Below are positions 1 to 64,000 of a stretch of DNA of 64,000 nt, one piece after another. The stretch spans positions 62,001 to 126,000 of the forward strand of contig JANYGI010000151.1 in assembly GCA_025362495.1 (NCBI GenBank), read 5' to 3'. The position numbers and the translations under genes are program-made. How positions within the stretch are numbered: the first letter of the stretch is position 1; every line of letters starts with the position of its first letter. This DNA is from Byssovorax sp. (GTDB lineage: Bacteria > Myxococcota_A > Polyangia > Polyangiales > Polyangiaceae). The notes under the pieces were generated by a model. The model made no database searches. It worked only from the letters and a program-made list of their open reading frames with translations, and was not told where the DNA came from.

Positions 1-470
1 GCACGGCGGCGTGCGCCTCGGCCTGCGGGGACGGCTCGCCGGGTAACTGCCTCGCTGCCTGGCAGGGGAACCCGCCTCTGGCATGCAAGACATGCCTCGT
101 TTCGGCGACCGGCTGCGGCGGCGCCTGGAACACCTGTGTCGCCGATGACGGCGTCACGCCGCCTCCGGGCAGCTCGTCGAGCACGGGTGGCGGGCCGAGC
201 CCGTGCGTCTGCGAGGCGGGAGCACCGCTGTGCGCCGGCGGCGGCTCCTGCGCCACGCCCGGGCCCTTCGACGGAGCGGGGAACGCGGCCTGCGGCTCGG
301 CGGAGTACTGCGCTCCGTGCTGCGATCCCGGGAACGCCTGCGCCGTCCAGGGCTCGTGCCAGCTGACGAAGATCGATCAAACGCCTTGCGCCGCCGACTA
401 CGAGTGCTGCTCCGGCGTGTGCACGGCCGGCAAATGCGACGGCGGCTGCGGTATCATCCTGAGCTTCTAG
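1..470 (+). CDS. Cys-rich secreted protein, 3' fragment
   Basis: An open frame enters at base 3 and runs to a TAG at 468-470, so the N-terminus lies outside the window. The visible part, about 155 residues, is strikingly rich in Cys, Gly and Ala, with Cys pairs such as EYCAPCCDPGN and YECCSGVC near the C-terminus and a Ser/Thr/Gly linker in the middle. Regular Cys spacing suggests disulfide-bonded extracellular modules like those of many myxobacterial surface proteins. No catalytic motif is visible. There is no start codon inside the window that fits the frame better than read-through from upstream. Function unknown; the protein is most likely exported. Confidence 0.7.
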   Translation, partial: TAACASACGDGSPGNCLAAWQGNPPLACKTCLVSATGCGGAWNTCVADDGVTPPPGSSSSTGGGPSPCVCEAGAPLCAGGGSCATPGPFDGAGNAACGSAEYCAPCCDPGNACAVQGSCQLTKIDQTPCAADYECCSGVCTAGKCDGGCGIILSF

Positions 471-558
471 CCTTCCGCCGCGGCGGCCGAGGCACCTCCG
501 CCGCCGCGGCGCAATTGCCGGAGCCGCGCGGCGCCGATCGTGCCATGTTGGCGCGAGC

Positions 559-1323
559 ATGACCGCGGACGGACCGATGATCGCCTTCGAAGGCGTGAGC
601 AAACGCCTCGGCGGCAAGCTCGTCCTCGCGCCCACCACATTCTCCATCGCCGCGCGGACGACGGTCGCGCTCCTCGGCCCGAGCGGCTGCGGGAAATCGA
701 CGCTGCTCCGCCTCATCGTCGGTCTGATCACCCCGGATGTCGGGACCGTCCGCGTGACGGGCGAGGCCGTCACCGCGACGTCGGCGCCCTCGATCCGTCG
801 GCGGATTGGCTACGTGATCCAGGACGGCGGCCTCTTCCCTCACCTCACGGCGGGCGACAACGCCACGCTGATGGCGCGCCACCTCGGCTGGGAAAAAGAG
901 CGAATGCGCGCCCGGCTGCGCGATCTTGCCGAGCTCGTCCGCCTCGATCCCGCGCTGCTCGCCCGCTATCCGGCCGAGCTGTCCGGCGGCCAGCGCCAGC
1001 GGGTCGGGCTGATGCGCGGGCTGCTCCTCGATCCCGATCTGCTCCTGCTCGACGAGCCGATGGGGGCGCTCGATCCCATCGTCCGTGGTCGCCTCCAGGA
1101 AGATCTCAAGGTGATCTTCGCCGCCCTGAAGAAGACGGTGGTCCTGGTGACTCACGATCTCGGGGAGGCGGCGTATCTGGCGGAAGAGGTGGTGTTGATG
1201 CGCGAGGGCCACATCCTCCAGCGCGGCGCCCTCAAAGACCTGGTGACGCGCCCGGCCGATCCCTTCGTCCAGGCCTTCCTGGAGGCCCAGCGCGCGCCCT
1301 GGTGGAGCGAGTGGTCCGCGTAG
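559..1323 (+). CDS. Osmoprotectant ABC transporter ATPase (OpuCA/ProV type)
   Basis: A 254-residue ABC ATPase expected to power uptake of glycine betaine, choline or related compatible solutes. Walker A GPSGCGKST lies near residue 40, the signature LSGGQRQR near 140, Walker B LLLLDEPMGALDP near 160, and the switch His in THDLGEA near 200. The family call rests on the partner gene, which encodes a fused OpuAC-type binding protein and permease and begins inside the 3' end of this gene. There is no CBS domain pair after the ATPase core, unlike classic OpuCA or ProV, so gating by CBS domains is not expected. ATG at 559 sits 13 bases after an in-frame alternative and gives the normal family N-terminus. 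Confidence 0.9.
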   Translation: MTADGPMIAFEGVSKRLGGKLVLAPTTFSIAARTTVALLGPSGCGKSTLLRLIVGLITPDVGTVRVTGEAVTATSAPSIRRRIGYVIQDGGLFPHLTAGDNATLMARHLGWEKERMRARLRDLAELVRLDPALLARYPAELSGGQRQRVGLMRGLLLDPDLLLLDEPMGALDPIVRGRLQEDLKVIFAALKKTVVLVTHDLGEAAYLAEEVVLMREGHILQRGALKDLVTRPADPFVQAFLEAQRAPWWSEWSA

Positions 1324-2885
1324 CGGCCGTCGGCCTGCTGGCCGCTGCCGCGCTGCTCGCGTCGCCCGCTCCGGCGCGCGCCGACGAGGCGCGCCCTCCG
1401 CTCCGCATCGGCTCGAAGCGGTTCACCGAATCCCTGATCCTGGGGGAGATCGCCGTCGCCGTGGCCCGCGCCGCCGGCGACGCCGAGGTCACCCATCAAG
1501 AGGGCCTGGGCGGAACGGCGGTGGTCTATCGCGCCCTGGAAGAAGGCTCGATCGACGCCTATCCCGAGTATACAGGCACCATCGCCGAGGCCATCCTCCA
1601 CGACACGGGGCGGCCCGATCTGGCCGCGATCCGCGAGGCGCTGGCCCCGAAAGGCATCCTCGTGGGCGAGCCGCTCGGGTTCGATAACACCTACGCTCTC
1701 GCCGTCCCCGCCGCGATCGCCCGATCCAGGCACCTCGCCCGGATCTCGGATCTGGCGTCCGCCCCGGATCTCCGCTTTGGCCTCAGCCCGGAGTTCCTCG
1801 GCCGCGCCGACGGGTTTCCTGGCCTCTCCCGCGCTTACGGGATCACTCCTTCTCACGTCGAGGCGCTCGATCACGGGCTGGCCTACGAGGCCATCAAGGT
1901 CGGCTCGACCGACGTGACCGACGTGTACTCCACCGACGCCAAGATCGGCCGCTACGACTTGACCGTCCTGAAGGACGACAGGCGCTTTTTTCCCTCGTAC
2001 GAGGCCGTCTTTCTCTACCGGGAAGACGCGGCGAAGCGGAGCCCCCGGGCCTTCGCGGCCATCGGCGCCCTCGCCGGCCATTTCGACGCCGCGACGATGA
2101 TCGAGCTCAACGCCAGGGCCGAGATCGATCACCGCACCTTCGCCGGGGTCGCCCGGGAAGCCGTCGAATCACGACTCGGGCTCTCCGCGGCCCTCGGCGA
2201 GCGCTCTCCCGCGCTCCGTCGCGGGCTGCTGCGGGGGATCCTCTCCACGATCCGCACCGAGGGGCCGCGCCACCTGGCCCTGACGTTCGGCGCGCTGCTC
2301 CTCTCGATCCTCGTCGGCTTGCCTCTCGGCATCGTCGCGGCTCGCGGGAAGCTCCTCGGTCGCGCGATCCTCGGCACCGCCGGGGTGCTCCAGACGATAC
2401 CCTCTCTCGCGCTCCTCTGCTTCTTCATACCGCTCCTCGGCACAGGGCCGCTGCCCGCGCTGTGCGCTCTGTTCCTTTATGGCCTGCTCCCGATCGCGAG
2501 GAACACCGCGGCTGGAATCGAGGCCATCCCCTCGTCTCTCCTGGAGTCGGCCGAGGCGCTGGGGCTCTCGCCGCGCGCCACCCTGTTCTCCATCAAGATC
2601 CCGCTCGCCTCGCGCGCCATCCTCGCCGGGATCAAGACCTGCGCGGTGATCAACGTGGGTACGGCGACGCTGGCGGCCTTCATCGGCGCGGGCGGTTTCG
2701 GCGCGCCCATCTCCATGGGGCTCACGCTCAACGACACCGACCTGATCCTCCAGGGGGCCATTCCCTCGGCGGCGGTGGCCCTGGCCGCAGAAGGCCTGTT
2801 CGCTCTCCTCGATCGCGTGCTCATCCCGAAAGGCCTTCGCCTCGCGGACTCGCGAGAGAACGCCGCGGCGCCCGACGATGCGTGA
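1302..2885 (+). CDS. Fused glycine betaine-type binding protein and permease
   Basis: About 527 residues from a GTG that overlaps the ATPase gene by 22 bases; another GTG at 1311 is possible. The N-terminus looks like a signal peptide ending near ARADEA. The first half is an OpuAC-like substrate-binding domain (GSKRFTESLILGE, GLGGTAVVYRAL, YPEYTGT are typical). The second half, from about residue 305, is a BPD-type permease with several membrane segments and the EAA-like loop ESAEALGLSPRATLF. Binding protein first and permease second is the reverse of many known fusions. With the upstream ATPase this makes a two-gene importer acting at the inner membrane. The upstream extension of this frame into the ATPase gene is a high-G+C shadow. 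Confidence 0.88.
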   Translation: MERVVRVAAVGLLAAAALLASPAPARADEARPPLRIGSKRFTESLILGEIAVAVARAAGDAEVTHQEGLGGTAVVYRALEEGSIDAYPEYTGTIAEAILHDTGRPDLAAIREALAPKGILVGEPLGFDNTYALAVPAAIARSRHLARISDLASAPDLRFGLSPEFLGRADGFPGLSRAYGITPSHVEALDHGLAYEAIKVGSTDVTDVYSTDAKIGRYDLTVLKDDRRFFPSYEAVFLYREDAAKRSPRAFAAIGALAGHFDAATMIELNARAEIDHRTFAGVAREAVESRLGLSAALGERSPALRRGLLRGILSTIRTEGPRHLALTFGALLLSILVGLPLGIVAARGKLLGRAILGTAGVLQTIPSLALLCFFIPLLGTGPLPALCALFLYGLLPIARNTAAGIEAIPSSLLESAEALGLSPRATLFSIKIPLASRAILAGIKTCAVINVGTATLAAFIGAGGFGAPISMGLTLNDTDLILQGAIPSAAVALAAEGLFALLDRVLIPKGLRLADSRENAAAPDDA

Positions 2886-2913
2886 TCTGCGCGCTCGCGG
2901 TCGCGAGAGGGTG

Positions 2914-2929
2914 TGGGCGCCATCTTGCT
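2914..2929 (+). promoter_or_regulatory. Possible sigma54 promoter
   Basis: TGG at 2914-2916 and TTGCT at 2925-2929 place GG and GC exactly 10 bases apart, as in -24/-12 promoters. The bases after TGG do not match the CAC consensus. The site sits 31 bases before the ATG of the next gene. Weak, single-site evidence. Confidence 0.25.
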
Positions 2930-2947
2930 TGCCTTATGAGGTGAATC

Positions 2948-2953
2948 AGGAGG
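2948..2953 (+). promoter_or_regulatory. Perfect Shine-Dalgarno AGGAGG
   Basis: AGGAGG lies 7 bases before the ATG at 2961 and fixes that start. Such a perfect site is rare in this window, which suggests strong translation of the downstream membrane protein. Confidence 0.8.
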
Positions 2954-2960
2954 TTACATC

Positions 2961-3563
2961 ATGAAAGCACTCGCTGTCGCCGCTGGCGCCATCCATGGTC
3001 TCTCGCTCTCCGTCGCTTACGGAGGGCCCGTGTTCGCCAAGGTCGGGCTCAAGCCCGCGCTGCGGAAGATCGCCGCGAAATCCGAGCGCCGCGCTGTCAT
3101 GCAGAAAGCGTGGTCGAACTTCAGCAAGGTCAACGTCCCGGCGCATGTCGGGTTCACCGCGTCGTGGCTGATCCTCCGGACCATGGTCGGCCACATCTAC
3201 CTCAATCGTTCGACGAAGAACCTGCTCGTCGCCAAGGACGTGCTCATCGCCGGCGCGCTGATCACCGGCGTCGCCGCGACGGTCACCGGCAAGGCCCTGA
3301 AGCGGGCCTCGGAGAAGAAGAACAACGCTGGCACCGGCGCCACCACGCCTGCCAAGCCCACCAAGAGTGGTGAGGCGGACAAGCCCGCTGCCGGGAAGCC
3401 GGCGACGGACAAGAAGTACAATCGGCTGCTCCGCCTCGAGAAGAAGCTCGGCCGCGCCAACATGGCGTTCCTCGCCGGGGCGATCATCATCAGCCCCGCG
3501 ATCGGGATGGGCATCATCCGATCGCAGCGAATGAACATCCTGCAGCGGCTCTTCGACCGCTGA
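2961..3563 (+). CDS. Orphan membrane protein
   Basis: A 200-residue protein I do not recognise. It has hydrophobic stretches near residues 3-20, 58-75, 90-108 and 165-182, separated by basic, Lys-rich segments. A Lys/Ala/Thr/Pro-rich hydrophilic linker (about 115-150) separates the third and fourth. This predicts a small inner-membrane protein with about four spans and a charged loop. No enzyme motif is seen. The gene stands alone, has an ideal ribosome binding site and a possible sigma54 promoter, and is followed by a strong hairpin, so it is probably its own transcription unit. The name is descriptive only. Confidence 0.75.
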   Translation: MKALAVAAGAIHGLSLSVAYGGPVFAKVGLKPALRKIAAKSERRAVMQKAWSNFSKVNVPAHVGFTASWLILRTMVGHIYLNRSTKNLLVAKDVLIAGALITGVAATVTGKALKRASEKKNNAGTGATTPAKPTKSGEADKPAAGKPATDKKYNRLLRLEKKLGRANMAFLAGAIIISPAIGMGIIRSQRMNILQRLFDR

Positions 3564-3602
3564 GCGAGGTCGGGTAAGAGGGAGCGCGAAGCGCCGGGAG
3601 AT

Positions 3603-3629
3603 CGCGGCGTCCTTTCGAGGGACGCCGCG
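3603..3629 (+). terminator. Hairpin after the orphan membrane gene
   Basis: A perfect 10-bp stem (3603-3612 with 3620-3629) and 7-base loop lie 40 bases past the stop. No U-run follows, so this is a GC-stem terminator candidate. Confidence 0.5.
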
Positions 3630-3676
3630 CACTCCCTGCCCTCCGCCCCCTCGCCCGTGATACTCCTCGCCGCGCT

Positions 3677-4639
3677 TTGTCCTCGAACTCCTCGAACGGC
3701 TCCCACCCCGAATCCACCTCACCGAAACGCGCCGCTCGGGGCGCGCTCATCGCCATCGGCGGCGCCGAGGACAAGGTCGGCGACCGCGCCGTCCTCCGCG
3801 ACGTGATCGAGCGCGCCGGCGGGAAAAAGGCCATCGTCGCCGTTTTTCCCACCGCGTCGAGCCTCCCGCAGGAGCTGTCGGCCACGTACGAAGCGATCTT
3901 TCGCTCGATGGGCGCCGAGGTCCGCACGGTGTGGCTGGAAGAGCGCGCCGACGCCGAAGATCCCGCGAACCTCGCGCTGCTGGAAGGCGTGACGGCGATC
4001 TTCTTCACCGGCGGATCGCAGGGGCGGATCGTGACGATGCTCGGCGGGACGCCGATGGCCACGGCCATTCGCCGCGCCCACCGGAGCGGCGTCATCGTCG
4101 CGGGGACGTCGGCCGGCGCGAGCGTGATCTGCGATCACATGATCGCCCAGGGAAAGCGGGGCTACGCGCCGCGACGGAGCAGCGTGACGCTGGCGCCGGG
4201 GCTCGGGCTGACGAAGCGGCTGGTCATCGATCAGCACTTCGCCCAGCGCCACCGCATCGGCCGGCTCTTCGCCGCAGTCGCGCTCAACCCGTTCCTCATC
4301 GGCGTGGGGATCGACGAGGACACCGGGTTCGTGATCGCGGCGAACAACCACGCCACGGTCGTCGGCCGCGGCACGGTGACGATCATCGACGGCGCGAAGA
4401 TCCTCCACACCGACATCCACGAGACCTCCGACGCCAACCCCGCGGCGCTGCTGGGGCTCTCGGTCCACGTGCTCACGCCCGGCTGCGGCTACGACATCGA
4501 CGCGCGACTGCCCACCTGGCAGGGCCAGAGCACGCGTCACTCCCGCAGGCCGCCGCCCCCGCCCCCGATGCCCATCACCTCGCTGTCGTACGACCCTGAC
4601 GACACCGCCGAGAACGACGAGAAAGAGAAGCAGTCGTGA
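3677..4639 (+). CDS. cphB: Cyanophycinase
   Basis: A 320-residue peptidase S51-type serine hydrolase that cuts cyanophycin (multi-L-arginyl-poly-L-aspartate) into beta-Asp-Arg dipeptides. Diagnostic features are IAIGGAEDKVGD at 26-37, TGGSQGRI near 111-118, and the nucleophile elbow AGTSAGAS with Ser145. No signal peptide is present, so it acts in the cytoplasm, as expected for an intracellular reserve. A TTG at 3677 is the only sensible start; it lacks a clear Shine-Dalgarno. The last residues are Pro-rich and acidic. Its stop overlaps the synthetase start (GTGA), so degradation and synthesis are translationally coupled. Confidence 0.92.
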   Translation: MSSNSSNGSHPESTSPKRAARGALIAIGGAEDKVGDRAVLRDVIERAGGKKAIVAVFPTASSLPQELSATYEAIFRSMGAEVRTVWLEERADAEDPANLALLEGVTAIFFTGGSQGRIVTMLGGTPMATAIRRAHRSGVIVAGTSAGASVICDHMIAQGKRGYAPRRSSVTLAPGLGLTKRLVIDQHFAQRHRIGRLFAAVALNPFLIGVGIDEDTGFVIAANNHATVVGRGTVTIIDGAKILHTDIHETSDANPAALLGLSVHVLTPGCGYDIDARLPTWQGQSTRHSRRPPPPPPMPITSLSYDPDDTAENDEKEKQS

Positions 4640-7305
4640 ACCTACTGGAGACTCGCGTGTACCGGGGGCCGAGCCCCTACGGCTACCGCCCCGTGATCCG
4701 CTTGACCCTCGATCTCGAGGAGCTCGAGCAGCACCCGAGCAACACGATACCGGGCTTCTGCGAGCGGCTGATCGAGGATCTCCCCTCGCTCGAAGAGCAC
4801 GGCTGCTCGTACGGCGAGAGGGGCGGCTTCCTGCGGCGGCTGCGCGACGGGACGTGGTTCGGCCACATCACCGAGCACGTGGCGATCGAGCTCCAGTGCC
4901 TCGCCGGGACGCCGGTCACCTACGGCAAGACGCGCAGCGCCGGGCGCGACGGCCTCTACCACGTGATCTACAGCTACGAGGACGAGCAGGTCGGGCGCCG
5001 CGCCGGGGATCTCGCGCTGCGCTACCTCCGCGGCATCCTGCCGGCGGGGTTCGTCGATCGCCTCGATCCCGGGGTGATGCTCAAGGACGAGCTCGAAGAG
5101 CTGGCGCGCCTCGCCGAGCGCGTGGCCCTCGGCCCGTCGACGCGCAGCCTGGTCGAGGAGGCCAAGCGCCGCGGGATCCCGACGATGCGCCTCAACGAGC
5201 GCAGCCTCGTGCAGCTCGGCTGGGGCATCCATCAGCAGCGCATCCAGGCGACGGTCACCAGCCGCACCCACCACATCGCCGTGGAGATCGCGCAGGACAA
5301 GCAGCTCACCAGCTCGCTGCTCGAGCGCGCGGGCTTGCCGGTGCCGCGCCACGAGCGCGTGCGCTCGGCCGACGACGCCGTCCTTGCCGCGCACCGCATC
5401 GGCTTCCCGGTCGTCGTCAAGCCGATGGATCTCTCGCACGGCCGCGGCGTGGCGCTGAACCTGATGGACGACGCGCAGGTCCGCGACGCGTACGAAAAGG
5501 CCTACGAGCTGAGCAGTTACGTGCTCGTCGAGGGCTACTGCAAGGGCAACGATCACCGCGTCCTGGTGATCGATGGCAAGGTCGAGGCCGTGGCCGAGCG
5601 CGTGCCCGGGCACGTCGTCGGCGACGGGACGCGCACCATCGCCGAGCTGATGGTGATCGTGAACGCCGACCCGCGGCGCGGCGTAGGCCACGAGAAGGTG
5701 CTGACGCGGATCGAGCTCGATCACCAGGCCGAGCGGCTTCTCGCGCTCGCGGGCCACACCACGGCGACGGTGCTGAAAGAGGGCGAGGTCTTCGCGCTCC
5801 GCTCGACCGGGAACCTGTCGACGGGCGGTACCGCGGTCGACAAGACCGACGTGATCCACCCCGACAACGCCGAGATCGCCTGCCGCGCCGCCAAGGTCGT
5901 CGGGCTCGACGTCTGTGGCATCGATCTCATCTGCGAGGACATCTCGCGCAGCGTGCGCGAGCAGGGCGGCGTCATCGTCGAGGTCAACGCGGCGCCGGGC
6001 TTCCGGATGCACGTGGCGCCGACGGTGGGCACGCCGCGCAACGTCGCCGCTCCGGTGATCGACATGCTCTTCCCGAGCAACGCGCCGGCGCGGATCCCGC
6101 TCGCCGCGGTGACGGGGACCAACGGCAAGACGACGACGTCGCGGATGATCGCGCACATCCTCAAGATGAGCGGCAAGCGCGTCGGCCTCACGACGACCGA
6201 CGGGATCTACATCGACGGCGAGCGCATCTTGAAGGGCGACATGACCGGCCCGTGGAGCGCGCGCGTGGTGCTCACCGATCCGACGGTGGAGGCCGCCGTG
6301 CTCGAGACGGCGCGCGGCGGCGTGCTCCGCGAGGGCCTCGGCTGGGATCGCTGCGACGTCGGCTGCGTGGTCAACGTCACGGCCGATCACCTCGGTCTGG
6401 GCGGCATCGACACCGTGGAAGATCTGGCCTTCGTGAAGCGCCTGATCGTCGAGGTCGTGCGCGACACGGGATCGAGCGTGCTCAACGCCGACGACAAGCT
6501 CTGCGTGGCCATGGCCGATCACGCCGAGGGGCGGATCATGTATTTTTCGCGCTCTTCAACCAACGACGTCGTCCGCAAGCACGTCAAGGGCGGGGGCCGC
6601 GCCGCGGTGATCGAGCAGGGCGTGCACGGCGAGATGCTGACGATCTACGACGGCGACCGGCACGTGCCCGTGACGTGGACGCACCTCATCCCCGCGACGC
6701 TCGAGGGCAAGGCGAAGTTCAACGTCGAGAACGCGCTCGCGGCGGCCGCGGTCGCTTACTCGATGGGGATCTCGCTCGAGCACATCCGCCAGGGGCTGCG
6801 CACCTTCACGACCTCGTTCTTCCAGGCGCCGGGGCGCTGCAACGTCTTCGACGAGCACCCGTTCCGCGTCATCGTCGACTACGGGCACAACCCCGCGGCG
6901 ATGGTGAAGATGGTCGAGCTCGTGCAGAGCCTCCGGCACCAGCGGGCCATCGGCGTGATGATGGCGCCGGGCGATCGCAAGGAAGAGGCGATCCGCGAGA
7001 TCGGTCGGATCGCCGCGCGGGCGTTCGACGTCATCGTCGCCAAGGAAGACTCGAACCGCCGCGGTCGCCCCGCCGGCGAGGTCGCGCGGCTGCTGCGCGA
7101 GGGCGCCGTCGAGGGCGGCGTCGCGCCCGAGAAGTGCCACGAGCTGATGACGGAGCGCGAGGCGATCGAGCTGGCGATGGCGATGGCGAAGCCGGGCGAT
7201 CTCGTCGTGGTCTTCGCCGACGACGTGACGGCGTGCTGGAAGCAGATCATCTACTGGGGCAAACCCGAGGCGGCCGCGCTGGCGGGCGAGCTTGCGCAAT
7301 CATGA
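4636..7305 (+). CDS. cphA: Cyanophycin synthetase
   Basis: An 889-residue, full-length CphA that adds Asp to the polymer backbone and Arg to its side chain using ATP. Residues 1-160 form the family N domain, about 210-485 the ATP-grasp domain (FPVVVKPMDLSHGRGV and VEVNAAPGFR are typical), and about 490-889 the Mur-ligase-like domain with P-loop GTNGKTTT at about 493-500. The GTG start overlaps cyanophycinase by 4 bases and the stop overlaps the isoaspartyl peptidase ATG (ATGA). Length and domain order match active CphA1-type enzymes. The polymer stores nitrogen, carbon and energy. Confidence 0.95.
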   Translation: MNLLETRVYRGPSPYGYRPVIRLTLDLEELEQHPSNTIPGFCERLIEDLPSLEEHGCSYGERGGFLRRLRDGTWFGHITEHVAIELQCLAGTPVTYGKTRSAGRDGLYHVIYSYEDEQVGRRAGDLALRYLRGILPAGFVDRLDPGVMLKDELEELARLAERVALGPSTRSLVEEAKRRGIPTMRLNERSLVQLGWGIHQQRIQATVTSRTHHIAVEIAQDKQLTSSLLERAGLPVPRHERVRSADDAVLAAHRIGFPVVVKPMDLSHGRGVALNLMDDAQVRDAYEKAYELSSYVLVEGYCKGNDHRVLVIDGKVEAVAERVPGHVVGDGTRTIAELMVIVNADPRRGVGHEKVLTRIELDHQAERLLALAGHTTATVLKEGEVFALRSTGNLSTGGTAVDKTDVIHPDNAEIACRAAKVVGLDVCGIDLICEDISRSVREQGGVIVEVNAAPGFRMHVAPTVGTPRNVAAPVIDMLFPSNAPARIPLAAVTGTNGKTTTSRMIAHILKMSGKRVGLTTTDGIYIDGERILKGDMTGPWSARVVLTDPTVEAAVLETARGGVLREGLGWDRCDVGCVVNVTADHLGLGGIDTVEDLAFVKRLIVEVVRDTGSSVLNADDKLCVAMADHAEGRIMYFSRSSTNDVVRKHVKGGGRAAVIEQGVHGEMLTIYDGDRHVPVTWTHLIPATLEGKAKFNVENALAAAAVAYSMGISLEHIRQGLRTFTTSFFQAPGRCNVFDEHPFRVIVDYGHNPAAMVKMVELVQSLRHQRAIGVMMAPGDRKEEAIREIGRIAARAFDVIVAKEDSNRRGRPAGEVARLLREGAVEGGVAPEKCHELMTEREAIELAMAMAKPGDLVVVFADDVTACWKQIIYWGKPEAAALAGELAQS

Positions 7306-8195
7306 GCTACGCGATCCTCACCCACGGCGGCGCGGCGTCGCCGCGGATCCTCTCGGACGGCTGCACGATCGCCGCGCAGCGGGCGCGCGCGGTGCTCGAC
7401 GACGGCGGCGACGCTTTCGCGGCAGCCCTGGCTGCCACCGTCGTGCTCGAGGACGACATTCGCTTCAACGCGGGCACCGGCTCGAACCTGCGCCTCGACG
7501 GCAAGCTCGTGCAGATGGACGCCGCGGTCATGGCCAGCGACGGGCGCTTCGGCGGCGTGGCCTGCATCGAGGCCGTGAAGAACCCGGTCCTCGTCGCCGC
7601 GCGGGTGATCGAGACGCCGCACCTCTTGCTCGTCGGCGAGGGCGCGACGGCGTTCGCGCGGCGACTCGGCTTCCCCGAGCACGATCCGGTGACCGAGGGC
7701 GCGAAGAAGAAATACGCGCGCTGCGTGGCCGAGCTCTGCGGCAAGGGCGACGGCGCCTACGCCGACGACGCCGCGCCGTGGAAGATCACCAAGCCGAAGC
7801 AGCTCTGGAACTTCCCCGGCGAGCCGCTCGAGTGCGACACGGTCGGCGCCGTGGTCCGCGACGCGCACGGCCGCTTCGCCGCGACCGCCTCCACCGGCGG
7901 CACGCTCTACATGCTCAAGGGCCGCGTCGGCGACTCGCCGCTGATGGGCGCGGGCGTCTACGCGGGCCCGCACGGCGCCGTGTGCGCGACCGGCGTGGGC
8001 GAGGACATCGTCCGCAATTTCCTGAGCAAGACGATCTACGACTGGCTCGCCGAGGGCCTGCCCCCGCAGCGCGCCGCGCAGCGCGCCGTGGCGCTGTTCC
8101 CCGACGTGGTCGACGTCGGCGTGCTGGTGATCGGCAAAGAGGGCCACGCCGTCGCCTCGAACCGCGACATGGCCCACGCGGCGCTCACGCCCTGA
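7302..8195 (+). CDS. Isoaspartyl peptidase / asparaginase, Ntn-hydrolase
   Basis: A 297-residue plant-type asparaginase (IaaA family). These precursors cleave themselves before a Thr that becomes the nucleophile; here the site is ECDTVGAVVRDAHG with Thr180, followed by the family ATASTGG stretch. The N-terminal part carries NAGTGSNL, also typical. In this operon the likely substrate is beta-Asp-Arg, the product of cyanophycinase, giving free Asp and Arg. The ATG overlaps the cphA stop by 4 bases. The 3' end overlaps the converging sensor kinase gene by 11 bases. The context makes dipeptidase a better guess than asparaginase, but substrate is inferred. Confidence 0.88.
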   Translation: MSYAILTHGGAASPRILSDGCTIAAQRARAVLDDGGDAFAAALAATVVLEDDIRFNAGTGSNLRLDGKLVQMDAAVMASDGRFGGVACIEAVKNPVLVAARVIETPHLLLVGEGATAFARRLGFPEHDPVTEGAKKKYARCVAELCGKGDGAYADDAAPWKITKPKQLWNFPGEPLECDTVGAVVRDAHGRFAATASTGGTLYMLKGRVGDSPLMGAGVYAGPHGAVCATGVGEDIVRNFLSKTIYDWLAEGLPPQRAAQRAVALFPDVVDVGVLVIGKEGHAVASNRDMAHAALTP

Positions 8196-9606
8196 CGAGC
8201 GCGCCCTCGCCGGGCGCCGCGGCGCGCAGCTCGACCGTGAAGCGACACCCCTCGCCCGGCGCGCTCTCGACGGTGATTGTGCCGCTCATCGACTCGACCA
8301 GGTGCTTGACGATCGAAAGGCCGAGGCCCGTCCCGCCGCGCTCGCGCGAGCGCCCGGCGTCGACGCGATAGAAGCGCTCGAAGAGCCGCGGCAGGTGCTC
8401 GGCGGCCACGCCGGGGCCGTCGTCCGTCACCACGAAGCGCACGCGATCCCCTTGCCGTGCGCCCTCGATCCGCACGACGCCGCCGGCCCTTCCGTACTTC
8501 AGCGCGTTGTCGACGAGGTTCTTCACCACCTGCTCGATCCCGTCGGGATCGCCCTCGGCGACCGCTGCCGGATCGATGGTCATGCGCACCGTGATGCCGG
8601 CCGCGGCGGCGCGCTCGCGCAGCGTCTCGACGACGTGGGCCGCGATCGCGGCGAGCCGCACCGCCTCGCGCCGCGTCTCGTCGGGCGGTCGCGCCTCGAG
8701 CTCGGAGAGCAGCAGGAGCCGCTCGATCAGCACCCCGAGGCGGCGCGCGTGACGGTGGATAATCTCGACGAATCGCCTGGATTTCTCGGCGTCCACGCCG
8801 CTGTCGAGCAGCGTCTCGGCGTAGCCCTGGATCGCGGTCACCGGCGTACGCAGCTCGTGGGACACGTTGGCCACAAAGTCCTTGCGCGTCGTCTCCAGCT
8901 TGCGGATCTGGGTCATGTCGCGCTGGAGGGCGGAGGCGAGCGAGCCGAGGGCGCGCGCGAGGACGCCGAAATCGTCGGGCGACTCCGGCGCGACGAACGC
9001 CGCGTAGTCGCCCTGCGCGATGCGGGTCGCGGCGGCCATCATCACGCGCAGCGGCCGCGCCGCGACGCGCGAGGCGACGACGCCGAGGCCAATCGCCGCG
9101 GCGACCGCGAGCCCCGCTGCGAAGAGCAAGCGTCGGCGCAGGTGGCTCACGGTCTCTTCGATCCCCGAGAGCGGCATCGCGAGGCGCAGCACCAGCCCGT
9201 CGCCCGCGGGCAGGGCGACGTAGCGCATCGCTTGCGATCCATCGGCTGCGCGCCGCGTCGCGCGCCCGATCCCCGAGGCCCGCGCCGCGGCGATCTCCGG
9301 CGCAAATTTGCCGTCGAACGAAGCCTCGCCGGCCTCCGAACCGCCGAGCGTGTTGCCCTCGCGATCGACGATGGTCACGCCCGCGCCGACCACGGCCGCG
9401 AGCCGCCCGGCCAGCTTTTCGGGGTGTCGCCCCGCGGTCACCCACTGCGCGGCGCCGACGGCCTGGAGCTCGAGCCGCCGATCGAGATCCGCCGCGAGGT
9501 CCGCGCCGAGCGAGCGGTCGAGATCGAAGAGCGCGATCAGCACCACGGCCGCGACGACGGCGACGTGGCTCGCGAGGAGCTTGGCGCGGAAGGTCAGGTG
9601 GATCAT
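8185..9606 (-). CDS. Sensor histidine kinase, PhoR-like
   Basis: A 473-residue membrane kinase. Membrane spans near residues 9-27 and 160-180 flank a periplasmic sensor of about 130 residues. A HAMP linker (about 180-232) leads to the H-box VSHELRTP with His250, then ATPase N-box NLVDNALKYG and G-boxes DDGPGV and GGTGLGLSI. It lies 4 bases downstream of a PhoB-like regulator and is surely its partner. PhoR is the nearest classic relative by layout, but no pst or phoU genes are in view, so the signal (phosphate or other) is unproven. Its 3' end overlaps the cyanophycin operon tail. Confidence 0.9.
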   Translation of the reverse strand: MIHLTFRAKLLASHVAVVAAVVLIALFDLDRSLGADLAADLDRRLELQAVGAAQWVTAGRHPEKLAGRLAAVVGAGVTIVDREGNTLGGSEAGEASFDGKFAPEIAAARASGIGRATRRAADGSQAMRYVALPAGDGLVLRLAMPLSGIEETVSHLRRRLLFAAGLAVAAAIGLGVVASRVAARPLRVMMAAATRIAQGDYAAFVAPESPDDFGVLARALGSLASALQRDMTQIRKLETTRKDFVANVSHELRTPVTAIQGYAETLLDSGVDAEKSRRFVEIIHRHARRLGVLIERLLLLSELEARPPDETRREAVRLAAIAAHVVETLRERAAAAGITVRMTIDPAAVAEGDPDGIEQVVKNLVDNALKYGRAGGVVRIEGARQGDRVRFVVTDDGPGVAAEHLPRLFERFYRVDAGRSRERGGTGLGLSIVKHLVESMSGTITVESAPGEGCRFTVELRAAAPGEGALVRA

Positions 9607-9610
9607 CGCG

Positions 9611-10336
9611 TCAGCGCTCGCGCAGGCGGTAGCCGAAGCCGTGCACCGTCTCGATCACGTCGCCCTGCGCGCCGAGCTTCTCGCGCAGTCGCCGCACGTG
9701 GGTGTCGACGGTCCGCGTGGTGATGTCCGCCGTGATCCCCCAGACCTCGTGGAGGAGCTCGGCCCGGGTGAAGACCCGGCCCGGGTGCTCGATCAGGAGC
9801 GAGATCAGCTTGTATTCCAGGGGTCGCAGCCCGATCTCGGCGCGGCCCCCGTACACGTGGTGGCGCACCGGATCGATCGAGAGATCACCCCAGGTGAGGC
9901 GTCGCCCCGCGTCGACCGAGCCACGCGCGGCGAGCCGCTCGCCCGCGCGACGCGAGAGCGCGCGCACCCGGAGCACGACCTCGCGCACGCTGAACGGCTT
10001 GACCACGTAGTCGTCGGCGCCGACCTCGAGCCCGAGGACCCGCGAGTCCTCGTCGCCGCGCGCCGTGAGCATCAGGATCGCCACGTCGGCGTTGACGGAT
10101 CCAGCTCGGATCCGACGGCAAACCTCGGTCCCGTCGAGATCCGGGAGCATCACATCGAGGACGATCACCGCGGGCGCGAAGGTCGCGGCGAGCGCGAGGC
10201 CCTGGGCGGCGGTGGAGGCGGACTCCGGGGAGAGGCCCGCCTCGCGGAGGTTGAAGAGCAGCAGCTCGCAGAGATCGGGCTCGTCGTCGATGACGAGGAC
10301 GCGCTCGGCGCCGGGGGCGGAGGGAGAAGCGAGCAT
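9611..10336 (-). CDS. OmpR/PhoB-family response regulator
   Basis: A 241-residue regulator. The receiver domain has acidic residues in VIDDEPD, phosphorylation site Asp61 in VLDVMLPDLDG, the conserved Thr in MLTARG, and Lys in VVKPFS. The C-terminal winged helix carries RPLEYKLISLL and the recognition region RTVDTHVRRLREKL ending in VHGFGYRL, all typical of PhoB/OmpR. I chose the ATG at 10336, which gives the usual short lead-in to VLVIDDEP; an open frame extends 35 residues upstream without family character. It forms a two-gene operon with the kinase that follows. Confidence 0.9.
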   Translation of the reverse strand: MLASPSAPGAERVLVIDDEPDLCELLLFNLREAGLSPESASTAAQGLALAATFAPAVIVLDVMLPDLDGTEVCRRIRAGSVNADVAILMLTARGDEDSRVLGLEVGADDYVVKPFSVREVVLRVRALSRRAGERLAARGSVDAGRRLTWGDLSIDPVRHHVYGGRAEIGLRPLEYKLISLLIEHPGRVFTRAELLHEVWGITADITTRTVDTHVRRLREKLGAQGDVIETVHGFGYRLRER

Positions 10337-10690
10337 GGCCCGCGAGGGTATCTCAGGCCGGATGCGCGGATCCTCGGTTGAGCGATCCCCGTTCAGATCC
10401 AGCCGCGGATCTCGCGGTGGGCAGCGATGGCTTCTATGCACCCTGCCTTGACGAACATCACCGCATCTGCGGAATCGACCATCCGGAGCAGCGCGACAAA
10501 AATCAAAATCTCCGAGTCCTCGCGTCCCTTGCGCCCTTGCGGTTTTCCCGCTCCGTGTTCGAGGATCGTGAACGGCGCTTCAGTCGACGACCAGCGCGCT
10601 CTACTCCCGATTCGGTCCGGTCATATCGCGAGGCCTTCCCGATCGATGTCCAGCGCGATGAGCCGCTCCCGCGCACGAACGGAATCGAGA
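10337..10690. other. Non-coding stretch between regulator and EXORDIUM-like gene
   Basis: These 354 bases lie between the start of the PhoB-like gene and the end of the next minus-strand gene. Open frames crossing them show no family features. They hold a short 9-base-periodic GCGYCCYT-type element at 10518-10548. They should also contain the promoter of the two-component operon, but I see no convincing -35/-10 pair. Confidence 0.5.
10518..10548. repeat. Short 9-base-periodic element
   Basis: On the minus strand the bases read as successive variants of CGCAAGGG with 9-base spacing, flanked by an AAAACC start. Elements of this look (AACCGCAAAGGCGCAAAGG-like) recur between genes in many bacteria, from general knowledge; function unknown. 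Confidence 0.45.
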
Positions 10691-12055
10691 TCAGCGCGCG
10701 TCCCAGTGGAGCATCTCCCACGCTCCGATCGACGTCCGGTTGGCGATGAGCGAGCTCTGGCCGGCGTTCTCCGCGGTGACGTATTTCCCGTTGGCGGCAG
10801 ACTGGAGGGCAAAGTAGCCGTTGCCGAGATCGATGTATTTGAACGTCTCCCAGGCTCCGACCGCGGCTCGGTTGGCGATGAGCGGGCTCGCGCCGGCATT
10901 GTCCGCGCAGACGTACTGGCCGTTGATGAGCGCCTTGATAGCGACGTTGCCGCCGCCCAGGTCGACGAGCTGGAATTTCTCCCAGGCTCCCACGGCGTCG
11001 CGATTGGCAATAAGCGCGCTCGTGCCGGCGTTCTCGGCCGTGATGTAGCGCAGGTCGGCGAGCGCGTTGATCGACACCGGGGCCCCGAACGGGACCGCCG
11101 GATCGTAGCTGAGGGCGCAGTGCCCGCCGCCGTCGTTCAGCCAGTTCTGCTGGATCAGGTAATCCCGGCCGCCGAGCTTCATGTTGGCCTTGCCCCCGTT
11201 GGAGGTGGTGTATTGCGCGCCGAAATTCCAGGCGCACTTGTCGGCGTTCTCGCCGCTGGCGTCGCCCCAGGCGTTGAGCTCGGGATCGGTGGCCGTCTCT
11301 TCGAGCTCGTGCGTCATGACCGAGATCATGTCGTCCGCGCCGGCGTTCCCGTTGGGGGTCGTCCCGAGGCCACCGCACGAGCCCCCGCACTTGTTCGCGT
11401 TCCCCACGAAGGCGTACTTGATCTTCGCGCCGGCGATGCTGGCGTAGGTGTGCCAGCCGCAGTATTGCGAGCAGAAGCCGTCCTTCGCCACGTCCGTCGA
11501 GGTGAGGACGAAATAGACGCCCTTCGCGTCGACCGGCAACTGGCCGCCGTTGATGGCGCCGGCGACGATGGTCTGGATGTCTCCATCGTTGAGCGAGGCG
11601 CCGCGCGAGTAGGCGTCCGACGTGGCCCCCGCGTAATTGACCACGTTCTTGACGAAGTTCCCGGAGCTGTCCGGGTAGCTCGTGTTGATGTTGAAGTACG
11701 GCGACTGGCCGACGTGAGATGCCCAGTCCGGGAAGATGGTGGTGGCCGAGTCGTTCGCCCAGTTGCCGTACCAGATGAAGTAGATGTTCACGCCGGAGGC
11801 CATGACCGGACCACCGCCGTAGCCGATACCGTTGCTGGTGCCCGCAGAGACCGAGGCCGACTTCTCGCTCGCCTGGGCCGGCGCAGGAGGCGAGACGAGG
11901 GTGCCGCCGCCTCGCCCGCTGGGCTTCCCGACGGCGGTGATCTCGTCGTACTGACGGTCCGTGGCGCCCTCGCTCGACTCTGGAGCTACCACACAGGCCA
12001 TTGCCAGCATACCCATCGTCACGGGGAGCGCGGCGAAAATAACGAGCTGCTTCAT
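10691..12055 (-). CDS. EXORDIUM/phosphate-induced-protein-like lipoprotein with beta-trefoil-like repeats
   Basis: 454 residues from ATG at 12055. A lipoprotein signal ends at LAMAC with Cys21. Residues about 75-320 match the plant EXORDIUM (phosphate-induced protein 1) family: IYFIWYGNW, GVYFVLTSTDVAKDGFC, GWHTY, KYAFVGNA, GADDMISVMTHELEE, ATDPELNAW. The HELEE at 249-253 followed by TDP looks like a metal-binding, peptidase-type motif, HExxE instead of HExxH. Residues about 336-454 form three repeats of about 40 residues with YVTAENAG and SLIANRxxxGAWE, like fascin or ricin-type beta-trefoils, probably binding carbohydrate. Upstream frame extension of 63 residues lacks signal character. Role in cell-surface or polysaccharide contact is inference. 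Confidence 0.8.
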   Translation of the reverse strand: MKQLVIFAALPVTMGMLAMACVVAPESSEGATDRQYDEITAVGKPSGRGGGTLVSPPAPAQASEKSASVSAGTSNGIGYGGGPVMASGVNIYFIWYGNWANDSATTIFPDWASHVGQSPYFNINTSYPDSSGNFVKNVVNYAGATSDAYSRGASLNDGDIQTIVAGAINGGQLPVDAKGVYFVLTSTDVAKDGFCSQYCGWHTYASIAGAKIKYAFVGNANKCGGSCGGLGTTPNGNAGADDMISVMTHELEETATDPELNAWGDASGENADKCAWNFGAQYTTSNGGKANMKLGGRDYLIQQNWLNDGGGHCALSYDPAVPFGAPVSINALADLRYITAENAGTSALIANRDAVGAWEKFQLVDLGGGNVAIKALINGQYVCADNAGASPLIANRAAVGAWETFKYIDLGNGYFALQSAANGKYVTAENAGQSSLIANRTSIGAWEMLHWDAR

Positions 12056-12609
12056 GGTCGCTTGTTCTCGGGAGAGGAAAGAGGATGAGCCGCGCGCCGT
12101 GCGCCCGCGGCATGCCCCGAAGAGCAACCCCCATGCCGCCGGGAGCAAGAGAAGAGAAGCTCTCCGCGACGAGCGCATCGAGGGCCAGTATCGAAGGTCA
12201 TGACGAGAATCTTGAAGCGTGGCTGTCGTACGATCCGACACCACGGCAGGTATTCGCGCTCACGGTAGATGCGTGGCGCGAGCCGCGGCCCGGCCGGGTG
12301 ATCGCGCGGATCGCGGGGGTGATCCCCGGGATCACACCCGCGAGGCGGCGCGGGATCGCGGACAGAGGAGCCACCTCCTGGCTTCGATCTCCGCCGCACC
12401 GATCGCGCCGTGGCGACTCTACCCATCATGGTCCCGCGCGTCGTCGGGGCACGACAGCGTCGCGGTCGCGGCCGTCCGAGGCAGCGTGCTCGACGTCATG
12501 GGAACGGCGTTATCACCCGGGCGCCTCGCGAGGATAGCGCGAGCACGTCGAGCCGGTGACGCGAGGCTTGACAGGGGCCTGGATCCTGGCGCCTCCTTGC
12601 CACGCGCCC
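12056..12609. other. Long non-coding region upstream of the EXORDIUM-like gene
   Basis: 554 bases between divergent genes. Open frames here are G+C shadows without recognisable motifs. The region carries an inverted-repeat cluster at 12296-12340 and presumably promoters for both flanking genes. No clear sigma70 boxes were found. Confidence 0.5.
12296..12340. repeat. Inverted repeat cluster, GGGTGATC half-sites
   Basis: Arms 12314-12325 (CGGGGGTGATCC) and 12329-12340 (GGATCACACCCG) pair with one mismatch around 3 bases. A further GGGTGATC half-site lies at 12296-12303. A near copy stands at 15217-15244. An operator-like site or a REP-type palindrome are both possible. Confidence 0.5.
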
Positions 12610-13074
12610 ATGCCCCAGGACCTGCGGGTCTTCGTGATCACCAAGAAGGGCACCCGGCTCGAGATTACACCGGACGTGCTCGATACGTATGGAACGCTGT
12701 ACGCCGACGTTCACTACGTCGTCGAGCTCACTCCGGCCGCCGGGGGCGAGCTGACGCAGGTGAAGGTGCAGTGGATCCACATCCGCGACACGTTCACGCA
12801 GTTCGCGCTCGACAAGGTCTTCAACGCGTTCGCGGCCACCGGCAAGGATCCGGTGATCACGCGGAAGAACCCAAAAATCCTGGTCGTCGACTACGCGACA
12901 CCGCAGAAGACCGCGGTGGAGATCACCTTCACGGCGACCGACGCGGTGAACCTCGCCAAGAGCGGCCTCGAAGCCCACCACTCGTATCTCTGGCCGCGCC
13001 TGCACATGACGGGTACGGGGCTCGCCGACGTGCAGTTCGACGTGAAGACGCGCGGTATCGGGTATTTCGGGTGA
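12610..13074 (+). CDS. Hypothetical protein, cytoplasmic
   Basis: A 154-residue protein with no family I recognise. It alternates beta-like stretches (LRVFVITKKGTRLEI, HYVVELTP, KILVVDYA, VEITFTA), suggesting a beta-rich fold. No signal peptide or membrane span. I start it at ATG 12610; 18 more residues could be added upstream but they read like translated non-coding sequence. The stop overlaps the GTG of the following lipoprotein gene (GTGA), so the two are co-translated. Confidence 0.6.
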   Translation: MPQDLRVFVITKKGTRLEITPDVLDTYGTLYADVHYVVELTPAAGGELTQVKVQWIHIRDTFTQFALDKVFNAFAATGKDPVITRKNPKILVVDYATPQKTAVEITFTATDAVNLAKSGLEAHHSYLWPRLHMTGTGLADVQFDVKTRGIGYFG

Positions 13075-13634
13075 AGGCTCGCTTGCTCGCCGCGACGACG
13101 GCGCTGCTCGTCGTGTCGTGTCGGCGCCCCGAGGCGCCGACGCGCGCGGCGCCCACGACCGCGGCGAGCTTGCCTCCGCCGCTCACGGCCGCGGCGAGCG
13201 TGCCTCCGCCGCCCACGACCGCGGCGAGCGTGCCTGTGCCCGCAGCTCCGGCGAGCGCGGCGGCCGAGCCCGCGGCGAGCGATCCGGTGGTGATGGAGCT
13301 GCGCAAGGCGATGCCCGAAACGTCGGTGTCGCTCACGGCGAGCGGCCGAGTCACGCGGGTGATCGCGTCGCCCTTCGAGGAGGAGGAGCGCGCGACGGGG
13401 CGGGTGTCGCCCGCGAGCGTCGAGGCGCTGCACCAGGCGCTGCGGGCCGGGCGCCTGTGCGAGCTCGCGCCGAAGCAACGCGAGAGCGCGCCGAGCTACA
13501 CGGTCGACGCGCGGTTCCCCGACGTGACCTGCGTGATCGAGCTGCCGGATCCCCGCTGGGAGAAGGGCCCTGTCGCGAAGAAAATCATCGACGCCGCCCG
13601 CCGGATCGAGGCCGAGGCGTTCCCCGGGCGCTGA
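13071..13634 (+). CDS. Hypothetical lipoprotein
   Basis: 187 residues from a GTG overlapping the previous stop. The N-terminus MKARLLAATTALLVVSC is a clear lipobox with Cys17. Residues 20-70 are a low-complexity Ala/Pro/Thr spacer built from repeated TTAASVPPP-like units. A globular domain of about 110 residues follows with two Cys (RLCEL, VTCVIEL) that could form a disulfide. Function unknown. The DNA repeats behind the spacer (about 13155-13235) make the region prone to length change. Confidence 0.65.
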   Translation: MKARLLAATTALLVVSCRRPEAPTRAAPTTAASLPPPLTAAASVPPPPTTAASVPVPAAPASAAAEPAASDPVVMELRKAMPETSVSLTASGRVTRVIASPFEEEERATGRVSPASVEALHQALRAGRLCELAPKQRESAPSYTVDARFPDVTCVIELPDPRWEKGPVAKKIIDAARRIEAEAFPGR

Positions 13635-13659
13635 TCGACGCGGCGACGATGGCCTGTTC

Positions 13660-15087
13660 TCACGGAGCGCAGACTGCGGGCCTCGCCTCGGGAGCCCACC
13701 AGTTGCCGGACATGACGACCATCGACATGAGCTGGATCGTGTCCTCGTAGTAGCCTTCGGACGGGGCCGCCGCGATCGTCGTCCAGAGCTTGTTGAGCCA
13801 GGGCTTGTGGGCGCCGTCCGCCATCGCCGCCACGCCGAACGGCGCCGCGAAGGCCATGGTGAGGTAGTCCGAGCCCGCGCTCGGCGCGCCGTTCAGCTTG
13901 TAGCCGGCGCGGATCTTGGCCGGATCGCCGCCCGTGGCGCCCTCGATCCACGCCGTCAGCGCCAGGGCCTCCGTCTTCGGCCGCGCGTCGCCCGAGACGA
14001 GAAAATCGGTGCCGATCCGCCAGGGATCGCGGCAAGCATTGTAGTCGTAGGCGCCATCGTTGGCGCTCTCCAGGAAATTCGCCGGAGCGGGCTTGGGCGC
14101 CGTGAGCGGGCTGGTGATGAAGTCGGGGAGCAGGCCTTTGCCGGGGCTGTAGCTCGCGCGCATCGTCGCGATGAGCTGGTAGGTGCTGTCGGTGAGGCCG
14201 GCCCAGCTCGCCGAGCCGGAGGCCGCGCCGAAGCTGCGAAAGTGATCGGTGATGAAGTCCGACGATCGCGTCGAGTCGTGCTTGGCGTCGCCGGCCGCCG
14301 CCCAGTCGCCGAGCAAGACGTACCCCTTCGTGGCGTCGAGCGTGAAGGCGGAGATGGCCTTGATGACCTTGAGTCCCTCGGCCTTGTAGTTGATGGCGTC
14401 GCAGCTGCCCCACTGCTTGTCGGCGAGGAGGAGCGCGAAGGCGATGTCGAGATCCCCGTCGGAGGCGCTGTCCTGGCCCTGGGCGTCGGCGCACGTCGTG
14501 TCCTGATACCAGGCCATGAGGTCCGCCGACGACGAGCTCGGGTGATCGCGAAAGTAGCGATAAAGCCCGTCGAAATGCGCCCTGGCGTCGGGATCGTGGC
14601 CGGCCATGATCGCCGACAGGACCATGCCATAGCCGTGCCCCTCGGAGACGGTGAGGTTGCCCGCCTCGGTCTTGGTCTCGACGTAATACCGATCGGTCCC
14701 GCACCCGGCCTTGAGGTACTTGGCCTTCCAGTCGTCGTAGGCTTGCCCGGTGAGCTTGTCGAGCTGGGCTTGATTGACCACGTCCGGCAGGACGGAGCCC
14801 GGCGTGTAGGCCACGAGGTGCGAGCCAAAAGGCGTCGTGGGGACCACGATCCCCTGCCCGCTCCCGCTGCTGCTGGCGCCGCTCGTGGTCCCGGTCGCGG
14901 TGCTCGCGCCGCCGCCTTCCCCCGCGCTCGACGTGGTCGACGCGGCGCCGCCCGCGCCGCCCGCGGACGCCGAGCTGTCGCTCGACGAAGCGCCGCTGTC
15001 GGCCGTCGAGCCGGAAGAGGTAGTGGCGGGCGAGGTCGATCCGCACCCGACGAGGAGCGTGGCGAGGAGAAGCGCGGAGGTTCGCAT
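13660..15087 (-). CDS. GH8-family glycoside hydrolase lipoprotein
   Basis: 475 residues. The signal peptide ends in the lipobox LLVGC (Cys15), followed by about 60 residues of Ser/Thr/Gly spacer. From about residue 82 the protein is a glycoside hydrolase family 8 (alpha/alpha)6 barrel. VSEGHGYGM with Glu149 is the family acid region and ASDGDLDIAFALLLA with Asp210/Asp212 is the conserved Asp region. ACRDPWRIGTDF near the C-terminus is also typical. GH8 members act on cellulose, lichenan, chitosan or xylan; I cannot tell which here. It is likely anchored in the outer membrane facing outward and may degrade plant or microbial glycans. Confidence 0.85.
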   Translation of the reverse strand: MRTSALLLATLLVGCGSTSPATTSSGSTADSGASSSDSSASAGGAGGAASTTSSAGEGGGASTATGTTSGASSSGSGQGIVVPTTPFGSHLVAYTPGSVLPDVVNQAQLDKLTGQAYDDWKAKYLKAGCGTDRYYVETKTEAGNLTVSEGHGYGMVLSAIMAGHDPDARAHFDGLYRYFRDHPSSSSADLMAWYQDTTCADAQGQDSASDGDLDIAFALLLADKQWGSCDAINYKAEGLKVIKAISAFTLDATKGYVLLGDWAAAGDAKHDSTRSSDFITDHFRSFGAASGSASWAGLTDSTYQLIATMRASYSPGKGLLPDFITSPLTAPKPAPANFLESANDGAYDYNACRDPWRIGTDFLVSGDARPKTEALALTAWIEGATGGDPAKIRAGYKLNGAPSAGSDYLTMAFAAPFGVAAMADGAHKPWLNKLWTTIAAAPSEGYYEDTIQLMSMVVMSGNWWAPEARPAVCAP

Positions 15088-15216
15088 TGGGCCTTCGTGT
15101 CCTCACGAAGGGAGGATCGGCGCCCAGAAGAGCACGACATGTGCCAGGATACGAGTCACTTTGGAGCGCGTTGCTTCGCGGCTTCGAGGGAGCACGGCGT
15201 GATCGCGCCGGTCGCA

Positions 15217-15244
15217 CCGGGGTGATCCGCGCGATCACCCCCGG
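15217..15244. terminator. GC hairpin CCGGGGTGATC/GATCACCCCCGG
   Basis: Arms 15217-15227 and 15233-15244 pair around CGCGC. It sits 8 bases past the stop of the minus-strand lipoprotein gene, fitting a terminator. It also shares the GGGGTGATC half-site with the cluster near 12320, so it may be a regulatory palindrome upstream of the GH8 gene. Confidence 0.45.
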
Positions 15245-15251
15245 CCCGCCA

Positions 15252-16394
15252 TCACTTCGCGAGCTGCATGAGCTTCGATCCATCGACCCAGTAAAGGTAC
15301 TTCTCGTCGGAAGCCATGCAGCTCGGGAACGGGCTCGGCGGGTTGAGGCCAGTCACGAGCTCGGCGGGGCCGCCCGTCTTCGCCACCTTCATCACGCCCG
15401 AAAAAGTCATGAAGTAGACGCTGGTCGCGTCCACCGTGAAGACGCCGGTGAGGCCGTGGGTGCCGTCGATCACGACGGTGGAACGCCCTCCAGCGGCGCT
15501 GAGGCGGGCCACGACGGCGCCCTGTCCCGGCGCGGGAGCGGTGGAGAAGTACACCGTATCTCCGTCGACCACGATCCCCGAGGCGATGTCGACCTGGAGG
15601 TTGAGATCGGGGCTGATCGGGCCGAGATCGGTCTGCGCATGGGTGGTCTTGTCCGCCTTCACGAGCCCCGTGCCGCCCCAGAAGTAAACGCTCGTCGCGT
15701 CGAGGGCGACGGTGCCAATACCGTAGAGGCCAGTCGCGAACACCTCGGGCTGCTGCGAGGGATCCACCGGCGGCGTCGCGGTCTTCGTGTCGTACACCGC
15801 CGCAGCGGTCGTGTCCGAGCCCGCCGTGAGGTAATAGAGCGTCGCTCCGTCAGCCGCCATGTGCGTGGGCGCTCCGAAGCCCAGCCCCGCAAAGGGGGTG
15901 ATGGCCGACGTGCCATTCTTCTTGCCGCGGGCGACGCCGTCGCCGGAGTCGACGTAAACGTAGGTGTCGTCGACGGCGAGTCCGGTGGGCTTTCCCACCC
16001 AGGCCTTGAACGTGGTGGCCGGTCCACCCGCCTTCGGGACGCTCCGCAGCTCGCTGTTCGTCCAGTAGACGCTCGTCGCGTCGAGGGCGATGGCGCACGC
16101 GGCGCCCGCGCTGCTGGTGTCGAGGGTGACGAGCGCGTGACACGACGAATCAAGGCAAATCTCGCTGGATCCGCACCCGGGCGCGCACGCGCCGGACGTC
16201 GCTCCGCCGGTGCCCGAGGTGGTCGTCGCGCCGGAGTCGCCGCCGCCGGATCCGCCCGCTCCCGTGGTCCCCGCCGACGTCGTCGAGGTCGCGCTCCCGC
16301 TGACGATCGGCTCGACGGCGCTGGGATTGCAGGCAATCGCCAGCGGGAGAGCCGCGGCGCAGGCGAGGAGAGACAAGCAAAGCCGGTGGTTCAT
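15252..16394 (-). CDS. Lipoprotein with beta-propeller-like repeats
   Basis: 380 residues from ATG 16394, which gives a good lipoprotein signal (LACAAALPLAIAC, Cys22). A Thr/Gly/Ser spacer and a small Cys cluster (ACAPGCGSSEICLDSSC) precede repeats such as IALDATSVYWTN, VALDATSVYFWG, FTVDATSVYFMT and ASDEKYLYWVDG. Each is followed by a segment like SVPKAGGPATT. Repeated VDATSVYF blades of about 45-50 residues suggest a 6- to 7-bladed propeller, like many uncharacterised myxobacterial surface lipoproteins. No catalytic residues seen; likely a binding or scaffold protein on the outer surface. Confidence 0.75.
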   Translation of the reverse strand: MNHRLCLSLLACAAALPLAIACNPSAVEPIVSGSATSTTSAGTTGAGGSGGGDSGATTTSGTGGATSGACAPGCGSSEICLDSSCHALVTLDTSSAGAACAIALDATSVYWTNSELRSVPKAGGPATTFKAWVGKPTGLAVDDTYVYVDSGDGVARGKKNGTSAITPFAGLGFGAPTHMAADGATLYYLTAGSDTTAAAVYDTKTATPPVDPSQQPEVFATGLYGIGTVALDATSVYFWGGTGLVKADKTTHAQTDLGPISPDLNLQVDIASGIVVDGDTVYFSTAPAPGQGAVVARLSAAGGRSTVVIDGTHGLTGVFTVDATSVYFMTFSGVMKVAKTGGPAELVTGLNPPSPFPSCMASDEKYLYWVDGSKLMQLAK

Positions 16395-16418
16395 TCGATG
16401 TGCCCTTCGAGGGTGAAG

Positions 16419-16433
16419 CGGGCAGATTGCCCG
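16419..16433. terminator. Short hairpin CGGGCA/TGCCCG
   Basis: A 6-bp perfect stem with loop GAT between the stop at 16480 and the start at 16394 of two minus-strand genes. No T-run on the minus strand; weak terminator candidate. Confidence 0.35.
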
Positions 16434-16479
16434 TCTTTCCCCGAGTGGCCTCGACGCGTCGCCGCGGCTCACGGCGCGG

Positions 16480-17517
16480 TCACAAATCGACGCTGACGCC
16501 GAGCGCGAGCATCCCGAGCGGGCGACCCCACGCCGCCACCGGGCGCCCCGCGAACGAGATGTCGACGCGCGAGAGGGCGAAGCCGAGCCGCCCATCCAGG
16601 TAGAGGTTCGTGCGATCGGTGAGGCGCGGCGCGAAGCCGGCGCCGAAGATCGGGAGCGCCGAGACGACTTCGCTGGTGGTGCCCTGATACGGAGCGTCGG
16701 CGAATCCGCTGGTTCGCACCCACGCGAGCGCGAGTCCGGCGCTCGCCGTCAGCCGAACGCGCGGCGTCGGGCTGGCCACGACGGTGACGTCGAGGCCCAG
16801 GAGCGGCGCGGTCAGCGAGGCCGAGCCTTCGGTGGCCTTCACTGTCGAGCCGATCAACGGGACGCTGAGAAAGCCGCCCAGGCCGAGGTGCTCGAGCGCC
16901 ATCCACCGCGTCTTGAGGCCGAGATGAAGGGCCGGGCCGCCCGGCTGGAACGGGACGCCGAGGTCTGCCCCGACGAGGAAGCGCGGCCGCGGCGCGGGCG
17001 CGGGCGCGTTGACGACGGGAGCCACCGGGGCCGGGGCGTTGACGATGGGTACCGCGACGACAGGCGCGTTGACGAGCGGCGCCCGGGCCGCCAACAGCGG
17101 AGCGACCGCGGGCGCGCGCAGCGGCTGGAAGAACGCGCGGAGCTGCTCCGACGCGCGGACGGTCTGGCTGGCGTCGTCGTCGTCCGGCGACGGCATCACG
17201 ATGGCGCGCTCGGTGAGGCGACCCGTGGCGCCGTCGACGATCCAGAGCTCGATCCGGCGCGCGGGGCTCTCGATCACGCGCGCGGCGGCGATCGCGGTCG
17301 TGCCCGTCGCGGTGACGTCGGAGCCCGGCTCGATCTCGAAGCCCATCGCCTCGATCTCGGCGCGCACGCGGGCGCTGAACGGCGTCGGCTCGGCCACGAC
17401 GAAGAGGACGCGGGGGCCGTCGGCGCGCGCGCGGCGCGGGCTCAGCGCGGCGATCACGACGAAGGCAGCGGCGGCGATCACGCTCGGGATGCGACGGCGG
17501 CGGCGAGGGATTGTCAT
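16480..17517 (-). CDS. Exported envelope protein of the sigma/FecR operon
   Basis: 345 residues. A basic N-terminus and hydrophobic core ending at ARADG form a signal peptide. Residues about 35-125 form a periplasmic domain (VLFVVAEPTPFSARVRAEI). A repeated Ala/Pro/Val spacer with three VVNAPAP-like units follows. The last 170 residues alternate hydrophobic and polar residues with aromatic and Gly patterns (FLVGADLGVPFQPG, LGFALSRVDISFAG, LALGVSVDL) and end in Leu, suggesting an outer-membrane beta-barrel. Its ATG overlaps the FecR-like gene stop by 4 bases. It may be the target or sensor of the sigma/FecR-like pair; inferred from operon position. Confidence 0.7.
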   Translation of the reverse strand: MTIPRRRRRIPSVIAAAAFVVIAALSPRRARADGPRVLFVVAEPTPFSARVRAEIEAMGFEIEPGSDVTATGTTAIAAARVIESPARRIELWIVDGATGRLTERAIVMPSPDDDDASQTVRASEQLRAFFQPLRAPAVAPLLAARAPLVNAPVVAVPIVNAPAPVAPVVNAPAPAPRPRFLVGADLGVPFQPGGPALHLGLKTRWMALEHLGLGGFLSVPLIGSTVKATEGSASLTAPLLGLDVTVVASPTPRVRLTASAGLALAWVRTSGFADAPYQGTTSEVVSALPIFGAGFAPRLTDRTNLYLDGRLGFALSRVDISFAGRPVAAWGRPLGMLALGVSVDL

Positions 17518-18773
17518 GGCGCGAGGAGGCTGTTCGCGAGATCGGCGTGCGCGCCTGCGGGGTAGCGGGCGATGTAGCTGCGCGCCGTCTCGCGCGCGGC
17601 CCCGAGATCACCGAGGCGCTGCTCGGCTTCCATGGTGCGACCGAGCGCCTCGCCGGCGAGCGCGCCGCCGGGGCGCTCGGCGAGGTAGGCCTTGAACCAG
17701 CGGTGCGCGTCGGCGTAGGCGTGCGCGCCATCGAAGGCGAGCTGACCCAGATGAAACGCGGCCGTAGCCGCGGCGTCGCTGCCACCGAAGCGCTGCCGCA
17801 CGGCGGAATATGCCTCGATCGCGCGGGCGCTGCGGCCGGCGAGGCGCGCGATCGTCCCGAGCTCGAGCAGATCGGCGGCGGACACGCTGCCGCAAAGCGC
17901 GCCGAAGTCCTCGGCCTCGGCGGCGGCGAGCGCGCCCCTGTTGTCGCCGGCGCGAGCGCGCTCTCGCCACGAAGCGATCGGGGCATAGGCCGAAGGGGCG
18001 GCGTCGATCGGGGCGGCCTCCGCGGACCGCGCGACGGCGAGCGCGCGGGGCGCAGAGGTCGCGGTGACGCGCGCGCTCGCGACCGGCTCGCCGGTCGGCG
18101 ACGCGAGCGCGGAGGCCGCTCCCTTCGCGCCCGCGCACGAGAGCGTGACCGCGTCGCCGGCGGCGAGCGCGCGCTCGTGATCGAGGCACGCGGCGCGGAC
18201 GACGACGTGGCCTTCGCGCATCGTCACGCGGAGGACCTCGGCGTCGGGATCCCAGCCGGCGTCGAAGCTCGTCCCCGTGACGCGGATCTCGAACGGCCCG
18301 CCGACGACCGACCACGCGTTGCCCGCGCGCGGTACGACGTCGGCGCGCAGGCTGCCTCGCTCGATCCCCACGCGCGCGCCGTGCGCGGTCACGTCGAGGA
18401 TCCGCGCGCTGCCGCCGCCTTCGAGCTGCAGCGTCGAGCCGTCGGAGAAGCTTACCGGCACCGCCTGGGCCGCGGGCGCGACGAGCCAGGCGCCGCTCTG
18501 CCCCGGCGTCGTCGGCGCGCCCACGGCGAACGTGAGGGCAGCGTCACGCGTCGGCCAGAGGATCACCGCCGCGGCCACGGCGCCGAGCGCGAGCCCGATC
18601 GCCACGGGGCGCCGCAGCGAGTCGCCGCCGCCGGCCTTGCGGCGTCGGTCGAGCTCGGCCCGCATCGTCGCGAGCCGCTCGTCGATCGGCGGCCGCTGCC
18701 GCGCCTCGACGGCGACGTTGCCCGCCTCGGCGATCGCGCGACCCAGCGCCTGGAGCTTCGGTGTCAACCCCAT
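17514..18773 (-). CDS. FecR-domain anti-sigma-like membrane protein with TPR-like tail
   Basis: 419 residues from ATG 18773. One membrane span lies at about 52-70. After it comes a FecR-type periplasmic domain: FSDGSTLQLEGGGSARIL, then RGSLRADVVPRAGNAWSVV, TSFDAGWD and VLRVTMREGHVVV. The C-terminal 150 residues have helical, TPR-like pairs ending in an outer-membrane-lipoprotein-YbgF-like pattern (AYSAVRQRFGGSDAAATAAFHLGQLAF, YIARYPAGAHA). The start overlaps the sigma factor gene by 10 bases. FecR proteins classically pass a surface signal to an ECF sigma factor, but no TonB-dependent receptor is nearby, so the signal is unknown. Confidence 0.83.
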   Translation of the reverse strand: MGLTPKLQALGRAIAEAGNVAVEARQRPPIDERLATMRAELDRRRKAGGGDSLRRPVAIGLALGAVAAAVILWPTRDAALTFAVGAPTTPGQSGAWLVAPAAQAVPVSFSDGSTLQLEGGGSARILDVTAHGARVGIERGSLRADVVPRAGNAWSVVGGPFEIRVTGTSFDAGWDPDAEVLRVTMREGHVVVRAACLDHERALAAGDAVTLSCAGAKGAASALASPTGEPVASARVTATSAPRALAVARSAEAAPIDAAPSAYAPIASWRERARAGDNRGALAAAEAEDFGALCGSVSAADLLELGTIARLAGRSARAIEAYSAVRQRFGGSDAAATAAFHLGQLAFDGAHAYADAHRWFKAYLAERPGGALAGEALGRTMEAEQRLGDLGAARETARSYIARYPAGAHADLANSLLAP

Positions 18774-19408
18774 CGCGTCCCCTCCTCGAACCAGCTTGCG
18801 AGCGCCTCGTGCGCCCGCCCCCGCGCGCAGAACTCGGCCTCCGCAGCCTTGATCCGCCGCTTGATCGTCGCGAGCGAGACGCCGCACGCGCGCGCCACCT
18901 GCGTCAGCTCCATCGCTTCGACGTGGCGGAGGGTGAACGCGATGCGCGCGTCCGCGTCGAGCTCGTCGAGCACCTGGTAGAACGCGCGGAGCGCCGCCCG
19001 ATCCTCGGCCGACGACGACGGCGCCTCGATCTCGGGCGTCTCCTCCGGCGGTCGCAGGATCTGCCACCAGCGCCGGCGCTTCTTGCGAATGGCCTCGCGC
19101 GCCACGTTGGCCGCGAAGCCCGCGAGCCACTCGCGCAGCGCCCGCGCGTCGTGCAGATCGTCGACGCGCTGGAGCGCGCGGAGGAAGACCTCTTGCGCGA
19201 GATCGTCGAGATCGGTGTGCGCGCCGAGGATGTGCGTGAGCACGCGCTCGACGTGCCCGCTGTACCGGTCGAGCAGGGCGCGCTCGGCCCACCGCTTCCC
19301 GTCGCGGAGATCGCGGACGAGATCGTCGTCGTCCTCATGGCGCGCGGCGCGGGCGAGCCCCGCCCTGCGGACGTCGTCGAGGCGAATGACTGCGGGCGGG
19401 TTGGCCAT
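18764..19408 (-). CDS. ECF-type RNA polymerase sigma factor
   Basis: 214 residues. Region 2 spans about 35-105 with DRYSGHVERVLTHIL and the conserved LDDLAQEVFLRAL; region 4 spans about 140-200 with the helix-turn-helix ELTQVARACGVSLATIKRRI. No region 1 or 3, as in ECF factors. The gene leads an operon with a FecR-like protein and an envelope protein. ECF factors commonly drive their own operon; I did not find a distinct promoter in the 64 bases before it. ATG at 19408 gives a normal N-terminus. Confidence 0.88.
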   Translation of the reverse strand: MANPPAVIRLDDVRRAGLARAARHEDDDDLVRDLRDGKRWAERALLDRYSGHVERVLTHILGAHTDLDDLAQEVFLRALQRVDDLHDARALREWLAGFAANVAREAIRKKRRRWWQILRPPEETPEIEAPSSSAEDRAALRAFYQVLDELDADARIAFTLRHVEAMELTQVARACGVSLATIKRRIKAAEAEFCARGRAHEALASWFEEGTRWG

Positions 19409-19472
19409 GGGGAGAGGTCGCGCCTGAGTGGCCGGAGCCCGGCAGGACGGCTCACGCGCCGGAAAATCGTCG

Positions 19473-20771
19473 CTACATGGCTTCCGCGGCCCGGGCGCCC
19501 TTCCCGCGGAACGTCGGCGAGAGCCCCACCGCCGACAGCAGCGCCAGCCCGACGAACACGTAGAATAGAGCGTTCCAGCCGAAGCGATCGCTGACCTCGC
19601 GGGTGACGACCTCCTGGAGCACGCCGCCGATCGAGCCGAGTCCGTTGATGATCCCCGCGGCCTGCGCGGCGGCGAGCGGGCCGCCCGCGTCCTGCGCGGC
19701 CGCCGCAGAGATCAGCGCGTCGGGCCCGAAGAGCAGCGCGCCGACGAGGGCCATCGCGATGAAATTGACGAGGCGGCCCGAGTCGCCGATCTGCACGTAG
19801 AGAAAGAGCGCAGCGGCGAGGCCGACCAGCGACGCGGCGGCGACGACCGAGCGCGGTATCTTGCGCAGGCGATCCGAGAGCAGGCCAATCACGATGGTGC
19901 CGACGACGCCGCCGACCTCGAACGACGTCGAGAGATACCCCGCGTCCTCGCGCGAGTAATGAAGCACCTTCTCCATGTACGTCGGTAGCCAGAGCAGGAG
20001 CGAATAGCGGATGAGCTTGATGCAGAAGTAGCTCGCGCCATAGCACCACACGGTGAAGCTCTTGAGCACGCGGCGGCCGGCCTCGCGCTTCTGCTCGGCG
20101 AGCGCGTCCCCGGCGCCCCCGAGGTCGGACAGCGCCGACTCGGCCGGCGCGAGCGGCCCTTTGCGCAAGCCGAAGAGGACAATCACCGCGACCACGGCGA
20201 TCAGCAGCCCGGGGCCGATGAAGGCGCCGCGCCAGCCATAGGCCTTGAGGAGCCGGGTGGCGACGAAGCTCGCGACGATGCCGCCGACTTGATAGCAGGT
20301 GGACCAGAGCCCCATCGTGCGCCCGCGTTGCGCCGAGGGGACCCACTCGGCCATGGCCTTGACGTTTCCCGGCCAGCCGCTCGACTGGGCGAGCCCGTTG
20401 ATCATCATCGCCACCAGGAACAGGACAGCGATGCTGGAGAAGCCGAAGGCGATGCACGCCGCGGCCGAGGCGAGCATGCCATAGCCGATCAGGCGGCGCG
20501 CGCCGATGCGATCGCCGAGCCCGCCGCAGATGAACTGGCCGAGCGCGTACGTCGCCAGGTACGCCGTTTGGACCCCGAGGAACGCGCGCGGGCCAAAGGC
20601 CTCTTCAATCCCCGTCTTGGCGACGCTCATCCCCTTTCGACCGAGGTAATACGTGGCGTACGAGAGCCACGTGATCGAGAAAGCCTGCGCGAAGCCGAGG
20701 GGATCCGGCTCGCGCGCGGCGGCGTCGAGGGCGGCGGGGCGGGCCGGCGGGACGGGGGTGGAGTCGCTCAC
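19473..20771 (-). CDS. MFS transporter, organophosphate:phosphate antiporter-like
   Basis: 432 residues with about 12 membrane spans. The first span region SYATYYLGRKGMSVAK and GLAQSSGWPGNVKAMAEW resemble the OPA family (GlpT/UhpT), which exchange glycerol-3-phosphate or hexose phosphates for phosphate. MFS signature DRIGARRLIGYG lies in the loop between spans 2 and 3, and LSDRLRKIPR in the symmetric loop. Substrate cannot be assigned by eye. It stands alone between the sigma operon and a divergent oxidoreductase gene. The N-terminal 25 residues are Pro/Ala-rich and cytoplasmic. Confidence 0.8.
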   Translation of the reverse strand: MSDSTPVPPARPAALDAAAREPDPLGFAQAFSITWLSYATYYLGRKGMSVAKTGIEEAFGPRAFLGVQTAYLATYALGQFICGGLGDRIGARRLIGYGMLASAAACIAFGFSSIAVLFLVAMMINGLAQSSGWPGNVKAMAEWVPSAQRGRTMGLWSTCYQVGGIVASFVATRLLKAYGWRGAFIGPGLLIAVVAVIVLFGLRKGPLAPAESALSDLGGAGDALAEQKREAGRRVLKSFTVWCYGASYFCIKLIRYSLLLWLPTYMEKVLHYSREDAGYLSTSFEVGGVVGTIVIGLLSDRLRKIPRSVVAAASLVGLAAALFLYVQIGDSGRLVNFIAMALVGALLFGPDALISAAAAQDAGGPLAAAQAAGIINGLGSIGGVLQEVVTREVSDRFGWNALFYVFVGLALLSAVGLSPTFRGKGARAAEAM

Positions 20772-20915
20772 CGGGAGAGCCTACACCGAGTCCCCCGGCG
20801 ACCGGCGACCGGCCTGCGGCCCTGGCCGCCCGGCGCGCGATCGTGCTCCGTTCGACACCGGAAAGACCTGCGGGCCTGGCAGACGCGCCGATGCACGAGG
20901 CGTCCTCCGTGCTAG

Positions 20916-22427
20916 ATGCCGCGGGTGCACGACGCAATCGTGGTGGGTTCGGGGCCGAACGGGCTGGCTGCAGCGGCGTACCTGGCGAGGGCGGGGCTCT
21001 CCGTCCTGGTCCTCGAGGCGCAGGGCACGCCCGGCGGCGCGGTGCGCACGCGCGAGGTCACCCTCCCGGGCTTTCATCACGATCTCGGCGCGGCGTTCTT
21101 CCCCTTCGGCGAGATCAGCCCCGCGCTCGTGCCGCTGAACCTCGGCGGCGCGGGCCTCGCGTGGAAGCACCTGCCCATCGACAGCGCGCATCCGGCCGCC
21201 GACGGCACCTGCGCCTCGATCAGCCGCGATCTCGAGACCTCGATGGCGAGCTTCGGCGAGGACGGGCCGGCGTGGCGCAAGATCGCGCTCTGGCACCGCC
21301 GCACGCGGGATCGGATGCTCGACGCCCTGCTCTCCACGCTGCCCGCGCTGGGGCCGATGCTGCGCTTCGGTCCGATCAACCTGCTGCGGCTGGCCCGCGT
21401 GGCGATCTCCAGCGGTCGCGGCTACGCATCGAGCCAGTTCCGCACCGAGGCCGCGCGCCGGGTGATCCCGGGGCTCGCCCTCCACACCGACGTCGGGCCC
21501 GACGACGCGATGGGCGCCGTCGTCGGCTTCGTGCTCGCGGTGCTGGCCTCGAGCGGCGGCTTCGGCGTCCCCGTGGGCGGCGCCTCGGCGATCACGAAAG
21601 CCTTGATCCGTCGCGTGGAAGAGCGCGGCGGCACGCTCCGCTGCGGGGTGCGCGTGCGCAAGATCCTGGTGCGCGGCGGGCGCGCCGTCGCCGTGCTGAC
21701 GACGGCCGGCGAGGAGATCGAGGCCCGCCACGCCATCGTCGCCGACGTCGCGGCGCCGACGCTCTACCGCAGCTTGCTCGAAGAGTCGGTGGTCCCGCCC
21801 AGGGTCCTCGCGGCGATGAAGACGTTCCGCCAGGGATTCGGCACCTTCAAGATGGACTGGGCCCTCGACGGCCCCGTGCCCTGGACTCATGAAGACTGTA
21901 GCCGCGCCTCGGTCGTCCACGCCGGCGACAGCCTCGACGATCTGGCGAAGTTCACCGCCGAGGTGCGCGACGGCAAGCTTCCTTCGCACCCGTACATGGT
22001 GATTGGCCAGCAGTCGCTCGCCGATCCCACCCGCGCTCCGGCCGGGCAACACACGCTCTGGGCCTATACCCGTGTCCCCGCCAAGGCCCCTGACGGCTGG
22101 AGTCACGACCGCGAGAGCTTCGCCGATCGGCTGGAGTCGAGGATTGAAGAGCTCGCCCCGGGCTTCAAGAAGCGGATCCTGGCGCGGGCCATCTTCTCGC
22201 CCGAAGATCTCGAGGCCATGAACGAGAACCTCATCGGCGGCGACCTCGGAGGCGGCTCGGCGGCGATACGGCACCAGCTCTTCTTCAGGCCCGTGTTCCC
22301 GTGGTTCCGTTACCGTACGCCGGTGAAGAGGCTCTATCTGGGATCGTCGTATACCCACCCTGGCGCGGGCGTCCACGGGGCCTGCGGGCGCAACGCCGCG
22401 CAGATGGTGCTGCGCGACGTGGGCTGA
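20916..22427 (+). CDS. FAD-dependent oxidoreductase, CrtI/phytoene-desaturase-like
   Basis: 503 residues. The N-terminal FAD-binding Rossmann motif is VVGSGPNGLAAAAYLARAG with the ribose-binding Glu in VLVLEAQ. GTPGGAVRTREVTLPGFHHDLGA matches the NAD(P)/FAD-dependent oxidoreductases close to CrtI and retinol saturases. The C-terminal part, LYLGSSYTHPGAGVHGACGRNAAQ, is the typical second FAD contact. These enzymes desaturate or saturate carotenoid-like substrates, but many homologues are uncharacterised. No other carotenoid gene is adjacent, so the substrate is open. It converges with the amidotransferase gene, 15 bases apart. Confidence 0.82.
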   Translation: MPRVHDAIVVGSGPNGLAAAAYLARAGLSVLVLEAQGTPGGAVRTREVTLPGFHHDLGAAFFPFGEISPALVPLNLGGAGLAWKHLPIDSAHPAADGTCASISRDLETSMASFGEDGPAWRKIALWHRRTRDRMLDALLSTLPALGPMLRFGPINLLRLARVAISSGRGYASSQFRTEAARRVIPGLALHTDVGPDDAMGAVVGFVLAVLASSGGFGVPVGGASAITKALIRRVEERGGTLRCGVRVRKILVRGGRAVAVLTTAGEEIEARHAIVADVAAPTLYRSLLEESVVPPRVLAAMKTFRQGFGTFKMDWALDGPVPWTHEDCSRASVVHAGDSLDDLAKFTAEVRDGKLPSHPYMVIGQQSLADPTRAPAGQHTLWAYTRVPAKAPDGWSHDRESFADRLESRIEELAPGFKKRILARAIFSPEDLEAMNENLIGGDLGGGSAAIRHQLFFRPVFPWFRYRTPVKRLYLGSSYTHPGAGVHGACGRNAAQMVLRDVG

Positions 22428-22442
22428 CGATGGCGCCAGGTG

Positions 22443-23498
22443 CTATGCGCTGGGCGACGACGTCGGGGCCGCGGGGCGCGTGCCGAGCGGGCCGTCGGTG
22501 GTGATCGGCACCGACGCGGCCTCGAAGGCGGCGGCCACGTTCTCGCTCGGCGGGGGGAGCTCGCAGTAGCCGCGGCGCTCGGCGAGGACGTTGAAGCGGC
22601 GGTTGAGCCACCCCGGGATCACCAGCGCGAACGTGCGCGCGAGACGCCGCGGATCATCGAGCGTCCGCAGCATGGCCTGGTAGGTGAGCTCGCCGTAGGT
22701 CGCCTTGAAGGCCTCGGCCTGCTCGGGGCGCGCGACCCAGTTCATCACGCCGGGGCGATCGGCCTCGGGGTGGAACTGCACCGTCTCGATCCCGGGCGCG
22801 ACCTCGAGCGCGAGGAGGGCGCGGCCCTTCGAGACGCCGTCGCGGCTCTCGCGCGCGAGCACCGAGCCACCGAGCCGCTTCAGCAGCGCCTCGTCGGGAT
22901 CGATCGCCTCCCAGTTGCGGTGCTCGAACGCGAACAGGCGATCGCCGAAGGCGGTGAGCAGCGGGTGACGCTGCCCCTCGGGCGTCGTGTAGATCGGCAT
23001 CACGCCGAACTTGCGATCGCCGCGCGGGCCAATGTGCGCGACCTTGAAGTGGCGCACGACGAGCTCGAACGAGTAGCAGATGGCGAAGAGCGACTGCTGA
23101 TCGACGCCGTCGCGGATCGTCGACTCGACGACGCCGTCGCTGAAGCGGCCGTAGTCGTCGACCCAGACCGTTCCGTCGCCGTCGAAGGGCGAGCCAGGGC
23201 CGCCCGACGAGAGGTACAGATCGCAGTCGCGCGGGACCGGGTTCTCGGTGTCGCGGGGCGAGACCTCGACCAGCTCGCACGGGAGCGTGGGGTTGAAGAG
23301 GCGCACGCGCTCGAAGAACGCCGCCGCGAGGCCGCGCAGGCAGCGCATCGCCTGGTTCACGTGCGCGTTGTTCATGTCCACGAGGCAGACACGGAGTGGA
23401 CGGAGGCGGTCGTTCGACATCGCGCTGAGGACCGAGGATCCCTGGCTCACGAGCTCATCCAGTCGAGCCGTGGCGAGAAGCCCGGAGGCGAATGCCAT
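22443..23498 (-). CDS. Class I glutamine amidotransferase-like protein
   Basis: 351 residues. A GATase1 fold is indicated by LYLSSGGPGSPFD (oxyanion-type loop), the nucleophile in FAICYSFELVV (Cys141) and the His-Glu pair in VQFHPEAD (His243, Glu245). The full triad predicts active glutamine hydrolysis. No synthetase domain is fused, so ammonia acceptor and pathway are unknown; GuaA-like and gamma-glutamyl-hydrolase-like roles are alternatives. The C-terminal 90 residues after the core are not family-typical. A G-rich run ahead of the ATG (GGGGGGTG) could serve as ribosome binding site. Confidence 0.75.
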   Translation of the reverse strand: MAFASGLLATARLDELVSQGSSVLSAMSNDRLRPLRVCLVDMNNAHVNQAMRCLRGLAAAFFERVRLFNPTLPCELVEVSPRDTENPVPRDCDLYLSSGGPGSPFDGDGTVWVDDYGRFSDGVVESTIRDGVDQQSLFAICYSFELVVRHFKVAHIGPRGDRKFGVMPIYTTPEGQRHPLLTAFGDRLFAFEHRNWEAIDPDEALLKRLGGSVLARESRDGVSKGRALLALEVAPGIETVQFHPEADRPGVMNWVARPEQAEAFKATYGELTYQAMLRTLDDPRRLARTFALVIPGWLNRRFNVLAERRGYCELPPPSENVAAAFEAASVPITTDGPLGTRPAAPTSSPSA

Positions 23499-23644
23499 AG
23501 CACCCCCCGTGCTGCGCGAAAAGAAAGGAGGCGCCGGGTTTCAGGAGTGAAAGGCCGCGCGGACGTGGACCTACATGCGCGGGCACGTGTCGGCGACGGC
23601 GTCGCGATCGCGCCTTCGCGTGCTTCACGCGTCGCCCTCGACGC

Positions 23645-24454
23645 CTACGGCGCGAGCTTGTTCGCGCCGCCCGGGGTTGGCGCGCAGACGAAGAAGTCCA
23701 CGCTGTTGTCGCCGGTGTCCTTGCCGTTCGGAACGCGACACAGCGAGGCCGAGGTGTTCATCGCGGGAAACTTCTCGCCCTTGAAGAACGTCCCCATCGC
23801 GAAGCTTCCGTAGCCGAGCGCGTCGACCACGCTGCCGCCGTGCTTGAGCTGCACGCTGTCGGGCCCGTTCTGCAGATCGGCCGTCGCCTTGATCATCTTG
23901 GCGGCGCCGGCGGGCACGACGACCGACGAGTCTTGCGCGACGACGAAGTAGCCCGCGGCGCCGATCGAGTGTCCCGACAGGGTGGCCACGGTGGTGGACG
24001 TCCCGTCGCTCCCGTTGATGGCGTCGAGCGTGTAGCCCGTCAAATCGAGGCCCGGCGGGCCGAGGATCTCGATGAAGCAGCCGACGTCGGGGCCCGCCGG
24101 ATCGTAGACGATCTCGTTGATCACCGGGGTCGTGACATCGACGAGCTTGCAGTCGATGCACGACTTGCCCGCGGGCGCCGCGCCGTCGCACTCTTCACCG
24201 GCGTCGACGACGCCGTCGCCGCAGACCGCGCCGCCGCTGCTCGTGCTCCCGCCTCCGCTGCCGCCCGCGCCGGTCGTCGTCGTGGCCGAGGTCGTGGTCG
24301 TGGTCGCCGCGCTCGAGGTCGTCGTCGCGTCGGAGGCGCTGCCGCCCGCGCCTCCGACGCCGGTCGAGTCCGTGGTCTGGTTACCGTGGGCGCAACCGAC
24401 GATCAGCGTGAAGGCCGCGGCGAGGACGACGAGGGACGAGGAGGATGAAGTCAT
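23645..24454 (-). CDS. Lamin-tail-domain lipoprotein
   Basis: 269 residues from ATG 24454; a GTG five codons upstream is possible. The lipobox FTLIVGC gives a lipidated Cys, followed by a long Thr/Ser/Gly spacer. A short Cys-bearing module (CGDGVVDAGEECDG, SCIDCKL) resembles the repeat common in myxobacterial surface proteins. The last 150 residues match a lamin-tail (LTD) immunoglobulin-like domain: PVINEIVYDPAGPD, FIEILGPPGLDLTGYTLDAING, DSVQLKHGGSVVDALGYG. Bacterial LTDs occur on secreted nucleases and surface proteins; here it is alone. Likely an outer-surface binding protein. Confidence 0.72.
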   Translation of the reverse strand: MTSSSSSLVVLAAAFTLIVGCAHGNQTTDSTGVGGAGGSASDATTTSSAATTTTTSATTTTGAGGSGGGSTSSGGAVCGDGVVDAGEECDGAAPAGKSCIDCKLVDVTTPVINEIVYDPAGPDVGCFIEILGPPGLDLTGYTLDAINGSDGTSTTVATLSGHSIGAAGYFVVAQDSSVVVPAGAAKMIKATADLQNGPDSVQLKHGGSVVDALGYGSFAMGTFFKGEKFPAMNTSASLCRVPNGKDTGDNSVDFFVCAPTPGGANKLAP

Positions 24455-24540
24455 GGAAAATCGCGCCACGATAATCCACGTAGCGCGATCGCGCCCGCGC
24501 CGCGACGACCTCGTCAGCGCCCTCGCCCTCGGCGCGGATA

Positions 24541-26202
24541 TTGAGTAGAACGCGCCGCGACGTGGCCACCGAGGACGACGAGAGCGCGCTGATCATCGAG
24601 GCGGCCACCGAGCCCGCGCTCGCGCTCGCGCCGATCGAGCCCGCCGCGGCGCCGGCGCCGAGCGAGGCACGATCGGCCGGGATGGTGACGGCGGGGATCA
24701 TCCTCTCGCGCCTCGTCGGCCTCGTGCGGCAGCGCGTCGTCGCCCACTACTTCGGCACCTCGGCGTTCGCCGACGTGCTCGCGGCGGGCTTCCGCGTCGG
24801 CAACATCACCCAGAACCTGCTCGGCGAGGGCACGCTCTCGGCGTCGTTCATCCCGGTCTATGCGAAGCTTCGCGCCCAGGGCAAGCACAGCGAGGCGACG
24901 CACTTTGCCCTGTCGTCGCTGGGGTTGCTCCTGGTCACGTCGGCCCTGGCCTCGCTGCTCGGGGTGCTCTTCGCGCCGTGGCTGACGCGGATCATCGCCG
25001 CGGGCTTCGATCCCGATCGCCTGGAAAACACGACCAAAGTCGTGCGCGTGCTCTTCCCGATGACGGGGCTGCTCGTGCTCTCGGCGTGGGGCCTCGGCGT
25101 CCTCAACGCGCACCGACGCTTCTTCTTGCCGTACGCCGCGCCGGTGGTGTGGAGCCTCGCGCAGATCGTCGGGCTCGGCGTCTTCGGCTACTGGCTCGAG
25201 CAGCGCGGCGAGCCGCTGGCGATGGCCGTGGCGTGGAGCGCGCTCGTCGGCGCCGGGCTCCAGCTCTTGCTGCTGCTGCCCGCGGCGCGCGCGCTGCTGG
25301 GCGGCCTCACGCCGCGCTTCGATCGTCAGGACGCGAACGTGCGCGAGGCGGCGCGACGGCTCCCCGCGGCGCTGCTCGGCCGCGGCGTGATCCAGATCTC
25401 GGGCCTGATCGACATGGCCCTGGTGAGCTTCCTCGGGCGGGGCGCCAACGCTACGTTCAACTACGCGCAGACGGTGTACCTGCTGCCGATGAGCCTCCTC
25501 GGCACCGGCGAGGCCGCGGCCGCCCTCCCCGCGATGGCCGGCGAGACCGCCGAGCAAGACCTCGAGGTGCGCAACGCGGCGCTGCGCAAGCGCCTCGGCG
25601 CGTCCATCGCGCGGATCACGGTGATCACCGTGCCGACGACGCTGGCGTTCCTGCTCCTCGGCCACGATCTGATCCGCGTCCTGCTCCAGAGCGGCAGCTT
25701 CGATCGCGCGGCCACCGAGCGCGTCGAGCCGCTCCTCGCGGCCTACGGCTTCGCCTTGCTCGGCAACGCGTCGGGTCGGGTGCTCATCACGACGTCGTAC
25801 GCCATCGGCGACACGAAGACGCCCACGCGCTACGCCATTTACCGCGTCGTCTCGAGCACCATCGTCTCGGTGGTCTTGATGCAGCGGCTCGACGTCCTCG
25901 GCGTGGTGCTCGGCGCGGTGTTCGCCGCGTGGGTCGAGACGATCGCCCTTGGAATGAAGCTCCGGACGCAGATCGGTGGGCTCGGGCTCGATCAGCTCAA
26001 GCCGTGGCGCACGCTGCTCCTCGGCGCGCTCTCGGTCGGCCCCGCGGTGCTCGGTCGCGCCCTCCTGCCCGAGGCGTTCGCGGGCTCTCTGCTCGGCTCG
26101 CTGCTGGTGCTCGCGGTCTTCGGCGGCAGCTTCGCCGTCGCGGCGCCGGCGCTCGGACTCTTCGACGTCCGCTCGTTGCTCCGACGCGGGAAGCGCCCGT
26201 GA
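24541..26202 (+). CDS. murJ: Lipid II flippase MurJ
   Basis: 553 residues with about 14 membrane spans, matching MurJ/MviN, which moves lipid II across the inner membrane for peptidoglycan assembly. Family features are ILSRLVGLVRQRVVAHYFG, the NLLGEGTLSASFIPVYA segment, and LFPMTGLLVLSAWGLGVLNAHRRFFLPYAAPV. The frame opens with a TTG at 24541 and an Ala/Pro/Glu-rich tail of about 45 residues; a start at ATG 24682 (VTAGIILSR follows) would fit the family length better. It is not with other mur genes. The next gene encodes a Ser/Thr kinase, and MurJ regulation by kinases is known elsewhere, but a link here is only suggestive. Confidence 0.9.
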   Translation: MSRTRRDVATEDDESALIIEAATEPALALAPIEPAAAPAPSEARSAGMVTAGIILSRLVGLVRQRVVAHYFGTSAFADVLAAGFRVGNITQNLLGEGTLSASFIPVYAKLRAQGKHSEATHFALSSLGLLLVTSALASLLGVLFAPWLTRIIAAGFDPDRLENTTKVVRVLFPMTGLLVLSAWGLGVLNAHRRFFLPYAAPVVWSLAQIVGLGVFGYWLEQRGEPLAMAVAWSALVGAGLQLLLLLPAARALLGGLTPRFDRQDANVREAARRLPAALLGRGVIQISGLIDMALVSFLGRGANATFNYAQTVYLLPMSLLGTGEAAAALPAMAGETAEQDLEVRNAALRKRLGASIARITVITVPTTLAFLLLGHDLIRVLLQSGSFDRAATERVEPLLAAYGFALLGNASGRVLITTSYAIGDTKTPTRYAIYRVVSSTIVSVVLMQRLDVLGVVLGAVFAAWVETIALGMKLRTQIGGLGLDQLKPWRTLLLGALSVGPAVLGRALLPEAFAGSLLGSLLVLAVFGGSFAVAAPALGLFDVRSLLRRGKRP

Positions 26203-26233
26203 ACACCGCTTGGCGCGGCCGACGTAGCGTGGA

Positions 26234-27751
26234 ATGCTCGCGAGCGATGCTCCGCCCCGTGACCGTGATCGCGAGCCGCGCCCGATGATCGCCGGCGTGC
26301 AGCCCGGCCAGATTCTCGCGGGGAAATACCGCGTCGAGCGCGTCCTCGGAGAGGGCGGCATGGGCATCGTCGTGGCCGCGCATCACCTCCACCTCGACAA
26401 GCGCGTGGCGCTGAAATTCCTCCGTCCCGAGGTCGCCGCCAACCGCGAGCTCGTGGCTCGTTTCTCGAACGAAGCGCGCTCCGCCGGCAAGATCCAGAGC
26501 GAGCACGTGGCCAAGGTGCTCGACGTCGGCGTGCTCGACGACGGCTCGCCGTACATGGTGATGGAGTACCTCGAGGGCACCGACCTCGCGGGGCTGATCA
26601 AGCAGCGCGGCAGCATCCCCGGGCCCGAGGCGATCGAGTACGTCTTGCAGGCCTGCGAGGCCCTCGCCGAGGCCCACGTCGCCGGCATCGTTCACCGCGA
26701 TCTCAAGCCGGCGAACCTCTTCCTCGTGCGCCGCGCCGACGGCTCGCCCAGCGTGAAGGTCCTCGACTTCGGCATCTCGAAGGCGGCCCTCTCGAACGAC
26801 GGCGCGCACGCGCTCACGCAGACGGCGGCGGTGCTCGGATCGCCGAGCTACATGGCGCCCGAGCAGCTCAAATCGGCGCGCCAGGTCGATCCGCGCACCG
26901 ACGTGTGGGCCCTCGGGATCATCCTCCACGAGCTGATGACGGGCGAGGTCGCGTTCCGCGCCGACACCGTGCCCGAGCTCTACGTATCGATCCTGCAGTC
27001 GCCTCCGACGCCGCTGCGCAAGCGCTTGCCCGGCGCGCCGCCCGCGCTCGAAGCGGTGCTGCTGCGCTGCCTCGAGAAGGAGCCGGGGCGCCGCTACGCC
27101 AGCGTCGGCGAGCTCGCCCTCGCGCTCGCCGAGTTCGCGCCGACCCGTTCGCAGCCGTCGGTCGAGCGCGTCGCCAAGATCACCGGCGCCGTCCGCGCCG
27201 CGCGCCCCGCGAGCCCGCGCGTCGACACGCCGCAGCCTGGCTACAACCCCGGCGTCGCGGCGACGATCGGCCCGTCGACGTCGACCGCCGCGCCCCACGG
27301 GCCCTACGGTTCGCCGCCGCAGCCCACGCACGCGTCGGGCTACGCGCCGCAGCCACAGTACGCGCCCCAGCCGACGCCGCACCCGTACCCTCACGCCCAG
27401 GCTCAGTACCCGATGGCGCCGCCCGCCGCGAAGGGCATGTCGGCCGCGACGCTCGTCCTGATCCTCCTCGTTTCGTTCATCATGCTCGGGGCCGGCGGCT
27501 GCATGTTCTGCGTGTGCGTCGGCGCGGCCAATAGCGGCAATTCTCGTCATGGCGCGCTCGACCTCGAGGCCCCGAACGGCCTCGACGGGGCCGGGTCGCC
27601 CCGGAGCCCCTTCCAACCGCACGCTCGTTGGACTAGCGTGGCGCGCGGTGAACCCCATCGCCTGCCGCGTCCCGCGGAGCCGAGCGCATTCCTCGCGCGA
27701 AGGGGTCAGAAGCGATCGCGAACGTCCGCGCACATTGCGCATTCCGGGTGA
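26234..27751 (+). CDS. Membrane Ser/Thr protein kinase
   Basis: 505 residues. The kinase domain runs from about residue 32: Gly loop LGEGGMGIVV, Lys61 in VALKF, catalytic HRDLKPAN with Asp156, DFG at 178-180, SPSYMAPEQ, and DVWALG. All catalytic residues are present, so it should be active (Hanks type). After the domain is a Pro/Tyr/Gln-rich juxtamembrane stretch with repeated YAPQPQ-like units, then one membrane span near 425-450 and an unusual basic C-terminal tail of about 70 residues without a recognised domain. An ATG at 26285 may be the true start, since the first 17 residues look unstructured. Confidence 0.85.
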   Translation: MLASDAPPRDRDREPRPMIAGVQPGQILAGKYRVERVLGEGGMGIVVAAHHLHLDKRVALKFLRPEVAANRELVARFSNEARSAGKIQSEHVAKVLDVGVLDDGSPYMVMEYLEGTDLAGLIKQRGSIPGPEAIEYVLQACEALAEAHVAGIVHRDLKPANLFLVRRADGSPSVKVLDFGISKAALSNDGAHALTQTAAVLGSPSYMAPEQLKSARQVDPRTDVWALGIILHELMTGEVAFRADTVPELYVSILQSPPTPLRKRLPGAPPALEAVLLRCLEKEPGRRYASVGELALALAEFAPTRSQPSVERVAKITGAVRAARPASPRVDTPQPGYNPGVAATIGPSTSTAAPHGPYGSPPQPTHASGYAPQPQYAPQPTPHPYPHAQAQYPMAPPAAKGMSAATLVLILLVSFIMLGAGGCMFCVCVGAANSGNSRHGALDLEAPNGLDGAGSPRSPFQPHARWTSVARGEPHRLPRPAEPSAFLARRGQKRSRTSAHIAHSG

Positions 27752-27806
27752 TGGAGCCAGAAACGACTCCATCCCCCGCACACACGACACCCCTGTCGTA
27801 GATCTT

Positions 27807-27880
27807 GGGCCTATAGCTCAATTGGTCAGAGCCCCCGGCTCATAACCGGGTTGTTCCTGGTTCGAGTCCAGGTGGGCCTA
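27807..27880 (+). tRNA. tRNA with CAU anticodon, probably Ile2 (or elongator Met)
   Basis: A 74-base cloverleaf. Acceptor GGGCCTA (27807-27813) pairs with TGGGCCT, giving one G-U at position 1-72; D arm GCTC/GAGC; anticodon stem CCCGG/CCGGG with loop CTCATAA; T arm CCTGG TTCGAGT CCAGG; discriminator A. CCA is not encoded. The GGGCCTATAGCTC 5' end is typical of isoleucine tRNAs, so this is plausibly tRNA-Ile2, whose C34 is modified to lysidine by TilS. Since the other tRNA in the window also has CAU, one may be Met and one Ile; the split is inferred. Confidence 0.85.
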
Positions 27881-27918
27881 CATCGTCGCTCGAAATCGAG
27901 CAAGGAGCAGACCGGGCA

Positions 27919-28668
27919 GTGAGCATCCGCGAGCAGATCGCATCTTTGGAAGAGCTCTCGGCGATCGACGTCGAAATTCGGCGTATCGACGAGCTCCTGG
28001 AAAAGCAGAAGAAGGGCTTGTCGGGGATGCAATCCGAGGTGAAGGGCCTCGAAGATCGCCTGAAAGCCGACCGAGAAATGCTGGTGGCCATGGAGCGGAC
28101 CCGGTCCGAGCTGATGACCGAGGCCCGCCAGATGACGCAGCAGATCGACAAGTCCCGCGAGAAGCTCGGCCGCTCCCGCAACGAGCGCGAGTCGAACGCC
28201 GCCCAGCGGGAGGTCGAGGAGCTCCGCAAGCTGCTCCGCGATCGCGAGGACGAGGTCGAGCGCCTCAACAACGCCACGAACGCGGCCCGCGCCGCGATCG
28301 AGGACGCCGACGGCAAGCGGACGACGATCGCCGGCGATCTCGCCGGGACCGCGCCCGGGATCACCACGTCGCTCTCGGAGCTCGAGGCCGAGCGCGCCGT
28401 CTTCGCCGAGAACCGCGTGAAGGTCGTCGCGCGGCTGCCGAACATCCTCTACCGGCGCTACCAGTCGATCCGGACGCGGCGCCCTGTCGCGATCGCCCGG
28501 ACGACCGACGGCACCTGCATGGGCTGCCACGTCTCGGTCCCCCCGATGATGTTCCAGAAAATGCGGCGGATGCACGAGTTCGAGCAGTGCCCGAACTGCC
28601 TGCGGATCCTTTACTATCACGCGCCGGACGCCGCCCCGGCGTCGGCTCCCGACCCTTCGCGGGCGTGA
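27919..28668 (+). CDS. Coiled-coil protein with C4 zinc ribbon (DUF164/CdsZ-like)
   Basis: 249 residues. Residues 1-150 are a long antiparallel coiled coil rich in Glu, Arg and Leu (REKLGRSRNERESNAAQREVEELRKLL). The C-terminus holds a zinc ribbon: CMGCH and CPNC (four Cys), with the family-typical LPNILYRRYQSIR before it. This family is conserved in many bacteria and is called a zinc-ribbon regulatory protein; its molecular role is poorly defined. AAGGAG at 27902-27907 supports the GTG start at 27919. The gene begins 38 bases after the tRNA and could be co-transcribed with it. Confidence 0.85.
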   Translation: MSIREQIASLEELSAIDVEIRRIDELLEKQKKGLSGMQSEVKGLEDRLKADREMLVAMERTRSELMTEARQMTQQIDKSREKLGRSRNERESNAAQREVEELRKLLRDREDEVERLNNATNAARAAIEDADGKRTTIAGDLAGTAPGITTSLSELEAERAVFAENRVKVVARLPNILYRRYQSIRTRRPVAIARTTDGTCMGCHVSVPPMMFQKMRRMHEFEQCPNCLRILYYHAPDAAPASAPDPSRA

Positions 28669-28677
28669 CGAACCGCT

Positions 28678-28719
28678 CAGTCGCTTCCGGCCATCGCGCG
28701 GTCGCCGGAAGCTTGACTG
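28678..28719. terminator. Long hairpin after the zinc-ribbon gene
   Basis: CTTCCGGC (28684-28691) pairs with GCCGGAAG (28704-28711), and outer CAGTC (28678-28682) with GACTG (28715-28719). Starts 10 bases past the stop. A good terminator candidate, though without a clean U-run. Confidence 0.55.
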
Positions 28720-28756
28720 AATCGTCGCGACGCGTTCCCCTAGCCGGAACCCCGCC

Positions 28757-30028
28757 TTGAAGACCTGCGACGCTTGCCATCGCCTCTACGCTGACGACAG
28801 CGGCTTCTGCCCGATCGATGGTCAGAAGCTGACGCCGATCGCCGAGGCCGTCGTCCCCACCGATCCCCACGACAAACGCCTCGGGAGCACCCTCTGCGAC
28901 GGTCGCTACCAGATCTGGCGGACAGTCGCCGACGGCGGGATGGGCCGCGTTTACCAGGCGATCGACAGCAAGGAGAACCGCAGCGTCGCGCTGAAGATCC
29001 TCCACTCCGACGTGGCGATGGACGCGGTCGCGGTCGCGCGGTTCAAGCGTGAGTTCGAGTGCAGCGCCGCCCTCCCCCACGACTACATCGTCGAGGTCCT
29101 CGCCTTCGAGAAGACCGAAGACGGCAGCTTCGCGCTGGTGATGGAGTACCTCGAAGGCGAAGAGCTGCGGATGCTCCTGAAGCGCGAGAAGGTGCTCTCC
29201 CCCGAGCGCCTCGTCCGCATGCTCTCGCAGACGGCGCTGGGCCTCGCCGAGGCGCACAACCGCAAGATCGTCCACCGCGATCTCAAGCCCGACAACGTCT
29301 TCCTCTGCGGCGCGAGCGAGGGCGATCGCTCGAAGATCCTCGACTTCGGCAGCGTCCGCGACAACTCCGCGGGCGCGAAGAAGCTCACGGTGATGGGCAC
29401 GACGATCGGCTCGCCGTACTACATGGCGCCGGAGCAGGCGCAGGCGCTCCCTTCGCTCGATCATCGCGCCGACGTGTGGTCGATGGCGGCGATCGCCTAC
29501 GAGTGCCTCACCGGCACCCTGCCGTTCGTGGGCTCCAACGGGCCGATGATCCTCCTCGCGATCCTCAGCGAAGAGCCGCGGCCGCCGAGCGAGGTCGGGG
29601 CGATGTACCGGGTCCCGAAGACGCTCGACGCCGTGATGGAAGACGCCCTCGCGAAGAACCCGGACATCCGCGTGCCCACCGTCGGCGCCCTCGCCGATCG
29701 CATCGGCCACGCCTTCGGACTCGAGGGCGCTCACGCCGAGTGGGCCGTCACCCCGCAAGACGAGCTGGCGGCACGGATTCGCGCCGGCGTCAAGGGCGCC
29801 ATCGCCCGCTACGAGGAAGAGCGCGCCCGCGTCCCCGACACCAGCGCGATGGACGCCGCGTTCCGCACCGAAGATCCCTTCAAGGCCGGCTCGGCAGGCG
29901 GCCCGGCCGCGTTCTCCGACGATCTCGTGATGGGCGTCCCCAAGGGTACCTCGAGATGGATCTTCGCGGCCGTCGGCGGCGTGGCGATCCTCCTCGGCGT
30001 GGTGGTTGCACTGCTCGCCTCGCGGTGA
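28757..30028 (+). CDS. Membrane Ser/Thr protein kinase with N-terminal zinc ribbon
   Basis: 423 residues from TTG 28757. The first 22 residues, CDACHRLYADDSGFCPIDGQ, form a small zinc-ribbon-like knuckle (Cys4, Cys7, Cys18), a common lead-in for kinases of this lineage. The kinase domain has Gly loop VADGGMGRVY, Lys80 in VALKI, HRDLKPDN with Asp175, DFG at 196-198, and SPYYMAPEQ; it should be catalytically active. One membrane span ends the protein (about 402-420) with almost nothing beyond it, so the kinase faces the cytoplasm and no periplasmic sensor exists. The zinc knuckle could bind partners. Confidence 0.87.
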   Translation: MKTCDACHRLYADDSGFCPIDGQKLTPIAEAVVPTDPHDKRLGSTLCDGRYQIWRTVADGGMGRVYQAIDSKENRSVALKILHSDVAMDAVAVARFKREFECSAALPHDYIVEVLAFEKTEDGSFALVMEYLEGEELRMLLKREKVLSPERLVRMLSQTALGLAEAHNRKIVHRDLKPDNVFLCGASEGDRSKILDFGSVRDNSAGAKKLTVMGTTIGSPYYMAPEQAQALPSLDHRADVWSMAAIAYECLTGTLPFVGSNGPMILLAILSEEPRPPSEVGAMYRVPKTLDAVMEDALAKNPDIRVPTVGALADRIGHAFGLEGAHAEWAVTPQDELAARIRAGVKGAIARYEEERARVPDTSAMDAAFRTEDPFKAGSAGGPAAFSDDLVMGVPKGTSRWIFAAVGGVAILLGVVVALLASR

Positions 30029-30257
30029 TCCGAGGTCGGCAGGCATCCTGCCCTCCCCGCCCCGAGTCGCCGCGAACGCGAGACATCACGCGGTGGATCG
30101 TGGAGGGACCACGTGGATCTTCCTTCCCGCCGTGCATCGACGCGCCGCGGGGCTCGTCGAAACCGCTGGTCAAGTCCCCCGTTTCAATCGCGCGGGGCTC
30201 GTCGACCGAGCCAACCCCCGTGGCAAGGAGCATAGCGCCGTGATAATCGATTCAATC

Positions 30258-30773
30258 ATGACCATGAAGCCTGCGCATCGGACGCTTTCGGGTTCCTTCA
30301 GCCTCGTCGCCCTCATGGGCCTGGCCTTCGCCCTCGCGGCAGGCTGCAGCAAGAGCGAGGCGGCTCCGGCGCAGCCCGGCGCGGCCCACGAGGGCACCGC
30401 GGTCACCAAGGGCCCGAAGTCCGAGACCGAGAGCTACGTCGCCGAGATCAAGGGCTCAGGCGCGTACAAGGCCGGCGCCGAGGGCACGGTGGACATCACC
30501 TTCGCGACCAAGGGCGACTACCACATCAACAAGCAGTATCCCTACAAGTTCAAGGCGACGGATCCCGCTCCCGAGGGCATCAGCTTCCCCAAGCCCATTC
30601 TCCAGCGCGCCGACGGCAGCTTCGAGGAGAAGAGCGGCAGCTTCAAGGTGCCGTTCGTCGTCTCCAAGGCGGGCAAGGCCACCGTCTCCGGCACCCTGAG
30701 CCTGAGCGTGTGCAGCGACGCCAACTGCATCATGGACAAGGTCGACCTCGCACTTGACGTCGACGTGAAGTAG
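30258..30773 (+). CDS. Lipoprotein, possibly DsbD-alpha-like
   Basis: 171 residues from ATG 30258 (a GTG at 30240 and ATG at 30264 are alternatives). The lipobox ALAAGC is clear. The mature part has an Ala/Pro/Gly spacer and a beta-rich domain. Features such as DYHINKQYPYKF, GISFPKP and the closing SLSVCSDANCIMDKVDL resemble the N-terminal (alpha) domain of DsbD-like proteins, where two Cys exchange disulfides. The similarity is weak and read by eye; hypothetical lipoprotein is the safe call. It is followed by a hairpin that touches the prkA start. Confidence 0.6.
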   Translation: MTMKPAHRTLSGSFSLVALMGLAFALAAGCSKSEAAPAQPGAAHEGTAVTKGPKSETESYVAEIKGSGAYKAGAEGTVDITFATKGDYHINKQYPYKFKATDPAPEGISFPKPILQRADGSFEEKSGSFKVPFVVSKAGKATVSGTLSLSVCSDANCIMDKVDLALDVDVK

Positions 30774-30775
30774 CC

Positions 30776-30796
30776 CGGGGGCTACACTCGCCCCCG
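30776..30796 (+). terminator. Hairpin between lipoprotein and prkA start
   Basis: CGGGGGC (30776-30782) pairs perfectly with GCCCCCG (30790-30796) around a 7-base loop. The stem ends one base before the GTG of the next gene. It may end transcription or hide the prkA start. Confidence 0.5.
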
Positions 30797-30797
30797 C

Positions 30798-33149
30798 GTG
30801 AAAAGCCCCGACGCCTCGCTTCCGGAGTCGACCACGACCACGACCGCGCTGGCCGAGCTCGACCAGATCGCCAGCCGCATGGCGCGCCGATTTCAGGAGG
30901 GGCGGCGCCTCCTGTCCTTCCAGCAATACCTGCAGCTCTTCGCCGAGGGCCCCGTGCGCCACGGTCGGGACGCGTCGCGCTACGTGCGCGACATGTTCGA
31001 CCACTTCGGCACGCGGACCGTGAAGAAGCCGTGGGGCGAGCAGCGGCGCTACCGCCTGTTCGATCTGCCCTGGGACGAAGACGCCACGGCGCCCGCGCAC
31101 CGCGCCCACGCCGCACGCGACGCCGCGCTCGTGGGCCAGGAAGACTTGCAGGCAGAGATCTACCGCTGCCTCGAGAACTTCGTGCAAGAGGGGCGCGCGA
31201 ACCGCCTGATCCTGCTCCACGGGCCGAACGGCTCCGCGAAGAGCACCATCGCCGCGTGCATCCTTCGCGCGCTCGAGCACTACTCGACGCTCGACGCGGG
31301 CGCGCTCTACCGCTTCCACTGGGTCTTCCCGAGCCGCAAGAAGCTCAAGGGAGCCATCGGCTTCGGGGGCGAAGGCTCTGTCGAGATCCCGTCGGAGGGC
31401 GCAAGCTACGCCCACCTCGACGACGATCAGATCGACGCGCGCCTGGTGATCGAGCTCCGCGATCACCCGCTGTTTTTGCTGCCGATCCCCGAGCGCAAGC
31501 TGCTCTTGCTGCAGCTGTACGCGGCCGCCGGCGTGAAGGACGCGCCGCCGGACTGGCTGCTGAGCGGCAAGCTCTCGCACAAGAATCAGCAGGTGTTCGA
31601 GGCGCTGTTCACCTCGTACAAGGGCTCGCTCGCCGAGGTGCTGCGCCACGTGCAGGTCGAGCGCTGGTTCGTCTCGCGGCGTTACCGCACCGGCGCCGTC
31701 ACGCTCGGGCCGGCGCTCTCGGTCGACGCGGGCGAGCGGCAAATCACGGCTGATCGATCGCTCTCGGCGCTGCCGACGTCGCTCCAGGCCACCACGCTGT
31801 TCGAGGCCCACGGGGAGCTGATCGAAGCGGCCGGGGGCGTGCTGGAGTTCAGCGATCTGCTCAAGCGCCCGCTCGATGCGTTCCGTTATTTGCAGCTCAC
31901 GCTGGAGACGGGCGAGGTCGCGCTCCAGCAGCAGACCGTGCAGACCAACGTGGTGATGATCGGCAGCGCCAACGAGATCCACCTCAACGCCTTCCGCGAG
32001 CACCCCGAGTTCCCGAGCTTCCGCGGCCGGTTCGAGCTGCTCCGCGCGCCCTACCTGCGCAGCGTCGTCGACGAGCAAGCCATCTACGACGCGCAGATCA
32101 CGCCGCACGTTCGCCGTCACGTCGCGCCGCACGCCACGCGCGTCGCGGCGCAGTTCGCGGTGCTCACGCGCATGAAGCAGCCCGAGGCCAAGCGCTACTC
32201 GGACGCGCTCGCGCCCATCGTCTCGGCGCTCACGGCGGCCGAGAAGATGGACCTCTTCGCGACGGGCGCCGCGCCGGAGCGCCTCGAGCCCGACGCGCAG
32301 AAGGTGCTGCGCGCCGGCATCGCGTCGATTTACCAGGAGACCCAGTCGTCCGTGGACTTCGAGGGTCGCCTCGGCGTCTCGCCGCGCGAGGTGCGGACGC
32401 TGCTGCTCGACGCCGCGCAGAGCACCGACTACGCGTGCCTGTCGCCGTTCGCCGTGCTGTCCGAGCTCGATGAGCTGTGCAAGCGCGCGTCCGAGTACGA
32501 CTGGCTGCGCGAGAAGGCGCTGGCCGGCGGCTACCACGATCATCGCCTCTTCCGCGACGTGGCGCGCGCCCGGCTCCTCGACACGCTCGAAGAAGAGATG
32601 CGCACCGCGAGCGGCCTCGTGGACGAGACGCGCTACGGCGAGCTCTTCGATCGGTACATCACCCACGTGGGCTACTGGGTGAAGGGCGAGAAGCTCCGCA
32701 ACCCGCGCACGGGCGAGGCCGAGAACGCCGACGAGCGGATGATGCGCGAGGTCGAGGCCCTGCTCGCGATCCGCGCCAAGGTGGAGGATCATCGCCGCGG
32801 GTTGATCTCGTCGATCGCGGCGTGGGCCATCGATCACCCGGGGCAGAAGATCGTCAACTCGGTCGTGTTCCCGCAGCAGATGAAGCGCCTGCGCGAGACG
32901 GTGTTCACCGAGCGTCGCAAGGGCGTGGCGCTCCTCGTGCGCGATCTGGTGAGCATCCTGCGCGAGCGGGCGCAGCGCGCGCCCGGCGGCTCGGCGCCCC
33001 CCGGCGGCTGGGCCGAGCTCCACGAAGAGCAGCGCAAGAACGCGCTCGTCGCCCTGTCGCGCCTCGAAGCGATGGGCTACTGCGAGCGGTGCGCCCTCGA
33101 CGCCGGGAGCGCGCTGCTCCGCGCCCGCTACGCCGAGCTGGTGACGTGA
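30798..33149 (+). CDS. prkA: PrkA-family serine protein kinase
   Basis: 783 residues from GTG 30798. The AAA+ part has the Walker A loop HGPNGSAKST (141-150), and a VMIGSANEIH sensor-type stretch in the middle. The C-terminal third is helical and ends with a PrkA-typical region (PRTGEAENADERMMREVE, NSVVFPQQMKRLRETVF). PrkA/YeaG proteins work with YeaH and SpoVR in stress and sporulation, but neither partner is in view. At 783 residues it is longer than the roughly 630-645 of the enterobacterial or Bacillus proteins, probably from lineage-specific insertions. No Shine-Dalgarno is evident before the GTG, which abuts a hairpin. Confidence 0.88.
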   Translation: MKSPDASLPESTTTTTALAELDQIASRMARRFQEGRRLLSFQQYLQLFAEGPVRHGRDASRYVRDMFDHFGTRTVKKPWGEQRRYRLFDLPWDEDATAPAHRAHAARDAALVGQEDLQAEIYRCLENFVQEGRANRLILLHGPNGSAKSTIAACILRALEHYSTLDAGALYRFHWVFPSRKKLKGAIGFGGEGSVEIPSEGASYAHLDDDQIDARLVIELRDHPLFLLPIPERKLLLLQLYAAAGVKDAPPDWLLSGKLSHKNQQVFEALFTSYKGSLAEVLRHVQVERWFVSRRYRTGAVTLGPALSVDAGERQITADRSLSALPTSLQATTLFEAHGELIEAAGGVLEFSDLLKRPLDAFRYLQLTLETGEVALQQQTVQTNVVMIGSANEIHLNAFREHPEFPSFRGRFELLRAPYLRSVVDEQAIYDAQITPHVRRHVAPHATRVAAQFAVLTRMKQPEAKRYSDALAPIVSALTAAEKMDLFATGAAPERLEPDAQKVLRAGIASIYQETQSSVDFEGRLGVSPREVRTLLLDAAQSTDYACLSPFAVLSELDELCKRASEYDWLREKALAGGYHDHRLFRDVARARLLDTLEEEMRTASGLVDETRYGELFDRYITHVGYWVKGEKLRNPRTGEAENADERMMREVEALLAIRAKVEDHRRGLISSIAAWAIDHPGQKIVNSVVFPQQMKRLRETVFTERRKGVALLVRDLVSILRERAQRAPGGSAPPGGWAELHEEQRKNALVALSRLEAMGYCERCALDAGSALLRARYAELVT

Positions 33150-33161
33150 AGGCTTGTTTTC

Positions 33162-33932
33162 GTGCTGATTGACACGCACTGTCACCTCGACGCGACGTAC
33201 TTTCCCGAGGGCCCCGACGCCGCGATCGAGCGCGCCAGGGCACAGGGCGTGGACGCGTTCGTCGTGGTCGGCGTCGGCGCGACGCTCGAGCAGTCACGCC
33301 AGGCCGTGGCGCTCGCGGCGCGACGATCGGACTGCCACGCGGTGACCGGCGTTCATCCGCACGACGCGGCCTCCGTCGACGCGGCGATGATCGCCGAACT
33401 CGAGCAGCTCGCCGCGTCGCCGCACGTCGTCGCCGTGGGGGAGATCGGGCTCGATTACCACTACGAGCGCTCGCCGCGCGAGGCGCAGCAGGCGGTGTTT
33501 CGCCGGCTGATCGGCCTCGCGCGCGCGGCGAAGAAGCCGATCGTGATCCACACGCGCGAGGCCGCCGCCGACACCATCGCCATCCTCACGGAGGAGGGCG
33601 CGGCGGACGTGGGCGGCATCATCCACTGCTTCTCGGAGGACCGCGCCTTCGCGCAGAAGGCCCTGGATCTCGGCTTCGATCTCTCGTTCTCGGGGATCGT
33701 CACCTTCAAGACGGCGCGCGCCATCCAGGACGTCGCGGGGTGGGCGCCCATCGATCGCATCCTCGTCGAGACCGACAGCCCGTACCTCGCGCCGGTGCCA
33801 TTTCGCGGCAAGCCGTGCGAGCCGGCGCACGTGCTCCACACGGCGCGCCGCGTCGCCGAGCTGCGAGGGATCTCGCTCGAAGAGGTCGCGGCGCGCACCT
33901 CGGAGAACGCGCGGCGCCGGCTCCGCTTCTAG
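33162..33932 (+). CDS. tatD: TatD-family metal-dependent DNase
   Basis: 256 residues from GTG 33162, only 12 bases after prkA. TIM-barrel metal site residues are present: DTHCHLD (His6, His8), VGEIGLDYHYE, VIHTREA, IIHCFSED and VETDSPYLAPVP. Members are 3'-5' exonucleases and hydrolases acting on DNA ends or D-aminoacyl substrates in the cytoplasm. Length is normal. Probably co-transcribed with prkA because of the short gap, though functional linkage is not implied. A hairpin follows the stop. Confidence 0.92.
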   Translation: MLIDTHCHLDATYFPEGPDAAIERARAQGVDAFVVVGVGATLEQSRQAVALAARRSDCHAVTGVHPHDAASVDAAMIAELEQLAASPHVVAVGEIGLDYHYERSPREAQQAVFRRLIGLARAAKKPIVIHTREAAADTIAILTEEGAADVGGIIHCFSEDRAFAQKALDLGFDLSFSGIVTFKTARAIQDVAGWAPIDRILVETDSPYLAPVPFRGKPCEPAHVLHTARRVAELRGISLEEVAARTSENARRRLRF

Positions 33933-33950
33933 CCGCGTCCTCCTCGCGGC
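33932..33950 (+). terminator. Hairpin after tatD
   Basis: GCCGCG (33932-33937) pairs with CGCGGC (33945-33950) around TCCTCCT, starting at the last base of the stop codon. CTTTTC follows a little later. Likely transcription end of the prkA-tatD unit. Confidence 0.45.
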
Positions 33951-34004
33951 GACGCGCCGAAGATCCCTTTTCATGGGGCGATTTTCGCGCATACTGAGCG
34001 CACG

Positions 34005-35357
34005 ATGCCGAGACCGCTACGCGACGAGGGGCGGGTCGCCTCGGCCTGGCTGCTGTCGATCGTCGGTCACCTCGTGGCGTTCGGCCTGACGGGGCTCGCG
34101 CTCGCCGGCTCGCTGGGGAAGCCGCCCGCGCCGGCGCTCACGCCGCCGACGCCGCCGCACCGCGACGACGACACGGTCGAGATCGATCTCCCGCGCGTGG
34201 TCGACGGCAGCCTGCTCGCGGCGACGACGCCGGCGAACGCGCTGCCCGCGCTCCCGCTCGCGCGCGGCGGCGGCGAGGGTCAGCCGCGCCCCGACATGGA
34301 TCAGCGCGGCCGCGGCGGCACCGACACGGCCGACGCCCCCGCCCTCAACCTCGCCGATCGCGACGAGGATCTCGTGCTCTCTCCCGAGCTGCGATCGCGC
34401 TTCGATCGCAGCCAGATCCAGCGCATCCGCAGCGCGCGCCACCGCGCCTCGCTCGAGGACTGGCGGGCCAGCCGCGAGCCGATGGAGCTCACCTTCATCG
34501 CCAGCGGCCACAGCGTGACGGATCGGCCCGAGCGTCGAGCGCCCTCGGATCGCGATCCCTCGGCGGGCGCGCGCGACTCCGGCGCGCCTCGCGTTCACGG
34601 CGGCGTGCTCGGCGCCGGCGAGCTCCCCGCGGGCGTCGGCGAAGCGCGACGCGAGCCCGGCGGCCCCGTCGAGGGCGCCGATCGCGCGTCCCCGGGCGTC
34701 GGCGTGCGCGACGGCGCCACGGGCGACGATCACCGCGCCAGCGCCAAGCTGGCCTTCGCGCGCCCCGACGTGCAGGAGGGCACGCCGTCGATCCCCGCAG
34801 CCGTGCAAGGTCGCGCGAGCGACACGGTCGACGCCGAGCAAGAGGTCGCGCTGGCGCTGCAGTCCATCGTCCACGCGAGCAACGCCGGCGGCGCCGTCGG
34901 CGCGGGCCGTGGCGGGCAAGACGGCGCGGGCCCCAGCGGCTCGGGCGGCGTGGCCGGCCAGGGCTCGACCTCGCGCGCGCTCGGCAATGGCTCTGGCGCG
35001 GGCTTCGACAGCAACGCCAAGGATCGCCGCCGCACCGACTACATCCGCCGCGTCACGAGCAAGCTCTTCGCGGCGACGGCGCACGCGTTCCCTCGCTGGG
35101 CGGCTGCCGAGGGGCTCCAGGGGATCTCGATCGTCACGTTCACGATCCTCGCGAACGGCAGCGTCGCGAGCGTCTCGGTGACGCGCCCGAGCGGCATCCC
35201 CGAGCTCGACGAGAACTGTCGCCAGGCCGTGCTCCGCATCGCGCCGCTCGATCCGCTCCCGCCCGAGATGGGCCAGAGCTACCGGTGGGCCTTCCCCTTC
35301 GACTTCCGGAACCCCGCGGTGCTCCCGAAGAGCGCCAAGGCCCACACCGAGGAATGA
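34005..35357 (+). CDS. TonB-like energy-transducer-type protein
   Basis: 450 residues. One N-terminal span (about 12-35, WLLSIVGHLVAFGLTGLALAG) is followed by a long Pro/Gly/Ala/Asp-rich periplasmic region with conserved RSRFDRSQIQRIRSARHRAS. The last 95 residues form a TonB C-terminal domain (AAAEGLQGISIVTFTILANGS, VTRPSGIPELDENCRQAV). TonB proteins couple inner-membrane energy to outer-membrane transport. No exbB/exbD or TonB receptor is near, so it may serve another envelope machine, as many TonB-domain proteins of this group do. ATG 34005 has no evident Shine-Dalgarno. Confidence 0.8.
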   Translation: MPRPLRDEGRVASAWLLSIVGHLVAFGLTGLALAGSLGKPPAPALTPPTPPHRDDDTVEIDLPRVVDGSLLAATTPANALPALPLARGGGEGQPRPDMDQRGRGGTDTADAPALNLADRDEDLVLSPELRSRFDRSQIQRIRSARHRASLEDWRASREPMELTFIASGHSVTDRPERRAPSDRDPSAGARDSGAPRVHGGVLGAGELPAGVGEARREPGGPVEGADRASPGVGVRDGATGDDHRASAKLAFARPDVQEGTPSIPAAVQGRASDTVDAEQEVALALQSIVHASNAGGAVGAGRGGQDGAGPSGSGGVAGQGSTSRALGNGSGAGFDSNAKDRRRTDYIRRVTSKLFAATAHAFPRWAAAEGLQGISIVTFTILANGSVASVSVTRPSGIPELDENCRQAVLRIAPLDPLPPEMGQSYRWAFPFDFRNPAVLPKSAKAHTEE

Positions 35358-35406
35358 AGGCGTTTCCCCGGAGAACGCGACGCCTACGATTTACTGCTCG
35401 TGCCGG

Positions 35407-35436
35407 TTGACAGATCGCTCCAGGATCGAACATATT
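35407..35436 (+). promoter_or_regulatory. Sigma70-type promoter of tRNA-Met
   Basis: A perfect -35 TTGACA at 35407-35412 and a CATATT -10 at 35431-35436 with an 18-base gap. Start of transcription would fall about 10 bases before the tRNA. The best promoter seen in this window. Confidence 0.6.
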
Positions 35437-35453
35437 CCGCCGCGTTTTCAGCC

Positions 35454-35527
35454 GCCGAAGTAGCTCAGCCGGCTAGAGCAGGCGTTTCATACGCGCCGGG
35501 TCGGGGGTTCGAGTCCCTCCTTCGGCA
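35454..35527 (+). tRNA. tRNA-Met (CAU), probably elongator
   Basis: A 74-base cloverleaf. Acceptor GCCGAAG (35454-35460) pairs fully with CTTCGGC; D arm GCTC/GAGC; anticodon stem GGCGT/GCGCC with loop TTCATAC giving anticodon CAT; T arm GGGGG TTCGAGT CCCTC; discriminator A at 35527. CCA is not encoded. Full 1-72 pairing (G-C) argues against an initiator tRNA. A T8 run (35528-35535) follows at once and probably ends transcription, possibly helped by the palindromes behind it. Confidence 0.9.
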
Positions 35528-35537
35528 TTTTTTTTCG

Positions 35538-35583
35538 ATGGGGCCGCTTGCGGCCCCATACCCCGGGGCGCCTCTGGCGCCCC
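35538..35583. repeat. Two tandem GC palindromes
   Basis: ATGGGGCCGC (35538-35547) pairs with GCGGCCCCAT (35550-35559), a perfect 10-bp stem. GGGGCGCC (35565-35572) pairs with GGCGCCCC (35576-35583), a perfect 8-bp stem. They may act as terminators or be a REP-like element; a comparable hairpin set lies at 58922-59037. Confidence 0.6.
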
Positions 35584-35600
35584 ACGCGCTTTCCGCGGTT

Positions 35601-35687
35601 GTGTGGTGCGAGGGTCGCGTTGCGCGGGGACTGGCCCCGCGAGCGAGCCTCGCAGGTGTGGTGCGACGCTGCCGTTGCGCGGGGACT
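35601..35687. repeat. Imperfect 32-base direct repeat
   Basis: Copies at 35601-35632 and 35656-35687 share GTGTGGTGCGA at the start and CGTTGCGCGGGGACT at the end, differing in between. Spacing is 55 bases. No gene covers it. Confidence 0.5.
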
Positions 35688-35943
35688 CGTCCGCGGCGCG
35701 ACAGTCTCGCGTGGGTCGCGACGCGCGTTGGGCTGGCCTCGATCCACGGGCGTCGAGACGGCTCGCGGGCGGTCTTGCAACAGCGTTGCAGGTGCACACG
35801 AGTTGCAACGGCGGCGATCGGTGGGCGCGGGCCGGCGGCGAGGTCGCGAGAGGGCGCTCCCCTGCGTGGGTCGCGGGCGTCGGTGGGCCGACGGAGCGCG
35901 CAGGGGGCGTGGCTATCGCTGCGCGCCGGTCGGGCGCGTCGGG

Positions 35944-36420
35944 TCACGAAGCGCGTTGCGCCGCCGGCTTGCGCGCCGAAGCGGTGCGCTTCGTCCCGGT
36001 GCGCTTGGTCGCGGTCGCGCGCTTCCTGGCGGCGGCTCGCGGGCGCTTGGTCGCGGTCGCGCGCTTCCTGGCGGCGGCGCGCGGGCGCTTGGGCGCGGTG
36101 GCGCGCTTCGTCGCCGTCGCGCGCTTCGTCGCCGGGCGCGCGGTGGCGCGACCTTGCTTCGTCGCCTCGTCCTTCGAGAGCGCGGACTTCGCCGCGGGGG
36201 TGCGGCGCGCGGCGGCCTTTCGCTTCGCGGCCGGGCGGCCTCGCGTCGCCTTCGCTTCGCCCTCCGTCGCCGTCTTCCCGGCGGTCGCGGCGGTCTTGCG
36301 AGCCGTCGTCCGACCGCGGGTCTCCGTGGCTTCGGACGGGGTGCGCGCCCCGCGCTTGGCCGGCGCTTTCGAGGTGGTCTTCTTCGCGCCGCCGGTGCGG
36401 GCCGTGCTCTTGGACATCAT
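35944..36420 (-). CDS. Histone H1-like Lys/Ala-rich protein
   Basis: 158 residues from ATG 36420, preceded by GGGAGA as ribosome binding site; a second ATG follows directly. About half the residues are Lys, Arg, Ala or Thr, in 14-residue repeats such as KRATATKRPRAAAR. This is the composition of bacterial histone H1-like or AlgP-like C-terminal tails, which bind DNA without sequence preference. No globular domain is seen. Such proteins compact the nucleoid, often at particular growth stages; the regulatory role here is not known. Confidence 0.8.
   Translation of the reverse strand: MMSKSTARTGGAKKTTSKAPAKRGARTPSEATETRGRTTARKTAATAGKTATEGEAKATRGRPAAKRKAAARRTPAAKSALSKDEATKQGRATARPATKRATATKRATAPKRPRAAARKRATATKRPRAAARKRATATKRTGTKRTASARKPAAQRAS
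36002..36127. repeat. 42-base tandem repeat inside the H1-like gene
   Basis: About three copies of a 42-base unit, starting at 36002, 36044 and 36086 with CGCTTGG, encode 14-residue Lys/Arg/Ala blocks. The first two are almost identical, so recent duplication and length variation are likely. Confidence 0.7.
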
Positions 36421-36709
36421 GACGTGGTCTCCCGTTATCGCTGCCACTCGGCCGCGATGCGGACCACGCTCGGCAATCCGTGTGCCGCCGCGCCTCGGGG
36501 CCGGCGCCGGCGCGGACCACGTCGCGCAGCACGACGCGCGATCACCCGGCAAATGAAGCGTCATCGCCGCAGCGCGCGCGCGCCGACGCCGGAGCGCGGG
36601 CGCGCCGCGTGTCACGCCAGCGCGCGCCTCGACGGACCTGCCGGCGCGCGACGGGCAGTTCGCGCACAGCCCGCGCGGCCTCGCGACGGCGAAAGCGCGC
36701 GCGCCGCGC

Positions 36710-38278
36710 TCAGGGGCGCACGTTGACGAAGGTGCCTTCGCTGCCGGCGCCGTCGTGGACCGCGCTCCACCCCTCGGGCAGCGGCGGATCGGACCACGCC
36801 CAGATCCGGTGCGCGTCGATCGGCGTCATCGCCACGTCGTGGAAGGTCGAGGCCTCGCCGACCCCGTCGCCCCAGTACATGCCGTGGAGCGCGTAGCCCG
36901 GCTCGAACTCCATCACCCACGGCGCGTCGGCCACGTCGAAGCCGTTCTGCACTTCGCGAGGATCGAGCGTCCGGGTGATGTATTTGCTCTTCACCTTGAA
37001 GATGCCGCGGGCCGTCGCGGCGCTCGTCGCCGGGTCCTTCATTTGATCGCGTCCCGACGAGATCAGCGTCGCGTACACGGCCTTCGAGCCTTCGTAGGCC
37101 GTGAGCGTCTGGTTGGCGATGCTCACGTCGAGCCACTTCTGCGTGCCCTTGGCGAAATCGGGAAGCTTGTGGCGCTTCACGATCACCACGAGATCCTGGG
37201 CGCGGAGCCAGTCGCCGTCGCGGGACTCTTCGTATCTCACGCCTTCCACGGTGCGAAACTTCCCCGTGAGCGGCACCGCCGCGCGTCGCTCGAGCTCGTC
37301 CTCGTGCTTGATCGCTTTGCCGCGCGCGAGCGAATATCCATGCACGCCGAGCTTGTGAATGAACGCTATCGGCAGGCCGAGCTTCTCCAGATCGAGCCCG
37401 TGCCAGGCGGATCCCAGCGCCGGCTTGAGGCGATCGGTGGGCACCACGCGCCCGTCGGCCGTCACGGCGAAGCGGCGCTTTTCTCCGCTCGCGCCTCCGT
37501 CAGCGAGGAAGCTCCCCGCGAACGCGACGCCGCTGCCCTTGCGGAGCGCGCCGGATTTGACCTCGCCCGCGGCCTCGGGCGCGCGCGCCTGGCTGGAGAA
37601 ATCGAAGAACGAGCTGCTCGTGCGCCGGCCCTCGACGATCCCCTCCCCGCCCGCGAGCAGCACCGGCGGCCCCGTCGGCACGAAGCGATCGTCGAGCGGG
37701 ACGTCGTTGGGACCGGTGCCAAGAGGATCCTGATCCGGGCCTTTTCGCAGCACTTTTGCCAGATCCGGCTCGGCCGCGAGCTGCTCGGCCGCGCTCGGGG
37801 TCCGCGCGTAGACGGGCACGTTCTCGCTGCGCGCGCGCGCGTAGTGGTACGGGAGCGCCTTGCTCAGATCCGGCGCGGCGGGCTGACCGTGCACCTTCGT
37901 CACGTCGATCACCGCGCCGCCGCCCGCGCAGATGAACCCGCGCGGACGCACCGCGTACCAGCCGCCGTCGCAGCCCGACGTCGACACCGGCTCCTTCGAT
38001 CGCGCGACGGACGAGCCCGCGCCCAGCTCGCCGACGGGCTTCGCGCTCTCGCTCGGTCGGTCCACGATCGGCGTTCCGGCCTTCATCGCCCAGATTTTCG
38101 GACCATCCGCGGGCGGCACCGGCACGTTGGCGAAGGCGTCGTCGGCCGGCTCCGCGTGGGCCAGCGGGCTCGCGCCGTCCTTCGATTTGCAGCCCGTTCC
38201 GGCGATCAAGAGGCCGCCGAGGAGCGCGGCCCCACGACCGAGGAGAGAGCGCAAGAAGGCACGCGTCCGGGGGTTCAT
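36710..38278 (-). CDS. L,D-transpeptidase (YkuD)-fold lipoprotein lacking the catalytic Cys
   Basis: 522 residues from ATG 38278. The lipobox LLIAGTGC gives lipidated Cys30. A 300-residue middle domain carries SH3-like pieces (GWYAVRPRGFICAGG, VRYEESRDGDWLRAQDLVVI). The C-terminal YkuD domain starts near KWLDVSIANQTLTAYEG. Active members of this layout have HGxYW and then SHGCVNLSPIDA; here ALHGMYWGD is kept but the second part reads STFHDVAMTPIDA, so the Cys and its neighbours are replaced while PIDA and the rest align. It is probably inactive as a transpeptidase and may bind peptidoglycan or another partner. Confidence 0.8.
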   Translation of the reverse strand: MNPRTRAFLRSLLGRGAALLGGLLIAGTGCKSKDGASPLAHAEPADDAFANVPVPPADGPKIWAMKAGTPIVDRPSESAKPVGELGAGSSVARSKEPVSTSGCDGGWYAVRPRGFICAGGGAVIDVTKVHGQPAAPDLSKALPYHYARARSENVPVYARTPSAAEQLAAEPDLAKVLRKGPDQDPLGTGPNDVPLDDRFVPTGPPVLLAGGEGIVEGRRTSSSFFDFSSQARAPEAAGEVKSGALRKGSGVAFAGSFLADGGASGEKRRFAVTADGRVVPTDRLKPALGSAWHGLDLEKLGLPIAFIHKLGVHGYSLARGKAIKHEDELERRAAVPLTGKFRTVEGVRYEESRDGDWLRAQDLVVIVKRHKLPDFAKGTQKWLDVSIANQTLTAYEGSKAVYATLISSGRDQMKDPATSAATARGIFKVKSKYITRTLDPREVQNGFDVADAPWVMEFEPGYALHGMYWGDGVGEASTFHDVAMTPIDAHRIWAWSDPPLPEGWSAVHDGAGSEGTFVNVRP

Positions 38279-38465
38279 GGCTCGACGCATGCCCGAGTTC
38301 GCGCCGCCGGGCCAAATCTCCGGCGACGTGGATCGCCCGCTTCGTCGCCTTCGCCAGCCTCTTCGCGCGCCGCGGATCGTCCGCAGCGTTCTCGCTCCGC
38401 GGGCGGCGTCGTCGGCGCGCCGGACCTCCCTGGCGGTGCGTCGAGGATCGCTCCATGAGGCTTGC

Positions 38466-39023
38466 GTGATCACGACGCGTCGGCTCCCCGCGCCCTTGCT
38501 CGTCCCTTATCGCGCGGCGCTGTACCCGCTCCTCGCCGCGCGCCGCGTCGTCACCGCGCTGCGCCCCGGGCAGGCGTGGCGCACGTGGATCACCGAGCGG
38601 CTGCTCCTCGGCGGCTTTCTCCTTCCAGGCGATGCGATCGAGCTCGCGCGCTGCGGCGTCACGGCCGTCGTCGACGTCTCGAGCGAGCTCTGGGCGCCGC
38701 GACGCGCGCTCCATGCAGCGAGCCTCGCCTACCACCGCGTCCCCTGCCGGGACCTCGGCGCGCCATCCCTCGACGACGCCGATCGCGGAGTCGGCTTCAT
38801 CGCGGCGGCGATCCGGGCGGGCGGCCGGGTCCATGTTCACTGCGGCAGCGGCGTCGGCCGGAGCGTGATCGTCGCGCTCTGTTATCTCGCCCTCCACGAA
38901 GGCCACGACGTCGACGCTGCGCTCGCCGACATCCGGCGCAAGCGCCCCTGCGTCGCGATCCGCAAAGGACAGCGTGCCTTCGTCGATCGCTACCTCGCGT
39001 GGCGCAACGGTCCCTCCTCCTGA
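38466..39023 (+). CDS. Dual-specificity protein phosphatase-like protein
   Basis: 185 residues from GTG 38466. The signature HCGSGVGRS (Cys126, Arg132) is the HCxxGxxR(S/T) loop of Cys-based phosphatases, and Asp96 in CRDLGAPS can be the general acid. RPCVAIRKGQRAFVDRYLAW at the end is typical of bacterial and plant DSPs close to PTPMT1. The N-terminal 45 residues contain a hydrophobic, basic helix (LLVPYRAALYPLLAARR) that may touch membranes. Substrate may be a phosphoprotein or a phospholipid head group. Divergent from the L,D-transpeptidase gene. Confidence 0.85.
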   Translation: MITTRRLPAPLLVPYRAALYPLLAARRVVTALRPGQAWRTWITERLLLGGFLLPGDAIELARCGVTAVVDVSSELWAPRRALHAASLAYHRVPCRDLGAPSLDDADRGVGFIAAAIRAGGRVHVHCGSGVGRSVIVALCYLALHEGHDVDAALADIRRKRPCVAIRKGQRAFVDRYLAWRNGPSS

Positions 39024-39037
39024 CTGAGCCTCGCGCG

Positions 39038-39057
39038 CTGGCCCGACGGAGGGCCGG
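39038..39057 (+). terminator. Hairpin after phosphatase gene
   Basis: GGCCC (39040-39044) pairs with GGGCC (39051-39055), extended by wobble pairs outward, 15 bases past the stop. Weak GC terminator. Confidence 0.35.
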
Positions 39058-39077
39058 ATCGTGATACGCACGCCTGC

Positions 39078-39525
39078 GTGCGCAACGAGCCTCCCTTCTC
39101 CTGTCCTCAGTGCGGCGACACGGGCATCGGCGGCGATCGCTGCCTCCGCTGCAAGATCGACATGCTCGATCGCGCCGGCCGCCCGGTGCTGGCGCCGTCG
39201 GCCGTGTTCCTGAGCCTCCCCACGTTCGACGGGTTCAGGCACCCCTGGGCGATGTGGGCGACGGGCGCCGTCTTCATGATCTGCCTCGTGAGCATCCCGC
39301 GCTTCGCCCGCGCTGGTCGACATGCCCTGGAACGAGCCTATCTCGATCGTCCTGAAAGACGGCGCCGAGGTCGAGATCTTCGGGGCCGCGGCGCGCAAAC
39401 CCGTCTCGGCGTATCCCGATCTCGCGCAGTCGGGCGGCTACCGCGAGGCGCCCTCGATCCTGGTCTTCGACGGCTCCCCCGAGCAGCGCGTGCTCCTCAT
39501 CGCCTCTCCCCGCAGCGGCGGTTGA
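39078..39525 (+). pseudogene. Zinc-ribbon membrane protein, probably frameshifted
   Basis: The first frame from GTG 39078 encodes CPQCGDTGIGGDRCLRC, a zinc ribbon, then a membrane span (WAMWATGAVFMICLVSI) and stays meaningful to about 39305. Beyond that it turns Arg-rich and low in sense. At the same place the +1 frame becomes protein-like: ALVDMPWNEPISIVLKDGAEVEIFG onward to a stop at 39525. One base gained or lost near 39300-39310 would join them into a roughly 149-residue protein with an outside domain. It could be a real pseudogene, a sequencing error, or two genes (the second from ATG 39322). Function unknown. Confidence 0.55.
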
Positions 39526-39529
39526 GCTA

Positions 39530-40525
39530 TCAGGGCGTCCCGTGCGCCGGTGGCACCGCCATCCGCTGCCGCCGCGGGATCTTCGCCGTGACGGTATCCT
39601 TCGATACGGCGCCTCCGCCGCTCGCGTCGCTGCAGCAGCGAAAGCCCACCTGGTAGAAGCTGAACCAGGCGTTGTGCGACGAGGTCATCGGCCGGCAGCG
39701 CGCCCGGATCGGCCCCCAGTAGCCCCCTTTGAGCGCCGATCGAAAGGGCTTCTCGGTCTCTTTCCCGCTCGCGTTCTCCACCCACTCATCCACGTTGCCG
39801 GTCATGTCGCGCACGCCGAAGGGGCTGATGCAACGATCGAACGTGCCTGAAGGGACGCGCTTGTCGAGGCGCTCGACCTCGCCCGAGATCTTCCACGGGT
39901 CCGAGAACGCGGGCAGATCGGGCATCGTCACGGGCCTGTCGATGTTGCAGGCTGTGGCGTCGCGATCGATGCCATACGGGTAAGGCCACATCTCGGTGCC
40001 CTCGCAGGCGAACTCCCACTCTTCGGTGGAGCAGAGCCGCTTTCCCTCGACCGAACAGGCACGCTTGGCGTCGTCGTAGTCCACCATCACGGCCGGGACG
40101 ACGCCCTCGAGGTTCGGGTACTCGAACACATCGACGCAGTACCGCCGGTGCTGGAGGCGGCCCTCGCAGAGCACGTCCTGCGCATAGCGGTCGCACACGT
40201 CCCGGGTCTCGTTGGCGAAGCTGACGCAGGTGTGGCCCACGAACGGACAGTAAACGCCGTCGACGAGCACCATGCCTTCGCCACAGGCGGTCGCGCTCTC
40301 GGGATCGACATGAACGTACGGCGGCGTCTTCGGGCGCCCCGCGTCGAGCGTGGACGACGGCGCGTGGGCCGAGGCGCTCGGGGCGGGCGCGGCGGCGTCG
40401 ACGAGCTCGACCGTCTCCGGCGGCGCGGGATCCTCGGGTGGCCGCGACGCGCGCGGGAACACCAGGATCGCGGCGACGGCGGCCGCGGCGGCGACAATGG
40501 CGAGGTAGAGGAAGCGATCGCGCAT
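39530..40525 (-). CDS. SUMF1/FGE-domain secreted protein (1)
   Basis: 331 residues. An N-terminal membrane anchor (FLYLAIVAAAAAVAAILVF) precedes an Ala/Pro spacer. From about residue 80 the formylglycine-generating-enzyme-like fold appears: CPFVGHTCVSFANETRDVC, YCVDVFEYPN, DYDDAKRACSVEGKRLCSTEEWEFACEG, FGVRDMTGNVDEWVE, GGYWGPIRARCRP and YQVGFRCCSD. FGE oxidises a sulfatase Cys, but this is one of many myxobacterial SUMF1 proteins without a sulfatase neighbour and may be a binding or regulatory domain. Very Cys-rich, so disulfides outside the cell are likely. It lies 18 bases beyond the end of a paralogue. Confidence 0.82.
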   Translation of the reverse strand: MRDRFLYLAIVAAAAAVAAILVFPRASRPPEDPAPPETVELVDAAAPAPSASAHAPSSTLDAGRPKTPPYVHVDPESATACGEGMVLVDGVYCPFVGHTCVSFANETRDVCDRYAQDVLCEGRLQHRRYCVDVFEYPNLEGVVPAVMVDYDDAKRACSVEGKRLCSTEEWEFACEGTEMWPYPYGIDRDATACNIDRPVTMPDLPAFSDPWKISGEVERLDKRVPSGTFDRCISPFGVRDMTGNVDEWVENASGKETEKPFRSALKGGYWGPIRARCRPMTSSHNAWFSFYQVGFRCCSDASGGGAVSKDTVTAKIPRRQRMAVPPAHGTP

Positions 40526-40543
40526 CGGGACGGGGCGGCCCTT

Positions 40544-41521
40544 CTACCGCGGATCGTCTGGCTTGCGCTCGATCCATGGGCGCGGAGGCGCGACCTCGAT
40601 CCCGTCGATCGTATCCGAGCAGCAGCGGAAGCCGACCTGGTAAAACTTGAACGTCGGCCCGTGGGTCGTCGTCGTCAGCCGGCAGGTGTCGCGCACCGGG
40701 CCCCAGTAGCCGCCGTTGAGCGTCGACGGGTGCGGCGATCCTGGATTGTCGGCGAGATCGTCGGTCCACTCGTCGACGTTGCCCGACTGATCGTAGGCCC
40801 CGAAGGCGCTGACGCAGTCGGGGTGCGTGCCGATGCGATCGGCCTGCCACAGCCGCGAAAGCTCGGCCTCGCGGGTCGAGGCGTCGATCATCGCCTCGAC
40901 GTCGAAGGGGATCGACGCGCGATCGACGTTGCACGGGCTCGGCTGCCGCTCGAAGCCCCACGGAAACGGGAGGCGCTTCGGCCCTTCACACGCGAGGATC
41001 CACTCCGACCGCCGGCAAAGCCTTTTGCCGGAGCCGCTGCAGAGCGCCTTCGCTTCGAACCAGTCGACGTAGACGGCCGGGTTGTCGCCGATCCGGTTCG
41101 GCCACTCGTACTGGTCGATGCAGTAGCGACGGTGATCGGCCTCGCCGAGGCAGCGCTTGCCACGGGCGTACTCGGCGCAGCCCACCGCGCCGGTCGGGCG
41201 AACGCATTCGTAGGGCAAATCAGGACAAAATTCGCCATCGACGAGGGCCATGCTCGCGGGGCACGCGCCGCCGCGCGCGGAATCGGCATCGTACCGGGCG
41301 GATCTCGGCGTGGGGAAGGCTCGGGCCGTTGCGTCGGGAAGAGGCGCAAGGGGGACAGGGAACGACGAGGTCCGTGGCGCCGCTGCAGTCGGGCACGTTG
41401 CCGCGGGAACGGCGGCGGCGCGCCTGTCCCGGGCAGGCATGTAGCGTGAAGCGAGCGCGACTCCGCCGAGCAGCGATCCGGCTCCGATCGCCTGCATCAC
41501 GCTCTTCGTCCTCGCCCTCAC
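40544..41521 (-). CDS. SUMF1/FGE-domain secreted protein (2)
   Basis: 325 residues from GTG 41521 (ATG 41497 is also possible). The N-terminus RARTKSVMQAIGAGSLLGGVALASR looks like a signal anchor. The main domain parallels the neighbour gene: CPASMALVDGEFCPDLPYEC, YCIDQYEWPNRIGDNPAVYV, SGKRLCRRSEWILACEG, QSGNVDEWTDD, GGYWGPVRDTCRLTTTTHG and FYQVGFRCCSD. Shared motifs and order show a tandem duplication followed by strong divergence. Both genes run the same way and are 18 bases apart, so they form an operon. No sulfatase gene in the window. Confidence 0.82.
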   Translation of the reverse strand: MRARTKSVMQAIGAGSLLGGVALASRYMPARDRRAAAVPAATCPTAAAPRTSSFPVPLAPLPDATARAFPTPRSARYDADSARGGACPASMALVDGEFCPDLPYECVRPTGAVGCAEYARGKRCLGEADHRRYCIDQYEWPNRIGDNPAVYVDWFEAKALCSGSGKRLCRRSEWILACEGPKRLPFPWGFERQPSPCNVDRASIPFDVEAMIDASTREAELSRLWQADRIGTHPDCVSAFGAYDQSGNVDEWTDDLADNPGSPHPSTLNGGYWGPVRDTCRLTTTTHGPTFKFYQVGFRCCSDTIDGIEVAPPRPWIERKPDDPR

Positions 41522-41685
41522 GACGGCATCCGCACCACGGCCGCGGGCTTGTCCCACGGAGGCGGCGTCGAGGGAAGATCTCCGCCGTCGGCGTCGGCGC
41601 GCCGAGCCTGCGTACCCTGGAAGGTTGAGGGCAACCGGACATAATAGACCCAACTCGCATTCGCGCGTGCTAGCTCTGCCCGGCC

Positions 41686-44682
<2,997 letters not shown>

Positions 44683-44700
44683 CCCGCTCGAAGCCGAGGC

Positions 44701-44746
44701 GACCAGGATCGCGCCGGAAGTATCGCTCCCGCGCGATCCCCTGGTC
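44701..44746. terminator. Strong hairpin between convergent uvrA and DksA-like genes
   Basis: GACCAG plus GATCGCG (44701-44713) pairs with CGCGATC and CTGGTC (44732-44746), leaving a 2-base bulge. A 13-bp stem between two converging genes fits a two-way terminator. Confidence 0.6.
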
Positions 44747-44758
44747 ACCTGGAGCTTC

Positions 44759-45121
44759 TCAACCGAAATCCTTCTCGGCGCGCTCCTGGTCCTCTTTGCA
44801 GCGGATGCAGAGGTTGGTCTCGGGGCGCGCTTCGAGGCGCTTCTGCGAGATCTCTTCCTCGCACGCGTCGCACTTGCCGAACGAGCCGTCCTCGATCTTC
44901 ACGAGGGCCTTCTGGATCTTGTCGAGGAACGACTTCTCGCGCCCGCGGAGCCGGAACGTCAGCGATTGCAGGTACTCGCTCGACGCGAGGTCCATCTCGT
45001 CGGGCAAGTCGGCCGTGTCGAGGAGCATGTCCTCGCTCAGCGTCTGCTTGGCCTTCTTGACGATCTCGTCGCGCTTTTCCTCGAGCTGAACCTTGAACTT
45101 CTTGAGCTGGGCCTTGTTCAT
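44759..45121 (-). CDS. DksA/TraR-family zinc-finger protein
   Basis: 120 residues from ATG 45121, about 9 bases after a GGGGAAG site. Residues 1-80 form a coiled-coil (NKAQLKKFKVQLEEKRDEIVKK) with the acidic tip DLPDEMDLASS typical of DksA relatives, and the C-terminal zinc finger has four Cys (CDACEEEI and CIRCKEDQE). DksA-type proteins bind the RNA polymerase secondary channel and tune transcription, often with ppGpp. The longer upstream frame has no family features. It sits at the end of a convergent pair with uvrA and is preceded by a promoter candidate at 45227-45255. Confidence 0.88.
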   Translation of the reverse strand: MNKAQLKKFKVQLEEKRDEIVKKAKQTLSEDMLLDTADLPDEMDLASSEYLQSLTFRLRGREKSFLDKIQKALVKIEDGSFGKCDACEEEISQKRLEARPETNLCIRCKEDQERAEKDFG

Positions 45122-45497
45122 CTGGTCTTCCCCGCTGCACCCGTCCGCGCTCCCAGCGTATGCGAGCCACGGCGGCGCGCATTTGGGCTCGAAAGGGGAC
45201 CAATCCCCTGCCGAAAAGGGCGCGGAACGGTAGGCGACCGTCGCTCGCCCGTCAAGTCGCAAAGCCAGCGCGGCAAATTCACCGGCTTTTCCTGGCTTTC
45301 GAGTGAGCCGGAGCACCGGCTTTGCAATGCCCGAGGACGCTCGCTTGCGGCAGGGACGACGTCGAGGGATTGTCGGGCCCGATCCTCCCTCCAGCAGGAG
45401 GTTCCCGCGGGCCCGGGAGGTGCGGCGGCTTGCCCGATCGATCAATCTTCTCAAGAAGATGGAGCGCACGGAGCCGCTTTGACGAAAGCTTGATCAC
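45122..45497. other. Non-coding region between DksA-like and Nudix genes
   Basis: 376 bases between divergent genes. It holds a minus-strand promoter candidate (45227-45255), a 6-bp hairpin AGGGGA/TCCCCT at 45194-45209 that would lie in the DksA-like mRNA leader, and an 8-bp inverted repeat AAAGCCAG/CTGGCTTT (45261-45268, 45292-45299). Open frames here show no family sequence. Confidence 0.5.
45227..45255 (-). promoter_or_regulatory. Promoter candidate for DksA-like gene
   Basis: On the minus strand TTGACG (45255-45250) and TACCGT (45232-45227) are exactly 17 bases apart. The -35 is near perfect, the -10 only fair. It gives a leader of about 100 bases before the ATG at 45121. Confidence 0.45.
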
Positions 45498-46439
45498 GTG
45501 GAACAGAGTTCTCCCAGATTGCTGAATTTCGATCCGAATCGCCCGCCGGCGGCACCTCGGGATGCCGCCACGGTCATCGTGATTCGCGACACGGTTGCGG
45601 GCCTCGAGACCTTCTGTGTGCTCCGCCATCCGCGGTCGAGCTTCCTCGGCGGCGCTGTCGTCTTCCCTGGTGGCAAGGTCGACACGGCCGACGGCGAGGA
45701 CGCGTGGCTCGGCCTCGCGGCGGATCCTCACCCTCGCTCGCTCGCTTTCGTTTCGGCTTCGGCGAGCGCGCGGGCCCTGGCGATCGCCGCCTGCCGCGAG
45801 ACGCTCGAAGAGGCGGGCATCATCCCGACAGCGGGCACGATTGACGATCTCGACGCTCTTCGCGCCGAGCTCGCGGCGCACCCCGACGTCGGAGGCGGAC
45901 CGGGCGCTCTCGCCGGCGCTCTCGCCCGTCGAGGCCAGTCTCTCGCGCTCGGCGCGCTCGTCCCGTTCGCTCGCTGGATCACGCCCGAGGCCGAGCAGCG
46001 GCGCTTCGACGCGCGGTTCTACCTGCTCGTGTTGCCCGCGGGGCAGATTGGCAAGCACGATGATCACGAGACGACGATGAGCTTCTGGGGTCGCCCGTCC
46101 GAGGTGCTCGCTCGCTTCGACCGCGGCGAGATCTTCCTCGCTCCGCCGACGACCCGCGCCCTCGAGCTCCTCGCCGCGGCCGGCGATGTCGCGGGCGCGC
46201 TCGCGCTCGCAGGTGACCAGTCGCTCGAGCCGATCTGCCCGGCGTTCATCGCTTCGGATCCGCCCTACCTCGCGCTCCCGGGGGATCCTTCCCATGAAGT
46301 CCCGGACCGCCGGATCGCCGGGCCTACCCGCTTTGTCCTGCAGGATGGGCGCTTCATCAGCGCCGACGCGCCCACAACGACGGGGCCGCTCGCGGCCTCG
46401 CCCCAGGAAATCCAGGTTTCCGTGAGGAGATCGACATGA
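45498..46439 (+). CDS. Nudix hydrolase, NUDT19-like
   Basis: 313 residues from GTG 45498. The Nudix motif is split by an insert of about 40 residues: GGAVVFPGGKVD then AACRETLEEAGI, with REtxEExG residues kept. Insert-bearing Nudix enzymes of the NUDT19 type cleave acyl-CoA or nucleotide diphosphates, so CoA derivatives are a fair guess. LRHPRSSFLGG before the box supports this subgroup. The stop overlaps the start of the HTH-receiver gene (ATGA), implying linked expression. Substrate unproven. Confidence 0.8.
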   Translation: MEQSSPRLLNFDPNRPPAAPRDAATVIVIRDTVAGLETFCVLRHPRSSFLGGAVVFPGGKVDTADGEDAWLGLAADPHPRSLAFVSASASARALAIAACRETLEEAGIIPTAGTIDDLDALRAELAAHPDVGGGPGALAGALARRGQSLALGALVPFARWITPEAEQRRFDARFYLLVLPAGQIGKHDDHETTMSFWGRPSEVLARFDRGEIFLAPPTTRALELLAAAGDVAGALALAGDQSLEPICPAFIASDPPYLALPGDPSHEVPDRRIAGPTRFVLQDGRFISADAPTTTGPLAASPQEIQVSVRRST

Positions 46440-47029
46440 TGGAAGAACGAGAAGCACCCGATTCCGCCACCCAACCCGAGCTCTTCACGGCGAGCGACGT
46501 CGCGCGCTTCTGCCAGGTGGACCTGAAGACGATCCACAACTGGGCTGACAAGGGAGAGATCAGGCACTTTCGAACGCCGGGCCGCCACCTGCGGTTCCGG
46601 CGGCTCGACGTGCTCGATTTCCTGAGGAAGTATGGATATCCGATCCCGGAGCAGCTCCGGATGGGCAAGCCCAAGGTCGTCCTCGTCGACGAGGATCCTC
46701 AGGTGCTCGCCAACCTCCGACGCGCGCTGTCGAAGCGCTTCGAATTGACCACTTTCCAGGACCCGTTCGACGCCCTGGTCGCCGTCGGGAACCTCCAGCC
46801 GGACGCGCTGATCTTCGACGTCAAGATGCCCGGGCTCGACGGCGTACGCGCCCTGGAGCGGTTGCGCTCGATCGACGCGACCGCGCACATTCGCTGTCTC
46901 ATCTACTCGACCCACGAGGAGATGCGAAAGAACGCGACCGAGGCCGGAGCCTACGACTTCATCAAGAAGGGTGAGGTCGCCGATCTCCGCGATTCGCTCG
47001 AGCGCCTGATGGGCCTCGAGCGCGGCTGA
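46436..47029 (+). CDS. MerR/excisionase-like HTH fused to a receiver domain
   Basis: 197 residues. The N-terminal 70 residues are a helix-turn-helix of the excisionase/MerR type: LFTASDVARFCQVDLKTIHN, then TPGRHLRFRRLDVLDFL. After a short linker, a response-regulator receiver begins at KPKVVLVDEDPQV (acidic Asp85, Asp87), with phosphorylation site Asp128 in FDVKMPGLDG, Ser/Thr158-159, and Lys177/178 in FIKKGE. DNA binding at the N-terminus with the receiver behind it reverses the normal order. GAGGAG at 46424-46429 supports the ATG. No cognate kinase is nearby. Confidence 0.82.
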   Translation: MMEEREAPDSATQPELFTASDVARFCQVDLKTIHNWADKGEIRHFRTPGRHLRFRRLDVLDFLRKYGYPIPEQLRMGKPKVVLVDEDPQVLANLRRALSKRFELTTFQDPFDALVAVGNLQPDALIFDVKMPGLDGVRALERLRSIDATAHIRCLIYSTHEEMRKNATEAGAYDFIKKGEVADLRDSLERLMGLERG

Positions 47030-47033
47030 GGAG

Positions 47034-47051
47034 CTGCCCGCGGACGGGCAG
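47034..47051 (+). terminator. Hairpin CTGCCCG/CGGGCAG
   Basis: A perfect 7-bp stem with loop CGGA begins 5 bases past the stop of the HTH-receiver gene. No U-run; GC terminator candidate. Confidence 0.45.
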
Positions 47052-47098
47052 GGCACGGGGCGAATGAACGGGGGATCCCGGGGGGGAGCTCAGCATCC

Positions 47099-47656
47099 AT
47101 GGTATGGCGACATGTCGTCGGGATCGTCGCGGCCTCTCTGATCGCGTCGTGTGTCAACCTGCCTGGCCCGCCCGGGCTCCCGATCCCGCTCGACGCGCGC
47201 GCGGCGATAGGGATGAAGATAGCGCCGGTCCCGCTGGCCTTGAACAATCGGGATCCCGGCGTCGTCGGGCTCGGGAGCTACCTCGTCAATGCGGCGGCGG
47301 GGTGCGTGGACTGCCATGGATGTCCGACGTACGCAGCAGGCCAGTCCCCCTTCAAGGGAGGAAGCGGTCAGCTCGAGTCGGCGCACTACCTCGGTGGCGG
47401 CGCGCCGTTCGGGCCCAACCTCGTGGCGCCCGGTCTCACGCCGGATGCACACGGGAATCCCGGCGGGCTGACGCGACAGAAGTTCTTCGCGGCCATGCGC
47501 GAGGGCAAGGATCCCGATGATCCGACGCGCATTCTCCAGGTCATGCCGTGGGCGATGTATCGCCACATGGCTGACGAGGATCTCGACGCCATCTACGAGT
47601 ACCTCCGCTCCATCCCGCCCGCCAAGGCCGGCTCGTGCACCGGCCCCGGACAGTGA
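47099..47656 (+). CDS. Lipoprotein c-type cytochrome
   Basis: 185 residues. Signal with lipobox LIASC (Cys18). One heme-binding site CVDCH at 69-73; axial Met is likely one of the Met in LQVMPWAMYRHMADEDL. The C-terminal ADEDLDAIYEYLRSIPP is a standard cytochrome c ending helix. So it is a membrane-tethered mono-heme electron carrier in the periplasm or on the outer membrane. No oxidase or dehydrogenase gene is next to it. Two extra Cys (GCP and SCTG) could form a disulfide. Confidence 0.85.
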   Translation: MVWRHVVGIVAASLIASCVNLPGPPGLPIPLDARAAIGMKIAPVPLALNNRDPGVVGLGSYLVNAAAGCVDCHGCPTYAAGQSPFKGGSGQLESAHYLGGGAPFGPNLVAPGLTPDAHGNPGGLTRQKFFAAMREGKDPDDPTRILQVMPWAMYRHMADEDLDAIYEYLRSIPPAKAGSCTGPGQ

Positions 47657-47701
47657 TGGTGGGTTGCTTCTCCCTCGATCCGAGCCCCGGCGGCCAGCGT
47701 C

Positions 47702-49129
47702 TCACGGCACAGGCACCTTGATCGTGTCGGAGTCGAGCGTCACGGATCCCCCATGCGCCAGCAGGCGCCCCTCGATGTCGGCGCCCGCGCCGACCGTGAT
47801 GCCCGCGGCGGTGAGCACCGTCCCCTTCAGCTTCGCTCCCGCTCCCAGCGTCGTGGCCCCGCCGACCGTCCAGTACACGTTGCTGGCCTTGGCGCCGCCG
47901 ACGAGGATCATGTTCGTGCTCGCGGCGAGTCCGAGGGTGGTCCCGACCTGAAAGACGAAGACCCCGTCGGAGACCCCTTGTGCGTCGAGCGTGCAGCTCC
48001 CGGTGGACAGCGCGACCGCCGTCACCTGCTTGTAGAGCCCCGGCGTGAAGGTCAGTCCGGTGAGGTCGGCGGGCAGCGGCGCCCCGCCCGGGCGCCCCGC
48101 AGCCTCGTTGTAGGCCGTGACGAAATCGGCCTGGACCGGCGCCGCCGCGGCCCCGAGCACCGTGGCGCCGTTGAGGATCCCGGGCGGAAAGCCCGTCAGC
48201 GCCGCTCCCGGCGCGATGCCGAGATCCCCGGTGACGACGGTGCCGAGACTGGCGGTGTTGGCGATCGTGTCGGCGGCCAGAAGCGCATACGTGGCGAGGA
48301 GCCCGAGCGCCACGGGCTCCTGGTTCGCGGTGGTGCCGGTCTTGAAGGTCCAGACGTCGTCTTTCGCCAGGCCGGTGCCTGCGAGATCCCTGGCGCCGGT
48401 GGTGATGGTGGCCGTCAGCGTGGCGCTGGGCGCGTAGCTGGTCGTCGGCGTGAAGGTCGCCGTCGTGCCAGCGTAGCTGACGACGCCGGGAACCGGGGTC
48501 GCTCCCTGCTTGACGAAGAACGTCGCGCCGGTGACCGTCGCCGGATCCATGGCGACGCTGAACGCGGCCTGAAGGTGCTTGTTGATGACCACGCCCTGCT
48601 CACCGTCGGTCGGCGTGGTCGCGAGCACGGTCGGCTGCGCGAGGGTGGCGAACGTCCACGTGACCGCGCTCGCGAGCGGATTGCCGGCGAGATCCGTGAC
48701 GCCGGTGCTCACCGTGGCGACGAAGGAGGAATCGAATGGCAGCGGGCTCGCGGGAGCAAACGTCGCCGTGGTCCCCGCGTAGGTGACGGTGCCTTTGACG
48801 GCGACTCCAGCGCTCGTGAGGGTGAAGGTCGCGGCGCTCACCGACGCTGGACTCATGGCCTCGCTGAACGTCGCGTGGATTGCCGTTCCCGGGGCAACCC
48901 CGACTGCGCCCATCGTCGGGCTGGTCGAGACCACCGTCGGCGCCGAGGTGTCGGAGGAGGAGCCGCTCGACGAGGCGTCGCTCGCCGAGGTGACCATCGG
49001 CGCGCCGCCCCCGGAGCCGCCGCCGCCGGAGCCGCCATGCCCGGTGGTCCCGCCGACTGGCAAGCTGCACCCGGTCGCCGCGACGACGGCCAGCAACAGA
49101 AACAGAGCACCCGATTTCACCTGATTCAT
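47702..49129 (-). CDS. Ice-binding-like (DUF3494) lipoprotein with two Ig-like domains
   Basis: 475 residues. Lipobox VVAATGC, then a Gly/Ser spacer. Two bacterial Ig-like (Big_5) repeats follow (about 62-167 and 168-268), each with TSPTMGAVGVAPGTAIHATFSEAM-like and GTTATFxPxxxL units. From about 275 the protein is a DUF3494 beta-solenoid: LGLLATYALLAADTIANTAS, TVVTGDLGIAPGAALTGFPPG, FTPGLYKQ, SDGVFVFQVG, NVYWTVGGATTLGAGAKLKGT and ITVGAGADIEGRLLAHGG. This family includes ice-binding and ice-recrystallisation-inhibition proteins and also adhesins. Ice binding is possible but not shown. Outer-surface location is likely. Confidence 0.85.
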   Translation of the reverse strand: MNQVKSGALFLLLAVVAATGCSLPVGGTTGHGGSGGGGSGGGAPMVTSASDASSSGSSSDTSAPTVVSTSPTMGAVGVAPGTAIHATFSEAMSPASVSAATFTLTSAGVAVKGTVTYAGTTATFAPASPLPFDSSFVATVSTGVTDLAGNPLASAVTWTFATLAQPTVLATTPTDGEQGVVINKHLQAAFSVAMDPATVTGATFFVKQGATPVPGVVSYAGTTATFTPTTSYAPSATLTATITTGARDLAGTGLAKDDVWTFKTGTTANQEPVALGLLATYALLAADTIANTASLGTVVTGDLGIAPGAALTGFPPGILNGATVLGAAAAPVQADFVTAYNEAAGRPGGAPLPADLTGLTFTPGLYKQVTAVALSTGSCTLDAQGVSDGVFVFQVGTTLGLAASTNMILVGGAKASNVYWTVGGATTLGAGAKLKGTVLTAAGITVGAGADIEGRLLAHGGSVTLDSDTIKVPVP

Positions 49130-49328
49130 GAATCACTCCCATCGGCGACGAAGCGCTCTCCGGTGTATCGGGAAAAGCCTCGCGCAGGGTGACGCACGAA
49201 TCAAGCCGTCGCTGATCGCGCCAATTGCGGCGCAATTCGACGGCTCGACCGCCCGCAACTGCGCCCGCGCGCGACAGCTGGGGCGGCTTGGTGGCTCGCG
49301 AGGCCGGGGTGGCCGTCGCTCGTGGCCT

Positions 49329-49606
49329 TTAGAGAAACTCGCAGAGATAGGCAGTCGGCTCGACGGCGCGCACGTCGAATCCGCTCTTCGCGGCGACCTC
49401 GAACTGGGTGCCTGCGGGATAGAGCCGCCACTCGCCCTCGCCGGTGCGAATCGAGAGCTCGCCGCTCACCACCGTCATCCGCTCTGCGGCGTCGGTGCCG
49501 AAATGGAACTGCCCAGGTGCGATGACGCCCACCGTCAGACGGCGCCCGTGGCGCTCGAAACCGACGCTCTGGACCTGGCTTCGAAGTAGAGATTGTGCTT
49601 GAGCAT
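49329..49606 (-). pseudogene. ppnP: Pyrimidine/purine nucleoside phosphorylase PpnP, frameshifted
   Basis: From ATG 49606 the frame reads MLKHNLYFEA and then runs out of family sequence to an early stop. The next frame picks up exactly: QVQSVGFERHGRRLTVGVI, APGQFHFGTDAAERM, VVSGELSIRTGEGEWRLY, FEVAAKSGFDVRAVEPTAYLCEFL, ending at 49329. Adding one G within TTCGAAGCC (near 49578-49585) restores FEGQVQSVGFER, the conserved PpnP core. A 94-residue intact protein would be cupin-type and phosphorolyse nucleosides. It may be a real mutation or a base-call error. Confidence 0.75.
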
Positions 49607-49649
49607 GAGGGCCGGGACCGTACCAGATCTCCGGCCCAGGAGGGCGGAG

Positions 49650-50066
49650 CTAGCGACGCGCCTGCCCCGCAAGCTGCGCTGCGCGGAGGGCCTCGTCCGC
49701 GGTGGCGTAGGCGTGGAAATGCACGCCCGTGGCCAGCCCGAGGCCGACGCCGAGCATGCGGAGCGCGGGCGAGATGCTGGCGCAGAAGATCTCGCGGACA
49801 CCGTAGGATCGAAGCTGAACGAAGAGCTCGCGGCTCGACTCCGCGACGCCGGGATCAACCGCGTTGACGCGGGTCGCGTCGGCGTACAGGAAGCGGGCGT
49901 CGTGGATGCCTCGAAGCTCGCGCATGCGGCTGATGCCCTCCAGGACCACGCTCTCTTCGAGCCGGCCGGTGAACACCAGGCCGAGGAGACGGTCCTCGAC
50001 CATGCGCGCCGAGATTTCGCCGCTGACCCGCTCCGTGGGGGCTATCTTGGCATCGGAAACGGACAT
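49650..50066 (-). CDS. STAS-like domain protein
   Basis: 138 residues from ATG 50066 (a GTG one codon upstream is also possible). A single domain with alternating strands and helices: LLGLVFTGRLEESVVLEGISRM, RFLYADATRVNAVDPGVAESS, VREIFCASISPALRMLGVGLGLATG. This pattern fits STAS/SEC14-type proteins used in signalling of this group. No signal peptide or membrane span, so it should be cytoplasmic. No phosphorylatable Ser of SpoIIAA type is obvious. Function unknown. Confidence 0.6.
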   Translation of the reverse strand: MSVSDAKIAPTERVSGEISARMVEDRLLGLVFTGRLEESVVLEGISRMRELRGIHDARFLYADATRVNAVDPGVAESSRELFVQLRSYGVREIFCASISPALRMLGVGLGLATGVHFHAYATADEALRAAQLAGQARR

Positions 50067-50181
50067 CACGGCTCCTCGATCAGCTCGCAGGCGCAGACCT
50101 CGCTGCGGCTGCGATCTCTCTTCGGCGGGCGGCGCCGGAAGTTGAGCCCACCGAGCGCGCAGCCTCGCCGGGTGACGAGCT

Positions 50182-51018
50182 TCAGCGGAAGAGTCGGCGC
50201 TTCGCCTCGCCCCGGGCGTCGAGCTCGAAGACTTCCTCCTCGAAATCGGCGACGCGGTAGCCCTGGCCTTGCGAGACGATCCGCACGAGCACCTTGCCCT
50301 CGTCGGTCGCGTCGATGCGGTAGCCTGGTATCTCGCCGGCCTCGGCGGCGGCGACGAAGGCGCGTCGTCGGCCAGCGCGAGCGCCCGCGAGGCCGGTCGT
50401 CGCGAGGCCGGTGAAGAGCCCGAGGATGCCGAGTAGCCGCGGCACCTTCGTCCACGCGGCCGTGTCGAGCCACACGTGCTGCGCCAGCGGGAACGAGAGC
50501 GCCACGCCGACGAGGCTCATCACGATGCAGACCAGGCCGACGATCCACTCGCCGCGCTCCTCGCCCGCGAGCCCCTTCTTCGCGAGGCGCTGCGCCGACG
50601 CGATCGGCAGGCCGAAGCACAGCAGCGTGGCGAGCAGCGCGGGCATCCAGACGATGGCGCCGAACGTCGCGCCGAAGATGACCGAGAGCAGGAACCGGTT
50701 CAGGTCGAAGTGGAGCGAGCGCATCATCAGCACGCCGACGGTGAGCCCGGCGTTGGCCATCGCCAGCGGGACCGATGCCGCCCACCCGCGGCGGATCGAT
50801 GTCTTGCCGACCGTCGCCGGCCGGCGCAGCAGCCACGCCCAGGCGACGCCGCAGAGCAGCGTCGGCGCAGCGGCCAGCGCAGCGGCGGTGGTCGGGACGC
50901 CGCTCGCGGCGAAGAACAGGCCGAGGACCGCGCCGACGACGCTCGCGAGGGCGAGCCCGACCGCGCAGATGTTGAGCACGCGGAGAGCGCGCAGCGTCTG
51001 GAACGAGGTCGGCACCAT
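50182..51018 (-). CDS. Membrane protein, unknown
   Basis: 278 residues from ATG 51018. About seven hydrophobic segments lie between residues 15 and 215, including VLNICAVGLALASVVGAVLG and LLSVIFGATFGAIVWMPALL. A cytoplasmic or periplasmic tail of about 60 residues follows (YRIDATDEGKVLVRIVSQG, YRVADFEEEVFELDARG). No family recognised. The upstream frame extension of 81 residues overlaps the promoter region and lacks membrane character, so the later ATG is preferred. Confidence 0.65.
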   Translation of the reverse strand: MVPTSFQTLRALRVLNICAVGLALASVVGAVLGLFFAASGVPTTAAALAAAPTLLCGVAWAWLLRRPATVGKTSIRRGWAASVPLAMANAGLTVGVLMMRSLHFDLNRFLLSVIFGATFGAIVWMPALLATLLCFGLPIASAQRLAKKGLAGEERGEWIVGLVCIVMSLVGVALSFPLAQHVWLDTAAWTKVPRLLGILGLFTGLATTGLAGARAGRRRAFVAAAEAGEIPGYRIDATDEGKVLVRIVSQGQGYRVADFEEEVFELDARGEAKRRLFR

Positions 51019-51076
51019 GCAACGAGGGTAGTCCATCCCTTCGCACCCGCGACGGCGGCCGACGCGATGAGATAGC

Positions 51077-52159
51077 GTGGCTTCGTTGATCTCGATGGGC
51101 CTGCTCCGCCGCGCGCCGCTCCTGCTGCTCGTCGCCTTCGTCGCGACGGCGACGGGCGCGCGCGGCGACGCGCCTCCTCCGCTCCCGGGGCCCGCGCCCC
51201 AGCAGCGCGCCCCGGGGTTCGACGCGGCCGCCGACAACCGCGCCTGCGAGGGCTGCCACACGGCGATCGCCGCCGAGTGGCGCGGCTCGCTCCATCACCG
51301 CGCCTGGGATGATCCGGTGTTCCTGACGGCGTATTCGATCGAGCCAATCGCCTTCTGTCGCGGCTGCCATGTGCCCGAGGCCGAGCCGGACTCGATGCCT
51401 CCCGCGGGCGCGCGTCGCCTCGGCGTGGGGTGCGTGACGTGCCATGTGCAGGACGGCCACGTCACCGGGAGCCACGCCGTCGCGGCGCGCGTCGGGGCGC
51501 ACGCGGTCGTCGCCGACGCCCGCGCGGCGACGTCGGCCGCGTGCGAGCGCTGTCACCAGTTCGCGTTCCCGGAGCCGCAGCGCGCGCCGATGCAGGGCAC
51601 CGCCGACGAGCACCGCGCCTCGCCTCACGCGGCGGAGAGCTGCGAGAGCTGCCACATGCCGCTGCTTCAGGACCAGCCCGGCCGCGCGCACCGCAGCCAC
51701 GATTTCCGCGTCCTCGGCGACACCGCGCGCCTGCGCTCGGCGCTCACGGCGCGCGCCTCCCGCGCCGACGATCACGTGGTCACGCTCTCGCTCGCGGCGG
51801 CGCGCGTCGGCCATGCGTTCCCGACCGGCGACATGTTCCGTCGCCTCGAGGTGCGGGCGCGCGCCGTCGACGCGACGGGCACCACGGTGGCCACGGCGCC
51901 GCCCGTCGTCCTCGCGCGTCGCTTCGGCCGGAACCGCGCCGCGCGCGTGCAGATCGGCGACGATCGCCTCCCCGCCTCGGGCGCCGCGCGCGAGGTAGCG
52001 CTGGTGTTCGCCGATCCGGTGAGCGCCCGCGAGGTGCGCTGGGAGGTCGTCTATCAGCGCCTCGACGCGACGATGGCCCGAGCGTTCGGCGTCGATGCCA
52101 GTGCCGACGAGGTCGTCGTCGCCGAGGGCGCGCTCCGCCCCGGGAAATCTCGCCCGTGA
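51077..52159 (+). CDS. Pentaheme c-type cytochrome
   Basis: 360 residues from GTG 51077 (ATG 51095 also fits). Signal peptide ends near ATGARGD. Five CxxCH sites at 57-61, 94-98, 119-123, 156-160 and 189-193 bind heme c, arranged as in cytochrome c554-like or related proteins. Extra His (SLHHRAWDD, HRSHDF, HAFPTGDM) can be axial ligands. The last 130 residues form a beta-rich domain (LEVRARAVDATGTTVATAPPVV) seen after heme clusters in similar proteins. Electron transfer in the periplasm or surface. The next gene starts at the same stop region and is probably co-expressed. Confidence 0.88.
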   Translation: MASLISMGLLRRAPLLLLVAFVATATGARGDAPPPLPGPAPQQRAPGFDAAADNRACEGCHTAIAAEWRGSLHHRAWDDPVFLTAYSIEPIAFCRGCHVPEAEPDSMPPAGARRLGVGCVTCHVQDGHVTGSHAVAARVGAHAVVADARAATSAACERCHQFAFPEPQRAPMQGTADEHRASPHAAESCESCHMPLLQDQPGRAHRSHDFRVLGDTARLRSALTARASRADDHVVTLSLAAARVGHAFPTGDMFRRLEVRARAVDATGTTVATAPPVVLARRFGRNRAARVQIGDDRLPASGAAREVALVFADPVSAREVRWEVVYQRLDATMARAFGVDASADEVVVAEGALRPGKSRP

Positions 52160-52182
52160 TCCCGCCACGAAAGGCTCCCTCG

Positions 52183-53676
52183 ATGCGCCCGCTCCTCGCC
52201 CTAACGCTCTCGATCTCCGCGCTGAGCCTCGCCGCGTGCGCGCCGCCTCCGCCGCCCGCGCGCCCGGTCGTCATCGCTCCACCGCCACCGCCGAGCGCCC
52301 CGTCGGCGCCCGCGCCGGCGCCCCCGGATCCCGCGATCGTCAGCGTCGCAGCGGCGCGCGTACCCCTTCATTTCAAGCTCGATGGTGATCTCGGCGAGTG
52401 GGGCTCGCTGCTCCCACCCCTGCGCGCGCCGTCGAAGGATCCCGCCCCGACGCCGGCGCCCGGCGACCCGCCGCCGCCGCCCAATCCGCGCGACGCGGCG
52501 TCGCACCTGGCGATCGCCGTCAGCAACGAAGGCGCGCTGATCGCCGCGGATCTGAGCGGATCCGCGCGCGACGGGATCTGGCTCGGCGTCGGCGCGTCGG
52601 CCCCAGACGTCCCGCCGATCGGCGATTACCAGCGCGGCGGAGGCGTCCTCGACTTCGACTGCGAGGTGAACCGGGGGACCGGCGAGGCGCAGCCGCCGGA
52701 AGCCATCGCCGCCTGCCGCGCGCTGATCCAGCGTCACGCCGACTTCGTCGCCGCGCACCGCACACGCTTCCAGAAGCTCTACCGCGTCGATCGCGAGGGC
52801 ATCCGCGCCGCGACGGCCGACGGGACGCTCGCGGCGATCCCGGGCGCGCTGGCCGCGTTCAAGCCGGGTCCACGCGGGGCGACCGTCGAGATTTCGCTGC
52901 CGGCGTCGGCGCTGCCGCGCGTGATCGAGGCGCCGCTGGTCTCGCTCCACCTCGTGGCGCGCGCGGTCACCTCGCCAAAGCCTCCTGTCGTTCCCGAGGC
53001 AGAGTGGGTGTGGCTCGATCTCACCGATCCGGTTTCCTTCGAGCCATGGGGCGAGCTCCGCGCAAAAGCATTCGAGATCATGCAGGGGCGCGCCTTCGGC
53101 CCCACGGGCCTCTCGTACCAGCCGGGCGATCCGCTCCACGTGGAGACGGTGAGCTACGATCGCGGCCTCTACGACACCTCGCGCGTGAGCGGATCCGAGG
53201 CGACGCTCTACACCAAGAAGGCGGCTCTCGGCGACGTCGAGGTGGGCTATGTGTCGGCCTACAGCGAGTGGATTGCCATCCTCGTCAAGGGCAAGCTCGT
53301 CGACCTCGTCGATCTGCCCGGGAGGCTGATGGGCATCACCCAGCGCGACGGGGCGATTCACGTGCTCTCTTATTCGCAGTACGACTCGGAGGTAGGCTCG
53401 GTGACCGCGACCTGGTCAGCCTTGGTGATCTCCCCGGACGGCCGCCACGACGAGGACGCCGTGCAGCACGAGTCCGGCATGTTCAACTGGACTGACACCG
53501 AGGAATTTCACGCCAAGGACTTTGCCTCGTTCGGGATGCGCGGCTGGACGGCCTTCACCCCGAGCGGCACGGCCGAAGGCGTGGAGATGACGTGGCGCTG
53601 GAACAAGGCCCTGAAGGCCTATGTCCTCCGGCGACAGCGCATCCCCGTCCACAAGCGCCCCGCGAAGAAGCCTTGA
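52183..53676 (+). CDS. Lipoprotein partner of the pentaheme cytochrome
   Basis: 497 residues from ATG 52183; a GTG at 52156 that overlaps the cytochrome stop (GTGA) is possible. Lipobox LSLAAC. After a Pro/Ala spacer comes a region like carbohydrate-binding or DOMON-type surface domains: LHFKLDGDLGEWGSLLPPLR, HLAIAVSNEGALIAADLSG, WLGVGAS. A longer domain of unknown type follows (SYDRGLYDTSRVSG, WIAILVKGKLVDLVDLPGRLMG, ATWSALVISPDG). Heme-adjacent DOMON-type proteins often carry cytochromes or substrates; here that is only suggestive. Extracytoplasmic lipoprotein of unknown role. Confidence 0.7.
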   Translation: MRPLLALTLSISALSLAACAPPPPPARPVVIAPPPPPSAPSAPAPAPPDPAIVSVAAARVPLHFKLDGDLGEWGSLLPPLRAPSKDPAPTPAPGDPPPPPNPRDAASHLAIAVSNEGALIAADLSGSARDGIWLGVGASAPDVPPIGDYQRGGGVLDFDCEVNRGTGEAQPPEAIAACRALIQRHADFVAAHRTRFQKLYRVDREGIRAATADGTLAAIPGALAAFKPGPRGATVEISLPASALPRVIEAPLVSLHLVARAVTSPKPPVVPEAEWVWLDLTDPVSFEPWGELRAKAFEIMQGRAFGPTGLSYQPGDPLHVETVSYDRGLYDTSRVSGSEATLYTKKAALGDVEVGYVSAYSEWIAILVKGKLVDLVDLPGRLMGITQRDGAIHVLSYSQYDSEVGSVTATWSALVISPDGRHDEDAVQHESGMFNWTDTEEFHAKDFASFGMRGWTAFTPSGTAEGVEMTWRWNKALKAYVLRRQRIPVHKRPAKKP

Positions 53677-53688
53677 GCCCGCGCGGGC
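53677..53688. terminator. Palindrome GCCCGCGCGGGC
   Basis: A perfect 12-base palindrome directly after the stop of the lipoprotein gene and 7 bases from the stop of the converging amidase gene. Probably a short two-way terminator. Confidence 0.4.
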
Positions 53689-53695
53689 CCGGCGC

Positions 53696-55690
53696 TCATT
53701 TTCCAGCCTTGTAGGCCTTGATGGCATTGGCGATGGAGTCGGCGAGCTTCTGCCGGTAATCCGCGGTGCTCAAGCGCCCCTCGTCGTCGGGGTTGGAAAT
53801 GAAGGCCGTCTCGAACAGCACGGCGGGCATTTCGGCCCCGACGAGCACGTAGAACCCCGCCGTCTTGATGCCCTGATCCTTCGTGTCGGGATACCGCGGC
53901 ATCAGCGAGCCCAGGGCGGAGCGCTGGAGTAGATCGGCGACGTGGCGCGAGCGCGCCGTCAAGTCACCCACGTTGAGGTTGGAGAGCACGAGCGAGAGAT
54001 CGGCAGGGGCCGCGTCTCCATCGCCCCGGGCGCGCTGGGCGTTCTCGCGGGCGGCCAGGCGAGCGGCGGCGCCCTCTTTCGCCTCGTCGAGGACGAACGT
54101 CTGCACGCCGGTGGCCTTCCCGTTCTCGGAAGCATTGCAGTGGATCGAGACGAAGAGATCGGCATGAAAGGCGTTGGCGCGGGCGGCGCGCAGATCGAGC
54201 GGGACGTAGACATCGTTGTCGCGCGTCAACAACGTCTCGATCTTGAGCTCGTGCGCGAGGAGCGGCGCGACGCGGTGGGCGATGTCGAGCGTCACGTCCT
54301 TCTCGCGGAGACCCGTGGGCCCGACGGCGCCGGCGTCGTTCCCGCCGTGGCCTGGATCGATGGCGATGCGCCGCACCTCGCGGGTGCCGCCGACGCCGGG
54401 CTTCTCGCCGGCGCCGGGCGGCCGCGTGCCGAGATCGATCACCACGCGAAAGGGATCCGGGAGGTAGAAGATCCGCCGGTAGAGCGAGGCCGCGAGATCG
54501 ACGACGACGCGGGTGCCGCCGCCGTTGGCGCCGACGCGGACGCGGCGCACCACGCCGCCGACAGGCGTCTCGCGGGCGATGCCGCGCGCGTTGACGCGGG
54601 CAAGATCGAGGTAGATGCGCGCGTCCTTGCCGTTGGCGTCGTCGGCCGCGAGAGAGCCGACCTGGAACGTGGCCGGCGAGCTCAGGCGCAGGACGATGCG
54701 CGCGCCCTCTTCGGTGGCGTAGCGCTCGATCGCGACGAGCTTCGCCGGCGCCTTGGTGCTCGCGTCGTCGATCGGCGAGACGACGACGTCGGCGTTCGGC
54801 CCCGCGGGCGTGGAGGGCATCGCGGGCGCGGGCGGCGCCGCCGGATCGAGGATCCGCGCCGACGACGCGCTCGGAACCACGGCGTCGACCACGACGACCG
54901 TGGTCGGCGCCTGCGCGGCGGCGTCGCCCTCGCGCTCGAGCGCGCGCATGGCGTCGCCCGAGGGGCGATAGGCGATCGCCTGCGCCAGCGTCCGATCGAG
55001 CTGCGCGAGGCAAGCGGCCGCGGCCGCCTCGACGCCGGGCTTCGGCGGGCCTGCGAGCGTCGATTGACGGCGAGAAACCAGGTAAATTTCCCGGTAAGTC
55101 GTCGTCGCGTCGCCGGCGAGCTCGCCCGCGAGGAGCGCGCGGCGACGGTCGGCCTGGCAGCCGGCCTCCGTCCCGGCGGCGAGGCGCGCGGACTCGCCGT
55201 AGAGCTCGATCGCCTCGCGCGCATCGGCCGCCGTGCGATCGAAGCGCCAGAGGCGGCGGCGCAGATCCGCGGCGAGCTGCGCGAGGCGAGCCGCCTCGAT
55301 CGTTCGCGCCGCGTCGGGCGATCCCGCGGGGGCCGCCGCGGGATCGAGGCGCGTGCGCACCGACCCCAGCGCCACGGCGTCGGCGAGGGCCACCGTTTCG
55401 AGGCGATCGGGGAGCGGCGACCCCGCGACGAGGAGCGACTCCGCGCGCGAGGCGGCGCTCGCGGAGTCGTCGCCCGCGTCGGCGGTGGACGCGATCTCGC
55501 CGCGCCCACAGCCCACGAGCAACGCCGCAAAAAGCACCCCCCGGAGGCCTTTCCGGAGGATAGGATGCGGCGCGAGCCCATCGTTCTGCGTGGCCCGTCG
55601 GCGAATGGCCGAGCCCTCGCGACGACCGCCGAACCTGCCCCGGAGGGTCCCCGTGTCTGATCCCACGCCCAGCTCGACCTCTACTCCCAT
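53696..55690 (-). CDS. N-acetylmuramoyl-L-alanine amidase (AMIN plus Amidase_3)
   Basis: Up to 664 residues. The C-terminal 230 residues are a zinc amidase that cuts septal peptidoglycan between MurNAc and L-Ala: AIDPGHGGNDAGAVGP (His), LREKDVTLDIA (Glu), DLFVSIHCNA (His) and LFETAFISNPDDE (Glu). An AMIN domain for cell-wall targeting precedes it (about 310-420, RIVLRLSSPATFQVG, FYLPDPFRVVIDLG). The N-terminal third is a helical TPR-like region after a lipobox LLVGC. The ATG at 55690 would overlap the divergent gene by 38 bases; GTG at 55666 or 55537 are alternatives, so the start is uncertain. Outer-membrane lipoprotein acting in the periplasm. Confidence 0.85.
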   Translation of the reverse strand: MGVEVELGVGSDTGTLRGRFGGRREGSAIRRRATQNDGLAPHPILRKGLRGVLFAALLVGCGRGEIASTADAGDDSASAASRAESLLVAGSPLPDRLETVALADAVALGSVRTRLDPAAAPAGSPDAARTIEAARLAQLAADLRRRLWRFDRTAADAREAIELYGESARLAAGTEAGCQADRRRALLAGELAGDATTTYREIYLVSRRQSTLAGPPKPGVEAAAAACLAQLDRTLAQAIAYRPSGDAMRALEREGDAAAQAPTTVVVVDAVVPSASSARILDPAAPPAPAMPSTPAGPNADVVVSPIDDASTKAPAKLVAIERYATEEGARIVLRLSSPATFQVGSLAADDANGKDARIYLDLARVNARGIARETPVGGVVRRVRVGANGGGTRVVVDLAASLYRRIFYLPDPFRVVIDLGTRPPGAGEKPGVGGTREVRRIAIDPGHGGNDAGAVGPTGLREKDVTLDIAHRVAPLLAHELKIETLLTRDNDVYVPLDLRAARANAFHADLFVSIHCNASENGKATGVQTFVLDEAKEGAAARLAARENAQRARGDGDAAPADLSLVLSNLNVGDLTARSRHVADLLQRSALGSLMPRYPDTKDQGIKTAGFYVLVGAEMPAVLFETAFISNPDDEGRLSTADYRQKLADSIANAIKAYKAGK
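55642..55647 (+). promoter_or_regulatory. Shine-Dalgarno GGAGGG
   Basis: GGAGGG lies 5 bases before the GTG at 55653 and decides that start over longer open frames. Confidence 0.6.
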
Positions 55691-56147
55691 CTACTCCGAC
55701 CGCAACTCCGGTGAGAACTTCGCCGACGCGACCAGGATGGTCAACGCCTACCTCGCGCGCTTCGCGTCGCGGGCCACCTTGCGCGACGACGGGAGCTCCG
55801 GTCTCGCGCCGAAGCTCGACGAATCGGGCTACGCCCACGTGCAACGCGGCAGCGCGACGATCGGCATCAACGTCCTCGAAGAGCAGGGCGTGCTGATGGT
55901 CTTCGCCCCGATCATGCCGGTCCCCGTCACCGGGCGCGAGGCCTTCTACCGGCGCTTGCTCGAGCTCTCGTTCGTGACGACCTCGGACGCTTCGTTCGCG
56001 GTGAACAGCCACCAGGACGAGGTGGTGGTGCGCTGCCTGCGCCGGCTCTCCGCGCTCGACTACGAAGAGTTCGAAGACATCCTCGCGACCGTGGGCGAGG
56101 TCGCCGATCGCTATGACGACGAGCTGCTCCGAGAATTCGGGACCTGA
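55653..56147 (+). CDS. YbjN/type III chaperone-like protein
   Basis: 164 residues from GTG 55653, supported by GGAGGG. After 25 residues of Ser/Thr/Pro-rich lead, the domain has ADATRMVNAYLARFASRA, YAHVQRGSATIGINVLEEQG, LMVFAPIMPVPVTGREAFYR, LLELSFVTTSDASFAVNSHQDEVV and LDYEEFEDILATVGEVAD. The pattern of a central beta-sheet with two helices fits the YbjN and CesT/Tir-chaperone fold. In this group such proteins occur outside secretion systems. Cytoplasmic. No secretion genes are near, so a chaperone role is unproven. Confidence 0.65.
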   Translation: MSDPTPSSTSTPIYSDRNSGENFADATRMVNAYLARFASRATLRDDGSSGLAPKLDESGYAHVQRGSATIGINVLEEQGVLMVFAPIMPVPVTGREAFYRRLLELSFVTTSDASFAVNSHQDEVVVRCLRRLSALDYEEFEDILATVGEVADRYDDELLREFGT

Positions 56148-56315
56148 AGCGCGCCCGAGCGGCCGGGCTCGCCCGCCAGCCTCGATCGGACGGCCGCGGG
56201 GCCCTCGCGATCGGCATCACCTGGAAAATGCCGCGCGAGGTGGAGATCAAAAAGCGAACGACGCGCCCTTCACGTTGCGAAACTGCCGAGCTCGGTGATA
56301 CCGTTCACATAGCGG

Positions 56316-57431
56316 ATGGCTTCCAACGACCCGATCGCGTCCAAGGCTCGGAAACCTGATCTTTCGATCGAAGACGCCGAGCGATTCGCATCGCAAATCC
56401 GGCCTTCGTGGGAGCTGCTCGGTCCCGACGCTGCGGCGTCGGGGTTCGGGCAGGACGACGCGCCGGGGGTCGCGACGCCCGCGCCATCTGCAGGCGCGGG
56501 TGGCAAGGCCGCCGATACGATCATCGACGGCGTGCCGACCGTCAGCGTGGCCGGGAGCGACGATTCGATCCCGGTCGACACGAGCTGGGACGACGCGCCG
56601 GCCGTCGCGGTCGCGAGCGCGCCCGCGGCGCCGCCGATCGAGCCGCAGGTGATCGCGTCGATCGGGATCCCCTCGAAGGCCGAGGTCCCCGTCGCCGATC
56701 TCCAGCTGCCGCCGCAGGTCGGGCACCCGATGGTGCCGACGGCCGGCGCTCCGATCGCGCCGGCGCGCGCCGCCAAGACCAAGGTCGGCATGGGCAGCAC
56801 GTCGGGCGAGCGCGAGGCGATCGCGCGACCGAAGACAGCGCCTCCCTCGACGAAGCCCGCTCCCGTTTCGGCGAAAGCCGCGGCAGCGCCGGCTTCGGCG
56901 CGCGGCGCGACCCTCGCGGCCGGCAAGGCGGGCGCGGCGAAATCACGGCCCGGCACGACGAACCCGGGCGCGGCCTACGTGCCCGCGGCGGGCGAAGCCG
57001 ACGACGACATCGCGATCCCGATAAGCGGCGCGCCGAGCGGGCTGCTCCTGAAGATCGGCGGCGGCGTCGCGGCGCTGGCCGTCGTGCTGATCGCGATCAA
57101 GATCTTCAGCGGATCGAGCCCCGCCGGTCCCGCGAAGCCTGCGACCACGGCGACCGCGACGGCGACCGCCATCGCGGCTCCGCCTCCGCTCGACACGACG
57201 CTCGTCGATCCGCCGAAGCCCACGGCGACCGCGGCCGTCGTCGCGCCGACCGCGCCGACGACGGCTCCGACGGTGAAAGAGAAGCCTGTCGTCGCCAAGG
57301 TCGAGCCGACTCCGCCGCCGGTGCCGACCGCGAAGAAGACGCCGACGGCCCCGCCGGCCGGCGCGGGGACACCGCCAGCCGGCCCCGCGAAGAAGAAGGG
57401 CGGCGGTATCATCCGAGAGACTCCCTTCTGA
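56316..57431 (+). CDS. Ala/Pro-rich single-span membrane protein
   Basis: 371 residues. Residues 1-230 are acidic, then Ala/Pro/Lys-rich, and mostly low complexity. A single membrane span near 245-265 (LLLKIGGGVAALAVVLIAIKI) is followed by a Thr/Ala/Pro/Lys tail of about 100 residues ending GGGIIRETPF. The N-terminus, KARKPDLSIEDAERFASQIRPSWELL, looks like the most conserved part and might bind something. The layout (cytoplasmic acidic region, one span, Pro-rich tail) recalls myxobacterial signalling proteins. Function unknown. Confidence 0.6.
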   Translation: MASNDPIASKARKPDLSIEDAERFASQIRPSWELLGPDAAASGFGQDDAPGVATPAPSAGAGGKAADTIIDGVPTVSVAGSDDSIPVDTSWDDAPAVAVASAPAAPPIEPQVIASIGIPSKAEVPVADLQLPPQVGHPMVPTAGAPIAPARAAKTKVGMGSTSGEREAIARPKTAPPSTKPAPVSAKAAAAPASARGATLAAGKAGAAKSRPGTTNPGAAYVPAAGEADDDIAIPISGAPSGLLLKIGGGVAALAVVLIAIKIFSGSSPAGPAKPATTATATATAIAAPPPLDTTLVDPPKPTATAAVVAPTAPTTAPTVKEKPVVAKVEPTPPPVPTAKKTPTAPPAGAGTPPAGPAKKKGGGIIRETPF

Positions 57432-57518
57432 GCTCTCGGCTGTGTATGGTCCGCCGGCGGCCGGAGTCGGTCGCCATCCTCGAAGTCCCGTGATCAGCGA
57501 TCCGCCCCGAGAACTCGC

Positions 57519-58886
57519 ATGAACCTGCGCTCCAGCCTTCGTCTTGCTTCGCCGATCGCGCTCACCCTCGCGCTGGCCTTCGTGGCCCCCGCGGCCCTGG
57601 CGCAGGGCGCTCCTCCCGCGAACGACGCGGTCACCGAGATCGCGCGGCAGCGCTACCAGGAGGGCGTGAAAGACTTCGACGGCGGCAGGTGGGAAGAGGC
57701 GCGCGCTGCGTTTCTCCAGGCCTACGCGCTCAAGCGGTCGCCGGCGATCCTGCTCAACCTCGGCCTGAGCGAGCTCCGCGCCGGCAAGTACTACGAAGAC
57801 GCCGGCAACCACCTGCAGCAGTTCCTCCGCGAGCTGCCGGGCGCGTCGCCGGATCAGCGCGCGACGGCCGAGAAGGGCGTCGCCGAGGTCAAGCGGCACT
57901 CGGGCCTCCTCGTCGTCGTCGTCGACGCGAACGGCGCCGACGTCAGCCTCGACGGGGCGACCGTGGGTCGATCGCCGCTCCTCGATCCGGTGTTCGTCAA
58001 GCCCGGCAAACACACGGTATTTGCCGTGTATCAGGGCAAATCGTCGGCCTCCGTCGTCGAGGCGAAGGCCGGCGCGACGGTCGCGGCCACGCTGTCGCTC
58101 GGCGTCGCCGGAGCGCCCGGCCCCGTTCCCGTTCCTGCGGTCGTGGCGCCGCCGACGCCGACGCCGCCGTCGATCGCGCCGCCCGGATCGGGGCTCCCCC
58201 CGGGCATGATGGGCCCGGGGACCGCGCCGACGCCGCCTCCCGTCGTGACGCCGCCGCCCGCCGTGGGACCGGGGCCCGGCGCTCCGAACAATGCGTACCC
58301 GCCCGGGGGTTATCCGCCCGGGGGGTATCCGCCCGGCGACGTCGGTCCCGGCGGCCTCGCCCCGATGCCGCCCACGGCCCCGGGCGAGCGTGAGCCCTTC
58401 TTCACCTGGTACAAGCGCAAGCCGATCGCCTGGGTCGGCACCGGCGTGGCGGGCCTCGGTCTGCTCGGCGGGATCATCTTCTCGGCCGCCGGTAGCTCGG
58501 CCAGCGGCGCCGCGAACACGCTCGCCGCAGGGATCGCCGCCGAGCGCACCAAGACGATCAACGACATGTCGATCAACCCCGATGGCCGCTCCAACGTGTG
58601 CGGTGATCGCAGCACCGGGGCCGGCGCGCTCGCGCACTTCGCGACGAACTGCGCGAAGCTCCGCGACAACGAGAGCCTCTACCACACCGACGTCGCGCTC
58701 GCGGTGACGAGCTGGGTGCTCTTCGGCGTCGGCGTCGCCGGCACCACGGCCTACGCGATGATCGACTGGTATCCGAGCAAGGGCGCGCCCGCGACGGCGA
58801 CGAGGACGACGGGGCCGAAGATCCTCGCCGTCGCGCCGGTGGTCTCGCCGGCGCTCCAGGGCGTCACCGTCGTCGGCAGCTTCTAG
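57519..58886 (+). CDS. PEGA-domain exported protein
   Basis: 455 residues. A signal peptide ends at AALAQ. Then comes a TPR-like repeat (YQEGVKDFDGGRWEEARAAFLQAYALKRSPAILLNLGLSEL) and a PEGA domain (SGLLVVVVDANGADVSLDGATVGRSPLLDPVFVKPGKH). A Pro/Gly spacer holds three YPPGG repeats. Two hydrophobic segments (WVGTGVAGLGLLGGIIFSA and ALAVTSWVLFGVGVAGTTAYA) near the C-terminus could span the membrane. PEGA proteins are common in this phylum and often bind surface layers. Exact role unknown. Confidence 0.75.
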   Translation: MNLRSSLRLASPIALTLALAFVAPAALAQGAPPANDAVTEIARQRYQEGVKDFDGGRWEEARAAFLQAYALKRSPAILLNLGLSELRAGKYYEDAGNHLQQFLRELPGASPDQRATAEKGVAEVKRHSGLLVVVVDANGADVSLDGATVGRSPLLDPVFVKPGKHTVFAVYQGKSSASVVEAKAGATVAATLSLGVAGAPGPVPVPAVVAPPTPTPPSIAPPGSGLPPGMMGPGTAPTPPPVVTPPPAVGPGPGAPNNAYPPGGYPPGGYPPGDVGPGGLAPMPPTAPGEREPFFTWYKRKPIAWVGTGVAGLGLLGGIIFSAAGSSASGAANTLAAGIAAERTKTINDMSINPDGRSNVCGDRSTGAGALAHFATNCAKLRDNESLYHTDVALAVTSWVLFGVGVAGTTAYAMIDWYPSKGAPATATRTTGPKILAVAPVVSPALQGVTVVGSF

Positions 58887-58921
58887 CACCACTGCCGCAA
58901 ACTTCGTTTGCGCGCTGCGCG

Positions 58922-59037
58922 CCGCCGCTTTGCGGCGGGCAATAGCGCTAGTTTTTGTCTCCCCGGGGACGAGCCCCGGACCCCACGGCGCTACGCGCCG
59001 TTCAGCACTACCGCCGCAAGTTTGCGCCAGTAGTGCT
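58922..59037. terminator. Hairpin cluster between convergent genes
   Basis: Four palindromes lie between the stops of two converging genes: CCGCCGC/GCGGCGG (58922-58938) followed by a T5 run at 58952-58956; CCGGGG/CCCCGG (58963-58979); ACGGCGC/GCGCCGT (58985-59001); and AGCACTA/TAGTGCT (59004-59037) with CGCAA/TTGCG inside. The first looks like a real intrinsic terminator for the plus-strand gene, the last for the minus-strand gene. Confidence 0.65.
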
Positions 59038-60403
59038 AGCTCGAGAGCCTCGCTCCCGCGGCGCGGAGGAGATCGCGCATCGTCGATCGCGGGACGCCCG
59101 CGCGGCGCGCCGCGGCGCTCTGGTTGTTCCCCGTCTCGGCGAAGATCCGCGCGGCGTCGTCGGGCTCGAGGCGGCGCCTGGCGGGGCAGCGCTCGGCGAT
59201 CGCCTCGATCACGTGCTCGGCCTGCACGCGGCCGCCCGCTCGCAGCGCGGCCTGTACCGTGACGTTGCGCAGCTCGCGCACGTTGCCCGTCCACGTCTGC
59301 GCGCGCAGCACCCCGAGCGCGCCCGGCGAGAGCTCGCGCGCCCCCAGCTCCGACGTCTTCAGGAGGTGCCGCGCCAGCGCGGGGATGTCCTCGGGGCGCT
59401 CGCGCAGCGCGGGGACCTGGACCACGCACACCGCGATCCGCTCGTAGAGATCGGCGCGGAACAGGCGCTCTTTCACCATGCGCTCCAGGGGCTCGCACGT
59501 CGCGACGACCAGCCGCACGTCGACGGGCACGCTCGCCTCGGCGCCGAGCGGGCGGACCATGCCCTCCTCGACGACGCGGAGCAGCTTGGCCTGCACCTCG
59601 AGCGACAGCGACGCGATCTCGTCGAGGAACAGCGTGCCGCCGCTGGCCTCGCGGAAGGCGCCTTTGCGATCGCGAACGGCGCCGGTGAACGCGCCGCGCT
59701 GATGACCGAAGAGCTCCGACTCGGCGAGCTCGCGCGAGATCGTGGCAGCGTTGATTGCCACGAAAGGGCGGCCCTTGCGCGGGCTCTCGTCGTGCACCGC
59801 GCGGGCGACGAGATCCTTGCCTGTGCCCGACTCGCCGCGGAGGAGCACCGGCAGCCGCAGCGCCGCAATCTTGCGCACGCTGCTCGCGAGCCGGCGCATC
59901 ACGATCGAGGCGCCGATCAGGCCGTCGAGGGGCCGATCGCGATCCGGCTCGCCGCCCCGCGCGGAGGGCTCGATCCGCACGACGGTGTGGCCGATCTCGA
60001 ACGCGCCGCCGAGCTCGAGCGTCGCCCGGGGGACGCGCGCGCCGCTGACGCGCACGCCGTTGCGCGAGCCGAGATCCTCGACGACGATCGCCTCGCCGGT
60101 ATGCCGCACACGGCAGTGGCGCGCGCTGATCGCGCCGTCGTCGATGCGCACCACGGAGGCCCCGTCCTCGCGCGCCTTGCCGAGCACGATCTCCGCTCCC
60201 GGCGCGAGCGGGACGCTGCGAGGCCGCGCCGCCGCGTCGACCACGATCGTCAGCCACACCGGCCCGACGATCGCCCCGTCGTCCGGCAGCGACTGCGTCT
60301 CGTCTCGATCCGCGAACGACCGGGACGAGCCCCCCGCCTCGTGTGCGCTCCATCCCGTCCCGGCCTCGAACCCGCTCGCGTCCCGTACGATTTCGCTATC
60401 CAT
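59036..60403 (-). CDS. FHA-domain sigma54-dependent activator
   Basis: 455 residues from ATG 60403. The N-terminus is an FHA phosphothreonine-binding domain (SARHCRVRHTG, IVVEDLGSRNGVRVSG). The AAA+ domain has Walker A LRGESGTGKD, the sigma54 contact loop HQRGAFTGAV, Walker B TLFLDEIASL, and ERPEDIPALARHLL. A Fis-type helix-turn-helix ends it (AETGNNQSAAARRAGVPRSTMRDLLRAAG). So Thr-phosphorylation by nearby kinases may control a sigma54 enhancer-binding protein, an arrangement well known in myxobacteria. The open frame upstream of the ATG is a shadow. Confidence 0.92.
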   Translation of the reverse strand: MDSEIVRDASGFEAGTGWSAHEAGGSSRSFADRDETQSLPDDGAIVGPVWLTIVVDAAARPRSVPLAPGAEIVLGKAREDGASVVRIDDGAISARHCRVRHTGEAIVVEDLGSRNGVRVSGARVPRATLELGGAFEIGHTVVRIEPSARGGEPDRDRPLDGLIGASIVMRRLASSVRKIAALRLPVLLRGESGTGKDLVARAVHDESPRKGRPFVAINAATISRELAESELFGHQRGAFTGAVRDRKGAFREASGGTLFLDEIASLSLEVQAKLLRVVEEGMVRPLGAEASVPVDVRLVVATCEPLERMVKERLFRADLYERIAVCVVQVPALRERPEDIPALARHLLKTSELGARELSPGALGVLRAQTWTGNVRELRNVTVQAALRAGGRVQAEHVIEAIAERCPARRRLEPDDAARIFAETGNNQSAAARRAGVPRSTMRDLLRAAGARLSS

Positions 60404-60493
60404 GAGAACCAATCGACGCGAGCAGCCCGCCGGTTGCGTGAAATCGGATCGATTCGTCTTTGCACGCTGGGCCCCTCGTTCTAAAGCGCGGGG

Positions 60494-61294
60494 GTGAGTT
60501 TGCGCCGCTCCCTGTCCGCCGCCCTCGGCCTCGCCTTCGCCGTCTGGCTCCCGGCCCGTGCCCTGGCGCAGGCGCAGCCGGCCCCCTTCACGCTGATCGA
60601 CGACGAAGCCGACATCGGGAAGGATCACCCCGCCGCGCCCGACACGCGCACCGGCCACATCTACCTGCAGCCACGCCTCAGCGTCGTCGCGCCCGCGGGC
60701 AAGCTCGCCTCCGCGCCGGACACGTCGCCCAACGCCGGCACGCCGACCTCGCAGCTCGCGGGCACCGGCGCGGGCTTCGGCGCCACGCTCGGCGTCGGCA
60801 TCACGCGCCACACAGTGATCGAAGCCGCGGCGCAGTACACGAGCTTCGGCGCCCCCACCGCCTGCAACGACTGCAAGGGCTCGGGCATCGATCTCGGCCT
60901 CGGCTTCAGCTACCACCTGGCCCAGGGCGTGGCGATCGATCCGTGGATCTCGTACGGCATGGGCCTCCGCTTCGCGACGTTCCACGCGCAGCCCTCGTCC
61001 ACGACCGGCGGGCCCACGGGCCTCCCCTCGGTCGATCAAGCGTTTCGCGGCTTCGACTTCGCGCGGATCGCGCTCGGCGCGGACTTCTATCCCGTCCCGA
61101 TCCTCGGCATCGGGCCGTTCTTCGAGGCCGACGTGGGCTCCGCGTTCTCGCGCGCCAACCCGTCGCACGCCGACCCGGCGCTCGGGCCCGCCGTGTACGG
61201 CTTCTTCCAGGTCGGGCTGCGCATCGCGTTCGATCCGTTCCAGCGCGCCCGTGCTCCTCGCGCGGCCGAGCCGAAGGCCTCCGCGCACCGCTGA
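60494..61294 (+). CDS. Outer-membrane beta-barrel-like protein
   Basis: 266 residues from GTG 60494. Signal peptide ends at ARALAQ. Segments alternate polar and hydrophobic residues with Tyr/Phe girdles: HIYLQPRLSVVAPAG, FGATLGVGITRHTVIEAAAQY, DLGLGFSYHLAQGVAIDPWISYG, LGADFYPVPILGIGPFFEADVG, YGFFQVGLRIAFD. About eight strands suggest an OmpA-like barrel. Two Cys (ACNDCKG) sit in a loop. No recognised family. Divergent from the sigma54 activator, which may regulate it. Confidence 0.68.
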   Translation: MSLRRSLSAALGLAFAVWLPARALAQAQPAPFTLIDDEADIGKDHPAAPDTRTGHIYLQPRLSVVAPAGKLASAPDTSPNAGTPTSQLAGTGAGFGATLGVGITRHTVIEAAAQYTSFGAPTACNDCKGSGIDLGLGFSYHLAQGVAIDPWISYGMGLRFATFHAQPSSTTGGPTGLPSVDQAFRGFDFARIALGADFYPVPILGIGPFFEADVGSAFSRANPSHADPALGPAVYGFFQVGLRIAFDPFQRARAPRAAEPKASAHR

Positions 61295-61334
61295 ATCACG
61301 CCTCACAAAGCGATCGATTCGATCACCACCACAA

Positions 61335-61366
61335 TCACCCCAGGATTCTGACCGTCCTGGGGGTGA
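61335..61366 (+). terminator. Hairpin TCACCCCAGGA/TCCTGGGGGTGA
   Basis: Arms 61335-61345 and 61355-61366 pair with one bulged G around 9 bases. It stands 40 bases past the previous stop and 24 bases before the next start. Likely a terminator; an operator role is possible because of its symmetry. Confidence 0.5.
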
Positions 61367-61389
61367 CCCCCGGTATACTCCCGCGTCGC

Positions 61390-62577
61390 ATGTCCGAGCC
61401 GCCTCCCCGCGCGTCCTGCCCGATTCGACCGCTCGCCGCGGGCCTCACCGACGTGGGCCGTCAACGCAAGCACAACGAAGACACGGTGCTCATCCGACCC
61501 GAGCTCGGCCTCTTCGCCGTGGCCGACGGCATGGGCGGCCACAACGCCGGCGACGTCGCGAGCAAGCTCGCCGCCACGTCGCTCGGCAATTTCTTCGAGG
61601 CGACCCACGCCGCGACGGGCGTCGCCCCGGTGGACTTGCCGGAGGACTACGACGATCTCGCGCCGGCCGCGCGCCGGCTCGCCGCGGGCGTTCGCAAGGC
61701 CAACCACGACGTCTTCACGATCTCGAGCACCTACCAGCAGCACCACGGGATGGGCTCGACGATGGTGGCCATCCACCTCCGCGCGACGGGCGAGATCCAC
61801 ATCGGCCACGTGGGCGACAGCCGCGCGTACCGCATCCGCGACGGCGAGATCGTCCAGCTCACGCGCGATCACTCGCTCATCAACGACGCCCTCGAGATGA
61901 AGCCCGACCTCCTGCCCGAGGAGATCGCGCGCCTCCCGAAGAACATCATCACGCGCGCCCTCGGCATGAAGGACGCGGTCAAGGTCGACATCCGCTCCGA
62001 GCGCGCCGAGCCGGGCGACGTGTACATGCTCTGCTCCGACGGCCTCACGGGCATGGTCCCCGACCAGCAAATCCTCGAGGTCGTGGGCCTGACCGACGAT
62101 CCACAGGAGGCGTGCGAGCTCTTGATCGCCGAGGCCAACGACGCGGGCGGCACCGACAACATCTCGGCGCTGATCATCCGCATCGAGGACGCCACGCCCG
62201 CCGCCGAGGCCGACCACGGCGAGATCGAATCGCACGAGGCGTCGGATGCTTCGCTGGCCTCGTTCGGCCTCGCCGACACCGGCGAGCTCGATCGCGTTGA
62301 CGACGCTGACGACGCTGATGATGCCGACGACGTTGACGGCGTTGACGACGACGGCAAAGCCCCGGCGCGCCTCAGCGATCCCCTCGTCGACGGCAGCGTG
62401 ACCCCGGCGCTGGCCGCGGCGCTGGCGGCGGGCGCCGAGGTCGACCTCGATCTCCGCGGGCCGTGGCGCTCGAAGCCGGCGCGCATCGCGGGCTGCTCGC
62501 GCTGCGGCCACGAGCTCTTCGTCGGCAATGTGTTCTGCGTCGAGTGCGGCACGCGGGTCGAGTCGGCCGACGCCTGA
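61390..62577 (+). CDS. PP2C protein phosphatase with C-terminal zinc ribbon
   Basis: 395 residues from ATG 61390. The PP2C fold is complete: TDVGRQRKHNEDTVLI, VADGMGGHNAGDVAS, GMGSTMVAI, IGHVGDSRAYRIRDGEI, LCSDGLTGMV and GGTDNISALI, so it should dephosphorylate Ser/Thr sites set by Hanks-type kinases. A long acidic tail (about 250-340) includes DDADDADDADDV, and the end is a zinc ribbon CSRCGHELFVGNVFCVECG (four Cys). The ribbon may bind partners or ribosomes. Its stop overlaps the next start by one base, so both are co-translated. Confidence 0.92.
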   Translation: MSEPPPRASCPIRPLAAGLTDVGRQRKHNEDTVLIRPELGLFAVADGMGGHNAGDVASKLAATSLGNFFEATHAATGVAPVDLPEDYDDLAPAARRLAAGVRKANHDVFTISSTYQQHHGMGSTMVAIHLRATGEIHIGHVGDSRAYRIRDGEIVQLTRDHSLINDALEMKPDLLPEEIARLPKNIITRALGMKDAVKVDIRSERAEPGDVYMLCSDGLTGMVPDQQILEVVGLTDDPQEACELLIAEANDAGGTDNISALIIRIEDATPAAEADHGEIESHEASDASLASFGLADTGELDRVDDADDADDADDVDGVDDDGKAPARLSDPLVDGSVTPALAAALAAGAEVDLDLRGPWRSKPARIAGCSRCGHELFVGNVFCVECGTRVESADA

Positions 62578-64000
62578 TGCCGACCGCGGCGAAGGCGAGA
62601 CCGAGGGCGCGCTCGCTCGCAGCCATCATCGCGGCGGCCGCCGTCGTCGCGATGGCGACCGTCGGGCACTCGCTCGGCCTTTACCTGCCGTCGTTCAACA
62701 CGCCGCACACCGCGCTCGAGGGCGTACCGCACCCGAAGACGGAGCTGCCGGCGACGCCGGGCCTCACGCGGCGCCTCGCCGTGGTGATGGTCGATGGCCT
62801 CGATTTCGAGGCCGCGCGCGCCCTGCCGGCGTTCGCGCCGCTTCGCCGCGCCGGCGTCCTCCGCCCGCTGCGCGCCGCGTTCCCCACGTACACCTCGCCG
62901 GCGATCGTCTCGATGGTCACCGGGCAGTCGCCGCGCGAGAGCGGGATCCGCCTCAACGGGAGCATCGATCACGGCCCGCGCGGCGTCGATCGCGTCACGA
63001 CCGAGGCCGGCCTCGCGGGCGTGGCGGTGGAGCTCTGGTCCCGAGAATACAAGCCTTTCGTCGAGCTCATCGATCCGCCCGAGAGCGCCGTGGTCCGCTC
63101 CGGGCGCGTCGACTTTCTCGCCAGCGTGATCGCCGCGCGCACCCCGCTCGCGGAGCGCTTGCCGCCGCTCGACGGGCGCTCGCCGTCGCGCGCGCTCACG
63201 CTCGTGTACGTCGGCGAGGTCGACGAGGTCGCGCACCGGCACGGCACGCGATCGCCCGAGTACCGCGACGCCGCGGCGCTCGCGGGCGCGCTCGTCGATC
63301 GCTACGCGGCCACGCTCGACTTCGATCAGGACACGCTGATCGTCCTCAGCGATCACGGCCACTGCCCCGCGGGCGGGCACGGCGGGATCGAGCCCGAGAC
63401 CGAGAGCGCGTTCCTGCTCGCGCGCGGCCCTCTCCTGCGGCAAGGCGTGGAGATCGACGAGCGGCCGATGGGCGACGTGGCCTCGACGATCGCGGTGCTC
63501 GCGGGCGTGCCGGTGCCGACCATGAACCTCGGGCGGCCGATGCTCGATCTGCTCGCGCTCGGCGATCGCGAGACGTCGCTCCTGCTGGCGGCGCCCTTCG
63601 ATCAGACCTCGCGCCTGCTGTGTCGCATCGCCCCGGCGACGGAGGCCGAGCGCTGCGCGGTGATCGATCCGCTCGTGCTGCGCCTGCGCCAGGCCGATCC
63701 GACGGCGTGGCCCGAGGCCGACGCGCTCCACGACGCGCTCACCGACGCCCGCTCGCGGCAGGTGACGCTCACGTCCGACGACGACGCGCGACGACGCCTC
63801 GGGATCGCGGCGGCAGGGATCGCCGTCGTCGCGGCAGCGACATGGATCGCCTTGCGAAAGCGAAGGATCGGCGCGACGGGGCTCGCCGATCCAGCCTCGT
63901 GGGCGCTCCCGGTGATCCACCTCGGCGTGTACGCGGGCGCGCTCGCGGCCTTCGGCTACCGGATCACCTTCAGCACCATGAAGCCCGGGCCGAGCTTCGG
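62577..64000 (+). CDS. Alkaline-phosphatase-superfamily membrane protein, 5' part
   Basis: 474 codons are visible before the window ends. After a signal anchor (SLAAIIAAAAVVAMATVGH) come VVMVDGLDFEAARAL (metal Asp), FPTYTSPAIVSMVTGQSP (likely nucleophile Thr in FPTYTSP), YVGEVDEVAHRHG and SDHGHCPAGGHGG (metal Asp/His). This is the type I phosphodiesterase / PIG-N-like pattern. From about residue 390 a hydrophobic helix (LGIAAAGIAVVAAATWIAL) starts a membrane part that continues beyond the end. It may act on lipid-linked phosphates. TGATG overlap with the PP2C gene suggests joint expression. Confidence 0.85.
   Translation, partial: MPTAAKARPRARSLAAIIAAAAVVAMATVGHSLGLYLPSFNTPHTALEGVPHPKTELPATPGLTRRLAVVMVDGLDFEAARALPAFAPLRRAGVLRPLRAAFPTYTSPAIVSMVTGQSPRESGIRLNGSIDHGPRGVDRVTTEAGLAGVAVELWSREYKPFVELIDPPESAVVRSGRVDFLASVIAARTPLAERLPPLDGRSPSRALTLVYVGEVDEVAHRHGTRSPEYRDAAALAGALVDRYAATLDFDQDTLIVLSDHGHCPAGGHGGIEPETESAFLLARGPLLRQGVEIDERPMGDVASTIAVLAGVPVPTMNLGRPMLDLLALGDRETSLLLAAPFDQTSRLLCRIAPATEAERCAVIDPLVLRLRQADPTAWPEADALHDALTDARSRQVTLTSDDDARRRLGIAAAGIAVVAAATWIALRKRRIGATGLADPASWALPVIHLGVYAGALAAFGYRITFSTMKPGPSF

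Follow-up and report, generated by a model that had tools for sequence, protein, structure and literature searches.

A bacterial EXORDIUM-family protein that joins a predicted metzincin-like domain with a conserved HExxE motif to a CBM92 module

We analyzed a stretch of 64,000 nucleotides from Byssovorax sp. (contig JANYGI010000151.1, positions 62,001 to 126,000; here called the window) and found a gene for a secreted protein in which a Phi_1/EXORDIUM-family domain is followed by a C-terminal CBM92 module. The Phi_1 domain is predicted to have a metzincin-like fold and carries a HExxE motif that is kept in nearly all of its bacterial relatives. In the models, this motif lies on a helix that has, in chain order, the place of the metzincin active-site helix. 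We see about an even chance that the protein is a hydrolase of metzincin-like fold that depends on a metal and is held on beta-glucan walls; it would most likely be a peptidase.

The gene lies on the minus strand and runs in one uninterrupted frame from an ATG at 12055 to a stop at 10691, encoding 454 amino acids; an alternative in-frame GTG start lies upstream at 12244. Its features, in window coordinates, are as follows.

10691..12055, minus strand: whole gene, secreted Phi_1/EXORDIUM-CBM92 protein, 454 amino acids plus stop (open reading frame, Pfam)
11993..12055, minus strand: N-terminal hydrophobic segment ending A-M-A-C21, signal peptide and possible lipobox (sequence by eye)
11192..11821, minus strand: Phi_1/EXORDIUM domain, residues 79-288 (PF04674 match, 3e-27)
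11102..11842, minus strand: domain modeled alone, residues 72-318, predicted metzincin-like fold (pLDDT 95.4, pTM 0.93, VIA Z up to 9.3)
11288..11344, minus strand: long helix with HExxE, residues 238-256 (DSSP on models)
11285..11311, minus strand: HELEETATD motif with H249, E250, E253, and D257 (sequence, conservation)
11234..11251, minus strand: conserved ENADKC with E269, D272, and C274, candidate third-ligand region (alignments, model)
10697..11050, minus strand: CBM92/DUF7910 module, residues 336-453 (Pfam, 7zoh alignment)
10971..11060, minus strand: repeat 1, DNA copy of family D1 (DNA repeat search)
10839..10928, minus strand: repeat 2, DNA copy of family D1 (DNA repeat search)
10707..10796, minus strand: repeat 3, DNA copy of family D1 (DNA repeat search)
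10979..10984, minus strand: putative sugar site 1, Trp358-Glu359 (7zoh alignment, site from PMC11039641)
10847..10852, minus strand: putative sugar site 2, Trp402-Glu403 (7zoh alignment, site from PMC11039641)
10715..10720, minus strand: putative sugar site 3, Trp446-Glu447 (7zoh alignment, site from PMC11039641)

A preliminary description of this DNA, made from the sequence alone, had proposed an EXORDIUM family core, and the Pfam search bore this out, since PF04674 (Phi_1, EXORDIUM family) matched residues 79-288 at 96.1 bits (3e-27) against a cut-off of 25. The same description had called the protein a lipoprotein. The hydrophobic segment and Cys21 agree with that, but A-M-A-C at residues 18-21 deviates from the lipobox consensus L-[AS]-[GA]-C and the GTG at 12244 offers another start. 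Better lipoboxes occur in the myxobacterial relatives L001 (I-G-G-C) and L013 (L-V-G-C), and among 87 family N termini, with starts picked by a heuristic, 15 fit a loose lipobox pattern with its Cys. With its imperfect lipobox, the window protein is plausibly, though not certainly, a surface-anchored lipoprotein.

The motif in the window protein reads HELEETATDPE, and the preliminary description had numbered its residues H249, E250, E253, and D257 correctly. We aligned relatives with a domain profile that did not require the motif but was itself derived from an alignment (A1) whose open reading frames had been chosen by [HQ]E..E, so that the H/E/E invariance in A1 is partly by construction. 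The domain-profile alignment had 112 rows, 12 of them duplicates, leaving 100 distinct bacterial proteins. H249 and E250 were kept in all 112 rows and E253 and D257 in 111 each; among the distinct proteins, these counts become 100/100 for H249 and E250 and 99/100 each for E253 and D257, and the exceptions are L029 (E253K) and L097 (D257N). C199, H202, E269, D272, and C274 were also kept in 112 of 112 rows, where the conservation of E269 and D272 is partly by construction in the relatives scan, because its query included the peptide ENADKCAW. HExxE was present in 20 of 20 proteins found with the Pfam profile (our own count, with duplicates of the loci from the earlier relatives scan left out), and a very divergent actinobacterial protein (L151) keeps HELIEAETDP and EVGDLC. 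Because the motif is conserved in relatives that were found without using it, it is not a chance pattern. In the alignment, the consensus also has a Met in ANM(K/x)LG after the HExxE helix; this Met is a candidate for the metzincin Met-turn but is not invariant.

We predicted the structure of the Phi_1 domain alone with AlphaFold2 from an alignment (A2) of 99 sequences, which held all 100 distinct rows, the window domain among them, except a shorter L108 row. The model had a pLDDT of 95.4 and a pTM of 0.93, and DSSP placed HExxE on a 19-residue helix, followed by a short helix inside ENADKC. In a Foldseek search of the PDB with the domain model, the first ten matches were snake-venom metzincins (best E 0.032); neither the full-length nor the domain model had a PDB match at an E of 0.001 or below. 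With VIA-align, all 50 listed rows were metzincins, and Z ran from 9.3 in the first row to 7.9 in the last. At rank 50, a model that lacks a clear match usually gives Z 4 to 5, and values below 8 may reflect a common arrangement only. The rows aligned 147 to 175 residues at an rmsd of 3.3 to 4.9 and covered model residues 15-237; the top row was 1nd1 (Z 9.3, rmsd 3.7, 159 residues). They included venom enzymes, ADAM, ADAMTS, and TACE proteins, an archaeal zinc peptidase (3lmc), and 6o38, which we take to be the metzincin CpaA; the absence of other folds from this list is no evidence against them. The metzincin group also came first for the full-length model. Since the list is uniform and its rank-50 Z is 7.9 rather than the usual 4 to 5, a chance alpha/beta arrangement is disfavored. 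The Phi_1 domain is thus predicted to have a metzincin-like fold. The preliminary description had seen a metal-like motif in HELEE-x3-D. Its reading as an active-site motif is supported by the models, which put it on the helix where metzincins have HExxH.

The sequence of the window protein departs from the metzincin signature HExxHxxGxxH/D, with Glu at +4, T256 at +7, and E259 at +10, and Glu at +4 is found in 99 of the 100 distinct Phi_1 proteins. When we compared the Phi_1 family with eight bacterial metzincins of two types by hhalign, the probability was 0.9% over 8 aligned columns, and profile searches of the PDB with the Phi_1 family returned nothing significant. Because the signature is absent and hhalign gave no homology, we speak of a metzincin-like fold and not of a metzincin; common descent is unsupported. 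Microbial transglutaminase was considered as another relative, since 8 of 99 Phi_1 members gave weak sequence matches to it (best 6.3e-4). The similarity covers profile positions 190-228 (about residues 261-299 of the window protein) and an ungapped 39-residue stretch of 1iu4, in which Phe stands where the 1iu4 chain has the catalytic His of its WTHG stretch. We set this identity aside, as the match is weak and the catalytic His is apparently missing.

The C-terminal part of the protein matched PF25490 (DUF7910) in three stretches (56 bits, 5.8e-15; Pfam cut-off 35). Three repeats of 44 residues begin at residues 336, 380, and 424, and in the DNA they appear as three 90-nucleotide copies spaced by 132 nucleotides, two of them matching the reference copy at 77% and 70% of positions, in agreement with the three repeats seen earlier by eye. 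The closest solved structure for residues 336-453 was the CBM92 domain 7zoh (1.1e-16), with 42 of 113 aligned residues identical. PMC11039641 lists 7ZOI and 7ZOH in the order CpCBM92A, CpCBM92B, and we read 7ZOH as CpCBM92B; the same source describes CBM92 as having three subdomains, each with one Trp-Glu sugar site, and as favoring polysaccharides with Glc-beta-1,6-Glc. In the alignment to 7zoh, every repeat has an Arg-x5-Trp-Glu (R352/W358/E359, R396/W402/E403, and R440/W446/E447). From this sequence evidence, we assign the repeats to a CBM92 module of the trefoil type that is predicted to bind glycan. The carbohydrate-module part of the earlier proposal of a fascin/trefoil-like domain is thereby supported by the 7zoh match and the three Trp-Glu pairs, but the Pfam search found no fascin family in the window protein at an E of 1 or below. 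AlphaFold2 modeled the repeat part of the full-length protein weakly (pLDDT about 32-61), so the beta-trefoil rests on the sequence match.

Other DUF7910 modules in the window genome are found on a GH26 protein (L135), on a GH5 protein (L141), and on a protein with no further Pfam match at 1e-5 (L146). A second genome of the same family has them on GH5 (L138), GH18 (L144), and ricin-lectin (L142) proteins. Because the module occurs on several enzymes, we take it to be a shared glycan-targeting part that is here attached to a Phi_1 domain.

To follow the domain in other bacteria, we used a relatives scan with one genome per species and a query that included the ENADKCAW peptide; it gave 261 relatives, and the best 80 of the 261 belonged to records whose titles name Acidobacteria, Proteobacteria, Myxococcales, Verrucomicrobia, Actinomycetes, and Armatimonadetes. 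Phi_1 is sparse under even sampling with the seed genome counted: in the window's phylum 4 of 377 genomes have it, and in its family 5 of 108. The phyla of genomes G377, G378, G379, and G381 had it in 11/247, 2/398, 2/337, and 3/346 genomes, the seed genome again counted in each and one of the two in the phylum of G379 being an unconfirmed candidate below the family cut-off. The candidate L149 was under the family cut-off and was missed by the domain profile, and we excluded it. One genome from the phylum of G377 has two adjacent Phi_1 genes (L106).

Most of the 100 distinct Phi_1 proteins (88) end within 40 residues of the domain, and 11 are longer. The combination with CBM92 was found in the window protein only (1/100). 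The window genome also encodes a paralogue (L002:1078-2400:-) that is 72% identical to the window protein in the Phi_1 domain and has, in place of CBM92, three QxDGNLVxY motifs that are presumably of the mannose-lectin type; its score against B_lectin, 31.3 bits, is slightly below the cut-off of 32.4. Among the other relatives, L063 and L072 carry TIG, chitobiase C-terminal (CHB_HEX_C), and LamG-type domains, L025 carries an Ig domain, L096 carries FG-GAP repeats, and L006 has FG-GAP repeats N-terminal of Phi_1. The survey of PF04674 partners that the preliminary description had called for thus yielded lectin-type and CHB_HEX_C/LamG partners, but no second case of CBM92. The strongest hint in this anatomy is that one genome has different glycan-binding modules on similar cores, which suggests that the core acts at glycan surfaces. 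One bacterial EXO homologue was known in 2009, according to PMC2661892.

Clustering of adjacent open reading frames across related loci revealed no conserved neighbor or operon partner. The largest clusters consisted of frames that overlap the Phi_1 gene or run antisense to it, as judged by their spread and position, and after these came generic ones, such as ABC ATPases. In the window, the Phi_1 gene is directly followed downstream on the same strand by genes (8185-10441, minus strand) for a response regulator nearest PhoB (222 bits, under the model cut-off) and a histidine kinase nearest PnpS/PhoR. We set aside a phosphate link through this PhoB/PhoR-like pair, as the family name "phosphate-induced" stems from plants. 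Near the Phi_1-CBM92 gene there is also one for a secreted-looking glycoside hydrolase family 8 protein (13660-15087, minus strand; 1.1e-28). A protein encoded at 15252-16595 (minus strand) weakly resembles SinM, a signal integration modulator, in three stretches (1.4e-9, far under the cut-off), and a full-length cyanophycin synthetase, above its NCBIfam cut-off, is encoded at 4636-7305 (plus strand).

We examined how substitutions in the window domain, some of them to plant-like letters, affect its PF04674 score (99.2 bits for the unchanged domain). The score fell with H202A (4.4 bits), C274S (3.4), and E269A (2.8), and less with E253A (2.1), H249A (1.6), and E250A (0.7). The single swaps S249, L250, G253, and S272 changed it by -0.8, +0.3, -0.1, and +0.2 bits, and replacing HELEE with SLLAG raised it by 2.0 bits. 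E252A and D257N also raised it, by 2.7 and 3.4 bits. The profile, whose seed we take to be mainly plant, therefore favors H202, E269, and C274, prefers Asn at 257, and seems to hold motif-keeping and motif-lacking forms that are mixed at H249, E250, E253, and D272. These results agree with the absence of HExxE from Arabidopsis EXO, as far as we know, and with its presence as HELAE in some EXL-type proteins. Some plant members may have lost the HExxE site, and EXO itself may be a degenerate form. The earlier expectation that the bacterial motif would point directly to the activity of plant EXO is weakened, as plant-like letters barely change the PF04674 score or raise it.

A wider reading is that the whole EXORDIUM/PHI-1 family is an unrecognized branch of metzincin-like metallohydrolases with a HExxE site, which bacteria and a subset of plant EXL proteins would keep and use to cut wall or matrix proteins, the EXO clade being a pseudoenzyme and the window version being delivered to beta-glucan walls. 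We offer this tentatively, with the balance somewhat against it. The mode of action of EXORDIUM proteins was stated to be unknown in 2013 (PMC3691544). We found no stated activity for the family in the literature searched and no paper tying it to a metzincin- or zincin-type activity or to a relevant AlphaFold model, in sources that included few subscription journals.

For the window protein, we propose the following mechanism. The protein would be secreted by a myxobacterium-like soil bacterium and probably exposed on its outer surface. H249, E253, and one acidic residue (D257, E269, or D272) would be the metal ligands, and E250 would be the general base. With such a site, the Phi_1 domain would be a hydrolase that depends on a metal and most likely cuts peptide bonds in wall or matrix (glyco)proteins. 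The CBM92 trefoil would hold the protein on beta-1,6-branched glucan through its three Trp-Glu sites, with fungal or oomycete walls as probable targets. The protein would thus be a targeted wall peptidase, parallel to the myxobacterial GH5 and GH26 proteins that carry the same module and would be targeted glycosidases. The mannose-lectin-type module that L002 has in place of CBM92 fits such glycan targeting.

The main rival to this proposal is that Phi_1 is a noncatalytic binding protein with a metzincin fold, a pseudoenzyme that serves as a wall-bound adhesin or receptor and whose conserved H/E/E/D cluster is there for a structural ion or for hydrogen bonding. Glu in the place of the second His is unusual in a zinc protease, and ADAM22, an inactive metzincin-fold protein, is among the best VIA-align matches. 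Many fusion partners are of the adhesion type (TIG, Ig, LamG, and FG-GAP), and a domain without the motif still scores well against PF04674. However, the near-total conservation of H249, E250, E253, D257, E269, and D272 across phyla resembles that of an active site, and we know of no structural role for the E250 position in HExxH helices. We regard the pseudoenzyme as rather unlikely.

A metal-dependent hydrolase that uses the metzincin scaffold on nonpeptide bonds, such as glycan ester, amide, or glycosidic bonds, is improbable in our judgment. The glycan-binding partners (CBM92 in the window, the mannose-lectin type in L002, and CHB_HEX_C with LamG in L063 and L072) would suit it, as would the presence of the same CBM92 type on glycosidases of the window genome and the tie of plant EXO to extracellular carbon status reported in PMC3691544. 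Against it, the listed structural neighbors are peptidases or their inactive relatives, and the Phi_1 domain matches no glycan-active family. That the fold match is a common alpha/beta arrangement, with Phi_1 a nonmetzincin fold of its own kind and HExxE a coincidence, would fit the Foldseek and hhalign results and the weak transglutaminase matches, but with all 50 VIA-align rows metzincins over model residues 15-237 and the HEL helix at the metzincin place in the chain, we consider it very improbable.

The predicted metzincin-like fold and the conserved HExxE helix give a first testable idea of what EXORDIUM-family proteins do. These proteins control plant cell expansion, and the presence of HExxE would predict which plant members are active and which are inactive. 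The sugar-binding modules on the bacterial copies point to glycan-rich cell walls as the place to look for substrates.

Among known systems, the metzincins (adamalysins, ADAM, ADAMTS, and archaemetzincin) resemble Phi_1 in its predicted fold and in a helix with a motif that starts with HE, but they have HExxHxxGxxH/D where Phi_1 has HExxE-x3-D. PMC6851300 and PMC10167328 call CLCA1 a zinc-dependent metalloprotease and its motif "HEXXE"; as labeled there, this motif would be a precedent for a HExxE metal site, a comparison made by description, with the HEXXE label taken from those papers only. The plant EXORDIUM/PHI-1 proteins share with the window protein, which scores above the PF04674 cut-off, the preference for H202, E269, and C274 and the property of being secreted. 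They have about 300 amino acids, with a conserved region that is nearly the entire primary structure (PMC2661892), whereas the window protein has an added CBM92 module. That module resembles CpCBM92A and CpCBM92B (7zoi and 7zoh) in its alignment and its three Trp-Glu sites, but the partners of CBM92 named in PMC11039641 are glycoside hydrolases (e.g., GH5, GH16, GH18, GH25, GH30, and GH99), and the partner here is Phi_1. Compared by description from the same source, Corallococcus LamC is likewise secreted by a myxobacterium and has a fascin-like/CBM92 module that binds beta-glucan, joined in LamC to a GH16 beta-1,3-glucanase and in the window protein to a Phi_1 domain.
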